NCBI RefSeq assembly: GCF_022808855.1
Contig: NZ_JAKZLF010000009.1
Location: forward strand, 1-64,000
Length of the DNA: 64,000 nucleotides
Source of the DNA: Anaeromyxobacter soli
GTDB lineage: Bacteria > Myxococcota > Myxococcia > Myxococcales > Anaeromyxobacteraceae
Reading direction: 5' to 3'
Shown here: positions 1-64,000 of the stretch, one piece after another
Position numbering within the stretch: the first letter of the stretch is position 1
How the letters are laid out: each line of letters starts with the position of its first letter
Translations under genes and position numbers: made by a program
Notes under the pieces: model-generated
What the model saw: the letters and a program-made list of their open reading frames with translations, nothing else
The model's database searches: none
Told to the model about the DNA's origin: nothing

Positions 1-70
1 CGCCGCCCTCGGCGGACCTCGGGGGCCCGCCGCCGGCGGCCACGCGCTCGTGCATCCGCTCCTCGCTCAC
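1..70 (-). CDS. start of an unidentified protein (partial)
   Basis: A GTG codon at 70 follows the lysS stop by one base on the same strand, and the frame stays open to the left edge (about 23 codons, beginning M-S-E-E-R-M-H-E). The tight spacing suggests an operon with lysS. Too little is visible to assign a family. In such genomes lysS is often followed by a lipoprotein-release ABC permease, but nothing here proves that. Confidence 0.3.
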   Translation of the reverse strand, partial: MSEERMHERVAAGGGPPRSAEGG

Positions 71-71
71 G

Positions 72-1634
72 TCAGTCCCGGGTCTTGAGCAGCGGGAACA
101 GGATGACGTCGCGGATCGAGGCGGAGTCGGTGAGGATCATCGTCACCCGATCGATCCCGATGCCCTCGCCCGCGGTCGGCGGCATGCCGTGCTCGAGGGC
201 GCGCACGAAGTCCTCGTCGTACGGCATCGCCTCCTCGTCGCCCGAGGCGCGCGCCTTCACCTGCGCCTCGAAGCGCGCGCGCTGGTCGGCAGGATCGTTG
301 AGCTCGGAGAAGGCGTTCGCGCACTCCATGCCGCCCGCGAACAGCTCGAAGCGGTCGACGAGGCGCGGATCGGCGTCGCGCCTGCGCGAGAGCGGGCTCG
401 TCTCGAGGGGGAAGTCGACCACGAACGCGGGCCGGTCCTTCGGGAGCTGGGGCTCGCCGAACACCTCGAAGGCCGCGGCGATCGCCTCGCCCGGGGACCG
501 CTTCGCGGCCTGCTCGAGCTTCCAGGCGTCCTCCGACTCGTTCTCGCGCGCCGCCGCGCGCGCGAGCGCCTCGGCGAGCCCGCGGCCGGCGAGCGCGTCC
601 TCGACCGAGAGCCCGAGGGCACGGGCGCCCACCTCGACGAGCGAGACGCGGGGGTACGGCGGGGTGAAGTCGATGGGCTGCCCCTGGAACGTCACCACCG
701 GCGCGCCGGCGACCTCGAGGGCGAGCGCGTGGAAGAGCGCCTCGGTGAGCTTCATGAGGTCTTCCGCGGTCGCGTACGCCTCGTAGAACTCGATCGTGGT
801 GAACTCGGGGTTGTGGCGGCGGTCGATCCCCTCGTTCCGCCAGATGCGGCCGATCTCGTAGACGCGATCGAAGCCGCCCACCACGAGCCGCTTCAGGTGC
901 AGCTCGGTCGCGATGCGGAGCTTGAGGGAGAGGTCGAGCGCGTTGTGGTGCGTCTCGAACGGCCGGGCCGCCGCGCCGCCCGCCTCCTCCGGCTTGTGCA
1001 GGGTCGGCGTCTCGACCTCGAGGTAGCCGCGCCCGTCGAGGAAGCGCCGGATGGTCGAGACCGTCCGGGCGCGCTTCACGAAGGTGTCGCGCACGCCGGG
1101 GGTGGCGATGAGATCGAGGTAGCGCTGCCGGTAGCGCTGCTCGACGTCGCTGAGCCCGTGCCACTTCTCGGGCAGCGGCCGCATCGACTTCGTGAGGATG
1201 GTGAAGGCGGTCGCCTCGAGCGTGAGCTCGCCGGTCTTGGTGCGCGTGGCGGCGCCCTGGGCGGCGACGATGTCGCCGATGTCGAGGAGCTTGTAGATCT
1301 CGAAGTCCCGCTCGGAGACCCGATCCTTCTTGATCCACACCTGGAGCTCGCCGGCGGCGTCGCGGATCTTGAGGAAGGCGGCCTTGCCGAAGGGGCGGAC
1401 CGCGAGGACGCGCCCGGCGATCGACCAGGCGCCGGGGTCCTTCGCGATCTCGTCGGCCGGCGCGTCGCCGTACCTGTCGCGCAGGTCCTTCGAGAGGTGC
1501 TCCGGGCGGTGCCCGTTGCCGTAGGGGTTCACGCCGAGGGCGCGCAGCGCCTCGGCCTTCTTCGCGCGATGCGCGAGGATCTCGCGCTCGGTCGCGCCGA
1601 GGTCGTCGCCGCGGGGGGGGTTGGGATCTCGCAT
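72..1634 (-). CDS. lysS: lysyl-tRNA synthetase, class II
   Basis: Cytosolic enzyme that charges tRNA-Lys with lysine using ATP. The 520 residues match the usual class II LysRS length. An N-terminal OB-fold anticodon-binding domain (about 65-165) precedes the catalytic core. Motif 2 is seen as [14 protein letters not shown] near residue 275 and motif 3 as [11 protein letters not shown] near the C-terminus. An insertion of about 70 residues rich in Ala and Glu sits between motifs 2 and 3. The ATG at 1634 lies about 26 nt downstream of the predicted transcription start, and a possible gene begins one base after the stop. Identification is secure. Confidence 0.97.
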
Positions 1635-1666
1635 GTCTCGGTTTCGACGGGGAAAAGCGTGCGGCG

Positions 1667-1695
1667 AGGCTAGTCGGGCTCGCCCGCCCCGTCAA
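1667..1695 (-). promoter_or_regulatory. sigma-70 type promoter of lysS
   Basis: On the minus strand TTGACG (1695-1690) and TAGCCT (1672-1667) are separated by exactly 17 nt. Transcription would start near 1660 and give a leader of about 26 nt before the lysS ATG. Hexamers and spacing are seen directly; use is inferred. Confidence 0.65.
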
Positions 1696-1759
1696 CGCGA
1701 GAACATCCGCGCGCCGCGCGGCGGATCGAGCGGGCGGCCAGCCGAACCGGCTCGCGCTC

Positions 1760-3358
<1,599 letters not shown>

Positions 3359-4582
3359 CTAGGCGCCCTCCCCGGCTCCGAACCCTCCGAACGGCGAGGT
3401 CGGCGACGACACGCCCGGAGAGGTCGGCCGTCCGCCCACGCCGCCCGCGCTGCCTCCGGTGCGGGCGGCGAAGCGCGACCAGTCGCTGAGGCGCGCGAGG
3501 AGCGCCCGCGCCTCCTCCGAGAACGGTCCGCCCGCGTGGCCGGGGCCGAGGAGCCGCCCGAGCGGGATCTCCCACGGGATGCGGATGAAGCGGTCGTCGA
3601 TCACCGGCGAGGGGCCGAGCGGCGGCAGCATCATCTCGTTCGAGCCGCGTCCGAGCTGCCGGTCCTGCCCGCCGCGATCGACGGCGTGGATCTCGGCCCG
3701 GTACACGCGGCCGGGCTCGAGGTCGTGCACGTAGAAGCCGGTCGCCTCGAGCGCGAAGTCCAGCGTGCGCACCGGCTCCCAGCCGCCGCCGCTCCGCGCG
3801 AAGATCCGGAGCTCCGCCCGCGGGTGGTCGAGCCCGGCGAACGCCCCCTGCGCGGTGCCCTGCGAGAAGTCCCAGTAGAGGAAGAGCGTCCGCGGATCGC
3901 GCGGGAGCGCGACGAACGCGTCGTCCCCGTAGCCCCAGGGCAGCTCGCCGAGGTTCTCCTCGTACGGCGCGCCCCCCGCGCCCTCGGGGGCGCCCTCGCC
4001 CTCCTCGACGGCGCGGAAAGCCTCCGGCGCGTCCGAGGTCGTCTCGGTCATGGGGCGCGGGGCCTCGCGCACCGCCTCCTCCCCGCGCACCCGCGCGACG
4101 AAGTAGCCCTCCGGGTCCGGCGCGGCCTCGCCCGGCTTGCCGTTGCCCACCTTCTTGCGGCGCGCCCGCGCCGCCGAGACGCTCGCCGCGACCCCGGCCA
4201 CCGCGCCGGCCGCCGCGCCCGCCACCGCCGCAGCCACCTTGGCCGCCCGGCGCGTGCGGGGCGCCTTGGCGGCCTCGCGGACGCCCTCCGCGACCTCGGC
4301 CGCCGCCGACTTGCCCGCCCGCGCGGCGGCCCGGGCGCCTGCGCCGGCCGCCTTGCCCGCCTCCTTCGCGGCGCGGACGGCCTTGCCCGTCGCCGACGCG
4401 GCGCGGCTCGCGGCGGTGCGGGCCTTGCCGCGCGCGGTCTTCACCGCGCGGCCCGTCTTCTTCTCCGCGGCCTCGAGCGCCGCGACCAGCTCGCCCTTGG
4501 TCTTCCTGGACTGGCCCGGACCCAGCACCTTCCGGGCGAGCTCGCGCAAGCTCTCGACGGTCATCTTCCTGAAGTCGGCCAT
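3359..4582 (-). CDS. DUF4912 domain protein with SAP/Rho-N-like N-terminus
   Basis: 407 residues. The first ~45 residues (MTVESLRELARKVLG..KGELVAALE) resemble a Rho-N/SAP helix-extended-loop-helix, a possible nucleic-acid-binding unit. A strongly basic Ala/Lys-rich stretch (about 45-140) like a histone H1 tail follows. The C-terminal half carries the DUF4912 core, with GYGDDAFVALPRDPRTLFLYWD and a beta-sandwich-like region ending in IRIPWEIPLGR. The ATG at 4582 was chosen because the frame upstream is low-complexity and antisense to the next promoter region. The gene is coupled to the GH57 branching enzyme (stop and start codons touch), and DUF4912 genes are often seen next to GH57 genes. Function unknown; a role in glucan metabolism is inferred only from context. 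Confidence 0.85.
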   Translation of the reverse strand: MADFRKMTVESLRELARKVLGPGQSRKTKGELVAALEAAEKKTGRAVKTARGKARTAASRAASATGKAVRAAKEAGKAAGAGARAAARAGKSAAAEVAEGVREAAKAPRTRRAAKVAAAVAGAAAGAVAGVAASVSAARARRKKVGNGKPGEAAPDPEGYFVARVRGEEAVREAPRPMTETTSDAPEAFRAVEEGEGAPEGAGGAPYEENLGELPWGYGDDAFVALPRDPRTLFLYWDFSQGTAQGAFAGLDHPRAELRIFARSGGGWEPVRTLDFALEATGFYVHDLEPGRVYRAEIHAVDRGGQDRQLGRGSNEMMLPPLGPSPVIDDRFIRIPWEIPLGRLLGPGHAGGPFSEEARALLARLSDWSRFAARTGGSAGGVGGRPTSPGVSSPTSPFGGFGAGEGA

Positions 4583-4742
4583 GGCAGTGTTCGAGAGAAA
4601 TCCGGGTTGGCCGCGGTCCGCAAGGGGTTTCCCGGGTCGGCAGCGCGCGGGCGGCGGCGTTCGCGTCGCGTGTCCCCCCTGCGCGGGGCTGGGCCGGCCG
4701 TCCGCCTCTGCTACGCTCGAATCTCGCAACGGTGGGGGCCTC

Positions 4743-6683
4743 ATGCACCGTCGGGCAACGTCGACCACGAGGGGACTCGAGCCGTGCGCGAGGTGCGGCG
4801 GCGCGCACCCCGCGGATGCGTCCTGCTCGTCTCCCCTGCCGACGCTCGCCTTCGGCGGTGGATCCGGCCCGGCGCGGGCGCCCGCGGCGCAGGTCGCGGC
4901 GGTCGATCCGCTCCTGGGGACGCAGGTTGGCAGCTTTAGGATCTCGAGGCTCCTCGGCCGCGGCGGGATGGGCACCGTGTACCTCGCCGAGCATCCCGTG
5001 ATCGGCAGCCGCGTCGCGGTGAAGTTCCTGCACGAGGCGATGTCGGCGGACGCGCAGGTCGTCTCGCGCTTCTACGACGAGGCGCGGGCGGTGAACCTCA
5101 TCGGGCACGAGAACATCGTCGGCATCTACGACCTCTCGGTGCTCCCGCCGGGTCGCTTCTACTACGTGATGGAGCTCCTCGACGGCGAGACGCTCGCCGA
5201 GCGGGTCCGCGGAGGTCCGCTCGACCCCGCGACCGCCCTCGACGTCCTCCTGCAGCTCTGCGACGCGCTCCAGTGCGCGCACGAGCGGGGCGTCGTCCAC
5301 CGCGACCTGAAGCCCGAGAACGTCTTCCTCGTGAACCGCCGCGGCCGCCGGAACTTCGTCAAGCTCGTCGACTTCGGCATCGCGAAGCTGCGCGGCGCCC
5401 GCGTCGCCGGCCGCACCGAGGCGGGGTTGATCGTCGGGACCCCCGAGTACATGGCGCCCGAGCAGTGCGAGGACGGTCCGATCGACGCGCGGACGGACGT
5501 CTATGCGCTGGGCGTCATCGCCTTCGAGCTCGCCACCGGGCGTCTCCCCTTCGCGGGGAGGAGCCTCGCGGCGCTCCTCCTCGCGCACCTCGAGGCGGTC
5601 CCCCCCCGCCCATCCGAGCTCGCCCCGGTCGCCCCGGCGCTCGAGCGGGCCATCCTCCGCGCCCTCGAGAAGGACCCCGATGCTCGCTTCGCGGACATGG
5701 CCACGTTCGCCGCCGCGCTCCGCGAGGCGCGCGCGGAGCTCCCGGCTCGCACGCCCTCCCCGGCTCCCGCCGCGGGCGCGGCACCGGTCCCGCGCGGTGC
5801 GGACGCCGCCCGGGAGGCCGCCGTCGAGGCGGAGGTGTGCGCCGGAGGCGCCCCCCCGGTGCGCCTCGCCGTCCGCGAGCTCACCCGGAGCGGCGCCTTC
5901 CTCCGCGGCGACGCGGCGCTCCCGCCGCTCCTCTCGCGGCTCCGGCTCACCCTCGCGCACCCCTCGCTGCGCGCGCCGCTCGGGCTGTCCGCCGAGGTGG
6001 TGCGCCACGTGTCCGCCGCCGAGGCCGCCGCCTGGCGGATGGACCCCGGCTTCGCGGTGCAGTTCGTGGACCTCGCGCCCGCGGACCGCGCCGCGCTCGC
6101 GACGCTCGCCGACACCCAGCGCCGCGCGACCCCGCCGCCGGCGGCGGGTCCCACGGGGGAGCCGCTCCTGCGCGCCCTCGAGGCCCGCGCCTCCGCGAGC
6201 CACTACGCGTTCCTCGCCGTGCCGCTCGACGCGGAGTTCGCCGACGTGCGGCGCGCCGCCCGGGGGCTGCGGGAGTCGCTCGAGGCGCTCCGGCTCCGGC
6301 CGCTCGCGGCCGATCACCCGGCCCGGGCGACCGCGCTCCTCGTACGCCTCGAGGCGGCGCAGGCGGCGCTCGCGACCCCCGCGGCCCGCCTCGCCCACGA
6401 CGCCGAGCGCGGCAACGCCCTCGGCGTCTCGCGCTGCCTCGCCGCGGGCGTCCCCCGCGCCCTGCTCGAGTCGCGGCGGGCGGAGCTCCTCCGGGCGGCG
6501 CCCGCGCGCGGCGCCGAGGCGAGCCGCCAGCGCGCGCGCGCCGAGGTCGCCCGCAAGCTCGGGAACGCGGCCGCCGCCCTCGCAGCGTACGAGGCCGCGC
6601 TCGCGGCGGATCCACTCGACGTGGAGACCCTCGAGGCCTGCCTCGCCCTCCGCCGCGGGCCGAATGGCCCCGCCGCCCGCTGA
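4743..6683 (+). CDS. Ser/Thr protein kinase fused to a PilZ-like and a DnaJ-like region
   Basis: 646 residues. A short zinc-ribbon-like Cys cluster (C15, C18, C28) leads into a Hanks-type kinase domain (about 64-320). It has a Gly loop LGRGGMGTVY, Lys94 in VAVKFL, HRDLKPEN and DFG, all catalytic motifs intact. After a Pro/Ala linker, about residues 360-460 look like the divergent PilZ domain common in Myxococcota (RELTRSGAFLR...GFAVQFVDL). Residues about 470-560 resemble a J-like region (SHYAFLAVPLDAEFADVRRAARGL), and the tail (about 590-640) is TPR-like. There is no transmembrane segment, so the protein is likely cytosolic. Start ATG 4743 puts the Cys cluster at the N-terminus. It is divergent from the DUF4912 gene. 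The link between phosphorylation and c-di-GMP is an inference. Confidence 0.9.
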   Translation: MHRRATSTTRGLEPCARCGGAHPADASCSSPLPTLAFGGGSGPARAPAAQVAAVDPLLGTQVGSFRISRLLGRGGMGTVYLAEHPVIGSRVAVKFLHEAMSADAQVVSRFYDEARAVNLIGHENIVGIYDLSVLPPGRFYYVMELLDGETLAERVRGGPLDPATALDVLLQLCDALQCAHERGVVHRDLKPENVFLVNRRGRRNFVKLVDFGIAKLRGARVAGRTEAGLIVGTPEYMAPEQCEDGPIDARTDVYALGVIAFELATGRLPFAGRSLAALLLAHLEAVPPRPSELAPVAPALERAILRALEKDPDARFADMATFAAALREARAELPARTPSPAPAAGAAPVPRGADAAREAAVEAEVCAGGAPPVRLAVRELTRSGAFLRGDAALPPLLSRLRLTLAHPSLRAPLGLSAEVVRHVSAAEAAAWRMDPGFAVQFVDLAPADRAALATLADTQRRATPPPAAGPTGEPLLRALEARASASHYAFLAVPLDAEFADVRRAARGLRESLEALRLRPLAADHPARATALLVRLEAAQAALATPAARLAHDAERGNALGVSRCLAAGVPRALLESRRAELLRAAPARGAEASRQRARAEVARKLGNAAAALAAYEAALAADPLDVETLEACLALRRGPNGPAAR

Positions 6684-6753
6684 GGGAGGCCCCCGCCGCG
6701 GGCTGAATAGACGATCCGAGCGCAGCGTCCAGGTCAGCGGGCCGCTCTTCGCC

Positions 6754-6768
6754 TACAATCGCCCGCCG
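6754..6768 (+). promoter_or_regulatory. -10 box with very short leader before the BamA-like gene
   Basis: TACAAT (6754-6759) is followed after 9 nt by the ATG at 6769. A start about 7 nt past the -10 leaves a leader of 0-4 nt. No good -35 hexamer and no Shine-Dalgarno sequence are visible. Confidence 0.45.
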
Positions 6769-8193
6769 ATGACCGCGCTCGTCCCCGCCCTGCTGGCGCT
6801 CGCCCTCGGGCAGGCCGCCGCTGCCCCGGCCGCGCCGGAGCCCCCGCCGATCGCCGCCCCGGCGGTCGACGCGCCCGAGCCCGACCTCTCGCCCCTCCCG
6901 CGGCGCTACACCATCGAGCGGGTGGTCGTCTCCGGGCTGCACCACGCGCGCGAGCCGGAGGTGCGCCGCCACCTGCTCGTCACGGAGGGCGACCTGCTCG
7001 ACGAGGAGCGCGTGCTCCTGTCGCGGCTGCGGCTCCTCCAGCTCGGCTGGTTCTCCAAGGTCGAGACGCGGGTCGAGCGCGGGAGCGAGCGCGGCCTCGT
7101 GGTGCTCGTGGTCGAGGTGGTCGAGCGGAACACGCTCCTCGTCACGGATCTCGTCCTGGGGTCGACGGGGCCGCAGCCCATCTACGGCGGCCTCGGCCTC
7201 TCGCAGCAGAACTTCCTCGGCCGGGGCTTCGGCCTCTCGGGCGCGTTCGTCTACGGCGGCTCGCCCGCGGGCCGGCCGCAGGATCCCGGCCGCTTCGCGG
7301 TGCGAGGCAGCTTCTTCGCGCCCGACCTGCCGCTCGCCCGCCGCGGGGCGCGGGGCGAGCGCGGCCTCGTCCTCGGCGCGACCGTCCTCTTCGTGCGCGG
7401 GGAGGAGCTCGCCTGCGGCGACCCGGACTGCGACGCCTTCTCGGACGACTTCGGCGCGGCGCCGCGGCTCCGCTACCAGCGCGCCTCGTTCGAGGGCACC
7501 ATCGGCATCCGCCCCGGCGCCTTCGAGCGGCTCCTCGCGAGCTACCGGTACGAGGCCCTCCGGGAGCTCTCCGCCGGGGGCACGCCGGCCGCGCCCGAGA
7601 ACCTGCCGGCGCTCCGGCCCGGCCGCTCGCGCCTCTCGGCGCTGACGGGGACCTACGAGATCGACACGCGCGACGACTTCTTCCTGCCGCGCGAGGGCCT
7701 CCGCGGCCTCGCCCAGGTGACGTTCGGCTCGCGCGTGCTCGGCGGCGACTACGAGTACAGCCGCTACCTCCTCCAGCTCGAGACGGCGTTCGGGCTCCTC
7801 GACCTCCCCCTCCGCCTCCAGGCGACGCTGGGCGCCGCGCAGGGCGGCGCGCCGTTCTTCGAGCGCTTCTACCCGGCGGACCTCGCCTACTTCGCCGTGG
7901 GTCCCGCCCTGGCGCGCTCGCTCGAGCTCAACTTCTCGACCGACTCGCGCTACGACGCGTTCGTCGCCATGGGCGGCCTCGAGTACGCCGTGCCGCTCTG
8001 GCAGCGGCAGGCCTTCTTCCGGCGCGGCTACCTCGCGCTCGGCGCGCGCGGCGTCTACTCCTCCCAGGTGCTCGGCGGCGCGCGGACCCGCTTCTCCCGC
8101 ACCCCCGTCTCGGCCGAGCTCGCGCTCCGCCTCGACACGCCCGTCGGCGTCTTCAACGCGTCGCTCGGCTACGCGGTGGACAACCTGCTGTGA
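6769..8193 (+). CDS. BamA/TamA-family outer membrane protein, short form
   Basis: 474 residues. A signal peptide (MTALVPALLALALGQAAA) is followed by a Pro/Ala linker and one clear POTRA-like domain (about 44-125: YTIERVVVSGL...GWFSKVETRVERG). A C-terminal Omp85-type 16-strand barrel (about 135-474) ends in NASLGYAVDNLL. BamA proteins usually carry five POTRA domains and about 800 residues, so this is a minimal single-POTRA member. It is predicted to sit in the outer membrane and insert or secrete a partner protein. It starts a run of three genes that overlap by 4 nt each, so it is co-translated with the exported protein and sensor kinase that follow. Confidence 0.82.
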   Translation: MTALVPALLALALGQAAAAPAAPEPPPIAAPAVDAPEPDLSPLPRRYTIERVVVSGLHHAREPEVRRHLLVTEGDLLDEERVLLSRLRLLQLGWFSKVETRVERGSERGLVVLVVEVVERNTLLVTDLVLGSTGPQPIYGGLGLSQQNFLGRGFGLSGAFVYGGSPAGRPQDPGRFAVRGSFFAPDLPLARRGARGERGLVLGATVLFVRGEELACGDPDCDAFSDDFGAAPRLRYQRASFEGTIGIRPGAFERLLASYRYEALRELSAGGTPAAPENLPALRPGRSRLSALTGTYEIDTRDDFFLPREGLRGLAQVTFGSRVLGGDYEYSRYLLQLETAFGLLDLPLRLQATLGAAQGGAPFFERFYPADLAYFAVGPALARSLELNFSTDSRYDAFVAMGGLEYAVPLWQRQAFFRRGYLALGARGVYSSQVLGGARTRFSRTPVSAELALRLDTPVGVFNASLGYAVDNLL

Positions 8194-8876
8194 CGCGCGC
8201 TCCCCGCAGGACCGGCCGCGCCGTGCGCCACCTCCTCGCCGCCCTCGGCGCCGCGGCCGCGCTGGGCGCCGTGGCCGCCGGCCCGCCCGAGCCGCTCGCC
8301 GCCCGGGTCGCTCCGCGCGCCGGCCGCGTCGAGGCGAGCCTCGATCTCTCCGCCGCGTTCCCGGCCGCGACCGAGCGCGACTTCGGCAACGGGCTCACGA
8401 ACGTCGTCGCGATCTACGTCTCGGTCGTGCCCGACGGGTCCCGCGCGCCGGCCGCGCTCTACGGGCGGGTCGTGGAGATCCTCTTCGACGTCTGGGAGGA
8501 GACGTACGCGGTGACGGTGAAGGACCCGCGCGCGCCCCAGGGCGTGCACTACGTGCTGCCGGACTTCGCGGCGCTGCGCCGGTTCCTCTCCGAGGCGCGC
8601 GGCGTCGACCTGGGTCCGGTGCAGGCGCTGCCCGGGGCGCCCTACCACCTCGAGGCGCGCGTCGAGGTGAACCCCGTCTCGCGCGAGCAGCTCCAGCGCA
8701 CGCGCGAGTACATCGCGAACCCCGCCGCCGGCACCCGCACCTCGGGCGGGACGCGCAGCGTGCTCGGCGCCGTCGCGAGCTTCCTCCTGCGCGAGCCCGA
8801 TCCCGGCAGCGACGTGCACCTCTTCCGCTCGCGCTCGTTCGCGCCGGGCGCCGCGGCGTCGGGGGCGGGGCGGTGA
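8190..8876 (+). CDS. exported protein, DUF4390-like by position
   Basis: 228 residues. The GTG start overlaps the upstream stop (GTGA). An N-terminal hydrophobic segment (about 14-30, LLAALGAAAALGAVAAG) looks like a signal peptide, and the rest is predicted to be periplasmic beta-rich sequence. No catalytic motif is recognised. In Betaproteobacteria a DUF4390 protein sits immediately before an NtrY-like kinase, as here, so it may be a distant relative that modulates the kinase. The similarity is weak and the role is inferred from order only. The gene overlaps the next one by 4 nt as well. Confidence 0.75.
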   Translation: MTRAPRRTGRAVRHLLAALGAAAALGAVAAGPPEPLAARVAPRAGRVEASLDLSAAFPAATERDFGNGLTNVVAIYVSVVPDGSRAPAALYGRVVEILFDVWEETYAVTVKDPRAPQGVHYVLPDFAALRRFLSEARGVDLGPVQALPGAPYHLEARVEVNPVSREQLQRTREYIANPAAGTRTSGGTRSVLGAVASFLLREPDPGSDVHLFRSRSFAPGAAASGAGR

Positions 8877-10399
8877 GCGGCGCGCCCTCCCTCGTCCGCC
8901 GCGCGGCCGGCGCGCTCCGCGTCTCCCGGTTCGAGGCGAAGATCGCGGTCGCCCTCGTGGTCTCGGCGACGCTGCCGCTCCTCGGCGCGCTCCTCCTCGC
9001 CGGGAAGCTCGCCGAGGAGAACCTCGCGCTCGGCCTCGACCCCCGCGTGGTGGAGCGGCTCGAGGCGGTGCCCGCGCTGTACGGCGACCTCTTCCAGGCC
9101 CGCAAGCAGCTCTACGCCGAGCAGGCGCGCGCGCTCGCGCGCGGGCTCCCCAGGGACCGCGGGCGGACGCACGCGTATCTCGAGTCGGCGCTCGCGAAGA
9201 CGCCGCGGCTCCGGCGCGTGTCGCTCCACGCCGCGGACGGCGCGGTCGTCGCCGAGGCCGAGACGCAGGCGGAGAACCCCGAGGGCGAGTGGCGGGAGGC
9301 GCCGGCGCGGGTGGCGCTCCCCGGCGGCGGACGCCTCGACTGCACGTTCGCCATCGAGGCGCGCTACTTCGCCGAGCTCGGCGAGGCGCGCGAGGTGGGC
9401 GAGCTCGTCCAGGGCGTGGACGCGCTCCGCTCGGAGATCCGGCGCAGCTACGTGCGCGCCTTCGCGCTCCTCCTCGTCGCGTGGGCGGCGGGGGCGGCCG
9501 CGATCGGCATCCTGCTCGCGCGCCGCACCACCCGGCGGGTCACGCGGCTCGTCGGGGCGGTCCGCCAGCTCGCCTCGGGCGACCTCTCGGTCCAGGTCGA
9601 TCCCGGGCGGGCGAACGACGAGGTCGCCGGCCTCGCCCGCGCGTTCAACGCCATGGTCCGCGAGGTGCGGGAGAGCCGCGACCGGATCGTCTACCTCGAG
9701 AAGATCTCGGGCTGGCAGGACGTCGCGCGCCGGCTCGCCCACGAGATCAAGAACCCGCTGACGCCGATGAAGCTCGCGTTCCAGCAGCTCGAGGCGCGCT
9801 GGAAGGCAACCCGGGTCCGGGACCCCGACTTCGGCAAGCTGCTCGGCGAGGCGGGCGAGATCGTGCGCGAGGAGATCGGCACGCTGCAGCGGCTCGTGGA
9901 CGAGTTCTCGGCGTTCGCGAAGCTCCCGGAGGTGCGGTCCGAGCCGTCGGAGCTCGGCGCGTTCGTGAAGGAGTTCCTCCGCACGAGCAAGCAGCTCGGG
10001 GCGGCCGCCGAGCTGTCCGTCGTGAAGGCGAGCGGCCCCTGCCCGGTCGCGCTCGACCGCCAGCTCATGCGCCGGGTGCTCACGAACCTCTGCCAGAACG
10101 CGATCGACGCGGCGCGCCCGGCGCGCGCCCGGATCCACCTCGGCATCGCGCGCACGCGCGAGCGCGCCGTGCTCACCGTCGCGGACGAGGGGCCCGGCAT
10201 CGACCGGGACCTCTGGGACCGGATCTTCGATCCGTACTTCACGACGAAGGGGGTCGGCGGGACCGGCCTCGGCCTCGCGATCGTGAAGAAGATCGTCCTC
10301 CAGCACGGCGGCGAGATCCAGGTCGGCGATCGCCCGGGCGGCGGCGCGTCCTTCACCATCGCCCTGCCGCTCGCGCCCGAGGCGCAGCGGGCCGCCTGA
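8873..10399 (+). CDS. NtrY-like membrane sensor histidine kinase
   Basis: 508 residues. Two transmembrane helices (about 22-44 and 200-222) flank a periplasmic sensor region of about 150 residues. A HAMP domain follows (RRTTRRVTRLVGAVRQLASG). The HisKA box is LAHEIKNPLTPM with the phospho-accepting His290. The HATPase domain shows N box NLCQNAIDAA, G1 DEGPGI and G2 GTGLGLAIVKKI. The order fits NtrY of the NtrYX family, which responds to nitrogen or redox state. The GTG start overlaps the preceding gene by 4 nt. The likely partner is the sigma-54 activator at 16169, about 6 kb downstream rather than adjacent. Confidence 0.88.
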   Translation: MSGAPSLVRRAAGALRVSRFEAKIAVALVVSATLPLLGALLLAGKLAEENLALGLDPRVVERLEAVPALYGDLFQARKQLYAEQARALARGLPRDRGRTHAYLESALAKTPRLRRVSLHAADGAVVAEAETQAENPEGEWREAPARVALPGGGRLDCTFAIEARYFAELGEAREVGELVQGVDALRSEIRRSYVRAFALLLVAWAAGAAAIGILLARRTTRRVTRLVGAVRQLASGDLSVQVDPGRANDEVAGLARAFNAMVREVRESRDRIVYLEKISGWQDVARRLAHEIKNPLTPMKLAFQQLEARWKATRVRDPDFGKLLGEAGEIVREEIGTLQRLVDEFSAFAKLPEVRSEPSELGAFVKEFLRTSKQLGAAAELSVVKASGPCPVALDRQLMRRVLTNLCQNAIDAARPARARIHLGIARTRERAVLTVADEGPGIDRDLWDRIFDPYFTTKGVGGTGLGLAIVKKIVLQHGGEIQVGDRPGGGASFTIALPLAPEAQRAA

Positions 10400-10413
10400 C
10401 GGTCCGCGGCGGG

Positions 10414-10466
10414 CCCGGGCCCGGCGTCGCCCCCCGCGGGCGGCGCGGAGCCCGGCCGGGCCCGGG
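10414..10466 (+). terminator. GC-rich inverted repeat after the sensor kinase
   Basis: An 11-bp perfect stem pairs 10414-10424 with 10456-10466 around a 31-nt loop that can fold further. There is no T tract, so it may act as a Rho-assisted or structural barrier rather than a classic intrinsic terminator. Confidence 0.3.
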
Positions 10467-10508
10467 TCCCCGCTGCGACGGCGGGTTCAGCTCGAGCGCG
10501 CAACGCTG

Positions 10509-10522
10509 TAGCATCCGCCGCC
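10509..10522 (+). promoter_or_regulatory. -10 box with very short leader before the SDR gene
   Basis: TAGCAT (10509-10514) lies 8 nt before the ATG at 10523. A weak TTCAGC (10486-10491) is 17 nt upstream of it. The predicted leader is nearly absent. Confidence 0.4.
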
Positions 10523-11287
10523 ATGGCATACGATCTCGACGGCAAGGTCGCGCTCGTCACGGGCGCGACGGCGGGGTTCGGAGCGGCGTGCGCGGAGGCG
10601 CTCCTCCGCGCGGGCGCGCGGGTGGTCGCGACGGGGCGGCGCGAGGACCGGCTCGAGGCGCTCGCCGCCAGGGGCGGCGGCCGGGTCCACCCGCTCGTGC
10701 TCGACGTGCGCGACCGGGGCGCGGTCGAGGGGGCGATCTCCGGCCTCCCCGCGGGGTTCGCGGCGATCGACGTGCTCGTGAACAACGCGGGGCTGGCGCT
10801 CGGGCTCGAGCCCGCCCAGCGCGCGTCCCTCGACGAGTGGGAGACGATGATCGCGACGAACTGCACCGGCCTCGTGACGGTGACGCGCGCGGTGCTGCCC
10901 GGGATGGTCGAGCGGAACCGCGGGCACGTCGTGAACCTCGGCTCCGTCGCGGGGAGCTACCCGTACCCGGGCGGCAACGTCTACGGCGCGACGAAGGCGT
11001 TCGTGCGGCAGTTCTCGCTCAACCTGCGCGCCGACCTCCTCGGCACGGCCATCCGGGTGACGTCGATCGAGCCCGGGATGGCAGAGACTGAGTTCTCGCT
11101 CGTGCGGTTCAGCGGCGACGCCGAGCGCGCGAAGAAGGTCTACGAGGGCGTGACCCCGCTCTCGGGCGAGGACGTGGCGGACGCGATCGTCTGGTGCGTG
11201 ACGCGTCCAGCCCACGTGAACGTGAACGCCCTCGAGCTCATGCCCGTGCAGCAGGCGTTCGCGCCGTTCGCGGTGAGCCGCAAGTGA
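10523..11287 (+). CDS. short-chain dehydrogenase/reductase (YdfG-like)
   Basis: 254-residue cytosolic NAD(P)H-dependent oxidoreductase of the classical SDR type. The cofactor motif TGATAGFGAA replaces the usual TGxxxGIG with Phe at the Ile position. Other motifs are NNAG in VLVNNAGLAL, the catalytic Ser in NLGSVAGSYPYPGG, and YxxxK as YGATKAFVRQF. The sequence IEPGMAETEFSLVRFSGD is typical of the YdfG/3-hydroxy-acid (serine) dehydrogenase subgroup. The substrate cannot be set from sequence alone. It is monocistronic and convergent with rpoH. Confidence 0.9.
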   Translation: MAYDLDGKVALVTGATAGFGAACAEALLRAGARVVATGRREDRLEALAARGGGRVHPLVLDVRDRGAVEGAISGLPAGFAAIDVLVNNAGLALGLEPAQRASLDEWETMIATNCTGLVTVTRAVLPGMVERNRGHVVNLGSVAGSYPYPGGNVYGATKAFVRQFSLNLRADLLGTAIRVTSIEPGMAETEFSLVRFSGDAERAKKVYEGVTPLSGEDVADAIVWCVTRPAHVNVNALELMPVQQAFAPFAVSRK

Positions 11288-11304
11288 GCCTCGCCGAGAC
11301 GCGC

Positions 11305-11336
11305 GGCGCCGCCGACCCGTGGGGGGCGGCGGCGCC
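11305..11336. terminator. hairpin between convergent SDR and rpoH genes
   Basis: Perfect 9-bp stem, 11305-11313 with 11328-11336, loop of 14 nt, in the 70-bp gap between two convergent genes. It lacks a T tract but its position fits a bidirectional terminator. Confidence 0.4.
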
Positions 11337-11357
11337 GTCGAGGCCTCGGTCGCCGCG

Positions 11358-12257
11358 CTACTCCGTCGCCTCGGCCCCCATGGTCGCGGGGTAGCCGATC
11401 TCGTCGGCGAGCGGCTGCAGCTCGCGGCGGAGCTTCTCCAGCGCGCGGATCTCGAGCTGGCGCGCGCGCTCGCGCGAGAAGCCGAAGTGCTGGCCGAGAT
11501 CTCGCAGCGTCTCCTTGCCGTCGCCCATGATGCGGGCCTCGACGATGTGGCGCTCGCGCGGGTCGAGGCGGCCCATCGCCTCGCTCACGCGCCGGTTGAC
11601 GATCGCGTCCTCCTCGACGCGGGCGAGCTCCTCGTCCTGCGGATCCGCGTCGGCCGGGGTGAACTCGAGGTGCGTGCTCGTCCCGTCGGCGACCGGGGCG
11701 TCGAGCGAGAGATCGCGCCCCTCCATCCGCTGCTGCATCTCGATGACGTCGCTCGCCCGGACGCGGAGCTTCTTCGCGACGAGGTTCACGTCGATGCCCT
11801 CGGACTCGAGCCCGGCGCCCGGCGTCACGCGCTCGATCTCGTGGCGGGTGCGGGCGAGCGAGAAGAAGAGCTTCCGCTGCGCCTGCGTGGTCCCGATCTT
11901 CACGAGCGACCAGGACTTCAGGATGTGGTTCTGGATGTACGCCCGGATCCACCACACCGCGTACGAGATGAGCCGGATCTCCTTGTCCGGATCGAACTTC
12001 TGCACCGCCTTCATGAGGCCGATGTTGCCCTCCTGGATGAGGTCGGCCATCCGCAGCCCGTAGGAGCGGTACTCGAAGGCCACCTTGACGACGAAGCGGA
12101 GGTTCGCCTCCACGAGCCGGTGGGCGGCGCGCGTCTTCCCCTCGTCCCGGTACTCGCGGGCCAGGCGACGCTCCTCTTCCACGGTGAGGAGCGCGACCTT
12201 GTTGATCTCGCGGAGGTACTGGTCGAGGGTGCTGCTCGCGCCGGTCGTTCGATTCAT
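11358..12257 (-). CDS. rpoH: heat-shock sigma factor RpoH (sigma-32)
   Basis: 299 residues. Sigma region 2 is seen as [32 protein letters not shown]. The stretch [12 protein letters not shown] matches the RpoH box that distinguishes sigma-32 from other group-3 factors. Region 4 has the helix-turn-helix [21 protein letters not shown]. It directs RNA polymerase to heat-shock genes. Start ATG 12257 is preceded by GGAGGCAGGAACG, a good ribosome-binding site; an upstream in-frame ATG would add 72 low-complexity residues and is unlikely. The gene is single. Confidence 0.93.
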
Positions 12258-12596
12258 CGTTCCTGCCTCCTGGTGGCCTCGTGGTGATGTCGCGTCAGAG
12301 CCATCGAGCAATGGGCGTGCCGCGGGGGGAGGTCCCCTGTTTCTGGCGCAAAACCGGGGGGTGCCGCGCCGCCGGAGCGGACGCAGACTGTAAGAACGAA
12401 CGCAGTCGCCCGGTTCGAGATCGGTAAGCGCGACAGGAGCGGCCATCCGCGGGCGCGAGGCCTCGCCGGTCATGGCGGCGCTCGCTCGTGCGCTCGTGCT
12501 CCAGGGAGCCAGAGCCCGCAGAAACGACGGCCAGCGCCCGTGCGCCGGAGCGCCCGGCGAGCGGGCGAGCGACCGGTCTCGCGCAGCGGACGAACC
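12258..12596. other. intergenic region upstream of rpoH
   Basis: 339 bp between rpoH (leaving leftward) and the end of the GT4 gene. It should hold the rpoH promoter. I found no convincing hexamer pair, and a GGCAC...TTGC arrangement here has the wrong spacing for a sigma-54 site. No gene is evident. Confidence 0.4.
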
Positions 12597-13712
12597 TCAT
12601 GGAGGGGTTCCGAGGGCAGCAGCGCGGCCGGTGAGCGTGCGGTACAGCTCGAGCGTCCGGTCCGCCATCCGCTTCGGGCTGAACCGGCGCGCGCGCGCCC
12701 GCGCGCGGCCGGCGAGGAGCGCGCGCCGTCCGGGATCGGCCGCGAGCGCGCCGATGGCCGCGGCGAGGGCGTCGTCCTCGCCCGGCGTGACGAACGCGGC
12801 CGCGCCCGCCCAGCTCTCGCGGAGGCTGGGAATGTCTCCGAGGACGAGCGCGCAGCCCGCGAGCGCCGCCTCGAGGACCGAGAGCCCGAACGGCTCGTAC
12901 CGCGCCGGGTGCGCGAAGATGGCCGCCTCTCCCATCCATCGGGCGAGCTCCTCCTCCGGCAGGTGGCCGAGGAGCTTCGCGCCGCCACCGGCCTCCGGCA
13001 CGCGGGGCGCCCGGGTCGCGCGCGCGGGCTCCTCGGTCTCGCCGGCGATCGCGACGCGCCAGGGGAGCCGGAGCCGCGGCGCGATGCGCACCAGCGCCGC
13101 CGCGTTCTTCGCCTCGTCCCACAGCCGTCCGGCGCCGAGGACCAGCTCCGCCTTCGCTCGCGGGCGGAAGCGCGCGGGGTCGCGGCCGCCGGGGATGACG
13201 GTCGGGCGCGGGATCGGGCCGTAGTGGCGGACGAGCGCCTCGGCCATCGCCGCGCTCGGCGCCGCGACCGCGTCGGCGCCGCGCAGCCCGGCGGCCACGA
13301 CGTCGCGGTAGTGGTTCCACTCCGGAGGCGCGACCTCGTGCCGGACCGCCTCGAACCACGACAGCACGCAGGAGTGCCCCATGACGAGCTTCGGCGCGCG
13401 GAACGGGAGCGCCCCGTGCGCGAACGCGTTGGAGTGGACGACGTCGGGGCGCTCGCGCGCCTCGAGCTCGAGGAGCCAGCGGCCCGCGGCGCCGACGTCC
13501 TCCCAGGGGTCCTCCATCCACTCGAGCCGAAAGGCGCGCTCCTCGTGCACGAGGCCCGGGATGCCCGCGAGAGCCCGTCGCTGGTCGGGCGTGAGCAGGC
13601 GCCCTTCGGTGGCGAGCACCACGGCGACGCCCCGGGCGGCGAGCGCGCGCGAGAGCTCGACCGCGTAGGTGAACACGCCCCCGAGGGCGTCCGCGACGAG
13701 GAGGACCTTCAT
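12597..13712 (-). CDS. GT4 family glycosyltransferase
   Basis: 371 residues with the GT-B fold. The N-terminus MKVLLVADALGGVFTYAVEL is typical of GT4 enzymes. The C-terminal nucleotide-sugar site has GAGRLWDEAKN and the E-x7-E motif in EPFGLSVLEAALAG. It transfers a hexose from a nucleotide sugar. The acceptor is unknown, but divergent orientation to glgX and a nearby GH57 branching enzyme suggest alpha-glucan or a related polysaccharide. Start ATG 13712 begins the conserved fold. An 18-codon frame ends at this ATG with a 4-nt overlap (see rejected items). Confidence 0.87.
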   Translation of the reverse strand: MKVLLVADALGGVFTYAVELSRALAARGVAVVLATEGRLLTPDQRRALAGIPGLVHEERAFRLEWMEDPWEDVGAAGRWLLELEARERPDVVHSNAFAHGALPFRAPKLVMGHSCVLSWFEAVRHEVAPPEWNHYRDVVAAGLRGADAVAAPSAAMAEALVRHYGPIPRPTVIPGGRDPARFRPRAKAELVLGAGRLWDEAKNAAALVRIAPRLRLPWRVAIAGETEEPARATRAPRVPEAGGGAKLLGHLPEEELARWMGEAAIFAHPARYEPFGLSVLEAALAGCALVLGDIPSLRESWAGAAAFVTPGEDDALAAAIGALAADPGRRALLAGRARARARRFSPKRMADRTLELYRTLTGRAAALGTPP

Positions 13713-13953
13713 CGGCGCCCTGAGATCCGGTCGAGCACGACCTGCACTTCGACGATGCGTTCCATCTCCGGATCGTAGCGGCCGCCCTCCGCGAGCGCCC
13801 CGACGAGATGCGAGCTCGGGTTCGAGTACTACGCCATCGGCCGGCCGCGGTCCCGCGCCGGCGCGCGCCCCCGCCGGTCGGGCAGTTGCCCGATGGCCGT
13901 CCGTCCGGCGCGGGAGCAGCTTGAGGGAGGCCCGGACATGGAGCGGGCCCCCC

Positions 13954-16089
13954 ATGGCGGACGAGACGCTCTGGCCCGGACGGCCCCACCCCCTCGGCGC
14001 GACCTGCGACGACGAGGGCACGAACTTCGCGGTGTACGCGCGCGAGGCGGACGCGGTGGACCTCTGCCTCTTCGATCCCGCCGATCCCGCGCGCGAGCTG
14101 CGCCGGGTGCGGCTCACCGAGCGGACGGGGCACGTCTGGCACGGCTACCTGCCCGGCGTGAAGGCGGGGGCGCTGTACGGCTACCGCGCCCACGGCCCGT
14201 ACGAGCCCGAGGTGGGCCTCCGCTACGACGGCGCGAAGCTGCTCGTGGATCCCTACGCCCGCGCGATCTCGGGCGAGGTCGATCTGGCGGGTCCGATCTT
14301 CGCCTACCGGCCCGACGCGCCCGAGCAGGACCTCGCCATGGACGACCGCGACAGCGCAGCGGCGGTCCCGCGCTCCGTCGTCGTGGGCGGGGGCTTCGAC
14401 TGGGGCGACGATCGTCCGCCGCGCACCCCGCTGCACCGGAGCCTCATCTACGAGGTGCACGTGAAGGGCTTCACGGCGCGTCACCCCGAGGTCCCGCCCG
14501 AGCTGCGAGGCACCTACGCCGGGTTCGGCTCGCCGCCCGCCGTCGCCCACCTGCAGCGGCTCGGCGTGACCGCGGTCGAGCTGTTGCCGGTCCACGAGTA
14601 CCTCGACGACCCCTTCCTGCACGCGAAGGGCCTCACGAACTACTGGGGCTACTCCACCCTCGGCTTCTTCGCGCCGGAGCAGCGGTACGCCCGCGGCAGC
14701 CGCGGCGAGCAGGTGACCGAGTTCCGCGAGATGGTGAAGGCGCTGCACGCCGCGGGGATCGAGGTGATCCTCGACGTCGTCTACAACCACACCTGCGAGG
14801 GGAACCACCTCGGCCCGACGCTCTCGCTGAAGGGGCTCGACAACCGCAGCTACTACCGGCTCGTCGACGAGTCGCCCCGCCATTACTGGGACGCGACCGG
14901 CTGCGGGAACTCGCTCGACACGACGAACCCGCAGACGCTGAAGCTCGTGATGGACTCGCTCCGCTACTGGGTCGAGGAGATGCACGTCGACGGCTTCCGC
15001 TTCGACCTCGCCGTCACGCTCGCCCGCGATCCCGAGCTCTTCGACGAGGCGTCGCGCTTCCTCGTCGCCGTCCACCAGGATCCGGTGCTCGAGCGGGTGA
15101 AGCTCATCTCCGAGCCGTGGGACCTCGGCCCGGACGGCTACAAGGTGGGCGCGTTCCCGGTGCGCTGGTCGGAGTGGAACGGCAAGTACCGCGACGTCGT
15201 GCGCCGCTTCTGGAAGGGGGACGAGGAGCTCGCGAGCGAGATGGGCTACCGCCTGACCGGCTCCGCCGACCTCTACGAGGGGGCCGGCCGGAAGATCTAC
15301 GCGAGCGTGAACTTCGTCACCGCCCACGACGGCTTCACGCTGCGCGACCTCGTCAGCTTCGACCACAAGCACAACGAGGCGAACCTCGAGGAGAACCGCG
15401 ACGGCGCCGACGACAACCACTCCTGGAACTGCGGGGCGGAGGGCGAGACGGACGACCCCGCCATCCTCGCCCTGCGCGACCGGCAGATGCGGAACCTCAT
15501 GGCGACCCTGCTCGTTTCGCAGGGCGTCCCCATGATCGCCGCCGGCGACGAGATGGGGAAGACGCAGGGGGGCAACAACAACGCGTACTGCCACGACGAC
15601 GAGCTCTCCTGGCTCGACTGGAGCCTCGACGAGCGCCGCCGCGCCTTCCTCGCCTTCGTGCGCAGGATGGTCAAGCTGCGGATGGAGCAGCCGGTGCTGC
15701 AGCGGCGGCGGTTCTTCCGCGGCGGCCACCCGTGGGACTCGTCGCTCAAGGACCTCGCCTGGTTCCGCCCCGACGGCTCCGAGATGACGGAGGAGGACTG
15801 GCAGAAGCCGTTCGCGAGGTCGGTCGCCTTCCTCCTCGGCGGCGACCAGATCGCGACGCCGGACGAGCGGGGCGAGCGGATCATGGGCGACTCCCTGCTC
15901 GTCCTCCTCAACGCCTGGCACGAGCCCGTCACCTACGTCCTGCCCGACGTGGACTGGGGGCAGGAGTGGCAGGTGCTCGTGGACACCGCCGGCGCGTCCG
16001 AGGAGAAGCACGAGCACGTGAAGGCGCGTGGCGCCGTGCCGGTCGAGGCGCGCTCCCTCGTGATCCTCTCCCGCCCGGCCGATCGCTGA
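13954..16089 (+). CDS. glgX: glycogen debranching enzyme GlgX
   Basis: 711 residues, the usual GlgX length. It removes alpha-1,6 side chains from phosphorylase-limited glycogen. An N-terminal CBM48 domain (about 10-110) leads into a GH13_11 barrel. Catalytic residues lie in DGFRFDLAVTL (nucleophile Asp), ISEPWDLG (acid/base Glu) and FVTAHDGFTLRDLV (Asp). The typical GNNNAYCHDDELSWLDW is present. Start ATG 13954 gives M-A-D-E-T-L-W-P-G. It is divergent from the GT4 gene, and together with the GH57 branching enzyme forms the glucan module of this region. Confidence 0.95.
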   Translation: MADETLWPGRPHPLGATCDDEGTNFAVYAREADAVDLCLFDPADPARELRRVRLTERTGHVWHGYLPGVKAGALYGYRAHGPYEPEVGLRYDGAKLLVDPYARAISGEVDLAGPIFAYRPDAPEQDLAMDDRDSAAAVPRSVVVGGGFDWGDDRPPRTPLHRSLIYEVHVKGFTARHPEVPPELRGTYAGFGSPPAVAHLQRLGVTAVELLPVHEYLDDPFLHAKGLTNYWGYSTLGFFAPEQRYARGSRGEQVTEFREMVKALHAAGIEVILDVVYNHTCEGNHLGPTLSLKGLDNRSYYRLVDESPRHYWDATGCGNSLDTTNPQTLKLVMDSLRYWVEEMHVDGFRFDLAVTLARDPELFDEASRFLVAVHQDPVLERVKLISEPWDLGPDGYKVGAFPVRWSEWNGKYRDVVRRFWKGDEELASEMGYRLTGSADLYEGAGRKIYASVNFVTAHDGFTLRDLVSFDHKHNEANLEENRDGADDNHSWNCGAEGETDDPAILALRDRQMRNLMATLLVSQGVPMIAAGDEMGKTQGGNNNAYCHDDELSWLDWSLDERRRAFLAFVRRMVKLRMEQPVLQRRRFFRGGHPWDSSLKDLAWFRPDGSEMTEEDWQKPFARSVAFLLGGDQIATPDERGERIMGDSLLVLLNAWHEPVTYVLPDVDWGQEWQVLVDTAGASEEKHEHVKARGAVPVEARSLVILSRPADR

Positions 16090-16153
16090 CGCGGCGCGCG
16101 GGGAAGGCGCTCCCGCCCGGCGGCCGATTCGCGCGGCCGCCCCGGCCCGGCCT

Positions 16154-16168
16154 TATAATCCCCGCCCC
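16154..16168 (+). promoter_or_regulatory. perfect TATAAT box with very short leader
   Basis: TATAAT (16154-16159) lies 9 nt before the ATG at 16169. No clear -35 is present at 16131-16136 and there is no Shine-Dalgarno sequence. It implies a leaderless or near-leaderless mRNA for the response regulator gene. Confidence 0.5.
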
Positions 16169-17593
<1,425 letters not shown>

Positions 17594-17601
17594 CCCGCCC
17601 C

Positions 17602-20600
17602 ATGCGCCCGGCCCACGCCATCCCCGGCCTCCCCCCCGCGGCGCCCCGGGCGCCCGAGTCGGAGGAGCGCCTCGCGCGCCTCGGGCGCCGCGCGCCGGAC
17701 CGGCTCGACGAGGTGCTCGCGCTGTGCCGGCTCGCCGCCGATCCCGACCTCGCCCTCGCCGGCGTCGAGCGCTACGTGGACGGCGCGGGCGAGCTGCCCG
17801 CGGAGCGGGATCTGCTCGAGGCCCTCGTCCTCCTCGCCGGCTCGTCGCGCATGGTCCCGGCGCTCCTCGCGCGGGACCCGCGCCTCCTCCGCCGCGCCGC
17901 GCGCTCGCCGTTCCTCGGCCGCGAGCGCTCCGAGGCCGATCTGCGCCGGCTCCTCGCCCGCGCCGTGCGGAGGCTCGATCCGGACGACGTCGCGGGCCTC
18001 CTGCGCCTGCTCCGCGCGCTGCGCGCGCGCGAGATCGTCCGCATCGCCCTGCGCGATCTCCGGCGCGCCCGGGTCAAGGAGGTCACCGCGGAGCTCGCCT
18101 CGCTCGCGACCGCCTGCCTGGACGCGGCGATCCGGTTCCACGACCGGCGCCTGCGCGCGCGGCACGGGGCGCCCGCGGGGCTCGAGGACCGCGAGCCGGG
18201 CGCGGGCTTCTGCGCGATCGCCATGGGGAAGCTCGGCGCGCGCGAGCTCAACTTCTCCTCCGACGTGGACCTCGTCTACGTCTACGACCGGGACGGGCAG
18301 ACGGGCGGCGAGCGGCCGGTGACGCACTTCGCCTACTTCGCGAAGCTCGCCGAGCTCGTGACCGAGGCGATCGCGAAGCCCACCGAGGACGGGTTCGTCT
18401 TCCGGGTGGACCTGAACCTCAGGCCCGACGGGCAGAACGGCCCCATCGTCAACAGCGTCCGCGCCGCGGAGCTCTACTACCAGTCGTTCGGCCGCACCTG
18501 GGAGCGCAACGCGCTCGTGAAGGCGCGCCCGGCGGCGGGCGATCTCGCGGTGGGGGACGAGCTCTTGCGCCAGCTCGAGCCGTTCGTGTGGCGGCGCAGC
18601 CTCGATCTCGACGTGCTCGCCGAGATCCAGGCGATGAAGGCGCGCATCGACGCGCGGGCCGGCGCGGAGGGGAAGGACGACCTGAAGCTCGGCAAGGGCG
18701 GCATCCGCGAGGCCGAGTTCTTCGTCTCCGCGCTCCAGCTGCTCCACGGCGGCCGGCCGGACGGGAAGGCGCTGCGCGAGCGCGCGGTCCTGCCCGCCCT
18801 CGATCGCCTCCTCTTCGCCGGCGTCGTGCCCGCGAAGGACGGCGACGTGCTCGCGGACGCGTACCTGTTCCTGCGCCGCGCCGAGCACCGCGTCCAGATG
18901 GTGGAGGGCGCCCAGACGCACCGGCTCCCGGCCGCGGGCGAGCGGCTCGGCCTCGCGCGCGGGATGGGCTACGCGACGGAGGAGGCGTTCGAGGCCGCCC
19001 TCGCGGCGCACCGCGAGCGGGTGGCGAAGCTCTTCGGCGGGCTCCTCGGGGCGGCGGCCGAGGAGGCGCCGCTCGACCCGGAGCTGGCGCTCCTCGCCGA
19101 TCCCGACGTCGAGGCGGCGCGCCGGGCAGAGATCGCGTCGCGGCGCGGCCTCGTGGACCCCGATCGCGTCCTCGCCGCGATCGACGCCATGGCCCGGCGG
19201 CGCACGCCCTTCTCGCCCCACGGCGATCCCGCCGCTGCGGTCGCGCTCCTCTCCGACGCGCTCGGCACGCCCGATCCCGACCAGGCGCTCTCCCACCTCG
19301 CCGACTTCGCCGCCGCGCTCTCGAACCCCGAGCCGTACTTCCGCATGCTCGCCCAGCACCGGCGCGTCTCGCGGCTCCTGCTCGCGCTCTTCGGCACCTC
19401 CGACTTCCTGTCGAAGCGCTTCCTGCGCCACCCGGAGCTCATCGACATGCTGCTCCGGCAGGATCAGGTCCTGCTCGAGAAGGACGCGGCCCGCTTCCGC
19501 ACCGACCTCGAGGAGCGGCTCGCCGCGCTCCCGTCCGACCTCGAGGCGGACGACCTCCTGGAGCGCCAGCTCGGCGAGCTCCGGCGCTTCAAGAACGAGG
19601 AGGTCCTGCGCATCGCGATCCACGACATCGCGGGCACGATCGACCTGCCCTCCATCGCGCGCCAGCTCTCGGACCTCGCCGAGGTCTGCCTCGAGCGCTG
19701 CCTGGAGCTCGCCGAGGGCGAGGCGCGCGCGAAGGGGATGCTGCCGCCCTCGCGGCTCTGCGTCGTCGGCATGGGCAAGCTCGGCGGGCGCGAGCTCGGC
19801 TACCACTCCGACCTCGACCTCGTGTTCCTCTACCGCGGCGGCGGCGGCGAGCACCACACCGCCTACGCCCGGCTCGCGCAGCGCTTCATGTCCTTCCTGC
19901 AGATGCCTCTCCGCGAGGGGCGCCTCTTCGCCATCGACACGCGGCTCCGCCCGTCCGGCAACCAGGGCGCGCTCGTCATCGGCACGGAGGGGTTCACGCG
20001 CTACCACATGGGCGAGGCGCTCCCGGGCGGCGGCGCGCGCGACGGCGCCGCCGGCGGGGTGCGCAGCCAGCTCTGGGAGCGGCAGGCGCTCCTCCGCGCG
20101 CGGCACGTGGCGGGCGATCCCGCGCCGTTCGCCGAGATCGAGGCCCAGGTGATCGTGCCGGCCGTGTACGGGCCCCGCGAGGATCGCGCCCAGCTCGCCG
20201 CCGAGATCCGTCGCATGCGGGAGCGGATGGAGAGCGAGCTCGCCAAGGAGGCCTCGCGAGGCAAGAACCCGAAGACCGGACACGGCGGCCTCGTGGACGT
20301 GGAGTTCGCCGCGCAGTTCCTCCAGCTCGCCCACGGCAACGCGCACCCCGAGATCCGCACCGGCTCCACGCCGGTCGCCCTCGAGCGGCTCCGGGCCGCG
20401 GGGCTGTTGCGCGAGGCGGAGTTCGAGGCGCTCGCGCGCGGCTACGAGTTCCTGCGAAGGGTCGAGCTCCGGCTCCGGATCGTCCACGACTTCGCGATCG
20501 ACCACCTCCCCGAGAGCGGCCCGCCGCTCCACCAGCTCGCGCGCCGGCTCGGGTACTACGGCCCCGCGCCCGGCGACCGGTTCCTCGCGGACTACGCGCG

Positions 20601-20646
20601 CACCACCGGCGCGGTCCGCCAGGCGTTCGACGCCGTGGTGCGCTGA
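17602..20646 (+). CDS. glnE: bifunctional glutamine synthetase adenylyltransferase/deadenylase
   Basis: 1014 residues, close to the 950-1000 typical for GlnE. It adds AMP to and removes it from glutamine synthetase in response to PII. Two nucleotidyltransferase domains are visible: GKLGARELNFSSDVDLVYVY (about 215) and GMGKLGGRELGYHSDLDLVFLY (about 725), each with the paired Asp. GlnE helical regions follow both (GGIREAEFFV and GGLVDVEFAAQ). Start is ATG 17602, with GAGGGG 11 nt upstream. A GTG at 17590 overlapping the upstream TGA by 4 nt is an alternative adding 4 residues. It sits behind the NtrX-like gene, consistent with nitrogen control. Confidence 0.95.
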   Translation: MRPAHAIPGLPPAAPRAPESEERLARLGRRAPDRLDEVLALCRLAADPDLALAGVERYVDGAGELPAERDLLEALVLLAGSSRMVPALLARDPRLLRRAARSPFLGRERSEADLRRLLARAVRRLDPDDVAGLLRLLRALRAREIVRIALRDLRRARVKEVTAELASLATACLDAAIRFHDRRLRARHGAPAGLEDREPGAGFCAIAMGKLGARELNFSSDVDLVYVYDRDGQTGGERPVTHFAYFAKLAELVTEAIAKPTEDGFVFRVDLNLRPDGQNGPIVNSVRAAELYYQSFGRTWERNALVKARPAAGDLAVGDELLRQLEPFVWRRSLDLDVLAEIQAMKARIDARAGAEGKDDLKLGKGGIREAEFFVSALQLLHGGRPDGKALRERAVLPALDRLLFAGVVPAKDGDVLADAYLFLRRAEHRVQMVEGAQTHRLPAAGERLGLARGMGYATEEAFEAALAAHRERVAKLFGGLLGAAAEEAPLDPELALLADPDVEAARRAEIASRRGLVDPDRVLAAIDAMARRRTPFSPHGDPAAAVALLSDALGTPDPDQALSHLADFAAALSNPEPYFRMLAQHRRVSRLLLALFGTSDFLSKRFLRHPELIDMLLRQDQVLLEKDAARFRTDLEERLAALPSDLEADDLLERQLGELRRFKNEEVLRIAIHDIAGTIDLPSIARQLSDLAEVCLERCLELAEGEARAKGMLPPSRLCVVGMGKLGGRELGYHSDLDLVFLYRGGGGEHHTAYARLAQRFMSFLQMPLREGRLFAIDTRLRPSGNQGALVIGTEGFTRYHMGEALPGGGARDGAAGGVRSQLWERQALLRARHVAGDPAPFAEIEAQVIVPAVYGPREDRAQLAAEIRRMRERMESELAKEASRGKNPKTGHGGLVDVEFAAQFLQLAHGNAHPEIRTGSTPVALERLRAAGLLREAEFEALARGYEFLRRVELRLRIVHDFAIDHLPESGPPLHQLARRLGYYGPAPGDRFLADYARTTGAVRQAFDAVVR

Positions 20647-20698
20647 CGGGGCCTGGGTAGGCCGTCCCGGCGGTTTTCGTCGCCGGAGGGGACTCGTC

Positions 20699-20714
20699 TA
20701 CAATCCCCGCCGCC
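20699..20714 (+). promoter_or_regulatory. -10 box with very short leader before the patatin gene
   Basis: TACAAT (20699-20704) lies 10 nt before the TTG start at 20715. The block TCTACAATCCCCGCCGCC closely resembles the ones before 6769 and 16169. No ribosome-binding site is seen. Confidence 0.45.
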
Positions 20715-22142
20715 TTGCCCTCCGACGACGCCCTCGACGCGCTGCACCAGGACCTCCGGCCCTTCTGCGAGGCGGAGGCCGCGCTCGTCCGCGACGTGGT
20801 GTCGAGCTCGCCCTGGCTCTCCGAGCCGGACGAGGCCGCGCTCCGCTACGCGCTCAACCTGGCCCGCACCACGCTCGTCCGCGCTCCCGACGGCGGGGAC
20901 GTGGACCTCTCCGGCCTCCTCGCGCCGTTCCGCGAGGACGTCCGGGCGCTCGCGCTGCCCGCCCTGCTCGGCAAGGGCGGCATCGACCGCGCCGCGGTCG
21001 CCCGCGTCGTCCCCGGCCTCTCGCTGCACGCGCGCGCCTGGCGCGGCCGCGCCGCGGCGGCCTTCGCCGGGCGGCTGCCGCCCGAGGCCATCGACCGCGA
21101 GGTCTGCGAGAAGGCGCTCGTGCTCGTGGCGGGCGGCGGGGGCGGCGTCGCCTGGTCCTATCTCGGCGCCTTCGCCCTCCTCGAGCAGTACGGCCTCGTG
21201 CCGCGGCTCCTCGCCGGCACGAGCATGGGCGCGGTGCTCCTCCTCTTCCGCGCGCGCCGCCTGCGGTGGCACCCGACGGACGTGGACGAGGCGATGCGCT
21301 CGCTCTCGTTCCGCTCGATCTTCCGCTTCCTCCAGACCGGCTCGCGCTACGGCCTGCCCGCGGCGATGCGGCTCTACCTGCGCGCCGCCATCGGCGAGTT
21401 CCTGCGCGGCCCCGACGGCCACCCGCTCACGCTCGGCCAGCTCGCCGTCCCGCTCGTGGTCGCGGTCACCGGCATCCGCAACGGCGCCCTCCCGCGCGAC
21501 CCGAGCTACTACGAGCACCTCCTCGACCTGCACGGCCGCGAGGCCCGCCCGCACGTCGTGAAGCGGATGATGGCGGAGGTCTTCGAGGCGGTCGGAGAGC
21601 TCATCGTGCAGCGCGACCGCTTCGCCCGCCTCTACCTCGGCGGCGACGACGGGACCCGCTCGTTCGACGCCATCGACGCGGTCGGCTTCTCCTCCGCGCT
21701 GCCGGGCGTCATCCACTACGACGTGCTGCGCGACGACGAGCGCATGCACCGGCTCCTCGCGGAGCTCTTCGAGCGCCACGACCTGTTCCGGCTGGTCGAC
21801 GGCGGGCTCGTGGACAACCTCCCCGCGCGCGAGGCGTGGGCCACCGTGCAGCGCGGCGCCATCGGCGCGCGGAACGCGTTCGTGCTGGCGCTCGAGGGCT
21901 TCGGGCCGAAGCTCACCCAGCCGCTCTGGTTCGGCCTCGAGCAGCTCGCCGCCCAGAACGTCGCGCGCAACCGGCCCTTCGTGCACCACCACCGCTCGTT
22001 CGCGCAGGTGCTCTCGCCGGTGGAGGTCGTGCCCTCCGAGCGCGCGCTCCAGCGGGCCATCCAGGCGGGCAAGGCCGAGCTCCACCCGGACATGCCGTTC
22101 ATCGCGCGCATGTGCCGGCCCTTCCCCCCGCTCGCCGTCTGA
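20715..22142 (+). CDS. patatin-like phospholipase
   Basis: 475 residues with a TTG start. The oxyanion Gly stretch is VAGGGGGVAWSYLG, and the nucleophile Ser lies in GTSMG (about residue 170). The catalytic Asp lies in VDGGLVDNLP (about residue 362), making the patatin Ser-Asp dyad complete. An N-terminal domain of about 130 residues has no recognised family. It is predicted to hydrolyse acyl esters of phospholipids. No signal peptide is evident, so it is cytosolic or membrane-associated. It is monocistronic. Confidence 0.88.
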   Translation: MPSDDALDALHQDLRPFCEAEAALVRDVVSSSPWLSEPDEAALRYALNLARTTLVRAPDGGDVDLSGLLAPFREDVRALALPALLGKGGIDRAAVARVVPGLSLHARAWRGRAAAAFAGRLPPEAIDREVCEKALVLVAGGGGGVAWSYLGAFALLEQYGLVPRLLAGTSMGAVLLLFRARRLRWHPTDVDEAMRSLSFRSIFRFLQTGSRYGLPAAMRLYLRAAIGEFLRGPDGHPLTLGQLAVPLVVAVTGIRNGALPRDPSYYEHLLDLHGREARPHVVKRMMAEVFEAVGELIVQRDRFARLYLGGDDGTRSFDAIDAVGFSSALPGVIHYDVLRDDERMHRLLAELFERHDLFRLVDGGLVDNLPAREAWATVQRGAIGARNAFVLALEGFGPKLTQPLWFGLEQLAAQNVARNRPFVHHHRSFAQVLSPVEVVPSERALQRAIQAGKAELHPDMPFIARMCRPFPPLAV

Positions 22143-22176
22143 GGGCTGCCCCCGCCGCGCGCGCCCGCCCCGGCCC

Positions 22177-22205
22177 TTGAAACGCCCCCCGCCGTCGGGC
22201 ATGTT
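22177..22205 (+). promoter_or_regulatory. sigma-70 type promoter of ilvE
   Basis: TTGAAA (22177-22182) and CATGTT (22200-22205) are 17 nt apart. The start near 22212 leaves a leader of about 29 nt that includes GGGAAGG before the ilvE ATG. Confidence 0.5.
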
Positions 22206-22240
22206 CGACCCCCACCACCACAGAAAGCGGGAAGGCCGGC

Positions 22241-23155
22241 ATGATCAAGGCGGACAAGATCTGGCTCGACGGAAAGCTCGTCGCCTTCGAGGACGCGAAG
22301 GTCCACGCCCTCACCCACGCCCTGCACTACGGCATGGGCGTCTTCGAGGGCATCCGCGCGTATCGCGGCGCGGACGGTCGCCCGGCCGTGTTCCGGCTGC
22401 ACGAGCACGTGCAGCGGCTCTTCGACTCCGCGCACATCGTGCTGATGGAGATCCCCTACTCGGTCGAGCAGGTCGAGCAGGCCTGCATCGAGACGCTCAA
22501 GGCGAACAAGCTCGACGCCGGCTACCTCCGGCCGCTCGCGTTCTTCGGCGCGGGGGCCATGGGCGTCGGCGCGGTGAACCCGGTCCAGGTCATGGTCGCC
22601 GCCTGGCCCTGGGGCGCCTACCTCTCCGAGGAGGGCCTGAAGCGCGGCATCCGCGCCAAGGTCTCCTCCTTCACGCGCATGCACGTCAACGTGAACCTGG
22701 TCCGCGCCAAGATCTCGGGCCAGTACGTGAACTCGTTCCTCGCCACCCGCGAGGCGGCCCTGAGCGGCTTCGACGAGGCGATCCTGCTCGACACCGAGGG
22801 GTACGTGGCCGAGGGCGCGGGCGAGAACATCTTCATCGTGAAGAACGGCGTGCTGCAGACGCCGCCGCTCTCGTCGCCGGTCCTCGCCGGCATCACCCGC
22901 GACTCGATCCTCCGCATCGCGCGCGACCTCGGGATCCCGGTGCGCGAGGAGAAGTTCACTCGCGACACCATGTACCTCGCCGACGAGCTCTTCATGACCG
23001 GCACGGCCGCCGAGGTGACCCCGGTGCGCGAGGTGGACGGCCGCCGCATCGGCAGGGGCGAGCCGGGGCCGGTCGTGAAGAAGGTCCAGGAGACCTTCTT
23101 CCGGGCCGTGCGGGGCGAGGAGCCGCGCTACCGGGAGTGGCTCACGGCGTACTGA
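22241..23155 (+). CDS. ilvE: branched-chain amino acid aminotransferase
   Basis: 304-residue fold-type IV PLP enzyme that transaminates Leu, Ile and Val with 2-oxoglutarate. [16 protein letters not shown] and [14 protein letters not shown] are IlvE signatures. Lys157 in [13 protein letters not shown] binds [16 protein letters not shown] and [13 protein letters not shown] are the other conserved blocks. Cytosolic. Start ATG 22241 has GGAAGG a few bases upstream. It is monocistronic with its own promoter and a terminator-like hairpin. Confidence 0.96.
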
Positions 23156-23200
23156 CCCTCCGCCTCGAAGGGCGCCATCGTCGCGAGACGAGCCCGCTCC

Positions 23201-23229
23201 GACGCCGCCGCGCTCCCGCCGGCGGCGTC
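23201..23229 (+). terminator. intrinsic terminator after ilvE
   Basis: A 10-bp perfect stem (23201-23210 with 23220-23229), 9-nt loop, then TCCCTTTC. It lies 45 nt after the ilvE stop. Confidence 0.6.
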
Positions 23230-23574
23230 TCCCTTTCTGGGACCAGCGCGCCCGTGGGAGGCGCAGGCTGCCCCAAGAGGGTCATCACATCGGGACGCCC
23301 GGCTCCTCCACGTAACCAGTCGAATTATGAACGTTCTCTTTGCTCGGCCCGACGTGGTCCGGGCGGCCGTGCGAGCGCGCGGAACAAAACCGGCCGAGAG
23401 CCCGTTCCAACCGCCGAGGTCGATGTTGGGTTGACGATGGGCGAAGCCTTCGGCTAGATTGCGCGCGGCTTCCGGTCAGGATGACCTGAAAATCACCCCA
23501 CAATACATGCACTTGAGGCTGGTCACCGGGCAAGGCTCCCGCGAAGACCGCCGGGGCTCGAGGAGCACGAAAAA
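23230..23574. other. long upstream region of the Fic-like gene
   Basis: About 345 bp without a gene, noticeably richer in A and T than its surroundings. It holds the promoter at 23431 and a leader of about 108 nt. The leader begins with the imperfect palindrome around GGTCAGGATGACC (23473-23485), a possible operator or small hairpin. I see no known riboswitch. Confidence 0.4.
23431..23460 (+). promoter_or_regulatory. promoter of the Fic-like gene
   Basis: TTGACG (23431-23436), 18-nt spacer, TAGATT (23455-23460). The start would be near 23467. Confidence 0.6.
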
Positions 23575-24336
23575 ATGCGGACCCGATACGTCGACATCGA
23601 CGATCGCATGGAGGATCTCGGCGACCGGATGCAGAGCGCACCCGAGGTCGGCGCGGATTTCCTCCAGAAGTACGAGCTGTCGTGGCTGTACCACGAGAAC
23701 GCGCTCGAGGGCGTCGTCTACACGCCCCAGGAGCTCGCGGCCGCGCTCGCCAACCAGCCGCTCGCGGACGCGACGTTCGTCACCGCCCTCTCGGCGCTGC
23801 GGAACCACAAGACCGCCCTCGACCTCGTCCGCGAGGAGGCGAAGGCCAAGCGACCCAAGCTCACCGTCGCGCTCGTGAAGCGGCTCTACGAGACGCTGTG
23901 CGGCGGGCCGGAGAAGACGCCGCCCGACTTCCGGAAGGACATGCCCCTTCACCGGGCGTACTTCCACGAGATCGCGCAGCCGGCCAAGATCCCGGCCGGT
24001 CTCGAGAAGGTCCTCGAGGCGACGGAGACGGCGGAGTTCCGTCACCTGCACCCGATCCAGCAGGTCGCGCGGCTGCAGCACGGCTTCATGCAGGTGTTCC
24101 CGTACACCGACCAGTCCGGCCGCATCGCCCGGCTGCTCGCGAACCTCCTGTTCCTGCACGCCGGCTACCCGCTCCTGCTCATCGTCCACTCCACCGATCG
24201 GCAGCGGTACTACGACTCGCTGCGCTTCGCGGAGACGGTGCTGCGGGACCTCACCGTGGAGGCGCTCGACAACGCGCTCGAGCAGGCCGAGAAGTTCTTC
24301 GCGGCGAACGTCCGGGCCAAGAAGGCTGCCCGCTAG
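23575..24336 (+). CDS. Fic-fold protein lacking the catalytic histidine
   Basis: 253 residues. Fic enzymes usually transfer AMP to target proteins using HPFx[DE]GNGRxxR. Here the aligned motif is FPYTDQSGRIARLL (175-188): the catalytic His is Phe175 and the Asn is Ser181, while Asp179, Gly182, Arg183 and Arg186 remain. The upstream inhibitory-helix region reads YHENALEGVVYT and keeps the Glu-Gly pair but lacks the usual Ser/Thr. The helices and the stretch LHPIQQVARLQHGFMQ still match the Fic core, so the fold is probably kept and AMP transfer lost. It is monocistronic between its own promoter and a strong terminator. It could be a binding protein or have a different chemistry. Confidence 0.8.
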   Translation: MRTRYVDIDDRMEDLGDRMQSAPEVGADFLQKYELSWLYHENALEGVVYTPQELAAALANQPLADATFVTALSALRNHKTALDLVREEAKAKRPKLTVALVKRLYETLCGGPEKTPPDFRKDMPLHRAYFHEIAQPAKIPAGLEKVLEATETAEFRHLHPIQQVARLQHGFMQVFPYTDQSGRIARLLANLLFLHAGYPLLLIVHSTDRQRYYDSLRFAETVLRDLTVEALDNALEQAEKFFAANVRAKKAAR

Positions 24337-24367
24337 CCGCTCCGGACCTCGTTCCGGCAGTTCTGCG

Positions 24368-24393
24368 CCCGGTCGGGGAGTCCCCCGACCGGG
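24368..24393 (+). terminator. strong terminator hairpin after the Fic-like gene
   Basis: An 11-bp perfect GC-rich stem, 24368-24378 with 24383-24393, 4-nt loop, followed by TGTATCGTTTC. The T tract is weak but the stem is very stable. Confidence 0.6.
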
Positions 24394-24499
24394 TGTATCG
24401 TTTCACTCTCGGGAGGAGCTCGGAGGAGATCGGCGCGGCGGGCCTGCCCTGGGACAGGCGCCCGCAGTGCGGCCAAGGGTGCGCATCGTTTGAGCTTTT

Positions 24500-24515
24500 C
24501 GTCCCGGTCGGGACG
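24500..24515. promoter_or_regulatory. 16-bp palindrome upstream of endonuclease IV
   Basis: CGTCCCG-GT-CGGGACG, perfect 7-bp arms, centred about 61 nt before the nfo start codon and about 45 nt upstream of its -10 box. It could be an operator for an unknown regulator or a small hairpin. Confidence 0.35.
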
Positions 24516-24552
24516 ATCGGGGCGAGCATGGCGAGGCCACGCCCGCCTATTG

Positions 24553-24568
24553 TATAGATGCGCGCCCA
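24553..24568 (+). promoter_or_regulatory. -10 box with very short leader before nfo
   Basis: TATAGA (24553-24558), or TATAGAT, ends 9-10 nt before the ATG at 24569. No ribosome-binding site lies between. Confidence 0.45.
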
Positions 24569-25399
24569 ATGTACCTCGGAGCCCACGAAGGCATCGCAGG
24601 CGGAGTGTCGACCGCTTTCTCCCGCGCCGAAGCGGACGGCGCGGCCTGCCTGCAGATCTTCACGCGCAACGCGCGTGGGTGGGCGGCGAAGCCGCTCGAG
24701 GACGACGACGTCGCCCGTTTCAAGGGCGAGGCCAGGCGGACGAAGCTCCCCACCGCCGCCCACTCCTCCTACCTCATCAACTGCGCGGCGCAGGACCCCG
24801 AGATCCGGAACAAGAGCTGGGAGGGCCTCGCCGACGAGCTCGGCCGCTGTGCCCAGCTCGGGATCCCCCACCTCATCTTCCACCCCGGCAGCCACGGCGT
24901 GGAGACCGAGGGGTTAAAGCTCGTCGCGGAGGCCATCGAGCGCGCGCTCGACGCGGTCCCGGGGAAGACGCGCCTGCTCGTCGAGACCACCGCCGGCCAG
25001 GGGACCAGCCTGGGCTGGCGGTTCGAGCACCTCGCCGCCATCCGCGCAGCGATCCCCGCCGCCCCGCGCAGGCGCGTCGGCGTCTGCGTGGACACCTGCC
25101 ACCTCTTCGCGGCGGGCTACGACCTCACGACCGAGGCCGGCTACGCGCAGACGTTCGAGGAGCTCGACCGGGTGGTCGGCCTCGCGCACGTGCGAGCGTT
25201 CCACCTGAACGACTCGAAGAAGCCGCTCGGGTGCCGGGTCGATCGGCACGAGCACATCGGGGAGGGAGCGATGGGTCTCGCTCCGTTTCGCCTCCTCGTC
25301 AACGACGCCCGGTTCGCGGAGCTGCCCGGGTTCGTGGAGACCGAGTCTCGCTGGAAGGAGAACATCGAGGTCCTCCGCGGCCTCGTCCGTCGCCGATGA
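24569..25399 (+). CDS. nfo: endonuclease IV (AP endonuclease)
   Basis: 276-residue zinc-dependent TIM-barrel enzyme that nicks DNA 5' to abasic sites in base-excision repair. Metal-ligand blocks are all present: AAHSSYLIN, IFHPGSHG, LLVETTAGQG, VCVDTCHLFAAGYD, FHLNDSK and DRHEHIGEGAMG. Length matches the family (about 280). The first gene of an apparent operon: its stop overlaps an in-frame ATG of the DHH gene by 4 nt. Confidence 0.95.
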   Translation: MYLGAHEGIAGGVSTAFSRAEADGAACLQIFTRNARGWAAKPLEDDDVARFKGEARRTKLPTAAHSSYLINCAAQDPEIRNKSWEGLADELGRCAQLGIPHLIFHPGSHGVETEGLKLVAEAIERALDAVPGKTRLLVETTAGQGTSLGWRFEHLAAIRAAIPAAPRRRVGVCVDTCHLFAAGYDLTTEAGYAQTFEELDRVVGLAHVRAFHLNDSKKPLGCRVDRHEHIGEGAMGLAPFRLLVNDARFAELPGFVETESRWKENIEVLRGLVRRR

Positions 25400-26523
25400 A
25401 GTCTCCCCATCCCATGCGCCAACCGAACGAAGAGCCGACTCGATCACGTGCGCGGCCGCCCGTGCGCTCCGCCAGGATGGCGCTCTACCCGCGCCACGTG
25501 GCGAGCACGAAGGCGAAGCTCGACCGCCTCATCGAGTACGCCCGCTCGCACAAGCGCGCGCTGATCCTCACGCACGACAACCCGGACCCCGACTCCATCG
25601 CGGCCGGCGTCGCGCTCGCCCACCTCCTCGACAAGCTCGCCGGGGTCGAGGCGATCGTCGCCTACGGCGGCATCGTCGGCCGCGCGGAGAACCGCGCCCT
25701 CGTCCGCGTGCTGAAGCTCCCGGTCGTGCCGGTCTCGCGCGTCGTGTTCGACGAGTACGACCTCATCTGCATGGTCGACACCCAGCCGGAGCAGGGAAAC
25801 CACTCGCTGCCGGCGCGCCACTTCCCCGACGTCGTCATCGACCACCACCCGGAGCGGCCCGACTCGCACCTCGCCCCCATCGCCGACGTCGGCGGCCCGC
25901 TCGGCGCGACCTCCACCGTGCTCGCCGAGTACTTCCGCGCGAGCGGGCTCGAGATGCCGGCGCCCGTCGCGACGGCCCTCTTCTACGGGATCAAGGCGGA
26001 CACGCGCGACCTCGGCCGGCAGACCACGGACATCGACGTCGACGCCTACCTCTGGCTCTTCCCGATGGTGGACAAGGAGGCGCTCGGCGAGATCGAGCAC
26101 CCCCGGCTCCCCGAGGACTACTTCCGCCTCTACCACGTGGCGATCGAGAAGGCGCACGTCTACGAGGACGAGGTCGTGATCTGCGACCTCGGCGAGATCT
26201 ACACGCCCGACATGGTCGCGGAGATCGCCGAGCGGTTCATGTACCTCGAGGGCATGCGCTGGTCGCTCGCCTTCGCGGAGTACGAGGACCAGCTCTACTT
26301 CTCGGTCCGGACGGGCGACCGGCGCATGAACGCGGGCCGGCTCATCCGCGAGGTCATCGAGGCGAAGGGCGGCTCGGCGGGCGGCCACGGGACCATGGCC
26401 GGCGCGCGGCTGCCGATGAAGGGCCTCTCCGGCGCGGCGAAGAAGCGCCTCCGCGAGGACGTCGTCCGGAGCTTCCTCGACGCTTTCGGGGTGAGCGCGC
26501 GGAAGGTCCGCAACCTGGTTTGA
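25396..26523 (+). CDS. DHH/DHHA1 phosphoesterase (NrnA-like)
   Basis: 375 residues from the ATG that overlaps the nfo stop (ATGA); an ATG at 25477 would give 348 residues starting right at the domain. Motifs: THDNPDPDSIAAG (motif I), MVDTQPEQ (II), DHHPERP (III, the DHH) and SVRTGDRRMNAGRLIREV with a GGSAGGHGTMAGARL C-terminal DHHA1 site. Such proteins degrade nanoRNA or dephosphorylate pAp using Mn2+. The substrate here is not proved. The TTG start of the next gene overlaps its stop by 4 nt, so three genes are coupled. Confidence 0.88.
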   Translation: MKSPHPMRQPNEEPTRSRARPPVRSARMALYPRHVASTKAKLDRLIEYARSHKRALILTHDNPDPDSIAAGVALAHLLDKLAGVEAIVAYGGIVGRAENRALVRVLKLPVVPVSRVVFDEYDLICMVDTQPEQGNHSLPARHFPDVVIDHHPERPDSHLAPIADVGGPLGATSTVLAEYFRASGLEMPAPVATALFYGIKADTRDLGRQTTDIDVDAYLWLFPMVDKEALGEIEHPRLPEDYFRLYHVAIEKAHVYEDEVVICDLGEIYTPDMVAEIAERFMYLEGMRWSLAFAEYEDQLYFSVRTGDRRMNAGRLIREVIEAKGGSAGGHGTMAGARLPMKGLSGAAKKRLREDVVRSFLDAFGVSARKVRNLV

Positions 26524-27662
26524 TCTACCTCGACCACAACGCCATCACCCCCATGCGCCCCGAGGCGATCGCGGCGGTCCGCGCGGCGCTCGAGGTGTTC
26601 GGGAACCCGAGCTCGGTGCACGCCGCCGGCCGCGCCGCCCGCGACGTCCTCGACCGCGCCCGCGGCCAGGTGGCGGCCGCCCTCGGGGCGGCGCCCGCCG
26701 ACCTCGTCTTCACGAGCGGCGCGACCGAGTCCGCCGCGCTCGCCATCCGCGGCGTGCTCGCCCGCGCGCCCGCCGGACGCCGCCGCCTCGTCGTCACCGC
26801 GGTCGAGCACCCCTGCGTGCTCTCGCTCGCCCGCGCGCTCGAGCGGACCGGCACGCCGCTCACGGTCGTGCCGGTGGACCGCCGCGGGCTCGTCGACCCG
26901 GAGCGGTTCCGCGCCGCGCTCGGCGCGGACGTGGCCCTCGCCTGCGCGATGCGCGCGAACAACGAGACCGGCGTCCTCCTCCCCGTCCCGGACCTCGCCC
27001 ACGCGGCGCGCGAGGCGGGGGTGCTCTTCTTCTGCGACGCGGTCCAGGCGATCGGCAAGATCCCGCTCGACGTGCGGACGCTCGGCGCGGATCTCGTGGC
27101 GCTCACCGGCCAGAAGTTCGGCGGGCCGCGCGGAGCGGGCGCGCTGTGGGTGACCCCCGGCCTGCCGCTCGCGCCGCTCTCCGGCGGCGAGCAGGAGCGC
27201 GGCCTCCGCCCCGGGACGGAGAACCTCCCCGGCATCGCCGGGCTCGGCGCGGCCATCGAGGCCGCCTGCGCGGCGCGCGAGGAGGAGGCCGCCGGGATCG
27301 GAGCCCTCCGCGACCGCCTCGAGGCGGGGCTGCTCACCGCCGTGCCGCGCGCGCGCGTGAACGGGGCGGACGCGCCGCGGCTGCCGGGCACCGCCTCGGT
27401 GACGTTCCAGGGCTGCGACGCCGAGGCGCTCCTCATGGCGATGGACGTGGAGGGCCTGTGCGCGAGCGCCGGCTCGGCCTGTCACTCGGGCTCGACCACG
27501 CCGTCGGGCGTGCTCCTCGCGCTCGGGCTCTCGGAGGCGGAGGCGCGGAGCACGATCCGCTTCTCGCTGGGCTGGACCACCACCGCCGCGGACGTGGACG
27601 CCGCGCTGCGCACGGTCCCGCCGCTCGTCGAGCGCGTCCGCGCGGCGATCCCGGCGGCCTGA
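26520..27662 (+). CDS. cysteine desulfurase (NifS/IscS family)
   Basis: 380-residue PLP enzyme that removes sulfur from cysteine for Fe-S clusters or tRNA thiolation. The start is TTG, overlapping the previous stop by 4 nt. IYLDHNAITPMRPEA, FTSGATESAALAIRG, VEHPCVLS and NNETGV are family blocks. The PLP Lys199 lies in TGQKFGGPRG, where the usual His before Lys is Gln. The persulfide Cys321 lies in SAGSACHSGSTTPS, an IscS/NifS-like long loop. No iscU, iscR or sufE is next to it, so its acceptor is unknown. The genes before it are for DNA repair and RNA turnover. Confidence 0.9.
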   Translation: MIYLDHNAITPMRPEAIAAVRAALEVFGNPSSVHAAGRAARDVLDRARGQVAAALGAAPADLVFTSGATESAALAIRGVLARAPAGRRRLVVTAVEHPCVLSLARALERTGTPLTVVPVDRRGLVDPERFRAALGADVALACAMRANNETGVLLPVPDLAHAAREAGVLFFCDAVQAIGKIPLDVRTLGADLVALTGQKFGGPRGAGALWVTPGLPLAPLSGGEQERGLRPGTENLPGIAGLGAAIEAACAAREEEAAGIGALRDRLEAGLLTAVPRARVNGADAPRLPGTASVTFQGCDAEALLMAMDVEGLCASAGSACHSGSTTPSGVLLALGLSEAEARSTIRFSLGWTTTAADVDAALRTVPPLVERVRAAIPAA

Positions 27663-27743
27663 CGCGTTCCCGCTGGGTTGCCTGCGGCGACGCGGCCGCG
27701 CCGCGCGGTCCAGCGACGCCGTGAGGATTCCCGGGGCGTCGCG

Positions 27744-28655
27744 TCAGGCGCCGAACAACCCCCGCACCACCGCCGCGATGGCGAGGTCCGTCCCGATCGC
27801 CTTGTCGTAGCGTAGCGCGAGCTCGCCGGCGACCTCGGCCGCGCTCCGCCAGCGCTCGGCGGGATCCGGGGCGAGGCAGCGCAGCACGAGGGCGTCGAGC
27901 TCGAAGGGCAGCTCCGGCCGCACCTCCGACGGCGCGCGCAGCCGGCCCGCGAGGATCCGCTGGCCGACCTCGTTCACGTCCCGCCCCGGGAACGCCCGCT
28001 CGTTCGTGAGCAGCTCGAAGATCACCGCGCCGAGCGCGAACACGTCGGTCCGCGGCGCGGGCGCCCCGCCGCGGATGAGCTCCGGGGCGAGGTAGTGCAC
28101 CTTCCCCATCGCGCCGGACGTGCGTCCGCTCGCCCCGGCGGCGCGCGCGACGCCGAAGTCCCCGAGCTTCACCGCGCCGAGGCGCGAGACGAACACGTTC
28201 GACGGGGAGACGTCGCAGTGGATGACCCCCAGCGGAGCGCCCTGCTCGTCGAGGCCCTCGTGCGCGTGGGCGAGCGCGCCGGCGACCACGTGCCCCACGT
28301 AGCAGCCGAAGTCGACGGGGAGGAGGATCCGCCGCGCCGCGCAGCGGCCGAGCACGTCGCGGAGGTTTCGCCCGTCCACGTACTCCATGGCGATGAACGG
28401 CGAGCCGCCGGCGACGCCGGTCTCGAGGACCTCCACGATGGCGGGGTGGCGGAGCCGGCGCGTGACCGCGGCCTCCTCGGCGAGGAGCGCGACCTGCTCC
28501 GGATCGCGCGCCAGCTCGGGGAGGAGCCGCTTCAGCGCCACCGTGCGTCCGGCGTGCGGGCCTCGCAGGGCGATCGCGCGGAAGACCTCGGCCATGCCGC
28601 CCCGGCCGACGAGCGCCTCGAGCGTGTAGCCCGCGATCTCCGGCAGGCCGCTCAC
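27744..28655 (-). CDS. Ser/Thr protein kinase, kinase domain only
   Basis: 303 residues, almost all one Hanks-type kinase domain. Visible motifs are the Gly loop VGRGGMAEVFRA, Lys in TVALKRLLPE, DFG in KLGDFGVARA, and APE-like LAPEL. The catalytic loop reads HCDVSPSN instead of HRDLKPEN: Arg is Cys and Lys is Ser, as in a group of myxobacterial kinases with HxDxSPxN. Activity may therefore be altered, but Asp and Asn remain. No transmembrane segment. The start is GTG 28655. A TAGAAT on the minus strand about 80 nt upstream (28737-28732) may be its -10. Confidence 0.88.
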   Translation of the reverse strand: MSGLPEIAGYTLEALVGRGGMAEVFRAIALRGPHAGRTVALKRLLPELARDPEQVALLAEEAAVTRRLRHPAIVEVLETGVAGGSPFIAMEYVDGRNLRDVLGRCAARRILLPVDFGCYVGHVVAGALAHAHEGLDEQGAPLGVIHCDVSPSNVFVSRLGAVKLGDFGVARAAGASGRTSGAMGKVHYLAPELIRGGAPAPRTDVFALGAVIFELLTNERAFPGRDVNEVGQRILAGRLRAPSEVRPELPFELDALVLRCLAPDPAERWRSAAEVAGELALRYDKAIGTDLAIAAVVRGLFGA

Positions 28656-28761
28656 GCGCGGCCTCCGCCGGCGAGCGGCGCCGCGCCGGGGGTGGCGCTA
28701 CCGAGCGTACGAAGGGGTGCCCGCACGGGGGGATTCTACCCGTGGAGGCTGACGTCACCGC

Positions 28762-28790
28762 TTGACAGTGCCGCCGCGGCCGCCTACGAT
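28762..28790 (+). promoter_or_regulatory. strong promoter upstream of the 6S RNA
   Basis: TTGACA (28762-28767), 17-nt spacer, TACGAT (28785-28790). The -35 is a perfect consensus. The start would be near 28797, about 54 nt before the proposed 6S 5' end. It may make a longer precursor, like the distal promoter of E. coli ssrS. Confidence 0.65.
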
Positions 28791-28804
28791 CTGATTTGTA
28801 AAAA

Positions 28805-28836
28805 CGCTGCGTGTTCCGCGGTGTTAGCTCTTTTTT
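28805..28836 (+). terminator. hairpin plus T6 in the leader before 6S RNA
   Basis: CGCTGCG (28805-28811) can pair with CGCGGTG (28817-28823) using two wobble pairs; TTAGCTC and TTTTTT follow. It could prematurely end transcripts from the promoter at 28762, or simply be a spacer. Confidence 0.3.
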
Positions 28837-28850
28837 CTTGATCTAGATCT

Positions 28851-29048
28851 GCCCCTGCCGAGCTCGTGCTTGGGCCCCGCGTCGTTTGGGCCGACTTTGT
28901 GCCAAAGCGGAGCGCCCGCCCTCGTCCATGAGCAAGCTCCCAAGCAGCGAGGGAGAAGCCTACGGACGCTGGTGCACCGGGTGCCCCACCTGTGAAATAC
29001 AGGTCCAAGCAACCGGGCCACACGGCTCTACGCGGGGGCTCTTTTTTT
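28851..29048 (+). ncRNA. ssrS: 6S RNA candidate
   Basis: About 190 nt directly upstream of the 5-FCL gene, the classic ssrS-ygfA neighbourhood. The 5' end (GCCCC 28851, GAGCTCGTG...GGGCC 28860-28876) can pair with the 3' end (GGGCC..CACGGCTC 29015-29028, GGGGGC 29034-29039), giving the closing stem. The internal GAGAAGCC block also occurs in E. coli 6S RNA. A perfect small hairpin ACCTGT-gaaat-ACAGGT (28988-29004) lies near the 3' side. A T7 run (29042-29048) follows the closing stem as terminator. 6S RNA binds sigma-70 RNA polymerase and mimics an open promoter. TAGATC at 28844-28849 may be the proximal -10. Exact ends are uncertain. Confidence 0.68.
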
Positions 29049-29667
29049 GCCCGCGGAGGCGGCGCTGAGCGGGACGCGCGAGATCGAGGCGAGCGAGGAG
29101 AAGCGCGCCCTCCGCGCGGCTCTCGTCGCCGCCCGCCGCGCCCTCCCCGCCGCCGAGCGCCTCGAGAAGTCCCGAGCCATCGCAGCGCGCCTCGACGAGG
29201 TCCCCGTCTTCCGCTCGGCGCGCACGCTCGCCGTGTACTCCGCGCTGGGCGGCGAGGTCGACACGGCCGTCATCGCCGCCCGCGCGCTCGCCCGCGGCGC
29301 CTTGCTCGTCTTCCCTCGCGTCGTGCCCGGCGACCGCCGCCTCGCCTTCGGGCGCTGCGCTCCGGACGCGCTCGCGTGCGGGCCCCTCGGCGCGCTGGAG
29401 CCGCCCGCGGACGCGCCGGAGGTCCCGCGCGACGCGGTGGACGCGGTCCTGCTGCCCGGGGTCGCGTTCTCGGCGGACGGTCACCGGCTCGGCCGAGGCG
29501 GCGGCTACTACGACGCCACCCTCGAGGCGATGCCGCGCGCGGCGCGCATCGGCCTCGGCTTCGAGCTCCAGGTCGTGCCCGCGCTGCCGTTCGAGGCGCA
29601 CGACGCGCGCCTCGACGCGCTCGTCACCGAGGCGCGCACGCTCCTGTTCCGCCGAGAATCCCGTTGA
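29047..29667 (+). CDS. 5-formyltetrahydrofolate cyclo-ligase
   Basis: 206 residues (200 from the alternative start). Cytosolic enzyme that converts 5-formyl-THF to 5,10-methenyl-THF with ATP. Family blocks are KRALRAALVAARRALP, the Arg/Lys-rich N-terminus, DAVLLPGVAFSADGHRLGRGGGYYD and LPFEAHDARLD. The start is unclear: TTG 29047 overlaps the T run of the 6S terminator, while a perfect GGAGG (29055-29059) sits 5 nt before CTG 29065. No ATG or GTG is available. Linked to 6S RNA as in many bacteria. Confidence 0.88.
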   Translation: MPAEAALSGTREIEASEEKRALRAALVAARRALPAAERLEKSRAIAARLDEVPVFRSARTLAVYSALGGEVDTAVIAARALARGALLVFPRVVPGDRRLAFGRCAPDALACGPLGALEPPADAPEVPRDAVDAVLLPGVAFSADGHRLGRGGGYYDATLEAMPRAARIGLGFELQVVPALPFEAHDARLDALVTEARTLLFRRESR

Positions 29668-29702
29668 CGCGGGCCCCTCCCGCTTGCGACACCTCGAAGA
29701 CC

Positions 29703-30497
29703 TTGAAGGTCCTCTTCCTCGGAGACGTCTTCGGAAAGCCCGGCCGCCAGGCCGTGCAGCGGCTCGTCCCACGCCTCATCGCGCGGGAGGGGATCGACCT
29801 CGTCATCGCGAACGCGGAGAACTCGGCGTCGGGCATCGGGGTCACGCCCGACACCGCCGAGGAGCTCCTCGCCGCCGAGGTGGATCTCCTCACGAGCGGC
29901 AATCACATCTGGTCCAAGCGCGAGATCGTGCCGTACCTCGAGCGCCCGGACGCCCGCCTGCTCCGCCCCGCGAACTACCCGCCGGGCACGCCGGGCCGGG
30001 GCCGCGGCGTCGCGCGCACGCCCGACGGCCGCCGGCTGGGCGTCGTGAACCTCGAGGGCCGCGTGTTCATGCGGTCGCTCGAGGATCCGTTCCGGGTCGC
30101 CGAGGAGCAGATCGCCGCGCTGCGGGCCGAGGGCGTGAAGGCGATCCTCGTCGACATGCACTGCGAGGCAACGAGCGAGAAGAACGCGATGGGCCACTTC
30201 CTCGACGGCAGGGTGTCGGCGGTGCTCGGCACGCACACGCACGTGCAGACCGCCGACGCGCGCGTCCTCGCCGGCGGCACCGCCTTCGTCACGGACGTCG
30301 GCATGTGCGGGCCGTGGGACTCGGTCATCGGCGTGAAGAAGGAGCTCGTGGTCGAGCGCTTCCTCACGGCGCGCCCCGTGCCGTTCGAGCCCGCGAAGCG
30401 CGAGGTTTGGCTCCAGGGCGCCATCGTGGACATCGACGAAGAGACCGGCCGCGCGCGCGCGATCGCGCGCGTGCAGGAGAGGCTCGAGGAGACCTAG
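29703..30497 (+). CDS. YmdB/TIGR00282-type metallophosphoesterase
   Basis: 264 residues with a TTG start (L-K-V-L-F-L-G-D in frame). The di-metal site blocks are GDVFGKPGRQAVQ, ANAENSASGIGVT, TSGNHIWSKREIV, DMHCEATSEKNAMG and GTHTHVQTADARV. Family members act on cyclic nucleotides or RNA-linked phosphates in the cytosol and influence biofilm in Bacillus. The substrate here is unknown. It lies between 5-FCL (35 nt upstream) and tyrS (3 nt downstream), likely one operon. Confidence 0.9.
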   Translation: MKVLFLGDVFGKPGRQAVQRLVPRLIAREGIDLVIANAENSASGIGVTPDTAEELLAAEVDLLTSGNHIWSKREIVPYLERPDARLLRPANYPPGTPGRGRGVARTPDGRRLGVVNLEGRVFMRSLEDPFRVAEEQIAALRAEGVKAILVDMHCEATSEKNAMGHFLDGRVSAVLGTHTHVQTADARVLAGGTAFVTDVGMCGPWDSVIGVKKELVVERFLTARPVPFEPAKREVWLQGAIVDIDEETGRARAIARVQERLEET

Positions 30498-30500
30498 GCG

Positions 30501-31751
30501 ATGGACCCGAAAGCGAAGCTCAGGAGCGCGACGCCGGACGAGCAGTTCCAGGAGGTCACCCGGGCGTCGGTGGACCTGCACCTCGAGAAGGACCTCCGCG
30601 CGCGGCTCCAGAAGGCCTACGACACCGGCGTGCCGCTGCGGGTGAAGGCGGGGTTCGACCCGACCGCGCCCGACCTGCACCTCGGCCACACGGTGCTCCT
30701 CTCCCGGATGCGCCGCTTCCAGCAGTTCGGCCACACGGTCATCTTCCTCATCGGCGACTTCACCGGGCTCATCGGCGATCCGACCGGCCGCAACAGCACG
30801 CGGCCGCCGCTCACGCCCGAGCAGCTCGCGGAGAACGCCGAGACCTACAAGAAGCAGGTCTTCCGGATCCTCGATCCCGCCGTGACCGAGGTCCGCTACA
30901 ACTCCGAGTGGCTCGGCAAGATGGGCTTCGCCGACGTCATCCGCCTCGCGTCGCGCTACACCGTCGCGCGCATGCTCGAGCGCGACGACTTCAAGAAGCG
31001 CTACACGGGCAACGTCCCCATCAGCGTGCACGAGTTCCTCTACCCCCTCGCGCAGGCGTACGACTCGGTCGCGCTCGCGGCGGACGTCGAGCTCGGCTCG
31101 TCCGACCAGCTCTTCAACCTGCTCGTCGGCCGCGCCATCATGCCGGACTACAAGCTCGCGCCGCAGGTGGTGCTCACCGGCCCGATCCTCGAGGGGCTCG
31201 ACGCGAAGCTCGACGCGGACTCCGGCCGCATCGTCGGCAGCAAGATGTCCAAGTCGCTCGGCAACTACGTGGGAGTGGCCGAAGCGCCGGAGGAGCAGTT
31301 CGGCAAGCTCATGAGCGTCACCGACGACCTCATGTGGCGCTACTACGAGCTCCTCTCCGACCGCTCGAGCAACGAGATCGCGGATCTCCGGGCCGGGCAC
31401 CCGAAGGACGCCAAGATCGCGCTCGCGAAGGAGATCGTCACCCGCTTCCACGACGCGGACGCGGCGCGGCGGGCGGAGGCGCACTTCGCGCAGGTGCACG
31501 CGCGGCGCGAGGTGCCGGACGAGGTCGAGGAGCGAGCGGTGGCGCTCGACGGCCAGCCGAGCCTCCCGCTCGCGCGACTGCTCGCGGACGCGAAGGTGGT
31601 CGCCTCCGGGAGCGAGGCGCGCCGGCTCATCGCCCAGGGCGGCGTGTCGGTGAACGGCGAGCGCGTGTCGGACGACAAGGCCACGCTCGGCGCGGGCGAG
31701 TGGCTCGTGAAGGTGGGCAAGCGCCGCTTCGTCCGGCTGAAGCTCGCCTAG
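30501..31751 (+). CDS. tyrS: tyrosyl-tRNA synthetase
   Basis: 416-residue class I synthetase that charges tRNA-Tyr. It has HLGH in PDLHLGHTVLL, KMSKS in GSKMSKSLGNYVG and a C-terminal S4 RNA-binding domain (about 350-416, LARLLADAKVVASGSEARRL). The KMSKS version with this length corresponds to the TyrZ-like subgroup rather than the KFGKT type of E. coli. Its ATG is 3 nt after the preceding stop, with GAGGAGA as ribosome-binding site. Confidence 0.96.
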   Translation: MDPKAKLRSATPDEQFQEVTRASVDLHLEKDLRARLQKAYDTGVPLRVKAGFDPTAPDLHLGHTVLLSRMRRFQQFGHTVIFLIGDFTGLIGDPTGRNSTRPPLTPEQLAENAETYKKQVFRILDPAVTEVRYNSEWLGKMGFADVIRLASRYTVARMLERDDFKKRYTGNVPISVHEFLYPLAQAYDSVALAADVELGSSDQLFNLLVGRAIMPDYKLAPQVVLTGPILEGLDAKLDADSGRIVGSKMSKSLGNYVGVAEAPEEQFGKLMSVTDDLMWRYYELLSDRSSNEIADLRAGHPKDAKIALAKEIVTRFHDADAARRAEAHFAQVHARREVPDEVEERAVALDGQPSLPLARLLADAKVVASGSEARRLIAQGGVSVNGERVSDDKATLGAGEWLVKVGKRRFVRLKLA

Positions 31752-31756
31752 ACGAC

Positions 31757-31792
31757 AGTTCGTGATTCGCGATCACCTTCGGTGACCGAACT
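31757..31792. terminator. nested inverted repeat between tyrS and rlmE
   Basis: Outer arms AGTTCG/CGAACT (31757-31762, 31787-31792) and inner arms TCACC/GGTGA (31773-31777, 31781-31785) lie in a 40-bp gap between convergent genes. No T tract. Confidence 0.35.
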
Positions 31793-32667
31793 CAACGCGC
31801 GCGGGCCTTCGTCTTCTTCGCGCGGGACTTCGCGGCGGGCGCAGCGGGTCGCTTCGGGCGCGGCTTGGGGCTCGCCTTCTGGCGCGGCTTTCCGGACGGC
31901 TTCGGCTTCGCGGCGGCGCGCGGGGGCGGGGGCCGGGGCGGTGTAGCGGCCGGGGCCGCGGTCGCGGACGCGCTCGGGGTCGCTGTCGAGGTCGGGGCCG
32001 CGGTCGGGGTCGCGGCCGGGGCCGAAGTCGCGGCCGGGGTCGCGGTCTCGACGGTCCTCGCTCCGCCGGAGCGCCGTAGGCCCTTGCCGAGCACGTAGAC
32101 CTCGTAGCTCGACTCGCGCACCGCCTCGGGGCGGATGACGTGAACCTCGTCGAACCGCGCCTGCAGCTCCTTCTTGAGCGCGGGGAACTCGCCGCCCATG
32201 AAGACCTTCGCGACGAACGCGCCGCCGGGCGCGAGCGTCCGCTCCGCGACGGAGAGCGCCATCCGCACGAGCTCGAGCGACCGGGCCTCGTCGGTGATCT
32301 TCACGCCGATGGTCTTCGGCGCCATGTCGCTCGTGACGAGCTGGAACGGGCCGGCGTGGAGGGAGCGGATCGCGTCGAGCGCGCCGGGCGAGAGCAGGTC
32401 CACGATGGCGGTCTTCACCCAGACCTTGCCGAGGCGGCGGATGGGCTCGAGATCCACGCCCACCGCGACGCCGGTCTCGCCCACCTCGTCGGCCAGGATC
32501 TGGAGGAACCCGCCGGGCGCCGCGCCGAGGTCGAGGACCGCCTGGCCCTTCCTCAGGAGGCGGTGGCGCCGGAGGATCTCGTCGATCTTGAAGGCGGAGC
32601 GCGCGCGCAGCCCTTCCTTCTTCGCCTTGCGGTAGTAAAAATCCTTCGGATCGTAGGGCTTGGCCAT
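31792..32667 (-). CDS. rlmE: RlmE/FtsJ-type rRNA 2'-O-methyltransferase with repetitive C-terminal tail
   Basis: 291 residues. The first ~195 form an RrmJ/FtsJ Rossmann methyltransferase: KPYDPKDFYYRKAKKEGLRARSAFK, SAM site LDLGAAPGGFLQ, Asp in SDMAPKTIG, Lys in GAFVAKVFMGG and Glu in RESSYEVYVLGKG. This gives the K-D-K-E tetrad, so it probably methylates U2552 of 23S rRNA. The last ~95 residues are an Ala/Thr/Pro-rich repeat followed by a Lys/Arg/Pro-rich basic end (PRQKASPKPRPKRPAAPAAK). E. coli RlmE is about 209 residues, so the tail is extra and probably disordered, RNA- or ribosome-binding. Single gene, divergent from the next. Confidence 0.92.
   Translation of the reverse strand: MAKPYDPKDFYYRKAKKEGLRARSAFKIDEILRRHRLLRKGQAVLDLGAAPGGFLQILADEVGETGVAVGVDLEPIRRLGKVWVKTAIVDLLSPGALDAIRSLHAGPFQLVTSDMAPKTIGVKITDEARSLELVRMALSVAERTLAPGGAFVAKVFMGGEFPALKKELQARFDEVHVIRPEAVRESSYEVYVLGKGLRRSGGARTVETATPAATSAPAATPTAAPTSTATPSASATAAPAATPPRPPPPRAAAKPKPSGKPRQKASPKPRPKRPAAPAAKSRAKKTKARAR
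31926..32055. repeat. degenerate hexanucleotide/12-mer repeat tract inside rlmE
   Basis: On the plus strand, variants of GGGGCCGCGGTC, GGGGTCGCGGCC and GGGGCCGAAGTC follow in tandem, without losing frame. They encode the Ala-Thr-Pro-Ala repeat of the RlmE tail. Such tracts can change length by slippage. Confidence 0.7.
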
Positions 32668-32735
32668 GTGCTCGATTTGCCGCCCCGGGGCGGCGGCGGG
32701 TATCCTGCGCGCTCTCGCAGAGCAGTCAAGCCGAC

Positions 32736-33116
32736 ATGTCCCGGACCAAGACCGCCCTGCTCTGCGCCGTCGCCCTCACCGGGCTCGCCGCCACCGTCCG
32801 CTCCTCCCTCCGCGTGCGGGGCCTCGAGACGGAGCTCCAGTCCGCGCGCGTCGCCGGGCAGGCAGAGGGCGCCTCCTTCGTCGAGACGCTGCGGGGGGAG
32901 CACGCCGAGCGCCAGCGGCTCGCCTTCGACCGCCGCCGCGACCTCGCCCTGGCGCTCGCCGCGGCCCGCCGCGACCGCCTCCTCGGAGCCCTCGCGATCG
33001 CAGGCGCCGCGCTCGTCCTGGGCGCCGGGCGCGTGCTCTCGGGGCTCGCCGCGGAGGTCGAGGAGGACCGCCGGCACGTCCGGGCGAACGCGGAACGGGG
33101 ACCGAATCGGTCCTGA
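32736..33116 (+). CDS. small membrane protein, unknown
   Basis: 126 residues. The N-terminal hydrophobic segment (about 6-22) and a second one (about 82-102, LLGALAIAGAALVLGAGRVL) flank a charged Arg/Glu-rich helix of about 55 residues that could be a coiled coil. The layout resembles small envelope or dimerising membrane proteins. No family recognised. It is divergent from rlmE, with TATCCT (32701-32706) upstream as a possible -10. Confidence 0.65.
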   Translation: MSRTKTALLCAVALTGLAATVRSSLRVRGLETELQSARVAGQAEGASFVETLRGEHAERQRLAFDRRRDLALALAAARRDRLLGALAIAGAALVLGAGRVLSGLAAEVEEDRRHVRANAERGPNRS

Positions 33117-33177
33117 CCGATGGCAAATGTCGATTGGAAAGGTCTGGATTTTCCCCAGGAAATTCGCGGGCCCACGC

Positions 33178-33931
<754 letters not shown>

Positions 33932-34022
33932 CCCGGCCTGGTCGGCCCGGAGTCCCGCACGCCCTGCTCGCCTCGCTGCGTGCGGGGCGTCGTCGTCCCG
34001 GGGGAATCCCCGAGGAGGCCCG

Positions 34023-35675
34023 ATGGAGACGCTCACCGGTGGTCGGCTCGTCGCCCGCATGCTGCGCAAGGAGGGCGTCTCGACCGCCTTCACGCTCTCG
34101 GGCCTGCACGTCGCGCCCATCTACGCGGGCTGCGTGGACGAGGGCATCCGGCTCGTGGACACCCGCCACGAGCAGGCCGCCGCGCACGCCGCCGACGCCT
34201 GGGCGCGGCTCACGCGCGGCGTGGGCGTGGCCATCGTCACCGCCGGCCCGGGCGTCACCGACGCGGTCACCGGCGTCGCGAACGCCTGGGCGGCGAACGT
34301 GCCGCTCGTGCTCCTCGGCGGCGCCGCGCCGACGTTCAACCAGGGGCGCGGCTCGCTGCAGGAGATGCCGCAGGTCCAGCTCTTCGCCGGCATCACCAAG
34401 TGGGCGGACCGCGTCCCCTCCGCGGACCTCGTGCCGAGCTTCCTCGCGAAGGCGTTCCGCGTGGCGCGCGCCGGCCGGCCGGGCCCGGTGTTCCTGGAGC
34501 TCCCCTGGGACGTGCTCTCGAACGGCGCCGACGAGGCGCTCGCCGAGGCGCAGACCCTGTACCGTACCGACGCGCGCATGCCCGGCGATCCGCGGAAGCT
34601 CGACGCCGCGCTGGCGCTCCTCGCCCGCGCCGAGCGGCCGGTGCTGCTCGGCGGGTCGTCGGTCTGGTGGGACGACGGCGTGGACGCGCTCGCGCGGCTC
34701 GCCACGCGGAGCGGGATCCCGGTCTACCTGAACGGCATGGGCCGCGGCTGCCTCCCGCCGGACCACCCGTCGGCGTTCCAGCTCTCTCGCAAGGAGGCGC
34801 TCGCGCAGGCGGACGTGGTCGTCGTGGTGGGCACGCCGCTCGACTTCCGCCTCGGCTACGGCACCGAGCCCACCTTCGCGCCCGGCGCGCGCGTCGTGCA
34901 GGTGGACGTCGAGGGCGGGGAGATCGGCCGGAACCGGCCGGTGGAGGTGGGGATCGTCGGCGACGCGCGGAGCGTGCTCGAGGCGCTCGAGGCGGGCGTG
35001 AAGCTCACGCCGGCGGCGGCGGAGTGGCGGGCGTTCCTGCGCGAGAAGGAGACGGCCCGCGCGGAGAAGCAGCGCGCGTTCGAGGAGAGCGACCAGCGGC
35101 CCATCCATCATTTCCGCCTGGCGAAGGCGCTCGACCGGGTGGCCTCGCGCGCGGGCGACGTGACGTTCGTGGGCGACGGGGGGAACGTGGTGGCGGTCGC
35201 GGCCAAGGTGCTGAAGGTTCGCAAGCCCGGGCGCTGGCTCGACCCGGGCCCGCTCGGCTGCCTCGGCGTCGGCGCGCCGTTCGCGATCGCCGCGAAGCTG
35301 CTCGCGCCCGAGCGGCCGGTGTGCGTCGTCCAGGGCGACGGCGCGTTCGGCCTGAACGGCTTCGACTTCGAGACCGCGGTGAGGTTCGGGCTGCCGATGG
35401 TGGTGGTCGTCGGGAACGACGCCGCCTGGGGGCAGATCCTCGTCCCGCAGCGCGGCCTCTATGGCGACGACCACGCGGTCGCGACGAAGCTCGCGCCCAC
35501 CCGATACGATCGAGTCGTCGAGGCGTTCGGCGGCAAGGGCGAGCACGTCGAGGACCCGGCCGACCTCGAGCCCGCCCTCGAGCGCGCGTTCGCGTCGGGG
35601 ACGGTCTACTGCGTGGACGTGGCGATCGACCCGGAGGCGGCGGCGGCGAGCGGGGCGGCGGGGTACGCGATCTGA
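34023..35675 (+). CDS. thiamine diphosphate enzyme, acetolactate synthase/2-hydroxyacyl-CoA lyase family
   Basis: 550 residues with the usual three ThDP-enzyme domains: Pyr (about 1-170, Glu in DTRHEQAAAHAADAWARL), central Rossmann-like domain (about 190-330), and PP domain (about 370-540, GDGAFGLNGFDFETAVRFGLPMVVVVGN binding Mg-ThDP). AAPTFNQGRGSLQEM resembles 2-hydroxyacyl-CoA lyase and oxalyl-CoA decarboxylase more than true IlvB. No small regulatory subunit (ilvN) lies nearby. The exact reaction is unresolved. It is followed by an isochorismatase-like hydrolase 67 nt on. Confidence 0.85.
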   Translation: METLTGGRLVARMLRKEGVSTAFTLSGLHVAPIYAGCVDEGIRLVDTRHEQAAAHAADAWARLTRGVGVAIVTAGPGVTDAVTGVANAWAANVPLVLLGGAAPTFNQGRGSLQEMPQVQLFAGITKWADRVPSADLVPSFLAKAFRVARAGRPGPVFLELPWDVLSNGADEALAEAQTLYRTDARMPGDPRKLDAALALLARAERPVLLGGSSVWWDDGVDALARLATRSGIPVYLNGMGRGCLPPDHPSAFQLSRKEALAQADVVVVVGTPLDFRLGYGTEPTFAPGARVVQVDVEGGEIGRNRPVEVGIVGDARSVLEALEAGVKLTPAAAEWRAFLREKETARAEKQRAFEESDQRPIHHFRLAKALDRVASRAGDVTFVGDGGNVVAVAAKVLKVRKPGRWLDPGPLGCLGVGAPFAIAAKLLAPERPVCVVQGDGAFGLNGFDFETAVRFGLPMVVVVGNDAAWGQILVPQRGLYGDDHAVATKLAPTRYDRVVEAFGGKGEHVEDPADLEPALERAFASGTVYCVDVAIDPEAAAASGAAGYAI

Positions 35676-35742
35676 GCGACCGATCAGGATCGCGAAAAGG
35701 CGGGGCGGGGGCGCAGCCCCCGTTCGAACTGGAGGTGACGCG

Positions 35743-36300
35743 ATGGGACGCAAGGTGAAGCTGGATCGCACCACGGCGGCGGTGCTGGTGGTGGACGTGC
35801 AGGAGCGGCTCACGCCGGCGATGCCGGAGGAGACGCTCGAGCGGCTCGTGAAGTACGCGCGCGCCACGATCGGCGCCGCGAAGGAGCTCGGGCTGCCGAT
35901 CCTCGCGACCGAGCAGTATCCGAAGGGGCTCGGCCGGACGATCCCGGAGCTCCGCGAGCTCCTCCCTTCCCCGCCCCTCGAGAAGACCCGCTTCTCCTGC
36001 GGCGCCGACCCCGGCTTCGCCGCGGCGCTCGAGCAGACCGGGCGGCGGCAGGTCATCGTCGTCGGGATGGAGACGCACGTCTGCGTGTTCCAGACGACGC
36101 GCGATCTCGTGGCGATGGGCTACGAGGTCCACGTCTGCGCGGACGCGGTGTCGAGCCGGACCGAGGAGCACCGCCGCGTGGGCCTCGAGCTCTGCCGCGA
36201 GGTCGGCGCGATCGTGACCACCGCGGAGACCGCTATCTTCGACCTCCTGCACGAGGCCGCGACCCCCGAGTTCCGGAAGGTGGCGCCGCTCGTGAAGTAG
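35743..36300 (+). CDS. isochorismatase-like cysteine hydrolase
   Basis: 185 residues. The catalytic triad blocks are Asp in LVVDVQERLTPAM, Lys in EKTRFSCG and Cys in GMETHVCVFQTTRDL. The family includes nicotinamidase, isochorismatase and maleamate-type amidases; the GMETHVCV box and the size suggest the YcaC-like/generic hydrolase group. GGAGGTGA 4 nt before the ATG is a strong ribosome-binding site and decides the start. The substrate is unknown. Confidence 0.88.
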   Translation: MGRKVKLDRTTAAVLVVDVQERLTPAMPEETLERLVKYARATIGAAKELGLPILATEQYPKGLGRTIPELRELLPSPPLEKTRFSCGADPGFAAALEQTGRRQVIVVGMETHVCVFQTTRDLVAMGYEVHVCADAVSSRTEEHRRVGLELCREVGAIVTTAETAIFDLLHEAATPEFRKVAPLVK

Positions 36301-36317
36301 CGGCGGCGGACGACCTG

Positions 36318-36414
36318 CCCGCTCGCGCCGAGCCTGTCGGCGGGCGAGCGGGAGGAAGTCGGCGGGAGCCGGTCGTCCCTGGGCTCCTGCCTGCCGGGGC
36401 GCGGCAGGCGGAGC
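36318..36414. terminator. two hairpins between convergent genes
   Basis: First stem 36318-36326/36344-36352 (CCCGCTCGC with GCGAGCGGG). Second stem 36383-36395/36403-36414 (GCTCCTGCCTGCC with GGCAGGCGGAGC, one bulge). They fill the 126-bp gap between the hydrolase and the HATPase gene and suit a bidirectional terminator. Confidence 0.5.
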
Positions 36415-36426
36415 GGTTCCGACCGC

Positions 36427-37023
36427 CTACTCGAGCTCGAGGGCGTCTTCCTCGGCGCGCACCGCGCGCGCGGAGGAGCGCGGCAGGGTCGCGACGTAGC
36501 AGGTGCCGGCGCGGGTGCGGACGCGCGCGAGCCGTCCGCGGTGCTGCAGCACGATCTTCCGTGCGACGACGAGGCGGAGCGTGCCGACGGTGTCGTCGGC
36601 CCCGTCGGGGCGGACGCCTTCCTCGAAGTAGGTGACGAAGCGGTCGCCGCGCGCGAGCGGGCGCGGGAACTGGACGCGGAAGACCACCTCGTCCTCGTAC
36701 TCCCGCCAGCGCAGCGACACCGGTCCGGCGCCGGCGGAGCGCTTGATGGCGTCCTCGAGGAGGATCGTGATCGCGTACGCGACGCGTCTCGCGTCCCATT
36801 CGCCGGAACCTTCGCGATCCGGATCCGGCGCGTACTCGACGTCGTCCGCCAGCGCCCGGACCTCCGCCAGCGCGGCGGGGCAGAGCTCGGCCAGGCTGGT
36901 GTGCGTCCACTCGAGCGGGAACTCTCCCTCCACGCCCGGCGTCCGGGCGGCAGGGCGCTCGATCGGCTCCCGGGGAGTCTCCCTGGAAGGCATCTGATCC
37001 ATGTGGTTCGTCTCGATCGACAC
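36427..37023 (-). CDS. orphan HATPase-domain protein
   Basis: 198 residues from GTG 37023, chosen because GAGGAAAA lies 5 nt before it. The C-terminal ~120 residues follow the GHKL ATPase pattern: an N-box-like LLEDAIKRSAGAG and a G2-like GTLRLVVARKIVLQHRGRL...GTCYVATLP. The N box lacks the key Asn and the DxGxG box is replaced by a charged loop, so ATP binding is doubtful. No HisKA domain. It may act as an anti-sigma or scaffold protein like other stand-alone GHKL proteins. Function unknown. Confidence 0.7.
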   Translation of the reverse strand: MSIETNHMDQMPSRETPREPIERPAARTPGVEGEFPLEWTHTSLAELCPAALAEVRALADDVEYAPDPDREGSGEWDARRVAYAITILLEDAIKRSAGAGPVSLRWREYEDEVVFRVQFPRPLARGDRFVTYFEEGVRPDGADDTVGTLRLVVARKIVLQHRGRLARVRTRAGTCYVATLPRSSARAVRAEEDALELE

Positions 37024-37511
37024 GTTTTCCTCGCTGCGCCGTTGGGCGTGAATCGCCGAGGTGCTGGCGTGTATGGAACGGGCGCCGGATGTCCGGAAAT
37101 TCCTGCGCCCCTTCTCGCCTCGTCGGCCCTCGGCGGCCGAGGAGCCGAGCGATCGCTCGTGCTCGGCGCCCGGGCATCTCGCGAAATGCGAGGGCTGCGA
37201 GAGCGCGCGGAGCTCGAGCGCGAGTGGAAAGTCTGCCCATCGTGCGGTCAGCAGGCGCGCCTCACGCCCTCCGTCGAGCGCGCCGCGCGGTGGAACGCTC
37301 GGCGGCGGACCGCTTCGCGGCGCGACCCGCTGCCGGCCTTCCCCGCCCGGACGCGCGCCGGCCAGATTCACGGTGCGTGCTGGACGTCCACGCCCGCGCC
37401 CCTTGCGCGACGCGCCCGCTCCTCGGCGATGCCCCGCGGTCGGGGCCCGCCCCGAGGGAACTCGGCGCCATCCTCGATCCCGGGGCAGGATTCGCGGCCG
37501 GAGAGACCCCC
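37024..37511. other. 488-bp gap between divergent genes
   Basis: Lies between the HATPase gene (left) and the flavin reductase (right). An open frame of 155 codons across it has composition typical of a GC-rich shadow and no recognisable motif. It probably holds both promoters, but none stands out. Confidence 0.4.
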
Positions 37512-38006
37512 ATGCCCACGCGCGCTGAGAAGATGCCTTTCGAGGAGGTCCTGAAGCGGTTCCCCTTGCCGGTGAGCGTCGTCACCGTCGGCCGGGGAGG
37601 CGCGGAGAACGCGCTCAGCGTGTCGTGGGCGTGCCCCGTCTCGTTCGACCCGCCGCACGTCCTCATCGCGGTGGACCGGCAGCACTACTCGATCGACTTC
37701 CTCGTCTCGACGAAGAACTTCGCCGTGAACATCCTCAAGGCCGACCAGCGGCGGATGGCCGGCCACTTCGCGCGGCAGAGCTTCACGGGCGAGGACAAGC
37801 TCGACGCGGTGCGCACGCACGAGGGCGTCACCGGAGCGGCGCTCTTCGACGACGCGCTCGCCTGGCTCGACTGCGAGCTCGTGCGGACGCTCGAGGTGGG
37901 CGATCACCTGCTCTGCATCGGCCGCGTCGTGGACGCGCGCGTGCTCGCCGAAGGCCCCGCCCTCCTCACCACCGATGGCGTGCAGTACGGGAAGGCGCGC
38001 CCCTGA
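37512..38006 (+). CDS. flavin reductase family protein
   Basis: 164 residues with the split-barrel FMN-binding fold. Blocks include FPLPVSVVTVG, NALSVSWACPVSFDPPHVLIAVD, NFAVNIL and GDHLLCIGRVVDARV. Such proteins bind FMN and either reduce flavin with NAD(P)H or serve as small flavin redox proteins. Short linker M-P-T-R-A-E-K before the domain; M at 37533 is a possible later start. It is monocistronic, followed by the tRNA-Pro promoter. Confidence 0.87.
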   Translation: MPTRAEKMPFEEVLKRFPLPVSVVTVGRGGAENALSVSWACPVSFDPPHVLIAVDRQHYSIDFLVSTKNFAVNILKADQRRMAGHFARQSFTGEDKLDAVRTHEGVTGAALFDDALAWLDCELVRTLEVGDHLLCIGRVVDARVLAEGPALLTTDGVQYGKARP

Positions 38007-38175
38007 GCCGCGCAGCCGGCGGCCCGGCTTGGTCCTCGCCGCAGCGCTCGGCGCGGGCGCGCGGAAGGCCTGGTTCCCCGCGGGCGCGGGCATCCCGGAC
38101 CCGGACAGCGCCCCGCCTTCGTCGGCCGGGATTCGGGGCGGAGCGGCCGACCCGCCGAACGGCACCGTTCCCCCG

Positions 38176-38204
38176 TTGACCGTCTCGGGTCGCGGTGCTA
38201 CGTA
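38176..38204 (+). promoter_or_regulatory. promoter of tRNA-Pro
   Basis: TTGACC (38176-38181), 17-nt spacer, TACGTA (38199-38204). Very like the 6S RNA upstream promoter (TTGACA-17-TACGAT). Start near 38211, 12 nt before the mature tRNA. Confidence 0.65.
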
Positions 38205-38222
38205 TCCGCTCCCCGCAGTTCC

Positions 38223-38296
<74 letters not shown>

Positions 38297-38300
38297 CTTA

Positions 38301-38344
38301 GAAGCCCCCGGATGCACTCGCGAAAGCGGCGCTCCGGGGGCTTC
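38301..38344 (+). terminator. intrinsic terminator of tRNA-Pro
   Basis: A 12-bp perfect stem, 38301-38312 with 38333-38344 (GAAGCCCCCGGA/TCCGGGGGCTTC), 20-nt loop, then GTCTTA. Confidence 0.75.
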
Positions 38345-38461
38345 GTCTTACGGCTTGGTGCGCGCTGACAGCAAGGGAGCAGCAACCGGACCTAAAAGCC
38401 GCTGTCCGGCGTTCTCCGGGCACCACCTCCGCCAGTACGAGCACCGGCCTCTCCGAGTTGG

Positions 38462-38650
38462 TCAATGGTGAGATTGGGGCGCCGGCTGGGGCGCGCTCTC
38501 CGCCTCGACGCCATCCGGCGCGGGCGCAGTCGGAGCCGGCCGCGCTGCCGCGGCGGCGCGTCCGTTCGAGTGTGAGCCGTGGCCCGCGTTCATCGCCGCG
38601 TGGCCAGCGAGCATGAGGGCCGCGCAAACGGCCATTCCGATCAGCCACAT
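38462..38650 (-). CDS. small membrane protein with His/Pro-rich tail
   Basis: 62 residues. One transmembrane or signal segment (MWLIGMAVCAALMLAGHAA) precedes HGSHSNG and an Ala/Pro-rich tail ending in HH. AAGGAG precedes the ATG, overlapping the end of the upstream DGC gene (6 nt gap), so the two form an operon. Small His-bearing membrane proteins often sit with metal genes, but no function can be claimed. Confidence 0.6.
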   Translation of the reverse strand: MWLIGMAVCAALMLAGHAAMNAGHGSHSNGRAAAAARPAPTAPAPDGVEAESAPQPAPQSHH

Positions 38651-38656
38651 CGTCGA

Positions 38657-39166
38657 TCACTCCTTCCGCGAACGGTCGCCGGCGAGTTCACCCGACTGCT
38701 TCAGCGTGGCGATGATCTTGTCGGCCACCTGGCGCGCCACTGCTTTCAGCTCCTGCTCGGGCACGGCGTCCATCGAGAAGAGATCGCCGTACTTCCTGTG
38801 GAAGGGCAGCGCGTCGATCTCGACGACCTTCTCCTCTCCGATCAGGCCCTTCAGGGCGCGCCCGTGGCACTGCAGGAAGCAGCCGTCGATCATGACGACC
38901 TTCTCCGCGCCCTTAACCCACGACGCCATCGCGGAGTGAGGCACGAAGAAGGCCTCGCCATGGCACGCGCGTGCGAGGGTCGGCTCCGCCTTCGCGACGA
39001 GGTTGGCTGCGAGCCTCGCGATCTCCCCGCGGACGCAGGGTCCTTCGCAGGAGAGCACGGGGATCTTCTTCTCCTCGAGCTGCTGCTTCGCGTACGTCTC
39101 GCCGACCGGGCAGAAGCCCTTCACACCCTGCACGTCCAGCGAGAAGTCCGGTGTCTTGCCTTCCAT
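38657..39166 (-). CDS. DGC-type putative zinc-binding protein
   Basis: 169 residues from ATG 39166, preceded by AGGTGG at a good distance; a GTG at 39175 is an alternative. Conserved cysteines: VLSCEGPCVRGEIARLAANLVA, ARACHGEAFF and the DGC box MIDGCFLQCHGRAL. The family is annotated as zinc-binding with four essential Cys, of unknown role. It is often near redox or metal genes. It is in an operon with the small membrane protein. An 18-bp palindrome (39179) sits just upstream. Confidence 0.85.
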   Translation of the reverse strand: MEGKTPDFSLDVQGVKGFCPVGETYAKQQLEEKKIPVLSCEGPCVRGEIARLAANLVAKAEPTLARACHGEAFFVPHSAMASWVKGAEKVVMIDGCFLQCHGRALKGLIGEEKVVEIDALPFHRKYGDLFSMDAVPEQELKAVARQVADKIIATLKQSGELAGDRSRKE

Positions 39167-39178
39167 CTGGTCCACCTG

Positions 39179-39196
39179 CCTCGAGCGATCTCGAGG
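39179..39196. promoter_or_regulatory. 18-bp palindrome before the DGC gene
   Basis: CCTCGAG-CGAT-CTCGAGG, perfect 7-bp arms, ending 12 nt before the ATG at 39166 on the minus strand. It could be an operator or a hairpin covering the ribosome-binding region. Confidence 0.4.
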
Positions 39197-39211
39197 CGGA
39201 TCGTGTTCGTC

Positions 39212-39372
39212 TCCTCCCGCAGACGAACCGCGAACCTGAAAGGATACGGGAGCCGCTCACCCAGGCGTTCGGGGAGACGAGGTCGTCGACCTTGGGCGCG
39301 CAGGTGAGAATGCCGAGCTCGACCTCCAGCGCGGCGACGCCCGGCGCCGCTGCAGCGACTGCGTAATCGCCA
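39212..39372 (-). pseudogene. fragment of an unidentified protein, frameshifted
   Basis: The frame reading VAALEVELGILTCAPKVDDL continues in another frame as RLGERLPYPFRFAVRLREET, so the two together look like one protein broken by an indel around the SP codons. I do not recognise the family. No start and no ribosome-binding site. Confidence 0.35.
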
Positions 39373-39396
39373 GCTCGCGTCCTTCTTCTCTCCCGC

Positions 39397-39600
39397 GGGC
39401 GCGTCGATATCGAAGCCCTGCTCCATCTGAAACGCCGGGACCTCGGCCTTCGGGATGCCCACCCGCTTCGCGGGCACTCCCGCGACGGCGTGTGCGGCGC
39501 CACGGGGTCGAGCACGACGCTGCCCGCTCCTACCATCGAGCCGTCACCGATGACGATGGGTCGATGCGCGGCGAGGCTTCGCAGCTTCGCCACGTCCACG
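39397..39600 (-). pseudogene. remnant of serine O-acetyltransferase (CysE)
   Basis: The hexapeptide-repeat C-terminus of CysE is recognisable: IVIGDGSMVGAGSVVLDPVAPHT in one frame, then VPAKRVGIPKAEVPAFQMEQ in the next. A frameshift lies between them, just before the usual GVPAK block. The N-terminal two thirds are missing. Decayed fragment. Confidence 0.6.
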
Positions 39601-39757
39601 TTCATCGCGAGCCGCGACCCAAAGTCATAGCCCATCGCGAGCCTGCGCTGCGAATGGTGTCGCGCGCTGCCATCGTTCGGAGACGGCGCCGCGTCATGAA
39701 CTTCGATTCCGCCATGGGTGACGGTGATCGGATAGAGTGGGGCCGGGGAGGGTTGCC

Positions 39758-40153
39758 GTGTCCGGTCCCGAACAGCCGAATGCTTGTCGCGATGACGAAC
39801 CGGGTGACGCGAGTCCCATAGATCGCATTCTGACCGGCCCGGGCCAGCTGCTGCTGGCTGTGACGCTCGTCGGCGCCGCAGTTGCGGCAGCTCTGTGGTT
39901 TCGAGCGACCGCGCTGGACCCGGAGACCGCTGACATGTCCCGGGCGATCTGGGCGTTCCCCCGGATCGGCGTCACGCTCGGTTTCTTCATCGCCTCAGCA
40001 GCGACCCTCGAACGGATCGGCGTACCGATCTACCGCACGGGCCGGGAAGACGGCGAAGACCGCGGTGAGCCTTGGCGTGTCTGGTTGGGCGTGCTGGGCA
40101 TGTCGGGAGCATTGTTCCTGCTCGCCAGCTTGCTCCTGGGTTGGGATGGATAA
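39758..40153 (+). CDS. small membrane protein, unknown
   Basis: 131 residues from GTG 39758, which has GGGGAGGG 5 nt upstream. Three hydrophobic segments (about 25-45, 62-82, 104-124; for example GQLLLAVTLVGAAVAAALWF) suggest an integral inner-membrane protein. The loop between helices two and three is acidic (REDGEDRGEP). No family recognised. Confidence 0.6.
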   Translation: MSGPEQPNACRDDEPGDASPIDRILTGPGQLLLAVTLVGAAVAAALWFRATALDPETADMSRAIWAFPRIGVTLGFFIASAATLERIGVPIYRTGREDGEDRGEPWRVWLGVLGMSGALFLLASLLLGWDG

Positions 40154-40204
40154 GCCCTGGTCCTTGGCCCCGCCTGCGACGCAACCCGTGGCCTGGCGAG
40201 GCGC

Positions 40205-40759
40205 ATGTCCAAGCATCGAGGTCGCGCGGTCACCGAAACGATTCCCGGGGGCATCCGGATCACCGTGGCGGTCCGGAAGAACTGGCCGATGCTTCTCTTC
40301 CTTCCCGTGTGGCTCGCTGGCTGGGCATTCGGCGAGATCACAGTGATCGGCACGCTCGCGGGAGCCCCCGAGATCTCCAACTCGCCCAGACCGATCGGGT
40401 TTCTCGTGGTCTGGCTCAGCGCCTGGACGTTTGGCGGCGCCCTCGCCATCGCCGCTTTCCTGTGGAACGCGTTCGGGCGCGAGACGCTCGAGATCAGCGG
40501 CCGGACCCTGAGGATCCGCCAGCACGCGCTCGGGATCGGTCGCACGCGTGAGTACCCTCTCGATCAGGTCCGGGCACTTCGCGTCGCGGCCGCGCCGCTC
40601 CAGCCCTTCTCGTTCGCGGGGAGCATGAGGTACTGGGGATTCGGGAACGGAGTCGTCGCGTTCGACCATGGCGGCCGCACGATCCGGATCTTCACCGTCG
40701 ACGAGGACGAGGCGTCCTCGATCGTTGAATCGCTCAAGCCGCGTCTGGGGCCCGCCTGA
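40205..40759 (+). CDS. membrane protein with PH-like domain, unknown
   Basis: 184 residues. Two transmembrane helices (about 27-45 and 64-86) precede a C-terminal beta-rich region (about 92-180) with TLEISGRTLRIRQHALGIGR and VVAFDHGGRTIRIFTVDEDE. This resembles the bacterial PH-like domains that follow paired helices in many small membrane proteins. GCGAGG is close to the ATG. No specific function. Confidence 0.65.
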   Translation: MSKHRGRAVTETIPGGIRITVAVRKNWPMLLFLPVWLAGWAFGEITVIGTLAGAPEISNSPRPIGFLVVWLSAWTFGGALAIAAFLWNAFGRETLEISGRTLRIRQHALGIGRTREYPLDQVRALRVAAAPLQPFSFAGSMRYWGFGNGVVAFDHGGRTIRIFTVDEDEASSIVESLKPRLGPA

Positions 40760-40845
40760 ACAGCGTCCACGCGCACCGCGCGCCCATCATCACGACCCGA
40801 ACACCGGGCCCCGCCGCGGGCCGTTACCGATCTTCCTGGCACGTC

Positions 40846-40874
40846 TCGACAAGTATTCCCGCAGGCTCGATACA
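40846..40874 (+). promoter_or_regulatory. promoter with leaderless start
   Basis: TCGACA (40846-40851), 17-nt spacer, GATACA (40869-40874), then only 6 nt before the ATG at 40881. Transcription should start at or next to the start codon. Confidence 0.45.
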
Positions 40875-40880
40875 CCCGGT

Positions 40881-41114
40881 ATGCTCGTTCCTGTGGCACG
40901 CGCGAGACAGATCCTGCTGGTCGTAGGCATCTGCGTTGCCGCGATCGGAGCAATGGCGCTGCCATTTCCCCGCGCAAGTCCGAAGGCCCTCACCCAGAGC
41001 TTCTTCGAGAGAGTCGCGATGACGGGCGCGTTCACTCGGCCAGGCCTCATCCTGCTTGGCGTTGGTCTCGGCTGTCTCGCGCTTGCTGCGTTGATGCCTT
41101 CGGGTCGGCAGTAA
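40881..41114 (+). CDS. small two-helix membrane protein, unknown
   Basis: 77 residues with two hydrophobic segments (about 9-26, ILLVVGICVAAIGAMALPF, and 52-72, RPGLILLGVGLGCLALAAL). There is no ribosome-binding site; the promoter at 40846 would give a leaderless mRNA. Family not recognised. Confidence 0.55.
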   Translation: MLVPVARARQILLVVGICVAAIGAMALPFPRASPKALTQSFFERVAMTGAFTRPGLILLGVGLGCLALAALMPSGRQ

Positions 41115-41148
41115 CCCCTGGCCAATGCGGTGTCCTGCCTCCCTGCCG

Positions 41149-41386
41149 ACGCGCCAAGAGGTACGTAGAGTCGGGCGGGTGAGGGCGCCTCCGCCGCCAG
41201 TCAGCCGGGACCGAGAGGTGGACGCGCTTCGGGAGGACATCGGAGAGGCCGTGGAGCGACGGCGCCGTCTCGTGCGAGAACGCCCGCCTGCTTCGACCAG
41301 AGCCAGACCTCGGCGAGCTCCTCGTGCTCGCCGGGCGGACAGTGAACGATGCGGTAGATACCGCGCCGCACGCGGCTTTCGATAAG
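41149..41386 (-). pseudogene. remnant of an AbiEi-type antitoxin/regulator
   Basis: One frame gives SRVRRGIYRIVHCPPGEHEE and WLWSKQAG; a one-base shift gives FSHETAPSLHGLSDVLPKRV and HLSVPADWRRRR. Together they reproduce the conserved middle of AbiEi-like antitoxins (type IV toxin-antitoxin). The start and end are missing, and no AbiEii toxin gene is nearby. Decayed. Confidence 0.6.
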
Positions 41387-41482
41387 CGGGCAGGCTCGAC
41401 CTCGGCGACTTCATGTCTTTCGAGGTCAGGGTAGACACGCGCCACCCCGACACACCGGGCCCGGCGTCGCGCAGCTGCAACG

Positions 41483-41932
41483 CTATGCAACGGCGTAGCG
41501 GACCAGCACCTCGGGGATCGCGACCGCGACCGCGCCATACAGCGGTCAGAGCCGCTTGAAGCCTGCTACGAGCACGGCGGCCTGCGAGTCGTCCACGCCT
41601 CCCAGCGTGAAGTCCATGGCGACGGAGTTGAGCGTCCTCACGTCGCTGCGCGGCTGCTTGGCTCGGTCAAGGACCCCGTGCATCTTCACGCCCACAGTCC
41701 GCAGCGGCATGTTTTCCTTCCGGGCAAGCGCCTGAATCAGTTCGACCCCGCAGGCCGCGACGGCGGAGAGCGAGACCTCTACGGGCGTCACCTCTTCGCC
41801 GGGCGCGCCGTTTATCACCGGGCCGTCGATGATGAAGTGGTGGTCCCGGATGCCGCACAAGACGCGGCCGAACACGTCGGTCGAGCGAGCCGTAACGTCG
41901 TACTCGCTCACCGCCTGCGCTGGAGTCGCCAT
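41483..41932 (-). CDS. OsmC-family protein with in-frame TGA at the second redox Cys
   Basis: 149 residues if TGA at 41548-41546 is read through; 128 residues if it stops. OsmC/Ohr proteins reduce organic peroxides with a pair of Cys. The first Cys is C61 in LSAVAACGVELIQALA. The second should lie in a CPLYG block; here the codon is TGA, and the frame continues as PLYGAVAVAIPEVLVRYAVA to a normal TAG (41485-41483). Codon 129 matches the distance seen in E. coli OsmC (Cys59, Cys125). Start ATG 41932 fits the family, but no ribosome-binding site is visible. Sec insertion or a nonsense mutation are both possible. Neighbouring genes are decayed, which favours caution. Confidence 0.75.
41516..41548 (-). 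promoter_or_regulatory. candidate bacterial SECIS element after the OsmC TGA
   Basis: On the minus strand, 14 nt after the TGA, GGTCGC (41531-41526) pairs perfectly with GCGATC (41521-41516; one G-U) around the loop GGTC (41525-41522). The first loop base is G and there are 20 nt between TGA and the loop. This fits the general bacterial SECIS model (stem, small apical loop with G first, 16-37 nt from UGA). GC-rich repeats form such hairpins easily, so it is only suggestive. Confidence 0.4.
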
Positions 41933-41969
41933 GGGCAGGGGGAAAGTCTCGCCCCACTCCTGATGCACG

Positions 41970-42131
41970 GTTCTTCCGGGTGGCCTCCTCGGCAGGAGTG
42001 CCGAGAAGATCGCGGTGATTGCGACTTGCGAGGCGAATGGAGTGAACCCCGTCGAGTACCTCGGCGACGTGCTCATACGCGTGCAGACCCACCCGGATTC
42101 GCGGATCGACGACCTGCTGCCGCACGACTGA
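41970..42131 (+). mobile_element. C-terminal remnant of an IS66 transposase (TnpC)
   Basis: The frame reads SAEKIAVIATCEANGVNPVE then YLGDVLIRVQTHPDSRIDDL followed by LPHD and a stop at 42129-42131. ATCEANGVNP..YL.DVL.RVQTHP is the characteristic end of IS66-family transposases. Everything before it is gone. It lies head-to-head with the OsmC gene and may have brought or destroyed its promoter. Confidence 0.75.
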
Positions 42132-42191
42132 ACGCCGCGACTCGAGCGCCTTCTTGAGCTCCGCGCGCTACGCCTTCAACTTCGCGATCAA

Positions 42192-42407
42192 TTGCCCATC
42201 ACGCTCGCGCCCGCGCTCGACCAGGCCCGCGAGGCCGCCGGCGACCGGGACGTCCGCATCGCGGGCGGATTCCGGAGCCGAACAGCACGGGCGAGAGAGG
42301 ACGTGAACGCCGGCCTGATCGACGAGTTCTCGCTCGCGCAGGATCGTTGCGCCGCGTCTTCTTCGCGGGCGCACGCGCTGGCGAACGACGGTTGCATCTA
42401 CAACTGA
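42192..42407 (+). pseudogene. fragment of a RibD-C/dihydrofolate-reductase-like protein (C-terminal half)
   Basis: ALDQAREAAGDRDVRIAGG and NAGLIDEFSLAQ match the second half of DHFR-like proteins that end ...AAAGDKDVRIGGG...AGLIDE. The reading then loses similarity. No start codon context. It lies upstream of its own N-terminal half, so the order is reversed. Confidence 0.5.
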
Positions 42408-42499
42408 GGTTGTAGGTACCACTTCGGCGTGCCGCAAGCCGATCTCCGCGACGCCCGCGCGATCCCGATTCGCTGCCGGCCGAACGATGACTCGAGCGG

Positions 42500-42653
42500 A
42501 ACATCTCCGCATGGTCGACCTCGGCGAGCAGGCGTGGCCGGAGGAGGCGCCGTTCCACACGCCGGTCTTCGTCGTGACGACGAGAAGCGTGACCCCTGGG
42601 AGCGGCCGGGCGGGACCACCTTCCACTTCGTCAAAGACGGCATCGGTCTTTGA
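42500..42653 (+). pseudogene. fragment of a RibD-C/dihydrofolate-reductase-like protein (middle part)
   Basis: EEAPFHTPVFVVTTR in one frame and PWERPGGTTFHFVKDGI in the next match the centre of the same family (PPFHTPVFVLTH...GGTTFHFVTDGI). A frameshift splits them. The segment ends exactly where the fragment at 42192 begins in the protein. Confidence 0.5.
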
Positions 42654-42730
42654 CAGGGACCCTGGCGATCGTGCCAGCGCCCGCACGTGCCGGCGCTACA
42701 CCGCGGCGCTTCCACCAGACTCGACGGTCG

Positions 42731-42744
42731 TTGACCGCGCTCAA
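42731..42744. promoter_or_regulatory. FNR/Crp-type half-site pair upstream of DUF4395 gene
   Basis: TTGA-CCGCGC-TCAA, matching the TTGA-N6-TCAA core of FNR-family sites. It is centred 143 bp upstream of the DUF4395 ATG. A second, better palindrome lies at 43847. Confidence 0.4.
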
Positions 42745-42880
42745 CGTGCGCTCGTTCTTCCGCACCGACCGGCGCCCCAGGCGGCACCTACCGGCGCGCA
42801 CGCTTCGCGATCGGCCGGCAAGGCGGAGGCGGTCTCCGCCACCGGGCGCATCGGAGGTCGCACGACGCGGGAGTGGAACG

Positions 42881-43387
42881 ATGGACCGGAACGCCGACGC
42901 AAGCAGTCGCTGGCTCGACCAGAGCGAGATCCGAACGCAGCAGGCCCTGGGGCCGCTGGTGCTGGTGGGGGCCTACGTCATCGACGACTGGCGGCTGGTG
43001 GCGCTGCAGGGCGGGTTCCTGCTGCTGACGGCGCTGCACGACGCCCTGGGGCCCTACGCCCTCCTGTACCGATGGGTGCTGAGGCCCCTCGGTCTCGTGG
43101 CGCCCGATCTGCGCGTGGACAATCCGGAGCCCCACCGCTTCGCCGCCGCCTTCGGATTCTCGGTGCTCGCCGTCGCCGCCTTCCTGCTCGCGAAGGGGCA
43201 CGCGACCGCGGGGTGGATGCTCGCCTTGACCGTGGCGATCCTCGGCGGGATCGCCTTCTTCGGCTGGTGCGCCGGCTGCTTCACGTACTACGTGCTCCAT
43301 CGCCTCGGCGCGCGCGGGTTCTTCGGTCGCGCTCCGATCGGCGCGGCCTTCCCCGGTATCCGTCCGCCCCGGAGCGGAGGGCGGTGA
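42881..43387 (+). CDS. DUF4395 membrane protein
   Basis: 168 residues. After an N-terminal DQSEIRTQQALGPLVLVGAY, four hydrophobic segments follow (about 27-43, 46-62, 88-104, 112-134). A CAGC motif (GWCAGCFTYYVLH) in the last helix gives a Cys pair. DUF4395 proteins are integral membrane proteins of unknown function often next to thioredoxin or rhodanese genes; here the next gene is a thioredoxin, so a role in membrane redox transfer is a fair inference. The following GTG/ATG start overlaps or touches its stop. Confidence 0.8.
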   Translation: MDRNADASSRWLDQSEIRTQQALGPLVLVGAYVIDDWRLVALQGGFLLLTALHDALGPYALLYRWVLRPLGLVAPDLRVDNPEPHRFAAAFGFSVLAVAAFLLAKGHATAGWMLALTVAILGGIAFFGWCAGCFTYYVLHRLGARGFFGRAPIGAAFPGIRPPRSGGR

Positions 43388-43389
43388 GC

Positions 43390-43809
43390 ATGGGGACGAT
43401 CGCGGAGCGGGGCCTCCATGCCGTGGCGATCCTGCTCACGCTGGCGCTCGCGGCCGCGGCGCTGAAGCGGTGGCAGAAGCTCAGGGCGAGCCGGGCGCGT
43501 CCCCTCGCCGGGCTCGAGCCGGGGAAGGTGTCGATCGTCTACTTCCACTCCCCATCCTGCGCGGTGTGCCGGACCACCCAGAGGCCCATCCTCGAGAGGC
43601 TGCTCGCCCGCGAGGGCGGAGACCGGCTGCACCTGATCTCGATCGACGTGAGCGAGAGGGGGGAGGTCGCGCGCGCGTGGGGCGTGAGCACGGTGCCCAG
43701 CACCTACGTGATCGGCTCGAGCGGCGAGGTGGAACACGTGAACAACGGCCTCGCCAGCGAGCCGACGTTGCGGCGCCAGGTGTCCTCCCAGGACGGGCAT
43801 CGGAGGTGA
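43390..43809 (+). CDS. membrane-anchored thioredoxin-like protein
   Basis: 139 residues. An N-terminal transmembrane helix (about 8-25, LHAVAILLTLALAAAAL) anchors a thioredoxin domain. The redox motif is C57-A-V-C60 in YFHSPSCAVCRTTQRP, and the cis-Pro is in VSTVPSTYVI. Start ATG 43390 has GGAGGG upstream; a GTG at 43384 overlaps the previous stop by 4 nt and is an alternative. It probably passes electrons with the DUF4395 protein. Confidence 0.86.
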   Translation: MGTIAERGLHAVAILLTLALAAAALKRWQKLRASRARPLAGLEPGKVSIVYFHSPSCAVCRTTQRPILERLLAREGGDRLHLISIDVSERGEVARAWGVSTVPSTYVIGSSGEVEHVNNGLASEPTLRRQVSSQDGHRR

Positions 43810-43846
43810 TCTTGGCGCGGCGCGGGTGTCCCCCGGAGGCGAAGCG

Positions 43847-43860
43847 TTGACTGCAGTCAA
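43847..43860. promoter_or_regulatory. perfect FNR-type palindrome
   Basis: TTGACTGCAGTCAA, a perfect 14-bp palindrome matching the FNR/Dnr family consensus TTGAT-N4-ATCAA in 8 of the 10 fixed positions. It sits 133 bp before the ATG of the Cys-rich gene and 37 bp after the thioredoxin stop. A Crp/Fnr regulator gene lies 1.2 kb downstream. A possible -10 TAGGGT (43896-43901) is 36 bp away. Confidence 0.6.
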
Positions 43861-43992
43861 CGGGCGGCTGCTCGAGGGAACCGGCGGCCGGCGGGTAGGG
43901 TCGAACGTGCGCAACCGCTCGGGTCGCATCGTCACTCGTGCTCGCGGGGAGCTCGACTCGGGCACCACGGCTTCACTGGAGGCAGAAAGATC

Positions 43993-45006
43993 ATGAAACA
44001 CGACGACGAGGTGAACACGCCCGGAGGACACGCGGCGGGAATGCCCGGAGGTATGGAAGGTGCGGCCGGGATGAAGGCCATGCTCGAGGCCATGCCCGGG
44101 GGCATCAAGTCGCCGTCCGGGCATTACTGGTGCGCGATGTGCAAGAAGATGTTCGAGATGGAAGACGCCGTGTGCCCGTACATGCCCAGCATGTGCGTCA
44201 ACACGCCGATCGCCATCGAGACGCTGCCGCCGGGCTCCACCGCGTTCTACGAGCGGATCGGGCTGTTCTACCCGAAGCTCGCGCAGGCCCTGCTCGCCTC
44301 CGCGGTCGCTCGCGCGGCCAGCCCGGAAGACCTCGGCATCGCGTTCGCGGACAACTTCCTCGCCGATCTCGCGGAGTGGAACGTGCAGTACCGGGCCAGC
44401 CCGCTGGAGACGATCAAGTCGTACCTCATCTACACGTCCGGATTCGACGTGGCCACCCGCAGCACCGAGACCGGTCTGACGTTCCTGCTCCTCGACGCAC
44501 AGCGCCTCTGGGGACGGGAGATGCCGGACAAGAAGCGCAGCCGGAGCGCCCTGCTGGCCGGCGCCGAGCGCGTGGCGCGGGCGCTCGAGCTCGATGTCCG
44601 CATGGACCTGCACTTCATGGACGTCAGCGCGGGACCCATGGGCCGGTACTTCTGCGCGCAGTGCAACATGTTCTTCGAGTACGGGCAGCAGCAGGCGCAG
44701 GTGACCTGCCCGTTCATGTCGCAGAAGTGCAAGTTCCGGCCGAAGCCCCTGCCCGAGGCGCTCGCGTCGGGCGATCCCCGCGGCGCCACCTTCGACCTCG
44801 GGATCCTCGCCCGGATCTACGAGGTGTCCCCGAAGCTGCACCGGCGAAACTTGAAGAGCGCCATCGGTTCCCGCCCTGCGAGCGGCCGTGCGCCATTCAC
44901 AGCCGCGGTCGCCGCCGAGCTTCTCGAGCGCGAGCTGCAGACCTGGAGCTTCGACGTGAACGACGCCGGCGGGCTGGCCAAGCTGCGCGAGCAGCTCGGG
45001 CTGTAG
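43993..45006 (+). CDS. unrecognised protein with duplicated four-Cys motif
   Basis: 337 residues. The N-terminal 40 residues are Gly/Met/His-rich (GGHAAGMPGGMEGAAGMK). Motif 1 is C47-x2-C50-x10-C61-x6-C68 (WCAMCKKMF...CPYMPSMCVNTP), and motif 2 is C221-x2-C224-x14-C239-x6-C246 (FCAQCNMFFEY...CPFMSQKCKFRP). Both have the pattern [WF]CAxCxxxF...CP[YF]MxxxC, so they are an internal duplication, probably binding zinc, iron or copper. The middle is helical. A ribosome-binding GGAGG lies before the ATG. An FNR-type site lies upstream. I do not recognise the family, and no function should be assigned. Confidence 0.8.
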   Translation: MKHDDEVNTPGGHAAGMPGGMEGAAGMKAMLEAMPGGIKSPSGHYWCAMCKKMFEMEDAVCPYMPSMCVNTPIAIETLPPGSTAFYERIGLFYPKLAQALLASAVARAASPEDLGIAFADNFLADLAEWNVQYRASPLETIKSYLIYTSGFDVATRSTETGLTFLLLDAQRLWGREMPDKKRSRSALLAGAERVARALELDVRMDLHFMDVSAGPMGRYFCAQCNMFFEYGQQQAQVTCPFMSQKCKFRPKPLPEALASGDPRGATFDLGILARIYEVSPKLHRRNLKSAIGSRPASGRAPFTAAVAAELLERELQTWSFDVNDAGGLAKLREQLGL

Positions 45007-45054
45007 GGAACCCCCGTCCCCGCCGGCGCCGGCCGAGCCGCGGGATGCGCCACG

Positions 45055-45741
45055 TCAGCCTGGCGCACCCGCGGCCTTGCGGAGCGCGCCGGCGTCCAGG
45101 ACCTGGAGCTTGCGCGGGCCGAGCCGGTGAAGCACCCCGGCCTCGACGAGCTTCGTGAGCGCGCGGGAGAGGCTCTCCGGCACGACCCCGATGACGGCCG
45201 CGAACTCCCGCGCGCGCACCGGCAGCTCGACCACGACGAGCGGACCCGCGTCCGGACCGTCCGGAAGCAGGGCCGCGAGCGCCGCCGCGACGCGCGGCAG
45301 CACCTCGGGGACCGACGACCGCTCGATGCGGTCGAACGCCTCCCGGACCCGGGTCGCGAGGAGCTTCACAACCGCGAGCGCGACCTGCGGGTCGCGCTCG
45401 AACGCGCTCCGCAGATCGCTCCGGGACACCACGAGACCCGTCGCTTCCTCCAGGGCCTGGGCGCCTGCGGGGTACGGCCGGCCGTCGAGGAGCGGCATGA
45501 ACCCGAACACGTCTCCGGGGCCGAAGAGATAGATCGTGACCGCGCTCCCAGTCGGCAGGGCGCGGAAGATCTTCACGCGCCCGGACTCGAGCGCGACGAG
45601 CATCCCGGAGTCGTCGCCCTCGCGCCAGAGGAGGCTCCCGGCCTCGAACGTGCGGCGGTGCGCGTACGGCGCGAGCAGCGCGCAGATCTCCCGCGCGAGA
45701 CGCTTGCGCTCTTCCGATGGGGCGAGGGGACGTGTGGGCAT
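45055..45741 (-). CDS. Crp/Fnr family transcriptional regulator
   Basis: 228 residues. An N-terminal cyclic-nucleotide-binding-like beta barrel (about 25-140, GSLLWREGDDSGMLVALESGRVKIF...GPGDVFGFMPLL) is followed by a dimerisation helix and a winged HTH (about 165-220, LPVRAREFAAVIGVVPESLSRALTKL). There are no Fe-S Cys at the N-terminus, so it is not a classic oxygen-sensing FNR; it is closer to DNR/NnrR-type. The recognition helix ESLSRALTKL fits TTGA-N6-TCAA sites, two of which lie within 3 kb. The gene is convergent with the Cys-rich gene. Confidence 0.9.
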   Translation of the reverse strand: MPTRPLAPSEERKRLAREICALLAPYAHRRTFEAGSLLWREGDDSGMLVALESGRVKIFRALPTGSAVTIYLFGPGDVFGFMPLLDGRPYPAGAQALEEATGLVVSRSDLRSAFERDPQVALAVVKLLATRVREAFDRIERSSVPEVLPRVAAALAALLPDGPDAGPLVVVELPVRAREFAAVIGVVPESLSRALTKLVEAGVLHRLGPRKLQVLDAGALRKAAGAPG

Positions 45742-45893
45742 CGGGCCGGGAACTCCAGCAGGTCGGTTCTACACCCAACGCTCGCCGCAGCGCGTTCGGC
45801 GTTCGCGGTCCGGAGGCCCCGTCGCGAGCACCGGGATCGCAATCGGTATGGACCGGGGCCCCCCGACAGCGGCCCCGAGCGATCCCTTTCCGA

Positions 45894-48800
45894 TCAGTAT
45901 TCCTTCTGCCAGTTCACGCTGGCCTCGCCCGCGCGGGCGTCCCCGTAGCTGCCGTTGACGTTCCAGCGCTTCGAGAGCTGATACTCGAGGTCCACCTGGT
46001 TGGAGTTCTCCCCGCGCAAGGGGTCCGCTCCGATCCTGCCGGTGAAGCCCACGTAGAAGCGGTCGTTGACGTAGGTGCCGGCCTCGAGCTTCGTGCCTGC
46101 GACGCCGCTGTCACCCGCCTCGATGGAGAGGACGTCGAGCGGGAGCTTGCTGGAGAGCGTCGTCTTGAGCTGGGAGGCCGCGAAGGAGCCCACGAGCGAG
46201 GCGGCCTCTCCCGAGGTCGACGTCTTCCCCGTCCCCCGGTGCAGAGACGTGTGGCCCGTCGCGAGCAGCGTGTAGATCTCCGTCTCCGGAAGCGGCGGCT
46301 CCGAGGTCGGCAGCAGCTGCAGCTTGCTGGGCTCGCCTCGCACGTCGAGGTGCACCGTCACCTGCTCGATCTCGTTCTTGTAGATGGCGGAGACGTTCAG
46401 GCCCGGCGCCATCGCCGGCCCCTTGAAGGACACCTTCGAGTCGCGCTGCAGGTCGAAGCGCCGCCCGAACACCTCGAGCCGCCCCCGGATCACGTTCAGG
46501 TCCCCGAAGAGCTTCGGCTCCGAGGCGTATTCGATGCGAAAGCCGTCGGAGAATCCGAGCTCCATGTTCACGTCGTTGCCCTTGACCCACAGGTTTCTCT
46601 GAGCATTCACGAGGACGGTGAGCTGCGTCCCCGCGCGCCCCGAGCCGGTCGATCCCGTCCCTGCTTCCCGCGAGGCAACCAGCCCCGTCTCGCCGCTCGC
46701 TCCCGCTGGCGCCTTGCGCTTCGTGCCACGGACCGGCTTCCCGTTCATCGTCAAGACGACGTCCAGAGGATCGTCCAGCTTCTGCAAGTCCTTTCGTTGC
46801 ACGTCGGGGAGGACCACGTGCGCCTCGGGGATGTTGAGGTTCCTGATGGTCACGTCGGTGGGGGAGACGTTGCCGTCCGCCGTGCTCCGGAGCGACAGCG
46901 TCGCGGCGACCTGCCCCTGGGTCACCACGGGGAACTTGTCCAGAGCTGCCTCGGCGTGAAGCTTGAACGCCTTGCTGCCGGTCCGCGTGGCCTGCGCCGA
47001 GAGCTTCGCGGTGCCGCCTCCGGCCGTGGCGGACAGGTCCTGTAGCTCGATGCGGTCGTTGTCTCCCCTTGCCAGCAGGTGAACCTTCGTGAACTCGCCG
47101 TTCTCTCGGGTGAAGACGAGGCCATCCTTCCACTCGAGCCGTCCATTCACCGTCGGCGCGCCCATCGTCCCGCTCACGCGGGCATCCGCGTACACGAGCC
47201 CGCCCACCTTCTCCACGGCGCCGCTCAGGTTCGAGAGGAAGGCCGGGTCGAAGTCCTTCGCCCGGAGTGTCGCGACCACCGGCGCCGTATCGAGCCGCTC
47301 CGTCCGACCCACGGCGGGGTAGGAAAGGTCCACGTGTGCGGTGGCCGCGACGTGCAGCGCGCCACCGTTCTTCGACGTCAGCGACAGGTCGAGCATCTCC
47401 TTCGCATCCGCATAGTCCAGCGCGACCACCACCTGTCCGTCGGGTCCAGTCTCGGCGCCGAGCCCATCCACACGCATCCGAAGGGTCAGCCGCGGGTCGT
47501 GGAGGGTGCCGCTCAAGCCGAGCCGCCCCGTGAGCGTGCCGCGAACTCGAGGAGGGGCCTGCGCAGGGTCCTCGTTCGCCGGCTGAGCCGCGGCTTGAAC
47601 CTCGGACAAGGAGAGCGGACCGAGGTTCGCTTCCAGTGAGAGCGGCGTCCCTGCCAGGCGGCTGCTGTCCTGTAGCTGTTTCGGATCGGCGCGGACGCGC
47701 GCCCTGGCCGTGAAGATGGACTTTCGCTCCCGCTCGGCCCGGACCTCGGCCTGAAGCTCGTCTCCGAGCTGGAGACGCAAGAGGGCATCGAGCGGCGTCA
47801 CGCCCCGCGTCGCGAGGCCTCGCCCGCGAATGGAGACCTCACCGCGAGGAGTCCTGGCCGAGCCGGTCACGTGCACCCGCGCGCTCAGCGTGCCATCCAG
47901 CGGGCGGTCACTCACTCCGGCCTCGGCGAGGAGCTTCAGCGGAACCTCGCGGACGTCCGCCTCGAGCCGGACCTCGGCCGCCATGAGCGCGGTTAGCGTG
48001 GGCGGCTGGCGGATCAGCTGGCCGAGCGTGAACGGCGTCGCGAGCTCGATGAAGCTCTTCTCTCCCTCCATCCCCAGGTCCACGCGCAGCCCGAGCCGGC
48101 CGTCGTCTGCGCTCTTCGCGACGACGTCGAGCTCCGAGGCCGCGAGCTGCTTCACCCGCAGCCTGCGGCCCTCGAGCGCGACCTTCAGCCTGGGGTCGTC
48201 CGCCGTCCCTCTCAGCGAGACCTCCGCCGAGACGAGCCCGGAGATCGGCTTCTCGATACCGAGCTTCCGCAGCGATTCGTCGAGGCGCAGCTCGGCCATC
48301 CGGATGTCCACGTTCACGGGGACGTGCCGCCCCTCCTGAAGCGCCTTCACGGGGACGTCGAAGGCGCCGGTCAGCCTGATCCCTTCGCCATTTGCGGCGA
48401 GCGTTCCCTTCGCCTGGTCCTTGGCGTACGACGCATCCAGGTGAAGCTCGACGTCGTGATAGCTCTTGAAGCGCCCGCCCCGAAGGTCGACCCGCGCCTT
48501 CGCCTCCGGCTTCGAGCTCGGGCCGCTCACACGCGCCTCCAGATCCAGGACCCCGCCCACCGCGAGCGCAGGGTCGACGAGGGCCTTCGGGAGCCTCCCG
48601 AGATCGAGCGAGCGGAGATCGAGTGACGCGTCGAGCTTCGTTCCGCGCTTCAGCATCCTGAACGAGATGGCCTCCTGACCGGACCTCAAGGTCAACGGCG
48701 AGACCGAGAGCAAGCCGGCGCGAGACTCGAGCCGGACCGGCGCGACGAGGGACCACTGGGCCTCCGGGTAACCCAGCGACAGCGCCGTCAACGTCCCACC

Positions 48801-50524
48801 GCGCCCATCCCGGGAGAGCGTGGCCTGCGCACGGAGGCTCAGCTCCGCGTAGCCGTGCACGGCCGCGTCCAGCGTGAGGTCCTGGCGACGCCCCTCCACC
48901 GCGAGGTGCACCGCCCGGAACACCTTCCCGGGCGAGAGCGCCAGCCTCCTCGCGGCGAGGCGCGTCCTCACCCCGGTCGGCGCCTTCAAGTCCGGAACGT
49001 TCAGGTCGAGCGCGAGACCGGCCACCGTGCTCTTCTGATACGCGAGAAACGGAAAGCCGCCGTGCGCCGTGATCGATGGGTGCTCGACCGAACCCCCGAT
49101 CGCGAAGCCCATTGATCCGCGGCCCTTCATGGAGCGCGCTCCGGGGCCGACGAGCTTGCCCAGCGTCCGGCCGAATGCCTCGAGGTCTCTGGCCACGAGC
49201 TTTCCACCCAAGGCCAGCCGCTCCTTTCGTCCTTGCCCTCTCGCCTCGATCCGCAGTCCGGGCACGTTGACCAGCAGCTCGGAGAGCTGCAGCTCGCCAT
49301 CGTTCGCCGAAGCCAGCACGCGCACCGGACCCATGGTCTCCCCTGCCATCGACGAGGGGGGCACGGTCAGCTCCAGCCGGCCGGCCATATCCTCGAGAGA
49401 GGTTCCTCCCCCCGACGCGACCAGGTTCAGCGCCACGTCGGACGAGGGACCGCCGCGGAAGAGCTCGCTCAGATCCACGTGGCGAACCGTCACCGTCGCC
49501 TCGTGGAGGGTCTTCGCCACGAGGTCGAGCGTCACGTCCGCCCGCACCGTCGCCGAGGCGGCCCTGGCGTCGAGGCGGAGAGAGAGCGCATCGCCCTTCC
49601 GAACGGCCTTCGCCGAGAGCGAGGCGTCCGCGCGGAGCGGGTAGCCCGGAGAGAAGGCGTCGGCGATCTCCGGCGGGATGACGAGCGACTCGATCTGGAC
49701 GTCCGCGGTGGTCTCGCTCTCGACGTGCGCCATGGCTACGAGCCTCGCGGTCCCGAGCTCGAGCCCGAGCCGCGCGTCCTTCCGTTCACCCGCGCCCGTG
49801 GCGTGGAGGCTCAGGTGAAAGGGACCCTCGAAGGGAGCCGCGACGCCGGCCGTGATCTCCAGCTGCGCGCGGAGCGCATCTCCAACGAGCGAGGCCGAGC
49901 CGCTTGCTCCCAGGTCGTCCAGGTGGACGTGACGGGACGCATCCGGGGAGCGCTGCACGACGTCGATGACGCCGTGGACGATCCGGAGGTCCTCCACCAC
50001 GAAGCCCAGGCTGCCTTCTGGCTCTCCCCCTCGGGCTCGGGCGTCGGGTTCCGCGCCGCGATCGCCCGCTGAAGGTTGCTCCCGCGCTCATCCTGGCGGA
50101 GTTGAAGCTCCGGCCGGTCGAGGCGGACGAGCGTCACGTCGATGCGCTTGTGGACGAGCTCAGCAAGCCGGAGGCGAACCTCGAGCTCGGAGACCCGCGC
50201 GACGATCCCGCCATCCGGCTCGCGGAGCACCACCCCCTGGAGGATCAGGTGCCCGCCGCGAAGCGAGAGCTCTCGAACGGTGAGCGTGCCCTCGATGGCG
50301 GCGTTCGCCTGCTCGAGGACGATCCTTCGAAGCCGCTCTCCCCCTGCCGGCGTCGCGAGGTATGCGAGCGCGCCCAGCACGAGGACGAGCACGACGCCGA
50401 CGAGCGACAGGGCCCCGATCCCCAGCCGCCACAGCCACCGGCGCCGCCGCGTGCTCCGTGGCTCGCCGCTCCTCGACGTCCCTGAGGCCAAGCTCCGCCC
50501 CTTCGCCCGAACAGAACCGTTCAT
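45894..50524 (-). CDS. tamB: TamB-like translocation and assembly protein, frameshifted
   Basis: About 1543 residues if one base is restored. N-terminal transmembrane anchor (LGIGALSLVGVVLVLVLGALAYL) and AsmA-like start, long repetitive beta domain, and C-terminal TamB/DUF490 domain (NSNQVDLEYQLSKRWNVNGSYGDAR). With TamA it bridges the inner and outer membrane for lipid or barrel-protein transport. The frame from ATG 50524 is lost near a run of five C (50026-50030 on the plus strand, G5 on the coding strand): PEPEG...QKAAW leads into the rest in the -1 frame, and GFVVEDLRIVHG continues to 45894. One extra G would repair it. This may be a true mutation, slippage or a sequence error. tamA is 81 nt upstream. 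Confidence 0.85.
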
Positions 50525-50605
50525 TCATACGTTAGGGGCGCGGGGTCCCGGCCGGAACCGCGGCGAGCGCGTGGGGGCCAGCCCGGCCGGCGGGCGTGCG
50601 TCGCG

Positions 50606-52669
50606 CTAGAAGGCCTCTCCGATGGAGATGTGGATGACGCACGGGCCCTCGGGGGCTCCGGCGCTGGGTCCCCTTCCGATCCCGAAGCAGCTCGACCGCC
50701 TCGGGTAGCTGAGCGATGTACCGGGCGATTGAACCACCGCCAGCGGCGGGCCGATGTCCGGGCGGTAGCCGAGGTCCAGCCTGATCGGGCCGACGGGGGT
50801 CCGGTACCGGAGGCCACCACCGAAGGCGAGCAGCATGTCGTCGCGAAAGGCCCTGGCGCGAATGTGCTCGCGCGTGACGAAGCCCGCGTCGACGAACGCC
50901 GCCAGCACCAGGGCGCCGGTGAGACCGTAGCGAACCTCGAACGACGACTCGAACAGGCCGTTGCCGCCGATCGGTACGGTGTAGCCGGAGGTCGGGGACC
51001 CGGGCCGAGGAACGACGAACTGGGGAGAGAGCCTGCGGTTGTTGAAGCCGCGCATTCCGTTCCCGCCGGAGAAGAAGCGGGAGACGATGGGGCTCGCCGT
51101 GTCGCCCCCGCTGCTGGGGATGAGCGTCCCCACCTTCAGCCGCGCGGCGAACGTCAGCTTGTCGCGCTCGAGGAAGGACAGGTAGCCGCGGGCCTCGGGG
51201 ATGATGCGGAAGTACGAGAAGCTGCCGCCCAGGATTCCGCCACCTTCCTGGAACGCCAGGGCGAGGTAGTAGCCGCGGTGGGGCTCCTGGCGGTCATCTC
51301 GCTCGTCCCACTCGACGAGCTCCTCCGCGTAGGAGAGGACGCAGTTCTCGGGGCAACCGAAGAGCAGCGTCGGTGCGCCGCCGGCCAGCTGGGCGGACCC
51401 GGACTCGAGCCGATACAGCTCGAGGTTGTAGGAGGTCGTGATGGACAGGTTGATCGTCGGCGCGTAGACCACGCCCGCCTTCGCGCGACCGCCGTAGTAG
51501 CGGTAGGCGGGCTCGATCCCCCGCTCCGCGGTGAGCTTGCCGTCGAGCTTCAGGTCGCGGAAGAAGAACCTGGGCTGCTCGAGCTCCGCGCCGAGGCTCC
51601 CCACCACGCCGCTCTGGGCGCCCGACGCGCTCGTCGCATAGAACGTCGGGATCCAGGCGTAGCCGACCACGGCGTCGAGCGTCAGCTTGCGCAGAGATCC
51701 CAGGAAGTCGCGGTCGACGTAGGTCGACTTCACGCGGGCCTCCTGGCTCGTCTGGTCCACCGCGATGCCGCCCCCGACACTGAGCGTGTGGAAGCGAGAC
51801 TCCTGGGCGTCCACCTGCATCGGGACGGTGAGCGTCCCTGGGTCGGGCTCCCCGGGGCTCACCTTCACGGCCCCGAACACTCCCATCCTGAAGACGCGCG
51901 CCTCCGCGACGCTCTGCGCCTTCAAGGAGTACCAGTCGCCCGGCGTCGTGTCCGCCGCGGCCTGCTCGGTGACACGCCAGGGCGGGACACGCGAGGGCGT
52001 GTGCTCCCTCACGGACAGCGCGCCGAACCGGTATCGCGGACCGTGGTCGACGCTGACCCTGACATCGGCTGCGCGGGTGTCGAGGCCCACCTCGACCTCG
52101 CCCTGCACCGTGGCCGCGGCGTAGCCCTGCTCTCGAAGCGTGTGGAGGAGCTTCTCCTTCAGCCCCTCCCAGCGATCCACGATGAAGATCTGACCTGCCT
52201 CGAGCCCGACCTGGTCGCGCAGCAGCTTCCGGTCCTTCTCCGGGAGATCGTCGAGCCCCAGGAGGTCGACCGAGCGGATGCGCGTCGGCTCGCCCTCCTC
52301 GACCGTGGCGCGGACGTCCACCGCCTTGCGCCCGCGGGGCTTCACCTCGGTGGCGGTGACCTTCGCCTGGTAGTAGCCCTGCGCCCGATAGAACTTCTCG
52401 ATGCGCCGGAGGTCCGTCTTCCACGCGCTCTCGTCGAAGTATTGCTTCTTGGAGAAGGGGACCCAGCTGTTCTCCGCGGTGAGGAGACGCTTCTTGATGT
52501 CCCCCTCCTCGAGTTTCCTCGCGCCCTCGATACGCACCGAGTGCACCTCCGGCCCCTCCCGCCTTCCCCCCGTCGCGCAGCCCATGGCCAGGACCACGGC
52601 CACCACCCGCCAGATCCGTCGTCGCTCGACCATCCACACAAGCTTTGTCGCGCACGGTCGCGCGCTCAT
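50606..52669 (-). CDS. tamA: TamA/BamA-family outer membrane protein
   Basis: 687 residues from ATG 52669, which has GGAG 6 nt upstream; an ATG at 52633 gives a shorter, more typical signal peptide. The signal segment is IWRVVAVVLAMGC. POTRA domains (about 50-290: HSVRIEGARKLEEGDIKKRL, VRSVDLLGL-like and RFGALSVREHT repeats) precede a 16-strand Omp85 barrel (about 310-687) with the typical RFFSGGNGMRGFNNRRLSP and GLRYRTPVGPIRLDLGYRPD. It works with TamB in the same operon. Outer membrane. Confidence 0.92.
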   Translation of the reverse strand: MSARPCATKLVWMVERRRIWRVVAVVLAMGCATGGRREGPEVHSVRIEGARKLEEGDIKKRLLTAENSWVPFSKKQYFDESAWKTDLRRIEKFYRAQGYYQAKVTATEVKPRGRKAVDVRATVEEGEPTRIRSVDLLGLDDLPEKDRKLLRDQVGLEAGQIFIVDRWEGLKEKLLHTLREQGYAAATVQGEVEVGLDTRAADVRVSVDHGPRYRFGALSVREHTPSRVPPWRVTEQAAADTTPGDWYSLKAQSVAEARVFRMGVFGAVKVSPGEPDPGTLTVPMQVDAQESRFHTLSVGGGIAVDQTSQEARVKSTYVDRDFLGSLRKLTLDAVVGYAWIPTFYATSASGAQSGVVGSLGAELEQPRFFFRDLKLDGKLTAERGIEPAYRYYGGRAKAGVVYAPTINLSITTSYNLELYRLESGSAQLAGGAPTLLFGCPENCVLSYAEELVEWDERDDRQEPHRGYYLALAFQEGGGILGGSFSYFRIIPEARGYLSFLERDKLTFAARLKVGTLIPSSGGDTASPIVSRFFSGGNGMRGFNNRRLSPQFVVPRPGSPTSGYTVPIGGNGLFESSFEVRYGLTGALVLAAFVDAGFVTREHIRARAFRDDMLLAFGGGLRYRTPVGPIRLDLGYRPDIGPPLAVVQSPGTSLSYPRRSSCFGIGRGPSAGAPEGPCVIHISIGEAF

Positions 52670-52831
52670 GCCCCACTCCAGGACACCCGTTCTCGTTTCC
52701 GACTCGGATGGATTCGTTCGGCGAACCCGTGTTTTGACCGTGCAAACGCGCGCGCCGTGAGTGAAGAACGGACCTGTCCCGAAGGATCGGGACTCCGTGG
52801 CGACGCGGATGCGCGTCGGAAGGAGGAGCAC

Positions 52832-54094
52832 GTGGCGCATGCGCTCGGCGCGAAGGGTGTGCTCACTCCGCTCGACGGCCTGCTCCCTGACCTGGAGCGG
52901 CTCTACACCGACCTCCACGCGCACCCCGAGCTCTCGATGCAGGAGACCCGGACGGCGGGCATCGCGGCGGAGCGGCTTCGCGCGGCGGGCTACGAGGTGA
53001 CGGCGGGCCTCGGGAAGACCGGCGTGGTCGGCCTGCTGCGCAACGGCGACGGCCCCACCGTCATGCTGCGCGCCGACATGGACGCGCTGCCCGTCGAGGA
53101 GCTGACGGGGTTGCCCTACGCGAGCAAGGCCACGTCCACCGACCGCGACGGCAAGGTCGTCCCGGTGATGCACGCCTGCGGCCACGACGTGCACGTCGCC
53201 TGGCTGGCGGGCGCGGCCACCCTGTTCGGCCGCGCGCGCGAGGCGTGGCGGGGGACGCTGCTCGCGGTCTTCCAGCCGGCGGAGGAGATCGCCGCGGGCG
53301 CCCAGGCGATGATCGACGACGGGCTCTTCACCCGGTTTCCGAAGCCGGCCGTCGTCCTCGGGCAGCACGTCATGGTCGGCTCCGCGGGCGTCCTCGGCTG
53401 GCGCGCCGGCGTCATGACCTCCGCCGGCGACAGCCTCCAGATCCGGCTCTTCGGGCGCGGGGCCCACGGGTCGATGCCCCAGGCGAGCATCGACCCCGTG
53501 GTGATGGCGGCGGCGACCGTCCTCCGCCTCCAGACCATCGTCTCCCGGGAGCTCGCCGCGACCGAGGCCGCCGTCGTGACCATCGGCGCGCTGCAGGCGG
53601 GCACGAAGGAGAACGTCATCCCCGAGGACGCCGTCATCAAGCTGAACGTCCGCACCTTCGACGAGGGCGTCCGCGCTCGCGTGCTCGCCGCCATCGCGCG
53701 GATCGTGAACGCGGAGGCCGCGGCGTCCGGGGCGCCCCGGCCGCCGGAGCTCACGCCGCTCGACCGCTACGGAGCCGTCCGGAACGACCCGGAGGCGACG
53801 CGCCGCGTGGTCGCGTCGTTCCAGCGGACCTTCCCCGCCGAACGCGTGCGAGAGGTGGAGCCGACGTCGGCGAGCGAGGACTTCGGCTGCTTCGGCGCGG
53901 AGTGGCACGTGCCGTCGGTGTTCTGGTTCGTGGGTGGCACCGATCCCGAGGCGTACCGGCGGGCCCGGGACGCGGGCCGGTTGGGCGACCTTCCGACCAA
54001 CCACAACCCGCGCTTCGCGCCGGTCCTGCACCCGACCCTGCGCACGGGCGTGGAGGCGGCGGTCGCCGCCGCGATGGCCTGGCTCTCGCCGTGA
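52832..54094 (+). CDS. M20 family metal-dependent amidohydrolase
   Basis: 420 residues from GTG 52832, chosen because AGGAGG lies 6 nt upstream. M20D/hippurate-hydrolase family. Zinc-site blocks: MHACGHDVHVAWL, PAEEIAAGAQAM with the catalytic Glu pair, GQHVM and SEDFGCFG. The dimerisation domain has GAHGSMPQASIDPV. It hydrolyses N-acyl amino acids or similar amides. The substrate is not known. Cytosolic. Divergent from tamA. Confidence 0.92.
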   Translation: MAHALGAKGVLTPLDGLLPDLERLYTDLHAHPELSMQETRTAGIAAERLRAAGYEVTAGLGKTGVVGLLRNGDGPTVMLRADMDALPVEELTGLPYASKATSTDRDGKVVPVMHACGHDVHVAWLAGAATLFGRAREAWRGTLLAVFQPAEEIAAGAQAMIDDGLFTRFPKPAVVLGQHVMVGSAGVLGWRAGVMTSAGDSLQIRLFGRGAHGSMPQASIDPVVMAAATVLRLQTIVSRELAATEAAVVTIGALQAGTKENVIPEDAVIKLNVRTFDEGVRARVLAAIARIVNAEAAASGAPRPPELTPLDRYGAVRNDPEATRRVVASFQRTFPAERVREVEPTSASEDFGCFGAEWHVPSVFWFVGGTDPEAYRRARDAGRLGDLPTNHNPRFAPVLHPTLRTGVEAAVAAAMAWLSP

Positions 54095-54143
54095 ACACCG
54101 CGCTCGCGGCAGGGTTCTGAGTCAGGCGGCGACCCTGGCGCGG

Positions 54144-55025
54144 TCAGGCGGACCGTGCCGGGCCCGTGTCGCGCATCAGGATCTCCTGCGCCACGCTCGC
54201 GACGAGCAGCCCGCTGCGATCGAACACGAGCCCGCGCGCGAGCCCCCGCGCGGACTGCGCGGACGGAGAGTCCATTGTGTAGAGGAGCCACTCGTCGACG
54301 CGCGCCTGGCGATGAAACCAGAGCGCGTGGTCGAGCGAGGCGACGATCATCGACGGCTGCCACCAACTCCTGCCGTGTGGCCGCAGCGGCGCGCCCGCCA
54401 GCGTCGAGTCCGATGCGTACGCGAGGATGCACCGGTGCAGGTGGGGATCGTCTGGAAGGCGGTCGACGGCGCGGAACCAGGCGGCCTGGCGCGGCTCACC
54501 GTGGACGCGGCGGAGGGGGTTCTGCGGCTCGACGGGCCGGAACTCGATCGCCCCGGGAGTGCGCATCGCCTCGGCGGTCTGCGGCGGCACGGGGCCCGCG
54601 TCGGCGAGCCAGCGCTCGACCAGCTCGCTGTGGCTCGCGAGCGCCTCCGGCGGCGGCACCTCCGGCATGGACGTGGCGTGCTCGAGGCCGGGCTCCGGCT
54701 TCTGGAACGACGCGATCATGGAGAGGATGGGCCGCCCGTGCTGGATGGCCTGGACGCGTCGCGCGGAGAAGCTCCGCCCGTCGCGGATCCGATCCACCTG
54801 GTAGACGATGGGCGCGGTCACGTCGCCGGGCAGCAGGAAGTAGGCATGGAGCGAGTGCGGCGGGCGACCGTCCACGGTGCGCTCCGCCGCCACCAGCGCC
54901 TGGCTGATCACCTGTCCCCCGAAGACCCGGGGCGAGCCGAGGTGTCTCGACTCGCCCCGGAAGAGGTTCACCTCCAGCTGCTCCAGATCGAGCTGCCGGA
55001 TGAGCGCGCTCAGCGACGGGTCCAT
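54144..55025 (-). CDS. tesB: acyl-CoA thioesterase II
   Basis: 293 residues with the double hot-dog fold. N-terminal FRGESRHLGSPRVFGGQVISQAL and VHSLHAYFLLPGD-type (PHSLHAYFLLPGD) blocks, and the catalytic Asp in LAYASDSTLAGAPL. HALWFHRQARVDEWLLY is the C-terminal signature. It hydrolyses medium/long acyl-CoA to free fatty acid and CoA. Length matches E. coli TesB (286). Confidence 0.95.
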   Translation of the reverse strand: MDPSLSALIRQLDLEQLEVNLFRGESRHLGSPRVFGGQVISQALVAAERTVDGRPPHSLHAYFLLPGDVTAPIVYQVDRIRDGRSFSARRVQAIQHGRPILSMIASFQKPEPGLEHATSMPEVPPPEALASHSELVERWLADAGPVPPQTAEAMRTPGAIEFRPVEPQNPLRRVHGEPRQAAWFRAVDRLPDDPHLHRCILAYASDSTLAGAPLRPHGRSWWQPSMIVASLDHALWFHRQARVDEWLLYTMDSPSAQSARGLARGLVFDRSGLLVASVAQEILMRDTGPARSA

Positions 55026-55087
55026 TCGTCCTCTCCTTCCCCGGCGCCAAGCTTACTCGACACCGCGGGGATCGCGCCCGGAGAGGA

Positions 55088-55516
55088 TCAGCGAGGCCTG
55101 CCTCGCACGACCGCGGGGGTCCACGCGCGCCGGCGGCGCCCGAGCCGCTCCTCCGCGGTCTCGCCGTCGTAGGCCACCGGCACGGGGCGCTGGGTGAACG
55201 CCTCCCGCGCCTCGAGCACGTTCGCGTTGAGGGTCGCGTAGGTGGCCCCCTCGATCGTGCTCACCGCCGCGACGTACACGCCGCACGTACGGCAGACGAG
55301 GAAGTCCGCGGTGCGCAGACCGAAGCGGTAGCGAGAGACCTCCCCGGCGTCGCGGATCCGCACCTCGAGCGAGCCCGCCGGGTCCGACACCGCGATCGAA
55401 CCGTGCCGGCGGCAGAACGTACATCCGCACTCGCGCGGCGCGAGCGCCTCGGGCCGCTGCGACGTCTCGAACGTGACCTCGAGGTTGCCGCAGTGACATC
55501 GTCCTTCGAATCGCAT
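55088..55516 (-). CDS. GFA family (Mss4-like) zinc protein
   Basis: 142 residues. The zinc Cys are in CHCGN, CGCTFCRRHG and CRTCGVYV, the pattern of GFA domains. Family members were once called glutathione-dependent formaldehyde-activating enzymes, but most are of unknown role. ATG 55516 gives M-R-F-E-G-R-C-H-C-G. It lies 62 nt upstream of tesB on the same strand. Confidence 0.9.
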   Translation of the reverse strand: MRFEGRCHCGNLEVTFETSQRPEALAPRECGCTFCRRHGSIAVSDPAGSLEVRIRDAGEVSRYRFGLRTADFLVCRTCGVYVAAVSTIEGATYATLNANVLEAREAFTQRPVPVAYDGETAEERLGRRRRAWTPAVVRGRPR

Positions 55517-55546
55517 GAGAAGCTCAGCGCGCGTGAAGCGCCCCCG

Positions 55547-55741
55547 TCACGCCGTCTTCTTCCGCGTCGACGTCCGCACCCTGCGCAGCGCCTCGTCCGT
55601 GAGCGCGGTCATCGCTCCCGCGGCGGCGGTCAACGTCGTGGTCGCCGCGTTGAGCAGCGCGCGCGCCAGCTCCAGGAGCGCACCCCTGACGGCCTTGAGC
55701 TCGTCGAGCGCCGTGGACTCTCGTTTCGTCCTGGTTGCCAT
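55547..55741 (-). CDS. small basic helical protein
   Basis: 64 residues from ATG 55741, with GGGGAGGGC upstream. It is Ala/Leu/Thr-rich in the middle (LLELARALLNAATTTLTAAA) and ends in RTSTRKKTA. The amphipathic centre and basic ends resemble phasin or histone-like proteins, without a firm family. Same strand as the GFA gene, 30 nt before it. Confidence 0.6.
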   Translation of the reverse strand: MATRTKRESTALDELKAVRGALLELARALLNAATTTLTAAAGAMTALTDEALRRVRTSTRKKTA

Positions 55742-55930
55742 GGATCGCCCTCCCCTCTGCCTGCATATATGCGGACGCCGCACCGGCAGACCGAGGCGTT
55801 CAGGGCTGACACGAAGGAGCCTGCCTCCCGGGCGCACGCGCGCCGGCGACCTACTCGACGAGGTGCAGGCGCCGATGGAGCACTGCGGCTGCGGGGCCCC
55901 ATGACGGCGCTCGGCCTCGTCGACCTGGGC

Positions 55931-56230
55931 TCACGTCCGATGGTCGGCGCGCGTCGCTGCGGCGATCTTCGTGAAGAAGGCGGTGAACCCCACCCCGATG
56001 CCGATCACCGCCCCCACGACGAGCATCCACTGCACGGAGTGCCCCAGCCAGCGGTCGAGCCCATAGCCGAGGAGCGTGAAGACCGCGACGGAGGCGAGCA
56101 GCGTGCTCGACGCGGCCATGTACGGCTCGGCCTTCCGGTACCCCGCTGCGAGGCTCGAGAGCCCGCGCGCGGGGTCCGCCGCACCTCCACCGCCCGGCCC
56201 GCCGGTCGGGTCTCGCGCTCGCTGTGCCAT
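55931..56230 (-). CDS. AtpZ/AtpI-like small membrane protein
   Basis: 99 residues with two transmembrane helices (about 42-58 and 66-86: SSTLLASVAVFTLLGYGLD and MLVVGAVIGIGVGFTAFF). GYGLDRWLGHSVQWM matches the AtpZ/AtpI signature (GY.lD.wl...). AtpZ/AtpI help assemble the c-ring of F-ATPase and move Mg2+, usually next to atp genes. No atp genes are here, so it is an orphan copy. GAGGAGAG before the ATG decides the start. Confidence 0.8.
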   Translation of the reverse strand: MAQRARDPTGGPGGGGAADPARGLSSLAAGYRKAEPYMAASSTLLASVAVFTLLGYGLDRWLGHSVQWMLVVGAVIGIGVGFTAFFTKIAAATRADHRT

Positions 56231-56485
56231 TCGGTCTCTCCTCGACCGTCTCGACGTGGAGGTCAGCGGAGCGGTCCAGAGGCGGGAGTCGGACGCGGCT
56301 CGGCGCAGGGGCCGGATCGCCGAGCAGGACGTCAACGCTCGGTCGAGAGGAACGTAACGCCAGCGCGATTCCCGCGCGCGATTCCCCGAAACAGACGTCC
56401 GCACGGCCCATCTGACGGCCCTCGGGTCCATTACAGGGCTGGGGGCATCCGAACCTGCTACACAGCCGGTAGAGGACGGCGCCCC

Positions 56486-59400
56486 ATGTCCGACCGCAGC
56501 TCCGTACCGCCCCATCCGAGCGACGAGCATGAAGCCGACTGGCGCGCCCGGGAAGGCGAGCGTCTCCTCATCGTGGGCGTCGGCGCCTCTGCGGGCGGCC
56601 TCGAGGCGTTCGAGCGTTTCCTCGGCCAGCTCCCGTCGGACAGCGGGCTGGCGTACGTCCTCGTCCAGCACCTCTCTCCCGAGCACGAGAGCAGCCTCGT
56701 CGAGATCCTGTCCCGCGCCACGAAGCTCCCGGTGGAGACCGCGCGCGAAGGGCAGCGCGTCGAGCGCGACCACGTGTACGTCATTCCACCGGGGACGGGC
56801 CTCGTCGTCGAGGGCGGCGCCCTGCGCCTCGTCCCGGCGGAGCCGAAGGGCTCTCGCCTGGTGGTGAATGCGTTCCTGACCTCGCTCGCGGAGGACCAGC
56901 GCGAGAACGCCGTCGGCGTCGTGCTCTCCGGGACCGGCTCCGACGGCGCGCTCGGCATCGCCGCCGTGAGGCGTCACGGGGGCAGGACGTTCGCGCAGCT
57001 CCCCGGCGACGCGCGGTACGAGAGCATGCCTGCCGCCGCGATCGCGACGGGGATGGTGGAGCAGGTCCTCCCCGCGAGCGAGATCCCGGCGGCGCTCGGC
57101 GAGCTCGCCGCCGAGCGCCGGCGCCACCCGCCCGAGAGCGCGCGGGGCGAGGCGGAGGGGCTCCACCGGGCGCTCGAGGTGATCGGGCGGACGACGGGCC
57201 ACGACTTCAGCCGGTACAAGCGCAGCACCATCCTCCGCCGGTTCCACCGGCGCATGGGCGCGACCGGCACCGCCACCGTCCGTGACTACGCGACCCTGCT
57301 CGAGGGCGACGCCGACGAGGCCCGCCGCCTCGCCGAGGACCTGACCATCAACGTGACGAGCTTCTTCCGCGACGAGGCGCCGTTCCGGATCCTCGAGCAG
57401 ATCGTCGTCCCCGACCTCCTGAAGCGGCGCGGCGCCGACGGGATCCGCGTCTGGGTGCCGGCCTGCTCCTCCGGAGAGGAGGCCTACTCGCTCGCGATGC
57501 TGCTCTGCGAGGGCGACGGCCTCCAGCGCCCGCCGCAGCTCCAGGTCTTCGCGACGGACATCGACGCGTCTGCCCTCGCGGAGGCGCGGCGAGGCCAGTA
57601 CACGAGCGTCGTCGAGCGCCAGGTGAGCCCCGAGCGGCTGGAGCGGTTCTTCACGAGGCGCGGGGACACGTACACGGTCACGAAGCCCCTCCGCGACCTC
57701 TGCATCTTCACGGAGCACGATCTCGTCAAGGATCCGCCGTTCTCCCGGATGGACCTCGTGTCCTGCCGCAACCTGCTCATCTACCTGGAGCCCGACCTCC
57801 AGAAGCGAATCATCGGGCTCCTCCACTACGCGCTCCGGCCGGGCGGCTACCTCCTCCTCGGCAAGGCCGAGATGATCGACGCGCGCGAGCTGGAGCTGTT
57901 CGAGGTCGTGGACAAGACCGAGCGCGTGTTCCGGCGGCGCGAGGTGGATCGGCGTCCGGCGATCCTGCCTCCGGGGCGGCGGGCGCCTCCCCTCGAGCTG
58001 GCGCCGCCCAGCCGGCGAGGCGATCCCGAGGTGAAGAGCGCCGCCGATCGCTCGCGAAGGATCGTGCTCGAGGAGTACGCGCCGCCTTCGGTGGTGGTCG
58101 ATGCGCGCGGGGAGATCCGGTACTACTGGGGGACGAAGCTGTCCGACTTCCTGCCGCCCCGCGCCGGCGCACCCGCCACCAACCTGATGCACCTCGCCCG
58201 GCGCGAGCTCCGCGTCGAGCTCTCCGCCGCCCTCCACAACGCGGCGCGCCAGGGGAAGCCGGTCACGTACAAGGACGTGGTGGTCGAGGCGGAGGGCGTC
58301 CAGCGTCGCCTGAACCTCGTCGTCCGGCCGCTCCCGCCCACGGAGCAGGATCCGGACGCGCTGTTCCTCGTCGTCTTCGAGGAGCTGCAGGCCTCTCCCA
58401 TCGCGCACGGCACGCCGCTCGACGCCCCGACCCTGGAGCGCCACCGGCTGCTGCAGCGCGATCTCGAGAGCACCCAGGAGCGGCTCCAGGTCACCATCGA
58501 GGAGCTCGAGAACGCGAACGAGGCGCTCCGCACGTCCAACGAGCAGCTACAGTCCATGAACGAGGAGATGCACTCGTCCAACGAGGAGCTGCAGACCTCG
58601 CAGGAGGAGCTGCAGTCGGTGAACGAGGAGCTCAACACGCTCAACACCGAGCTCAGCAAGAAGGTGGACGAGCTCGAGCTGCTCTACGGCGACCTCCAGA
58701 ACCTGTTCCAGAGCACGCAGATCGCGACCATCTTCCTCGATCGCGAGTCCCGGATCGCGCGCTTCACGCCGGCGGCGACGGCGATCTTCCGGCTCGCCGA
58801 CGGCGACGTGGGGAGGCCGCTCTCGGACTTCGCCGCGCTGTTCGACGCGCAGGACGTGCCCCAGGAGGTGAAGCGAGTCCTCGCGACGCTCCAGCCCGTC
58901 GAGCGCACGGTGGGCCTCGCGCAGGGAGGGCGCTGGTTCCTCATGCGCATGAACCCGTACCGCACGCCGTCCAACGTCGTCGCGGGCGTCGTGGTCTCCT
59001 TCATCGACGTCACGAGGCTGAAGGAGGCGGAGGCGGCCCTGCGGCAGGCCGTGGGGGAGCGGGAGCGCGCCGAGGCGGCCCTGCGGGACGCGGACCGGCG
59101 GAAGGACGAGTTCCTCGCCGTCCTGTCCCACGAGCTGCGAAACCCGCTCGCGCCCATCCGGAGCAGCCTCCACGTCCTCGAGCGCGCGCCCGCGGACGCG
59201 GACGCGGCGGCGCGAGCGCACCAGATCATCGCCCGCCAGGTGGGGCACCTCGCTCGCCTCGTCGACGACCTGCTCGACGTGACGCGCATCGCGAACGGGA
59301 AGCTCCAGGTCGAGCGTCGGCCCGTGGACCTCCGGTCCCTCTCGCAGCGCACCGCCGACGACCACCGGAGCCTCTTCACGACGCGCGAGGTCGCGCTGGA

Positions 59401-60220
59401 GGTCGCGCTCCCGGACGAGCCCCTGTGGGTCGAAGGCGACGCGACGCGCCTCGCGCAGGTGATCGGGAACCTGCTCCAGAACTCGGCCAAGTTCACCTCC
59501 GGAGGCGACTCGGTCCGCCTGTCACTCGACGCGGTCGAGGGGTTCGCGGTGCTGCGCGTGCGGGACAACGGCATCGGCATCGAGCCTGCGATGGTCCCGC
59601 GCCTCTTCCACCCGTTCGCGCAGGCCGACGCGACCCTCAATCGCAGCCTCGGCGGGCTCGGGCTCGGTCTCGCGCTCGTGAAGGGCCTCGTCGAGACGCA
59701 CGGCGGCACGGTCGAGGCGAGGAGCGGCGGCAAGGGCGCAGGCACCGAGTTCATCGTGCGGTTGCCGCTCTCGGTGGCGCCCGCGGGGATCGAGGTCGCG
59801 CCGGCGTCACCTCCGCGCCCCCGCCGTGTGCTCGTCATCGAGGACAACCTCGACGCCGCCGAGAGCCTGCAGCTCGCGCTCGAGATGGAGGGCCACGAGG
59901 TCTTCCTGGCGCACGACGGTCCGAAGGGGATCGAGCGAGCCCGGGAGCTCATGCCAGAGGTGGTGGTCTGCGACGTCGGGCTCCCGCGCATGGACGGCTA
60001 CGCGGTGGCGAAGGCGATGCGGAGCGAACCCGGCCTGCGGGACACGTTCCTCATCGCGCTCACGGGATACGCCCGTCCGGAGGATCAGCGGCGCGCCGCG
60101 GAGGCGGGGTTCGACGCGCACCTGACCAAGCCGGCGACGGTCGAGGAGCTCCAGGAGGCGATGGACCGTGCGCCGCGCCGGACGCCGCCGCGCGGCGGCG
60201 GTCCAGTCGCGGCCCGGTGA
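56486..60220 (+). CDS. CheB-CheR-PAS hybrid histidine kinase with receiver domain
   Basis: 1244 residues, cytosolic. A CheB methylesterase domain (about 27-200; VGVGASAGGLEAF, VQHLSPEH, GTGSDGALG) is followed by a CheR methyltransferase domain (about 210-475; RVWVPACSSGEEAYSLAM, SCRNLLIYL). Then come a PAS-like region, a long coiled coil (about 650-740, Glu/Asn/Ser-rich repeats such as LQSMNEEMHSSNEELQ), a PAS domain, HisKA with His882 in LSHELRNPLAP, HATPase (GGLGLGLALVKGLVE) and a receiver domain with Asp1163 in VCDVGLPRMDG. This multi-domain order is known in myxobacteria and proteobacteria; targets are unknown. An ECF sigma factor gene begins 102 nt after it. Confidence 0.93.
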   Translation: MSDRSSVPPHPSDEHEADWRAREGERLLIVGVGASAGGLEAFERFLGQLPSDSGLAYVLVQHLSPEHESSLVEILSRATKLPVETAREGQRVERDHVYVIPPGTGLVVEGGALRLVPAEPKGSRLVVNAFLTSLAEDQRENAVGVVLSGTGSDGALGIAAVRRHGGRTFAQLPGDARYESMPAAAIATGMVEQVLPASEIPAALGELAAERRRHPPESARGEAEGLHRALEVIGRTTGHDFSRYKRSTILRRFHRRMGATGTATVRDYATLLEGDADEARRLAEDLTINVTSFFRDEAPFRILEQIVVPDLLKRRGADGIRVWVPACSSGEEAYSLAMLLCEGDGLQRPPQLQVFATDIDASALAEARRGQYTSVVERQVSPERLERFFTRRGDTYTVTKPLRDLCIFTEHDLVKDPPFSRMDLVSCRNLLIYLEPDLQKRIIGLLHYALRPGGYLLLGKAEMIDARELELFEVVDKTERVFRRREVDRRPAILPPGRRAPPLELAPPSRRGDPEVKSAADRSRRIVLEEYAPPSVVVDARGEIRYYWGTKLSDFLPPRAGAPATNLMHLARRELRVELSAALHNAARQGKPVTYKDVVVEAEGVQRRLNLVVRPLPPTEQDPDALFLVVFEELQASPIAHGTPLDAPTLERHRLLQRDLESTQERLQVTIEELENANEALRTSNEQLQSMNEEMHSSNEELQTSQEELQSVNEELNTLNTELSKKVDELELLYGDLQNLFQSTQIATIFLDRESRIARFTPAATAIFRLADGDVGRPLSDFAALFDAQDVPQEVKRVLATLQPVERTVGLAQGGRWFLMRMNPYRTPSNVVAGVVVSFIDVTRLKEAEAALRQAVGERERAEAALRDADRRKDEFLAVLSHELRNPLAPIRSSLHVLERAPADADAAARAHQIIARQVGHLARLVDDLLDVTRIANGKLQVERRPVDLRSLSQRTADDHRSLFTTREVALEVALPDEPLWVEGDATRLAQVIGNLLQNSAKFTSGGDSVRLSLDAVEGFAVLRVRDNGIGIEPAMVPRLFHPFAQADATLNRSLGGLGLGLALVKGLVETHGGTVEARSGGKGAGTEFIVRLPLSVAPAGIEVAPASPPRPRRVLVIEDNLDAAESLQLALEMEGHEVFLAHDGPKGIERARELMPEVVVCDVGLPRMDGYAVAKAMRSEPGLRDTFLIALTGYARPEDQRRAAEAGFDAHLTKPATVEELQEAMDRAPRRTPPRGGGPVAAR

Positions 60221-60322
60221 CAACCGGGGGGTGCTCTGACGGGGCGTGCTTCCAACCCGGGCGGCTACCCGTGTAACCCGCGCGCCGCCGGCGCATCGTA
60301 TGGAGAGCAAGGAGGCAGGTCC

Positions 60323-61039
60323 ATGGCTCTCAGCGCTGACGCACGACCGAAGGCCTTCGAGGCGAGCGGCGCCTCGGATGCGGACGTGGTCCACCGTGTC
60401 CTCGCCGGTGACACCGCGTCGTTCGAGCTCCTGATGCGCCGTCACAACCAGCGCGTGTACCGCACGATCCGCGCGGTGCTGCGCCGCGACTCGGCCGAGG
60501 TCGAGGACGCGATGCAGCTCACCTACCTGCAGGCGTTCCGTGCGCTCGCCACGTTCGAGGGCGCCTCGTCGTTCGGCACGTGGCTCACCCGGATCGCGCT
60601 GAACGTCGCGTACGGCCTCGCGAGACGGCAGCGCATCGCTGCCGTCGAGCTCTCGGCGGAGGTGGACGAGATGACCCGGGGCGCGCGCGACGAGGGGCCG
60701 GAGGACGGAGCCACGCGGAGGGAGAGCGCCGAGCTGCTGGAGCGAGCCGTCGCCCGGCTGGGAGACGATCACCGCGTCGTGTTCATGCTGCGGGAGGTCG
60801 AGCAGCTCTCCACCGCGGAGACCGCCGAGGCGCTCGACCTGTCGGAGGAGAACGTGAAGGTGCGGCTGCATCGCGCCCGGCTCGCCCTGCGCGAGATGCT
60901 CGCCGAGGAGGTCGGTCAGTCGGCCCCGCAGGCGTTCACGTTCCTCGCCCCGCGCTGTGACCGCGTGGTGAACGCGGTGCTCTCCGCCATCGGCGACTCT
61001 TTCGGGACGGGTCCGTCCGGAAGCCCGGGCCGCGAGTGA
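60323..61039 (+). CDS. ECF-type RNA polymerase sigma factor
   Basis: 238 residues. Region 2 is seen in FELLMRRHNQRVYRTIRAVLRRDSAEVEDAMQ and region 4 in HTH LSTAETAEALDLSEENVKVRLHRARLALREML. A C-terminal extension ends in FLAPRCDRVVNAVLSAIG, a conserved ending in one ECF group, with Cys that may sense redox or bind an anti-sigma. GCAAGGAGGCAGG precedes the ATG. It is 102 nt after the hybrid kinase gene. No anti-sigma gene is adjacent, so control may be through the kinase; this is inferred. Confidence 0.9.
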   Translation: MALSADARPKAFEASGASDADVVHRVLAGDTASFELLMRRHNQRVYRTIRAVLRRDSAEVEDAMQLTYLQAFRALATFEGASSFGTWLTRIALNVAYGLARRQRIAAVELSAEVDEMTRGARDEGPEDGATRRESAELLERAVARLGDDHRVVFMLREVEQLSTAETAEALDLSEENVKVRLHRARLALREMLAEEVGQSAPQAFTFLAPRCDRVVNAVLSAIGDSFGTGPSGSPGRE

Positions 61040-61170
61040 GCCGAGGCTGCTGCTTTCGGGCTCCGGCGCGCGGCTGACAGCCGAGCACCGCGCGCGACCC
61101 CATCGAGGCACCCTGCCGCGCCCCACGCGCGATGACGACGCCGTGACCGGGGGCGGCGCAGGATCGCGGC

Positions 61171-62733
61171 ATGCGCGCACTCCTCGTGCAGGCCCGCTCG
61201 CCGCGCAGCTACTGGAGCTTCGAGCGAAGCCTCCCCTTCATCCGCAAGGCGGCGACGATGCCGCCGCTCGGGCTCGCCACGCTCGCGGCGCACCTGCCGC
61301 AGCACTGGGAGCTCCGCCTGCGCGACCTCGAGGTCGCCCCGCTCGACGACGCCGACCTGCGCTGGGCGGACGCCGTCCTCGTCTCCGGGATGCTCGTGCA
61401 GGCGGAGTCGATGCGCGCGGTGCTCCTCCGGGCTCGCGCCCTCGGCCGGCGCACGGTCGCCGGCGGCGCGGGACCGAGCCTCGTGCCCGAGCGCTTCCCG
61501 GAGGCCGATCACGTCTTTCGCGGCGAGGCCGAGGGGCGCCTGGAGCTCCTCGTGCGCGTCCTCGAAGGACGGGAGACAAAGGCGCCCCGACTCCTCTCGC
61601 CCGAGGGCGACGACCGGCCCGACCTCGCGCTCGCGCGCGTGCCCCGCTTCGACCTCCTCGACCTCCCACGCTACGCCAATCACGCCCTGCAGTACTCGCG
61701 CGGGTGTCCGTTTCGCTGCGAGTTCTGCGACATCATCGAGCTGTTCGGGCGCGTGCCGCGGGTGAAGTCGCCGGAGCAGGTCGTGGCGGAGCTCGACGCG
61801 CTGCACGCGCGCGGGGCGCGCGGGGCGCTCTTCTTCGTGGACGACAACTTCGTCGGCAACCGGCGCGAGGTGGCCCGCCTGCTCCCGGTGCTCCGCGCCT
61901 GGCAGGAGCGGCACGGGTTCCCGTTCCAGCTCTGCACGGAGGCGAGCCTCGACCTCGCGAGCGCGCCGGAGCTCGTGGCCGAGATGGTCGCGGCGGGCTT
62001 CCAGGAGGTGTTCCTCGGGATCGAGACGCCCTCCGCCGCGGCGCTCGCGGAGACCGGCAAGAGCCAGAACCTCCGCATGCCCCCGGGCCGCGCCGTCGAG
62101 ACGCTCACGCGCGCAGGGCTCGAGGTGTTCTCCGGCTTCATCGTGGGCTTCGACAGCGAGGGGCCGGACATCTTCGATCGACAGCTCGAGCTCATCTCCG
62201 GGCTCCCGGTCCCCCGGGCGATGGTCGGGCTGCTCGTCGCGATGCCGGGCACGCGCCTCTGGCGGCGCCTCGAGCAGGAGGGCCGGCTGCGCGGCGACGG
62301 GAGCGGCGACGCCTTCGAGCGGCCGAACTTCGTGCCTGCCCAGGACGAGCGGGTCCTGCTCGCGGGATACCGCCGCCTCGTGGCGGCGCTCTACGCGCCC
62401 GAGCGCTACTACGCGCGGTGCACCCTCGCCATCGACCAGCTGCCGCTCCGCCCCCGCGCCGCCTCGGACGCCGGCGCCGCCGAGGGCTCGCTCGCTGCGG
62501 TCGCACGGATCGCGTGGGGCATCGGCGTCGTGAGCCCGCGGCGCCTCCACTTCTGGCGCCTCGTCGGACACGCGCTGCGCCGGGGCGCCGGCGCCCTCCC
62601 GCGGGCGCTGGCGCTCGCGGTGATCGGCGAGAGCCTCATCCCGTACACCCACGACGTGGTCCTGCCGCGCCTCGACCGGTCGCTCGCCGAGCTCGCGGCG
62701 AGCGACGCGCAGCGCCCCTCCGCATCTGCTTAG
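61171..62733 (+). CDS. B12-binding radical SAM protein with DUF4070
   Basis: 520 residues. The N-terminal ~130 residues look like a cobalamin-binding Rossmann domain (LPLIR-type start with PLGLATLAAHL, AGGAGPSLVPERFPEADHVFRGE). The radical SAM motif is CPFRCEFC (about residue 180), followed by FFVDDNFVGNRREV and GIETPSAAAL. The C-terminal ~150 residues match DUF4070. Such enzymes methylate unreactive carbons, for example in hopanoid or bacteriochlorophyll biosynthesis. The product is not known. A desaturase gene lies convergent to it, so a lipid substrate is plausible. Confidence 0.88.
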   Translation: MRALLVQARSPRSYWSFERSLPFIRKAATMPPLGLATLAAHLPQHWELRLRDLEVAPLDDADLRWADAVLVSGMLVQAESMRAVLLRARALGRRTVAGGAGPSLVPERFPEADHVFRGEAEGRLELLVRVLEGRETKAPRLLSPEGDDRPDLALARVPRFDLLDLPRYANHALQYSRGCPFRCEFCDIIELFGRVPRVKSPEQVVAELDALHARGARGALFFVDDNFVGNRREVARLLPVLRAWQERHGFPFQLCTEASLDLASAPELVAEMVAAGFQEVFLGIETPSAAALAETGKSQNLRMPPGRAVETLTRAGLEVFSGFIVGFDSEGPDIFDRQLELISGLPVPRAMVGLLVAMPGTRLWRRLEQEGRLRGDGSGDAFERPNFVPAQDERVLLAGYRRLVAALYAPERYYARCTLAIDQLPLRPRAASDAGAAEGSLAAVARIAWGIGVVSPRRLHFWRLVGHALRRGAGALPRALALAVIGESLIPYTHDVVLPRLDRSLAELAASDAQRPSASA

Positions 62734-62758
62734 GGACTCCGGTCGCCCTCTCCTCGCC

Positions 62759-63895
62759 TCACGACGAGGAGGGCGCGGCGAGGACGGCCACGCGCGGACC
62801 CGAGGCCGCCTCGGCGCCGCGCCGGCCGAGCGCGCGCAGGTACCGGTAGTGAGCCGCGATCGCGGCGCGGAGCGTCGGGTGCGTGTGGTGCGGCACGCCG
62901 TGCGCGCGGCACGCCGCCTCCACGCTCGCGGCGAGCGCCGGGTAGTGCACGTGGCACACGTCCGGGAGGAGGTGATGCTCGATCTGGAAGTTGAGCCCGC
63001 CGACGTACCAGCCCAGGAGCCGGTTCGAGGGCGCGAAGTCCACCGTGGCGCGCACCTGGTGCTCCGCCCAGCCGGTCGGCATCCGCTGATCTCCGGCCCG
63101 GGCGGCGTGGAACTCCGCCTCCGGCACCGCGTGCGCGAGCTGGAACACCGTCGCCAGCACCACGCCCAGCGTGAGCGCGCCGAGCAGGAAGAGGGGCGCG
63201 ACCCAGCCGCTGCGGAACACGAGCACCGGGACGACCACCGCCCAGGCGAGGAACACCGCCTTGCCGGCGAGGAACGCGGCGAGCTCGCCGCCCCGCGGGC
63301 GCGGGAACGGGAGCTGCCCGATGCGGCCACGCGCGAGGTCACGCACGTCGTCCACGAACCACCACTTCACGGCCAGCACGCCGTAGAGCAGCCAGCCATA
63401 GACGTGCTGGTAGCGGTGGAACGGGCGGAGCCGCTGCGACGGCGCGAGCCGGAGGAACGGCTCGGCGTCGATGTCCGCGTCCATCCCGTCCACGTTCGCG
63501 TAGGTGTGGTGGTGCACGTTGTGCTTGAAGCGCCAGAGGTACGAGCTCGCCCCGACGAAATCGAGCGCCAGGCCCCACGCACGGTTCACGCGCGCGGAGC
63601 GCGCGTAGGCGCCGTGGTTGGCGTCGTGCATGACCGAGAAGCCGATCCCCGCCGTCGCGAGCGCCAGAGACAAAGTCAGCGCCACCGCCAGCACGGGAGA
63701 GGTGCCGCCGAGGAGGAGGAGCAGCGCGTAGGAGGCCGCGAACCAGCCCAGGATTGCGCCCGTCTTCGCGTGCATCGCGCCGCCGCCCCAGCGTGCCCGG
63801 CCGGTGCCCTCGAGGTACGCGCCGGCGCGGCGCTTCACCTCGGCGTGAAAGCCGTCGTCGCGTGGGAACCGGACCCGGGGAGGCGTGGAGCTCAT
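62759..63895 (-). CDS. membrane fatty-acid desaturase (front-end type)
   Basis: 378 residues with four transmembrane helices and three His boxes: HDANHGAY, HNVHHHTY and QIEHHLLP. The Gln in the third box is typical of front-end desaturases (linoleoyl-CoA type). No cytochrome b5 domain is fused, so it uses a separate electron donor, perhaps one of the ferredoxins in this window. Length fits the family. It is convergent with the radical SAM gene. Confidence 0.92.
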   Translation of the reverse strand: MSSTPPRVRFPRDDGFHAEVKRRAGAYLEGTGRARWGGGAMHAKTGAILGWFAASYALLLLLGGTSPVLAVALTLSLALATAGIGFSVMHDANHGAYARSARVNRAWGLALDFVGASSYLWRFKHNVHHHTYANVDGMDADIDAEPFLRLAPSQRLRPFHRYQHVYGWLLYGVLAVKWWFVDDVRDLARGRIGQLPFPRPRGGELAAFLAGKAVFLAWAVVVPVLVFRSGWVAPLFLLGALTLGVVLATVFQLAHAVPEAEFHAARAGDQRMPTGWAEHQVRATVDFAPSNRLLGWYVGGLNFQIEHHLLPDVCHVHYPALAASVEAACRAHGVPHHTHPTLRAAIAAHYRYLRALGRRGAEAASGPRVAVLAAPSSS

Positions 63896-63960
63896 GCCCG
63901 GGATCTAGGCACCCCGAATCACGAAGATGTCACCGCGGCGCCCGCCTCCGGAACGAGAAA

Positions 63961-63984
63961 AGCCCGGCCTCGAAAGGCCGGGCT
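63961..63984 (-). terminator. intrinsic terminator for a gene beyond the right edge
   Basis: A 10-bp perfect stem, 63961-63970 with 63975-63984, loop of 4 nt. On the minus strand TTTTCTCG follows, so it probably ends transcription of a minus-strand gene that starts outside the window. Confidence 0.65.
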
Positions 63985-64000
63985 CTCATTGCCTGAAGGG

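Follow-up and report, generated by a model that had tools for sequence, protein, structure and literature searches.

A gene on the minus strand of a 64,000-nucleotide stretch of Anaeromyxobacter soli DNA (hereafter the window) is predicted to encode an OsmC-fold protein with selenocysteine (Sec) at codon 129, a reading to which we give a probability of about 95%. The Sec reading draws on conservation of the TGA codon in homologs, alternation of TGA with Cys codons, a covarying hairpin downstream of the TGA, and the presence of the Sec machinery in the genome. The protein apparently represents a distinct, unlisted subfamily of OsmC-like selenoproteins. The features of the gene are as follows.

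41483..41932, minus strand: predicted OsmC-like selenoprotein gene, 149 codons through the TGA to a TAG stop (translation, Pfam, AlphaFold)
41750..41752, minus strand: codon 61, the first (classically peroxidatic) Cys, invariant (homolog alignments)
41546..41548, minus strand: TGA codon 129, predicted Sec, where OsmC/Ohr proteins have their second Cys (the classical resolving one)
41516..41531, minus strand: bSECIS hairpin GGUCGC-GGUC-GCGAUC (covariation; lost in Cys homologs)
41486..41545, minus strand: 20 conserved C-terminal codons past the TGA, PLYGAVAVAIPEVLVRYAVA (alignment with homologs)

Reading Frame and Fold

The OsmC-like frame begins with an ATG at 41932 and ends with a TAG at 41485-41483. 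It contains a single in-frame TGA, codon 129 (41548-41546), and continues for 20 more codons. With the TGA read through, the protein scores 28.2 bits against PF02566 (OsmC), above the gathering cut-off of 27.5. The AlphaFold model has a pLDDT of 95, and its best PDB matches are OsmC/Ohr proteins, with Z scores from 16.2 down to ~12. In this model, Cys61 is located on the central helix with Sec129 nearby, and Sec129 aligns with the resolving Cys of Ohr. Translation of the minus strand reproduces the coordinates, frame, codon-129 TGA, and TAG end given in the original prediction, and its distances from the TGA to the hairpin and loop are also correct. Its statements that Cys61 is kept and that the C-terminus beyond the TGA is well conserved are borne out by alignment with homologs; Cys61 is present in all 38 sequences (the window gene and 37 homologs).

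Homologs and Codon 129

A contig scan identified three relatives with 54-57% identity, one in a Gemmatimonas MAG and two in Chloroflexi MAGs, and each has TGA at the same codon. A profile search of 795 genomes (400 Chloroflexota and 395 Gemmatimonadota, phyla as given in the record titles) yielded 37 homologs, where codon 129 is TGA in 31 and Cys (TGC or TGT) in 6. Nothing else is found at this position. The in-frame UGA aligns with Cys in homologs, as expected of a bacterial selenoprotein. The TGA form is split between Chloroflexota (22 genes) and Gemmatimonadota (9 genes), and the tree contains several switches between Sec and Cys. Of the genomes carrying the TGA form, 31/31 score above the selA cut-off, and the single homolog genome that lacks selA has the Cys form. 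The Sec motif is UPLY/F/W, with one ULLF, across 32/32 Sec genes.

The genomic surroundings of the relatives differ. In one Chloroflexi relative (L034, 2380-5450), DUF1800 and DUF1501 genes precede the selenoprotein gene at spacings of ~10 nt, an operon-like arrangement. The neighborhood in the Gemmatimonas relative is different.

The SECIS Hairpin

The published bSECIS model places 16-37 nt between the UGA and the apical loop, with a G within the first two loop positions (PMC13188914). The window hairpin begins 14 nt past the TGA, and its apical loop begins 20 nt past the TGA with G first or second, so the hairpin fits the model. Across 31 distinct sequences, the hairpin covers codons +5 to +10 past the UGA, and the GU at its tip (41524-41523 in the window) is invariant.

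The helix is supported by covariation. At their third positions, codons +6 and +9 pair as CG in 25 sequences and TA in 6, and codons +7 and +8 as GC in 17, CG in 10, and AT in 4. Both pairs are thus Watson-Crick in 31/31 sequences, a result matched by 0 of 20000 shuffles, and they are clearly distinct from every other third-position pair tested. Taken as a whole, the helix has seven pairs with 100% of cells paired and 21 double-changed cells (0/500 shuffles), versus 29-72% of cells paired in slid-helix controls. The protein tree requires at least nine changes in the combined pair types; the covariation is therefore not a single inherited event. The hairpin is absent from all six Cys genes. Folding energy was set aside as support because it is not significant in the window sequence (z +0.78 for 42 nt and z -1.04 for the 21-nt core), and the window sequence alone is thus not decisive.

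Selenocysteine Machinery

The genome of the window's organism is 5.3 Mb and 100% complete. It encodes selB (307 bits), selA (538 bits), selD (393 bits, C44:22034-22960), and a tRNA-Sec (selC) with anticodon TCA (75.4 bits), and the organism is therefore equipped to decode UGA as Sec. selD is itself of the Sec type, with its own in-frame TGA at the catalytic position (GUACK). The original prediction had proposed a selenoprotein, to be checked by a search for selA to selD, by the state of codon 129 in homologs, and by a bSECIS search. These computational tests all favor Sec: all four genes are present, codon 129 is TGA or Cys, and the hairpin both fits the published model and covaries across homologs.

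Origin of the Window Copy

The window copy nests within a Gemmatimonadota clade with support of 99/93, and its nearest relative shares 65-66% identity. No close copy was found in 146 relatives, only weak partial matches. This placement, together with the weak matches, makes horizontal acquisition likely, with a Gemmatimonadota-like donor as the probable source. By codon position, the copy differs from its nearest relative at 0.24/0.18/0.47, almost the same values as those that separate two intact relatives; judged by these values, the gene is under purifying selection and not decaying. Of the sites with at least 85% conservation among relatives, only two differ in the window copy.

Upstream of the gene are short broken coding remnants (window ~41990-42660). 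One resembles what we take to be the C-terminus of an IS66-type transposase, and others presumably a reductase. A Pfam search of the remnants returned no match. They could trace the path of the proposed horizontal transfer.

Proposed Catalytic Cycle

SelB carrying Sec-tRNA would bind the hairpin 14 nt past UGA129, Sec would be inserted in place of termination, and translation would continue to the TAG. In the mature protein, Cys61 would react with a peroxide, organic or otherwise, and become oxidized, Sec129 would resolve the oxidized Cys61 to form a Cys61-Sec129 selenenylsulfide, and a cellular thiol reductant would regenerate the enzyme. By analogy, this cycle is the most likely one and is proposed because Sec129 aligns with the resolving Cys of Ohr, where peroxidatic Cys61 is oxidized and then resolved by Cys125 (PMC5962072). 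For the re-reduction of the Ohr disulfide, a lipoylated protein has been proposed as the reductant (PMC5962072). Profile alignments indicate that the catalytic Glu of Ohr, 10 residues before the peroxidatic Cys (Cp), is not conserved; the Glu is shifted by one, and the following residue, E52, is a near-invariant Glu. Since the Glu position is displaced, the Ohr mechanism of peroxide reduction cannot be taken for granted here. Of the Arg-Glu-Cys catalytic triad of Ohr, the Cys is retained. Arg23 is invariant in the family and is a candidate counterpart of Arg19 in Ohr.

A Second OsmC Gene in the Same Genome

A second OsmC gene is encoded elsewhere in the window's genome (C23:134101-134559, minus strand). 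Here the TGA is found at the first Cys (GGULLGTFGGALEAR), and Cys occupies the second position. The first-Cys TGA recurs in 14 relatives from the same taxonomic order. These relatives have a near-invariant hairpin ~26 nt downstream with GG in the loop. NCBIfam has a model for OsmC-related selenoproteins, NF041052 (OsmC_like_Se), with a cut-off of 95 bits; the second OsmC protein scores 15.8 bits, far below it. This gene is likely another unlisted selenoprotein subfamily, with the motif UxxG. At the 3' end of its frame, the stop found in relatives a few codons past the domain is missing and hundreds of codons remain open, which could reflect a frameshift, loss of the stop, or misassembly.

Alternative Explanations

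The original prediction carried its own counter-argument, that a nonsense mutation produced the TGA in an OsmC gene of a decaying region. Although broken pieces of coding sequence lie beside the gene at ~41990-42660 and a close copy is absent from the 146 relatives, 31 homologs in two other phyla share the TGA, the codon-position differences reflect purifying selection, and the window copy departs so little from conserved positions. With the TGA conserved across phyla and the gene under selection, this argument fails and the explanation is very improbable. Equally improbable is selenium-free decoding of the UGA, either by a near-cognate tRNA or as tryptophan. The base after the UGA is C in 31/31 Sec genes, and the UGA-C context is leaky, but the genome holds the full Sec machinery, TGA alternates with Cys at a catalytic position, and the covarying hairpin is lost in the Cys versions.

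Given Sec at codon 129, its role is less certain. Sec129, not Cys61, could be the attacking residue, which would reverse the roles that the two positions have in Ohr and in the known OsmC selenoprotein. Thiol peroxidases usually place Sec at the attacking position, and the catalytic Glu that lies near Cp in Ohr is displaced in this family. However, Cys61 is invariant and is located on the central helix where Ohr has its Cp, and the swap is considered unlikely. The broader picture is just as doubtful, i.e., a widespread OsmC subfamily that uses Sec at the resolving position as nucleophile, alongside a second OsmC protein in the same cell with Sec at the peroxidatic position. Sec129 as resolver is the role we favor, at slightly better than even odds.

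Comparison with Known Systems

The literature lists OsmC-like selenoproteins as one form, UxxT (PMC1088965, PMC2398784, PMC9312934, PMC13188914). The original prediction correctly placed such proteins in metagenomes (PMC1088965, PMC2398784); the metagenomic proteins, however, are UxxT proteins and belong to a different subfamily. The UxxT motif is not found in any of the 32 Sec genes. Against NF041052, the window protein scores 16.7 bits and the Chloroflexi relative L034 scores 33.0, versus the cut-off of 95. To judge from sequence, this model probably describes the UxxT family. When Thr was placed at +3 of the first Cys in a Cys homolog, the score rose from 89.5 to 93.7 (+4.2 bits), and a Thr at the same offset from the second Cys gave no gain. 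Since only the first-Cys Thr raised the score, Sec in the known UxxT form most likely occupies the first-Cys position. None of 195 genomes from the organism's own phylum passed the NF041052 cut-off, and no CxxT motif was found in Cys homologs near the cut-off.

The 2026 review of prokaryotic selenoproteins treats proteins that differ in Sec position or motif as distinct subfamilies, and by this rule the window protein counts as new. No other papers on an OsmC selenoprotein with Sec at the second Cys were found in the open-access papers searched. The finding adds a selenoprotein subfamily in Chloroflexota and Gemmatimonadota; these names do not occur in the 2026 review. Standard annotation would truncate such second-Cys genes. 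Moreover, with a second-position Sec, several switches between Sec and Cys, and a paralog in the same genome whose predicted Sec is at the first position, the contribution of Sec at each position is testable in one fold.

Ohr, e.g., that of X. fastidiosa, shares the fold and the positions of both active-site residues with the window protein. The two differ in that Sec replaces the resolving Cys and the position of the catalytic Glu is not kept; against the Ohr model TIGR03561, the window protein scores 12.2 bits and the L034 relative 33.5, versus a cut-off of 88.85. In the E. coli fdhF SECIS, the apical-loop G and U contact SelB (PMC8659212). The OsmC-gene hairpin resembles it as a short coding-region hairpin after the UGA with G and U in the apical loop. 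Unlike fdhF, no bulged U was identified in the stem of the OsmC-gene hairpin, and the loop-flanking pair covaries directly around the GU. Like the Sargasso Sea/GOS selenoprotein (UxxT), the window protein belongs to the OsmC family and has one predicted active-site Sec with a bSECIS element after the UGA. In contrast to that form, where Sec is most likely at the first Cys, its predicted Sec is at the second Cys within the motif UPLY.
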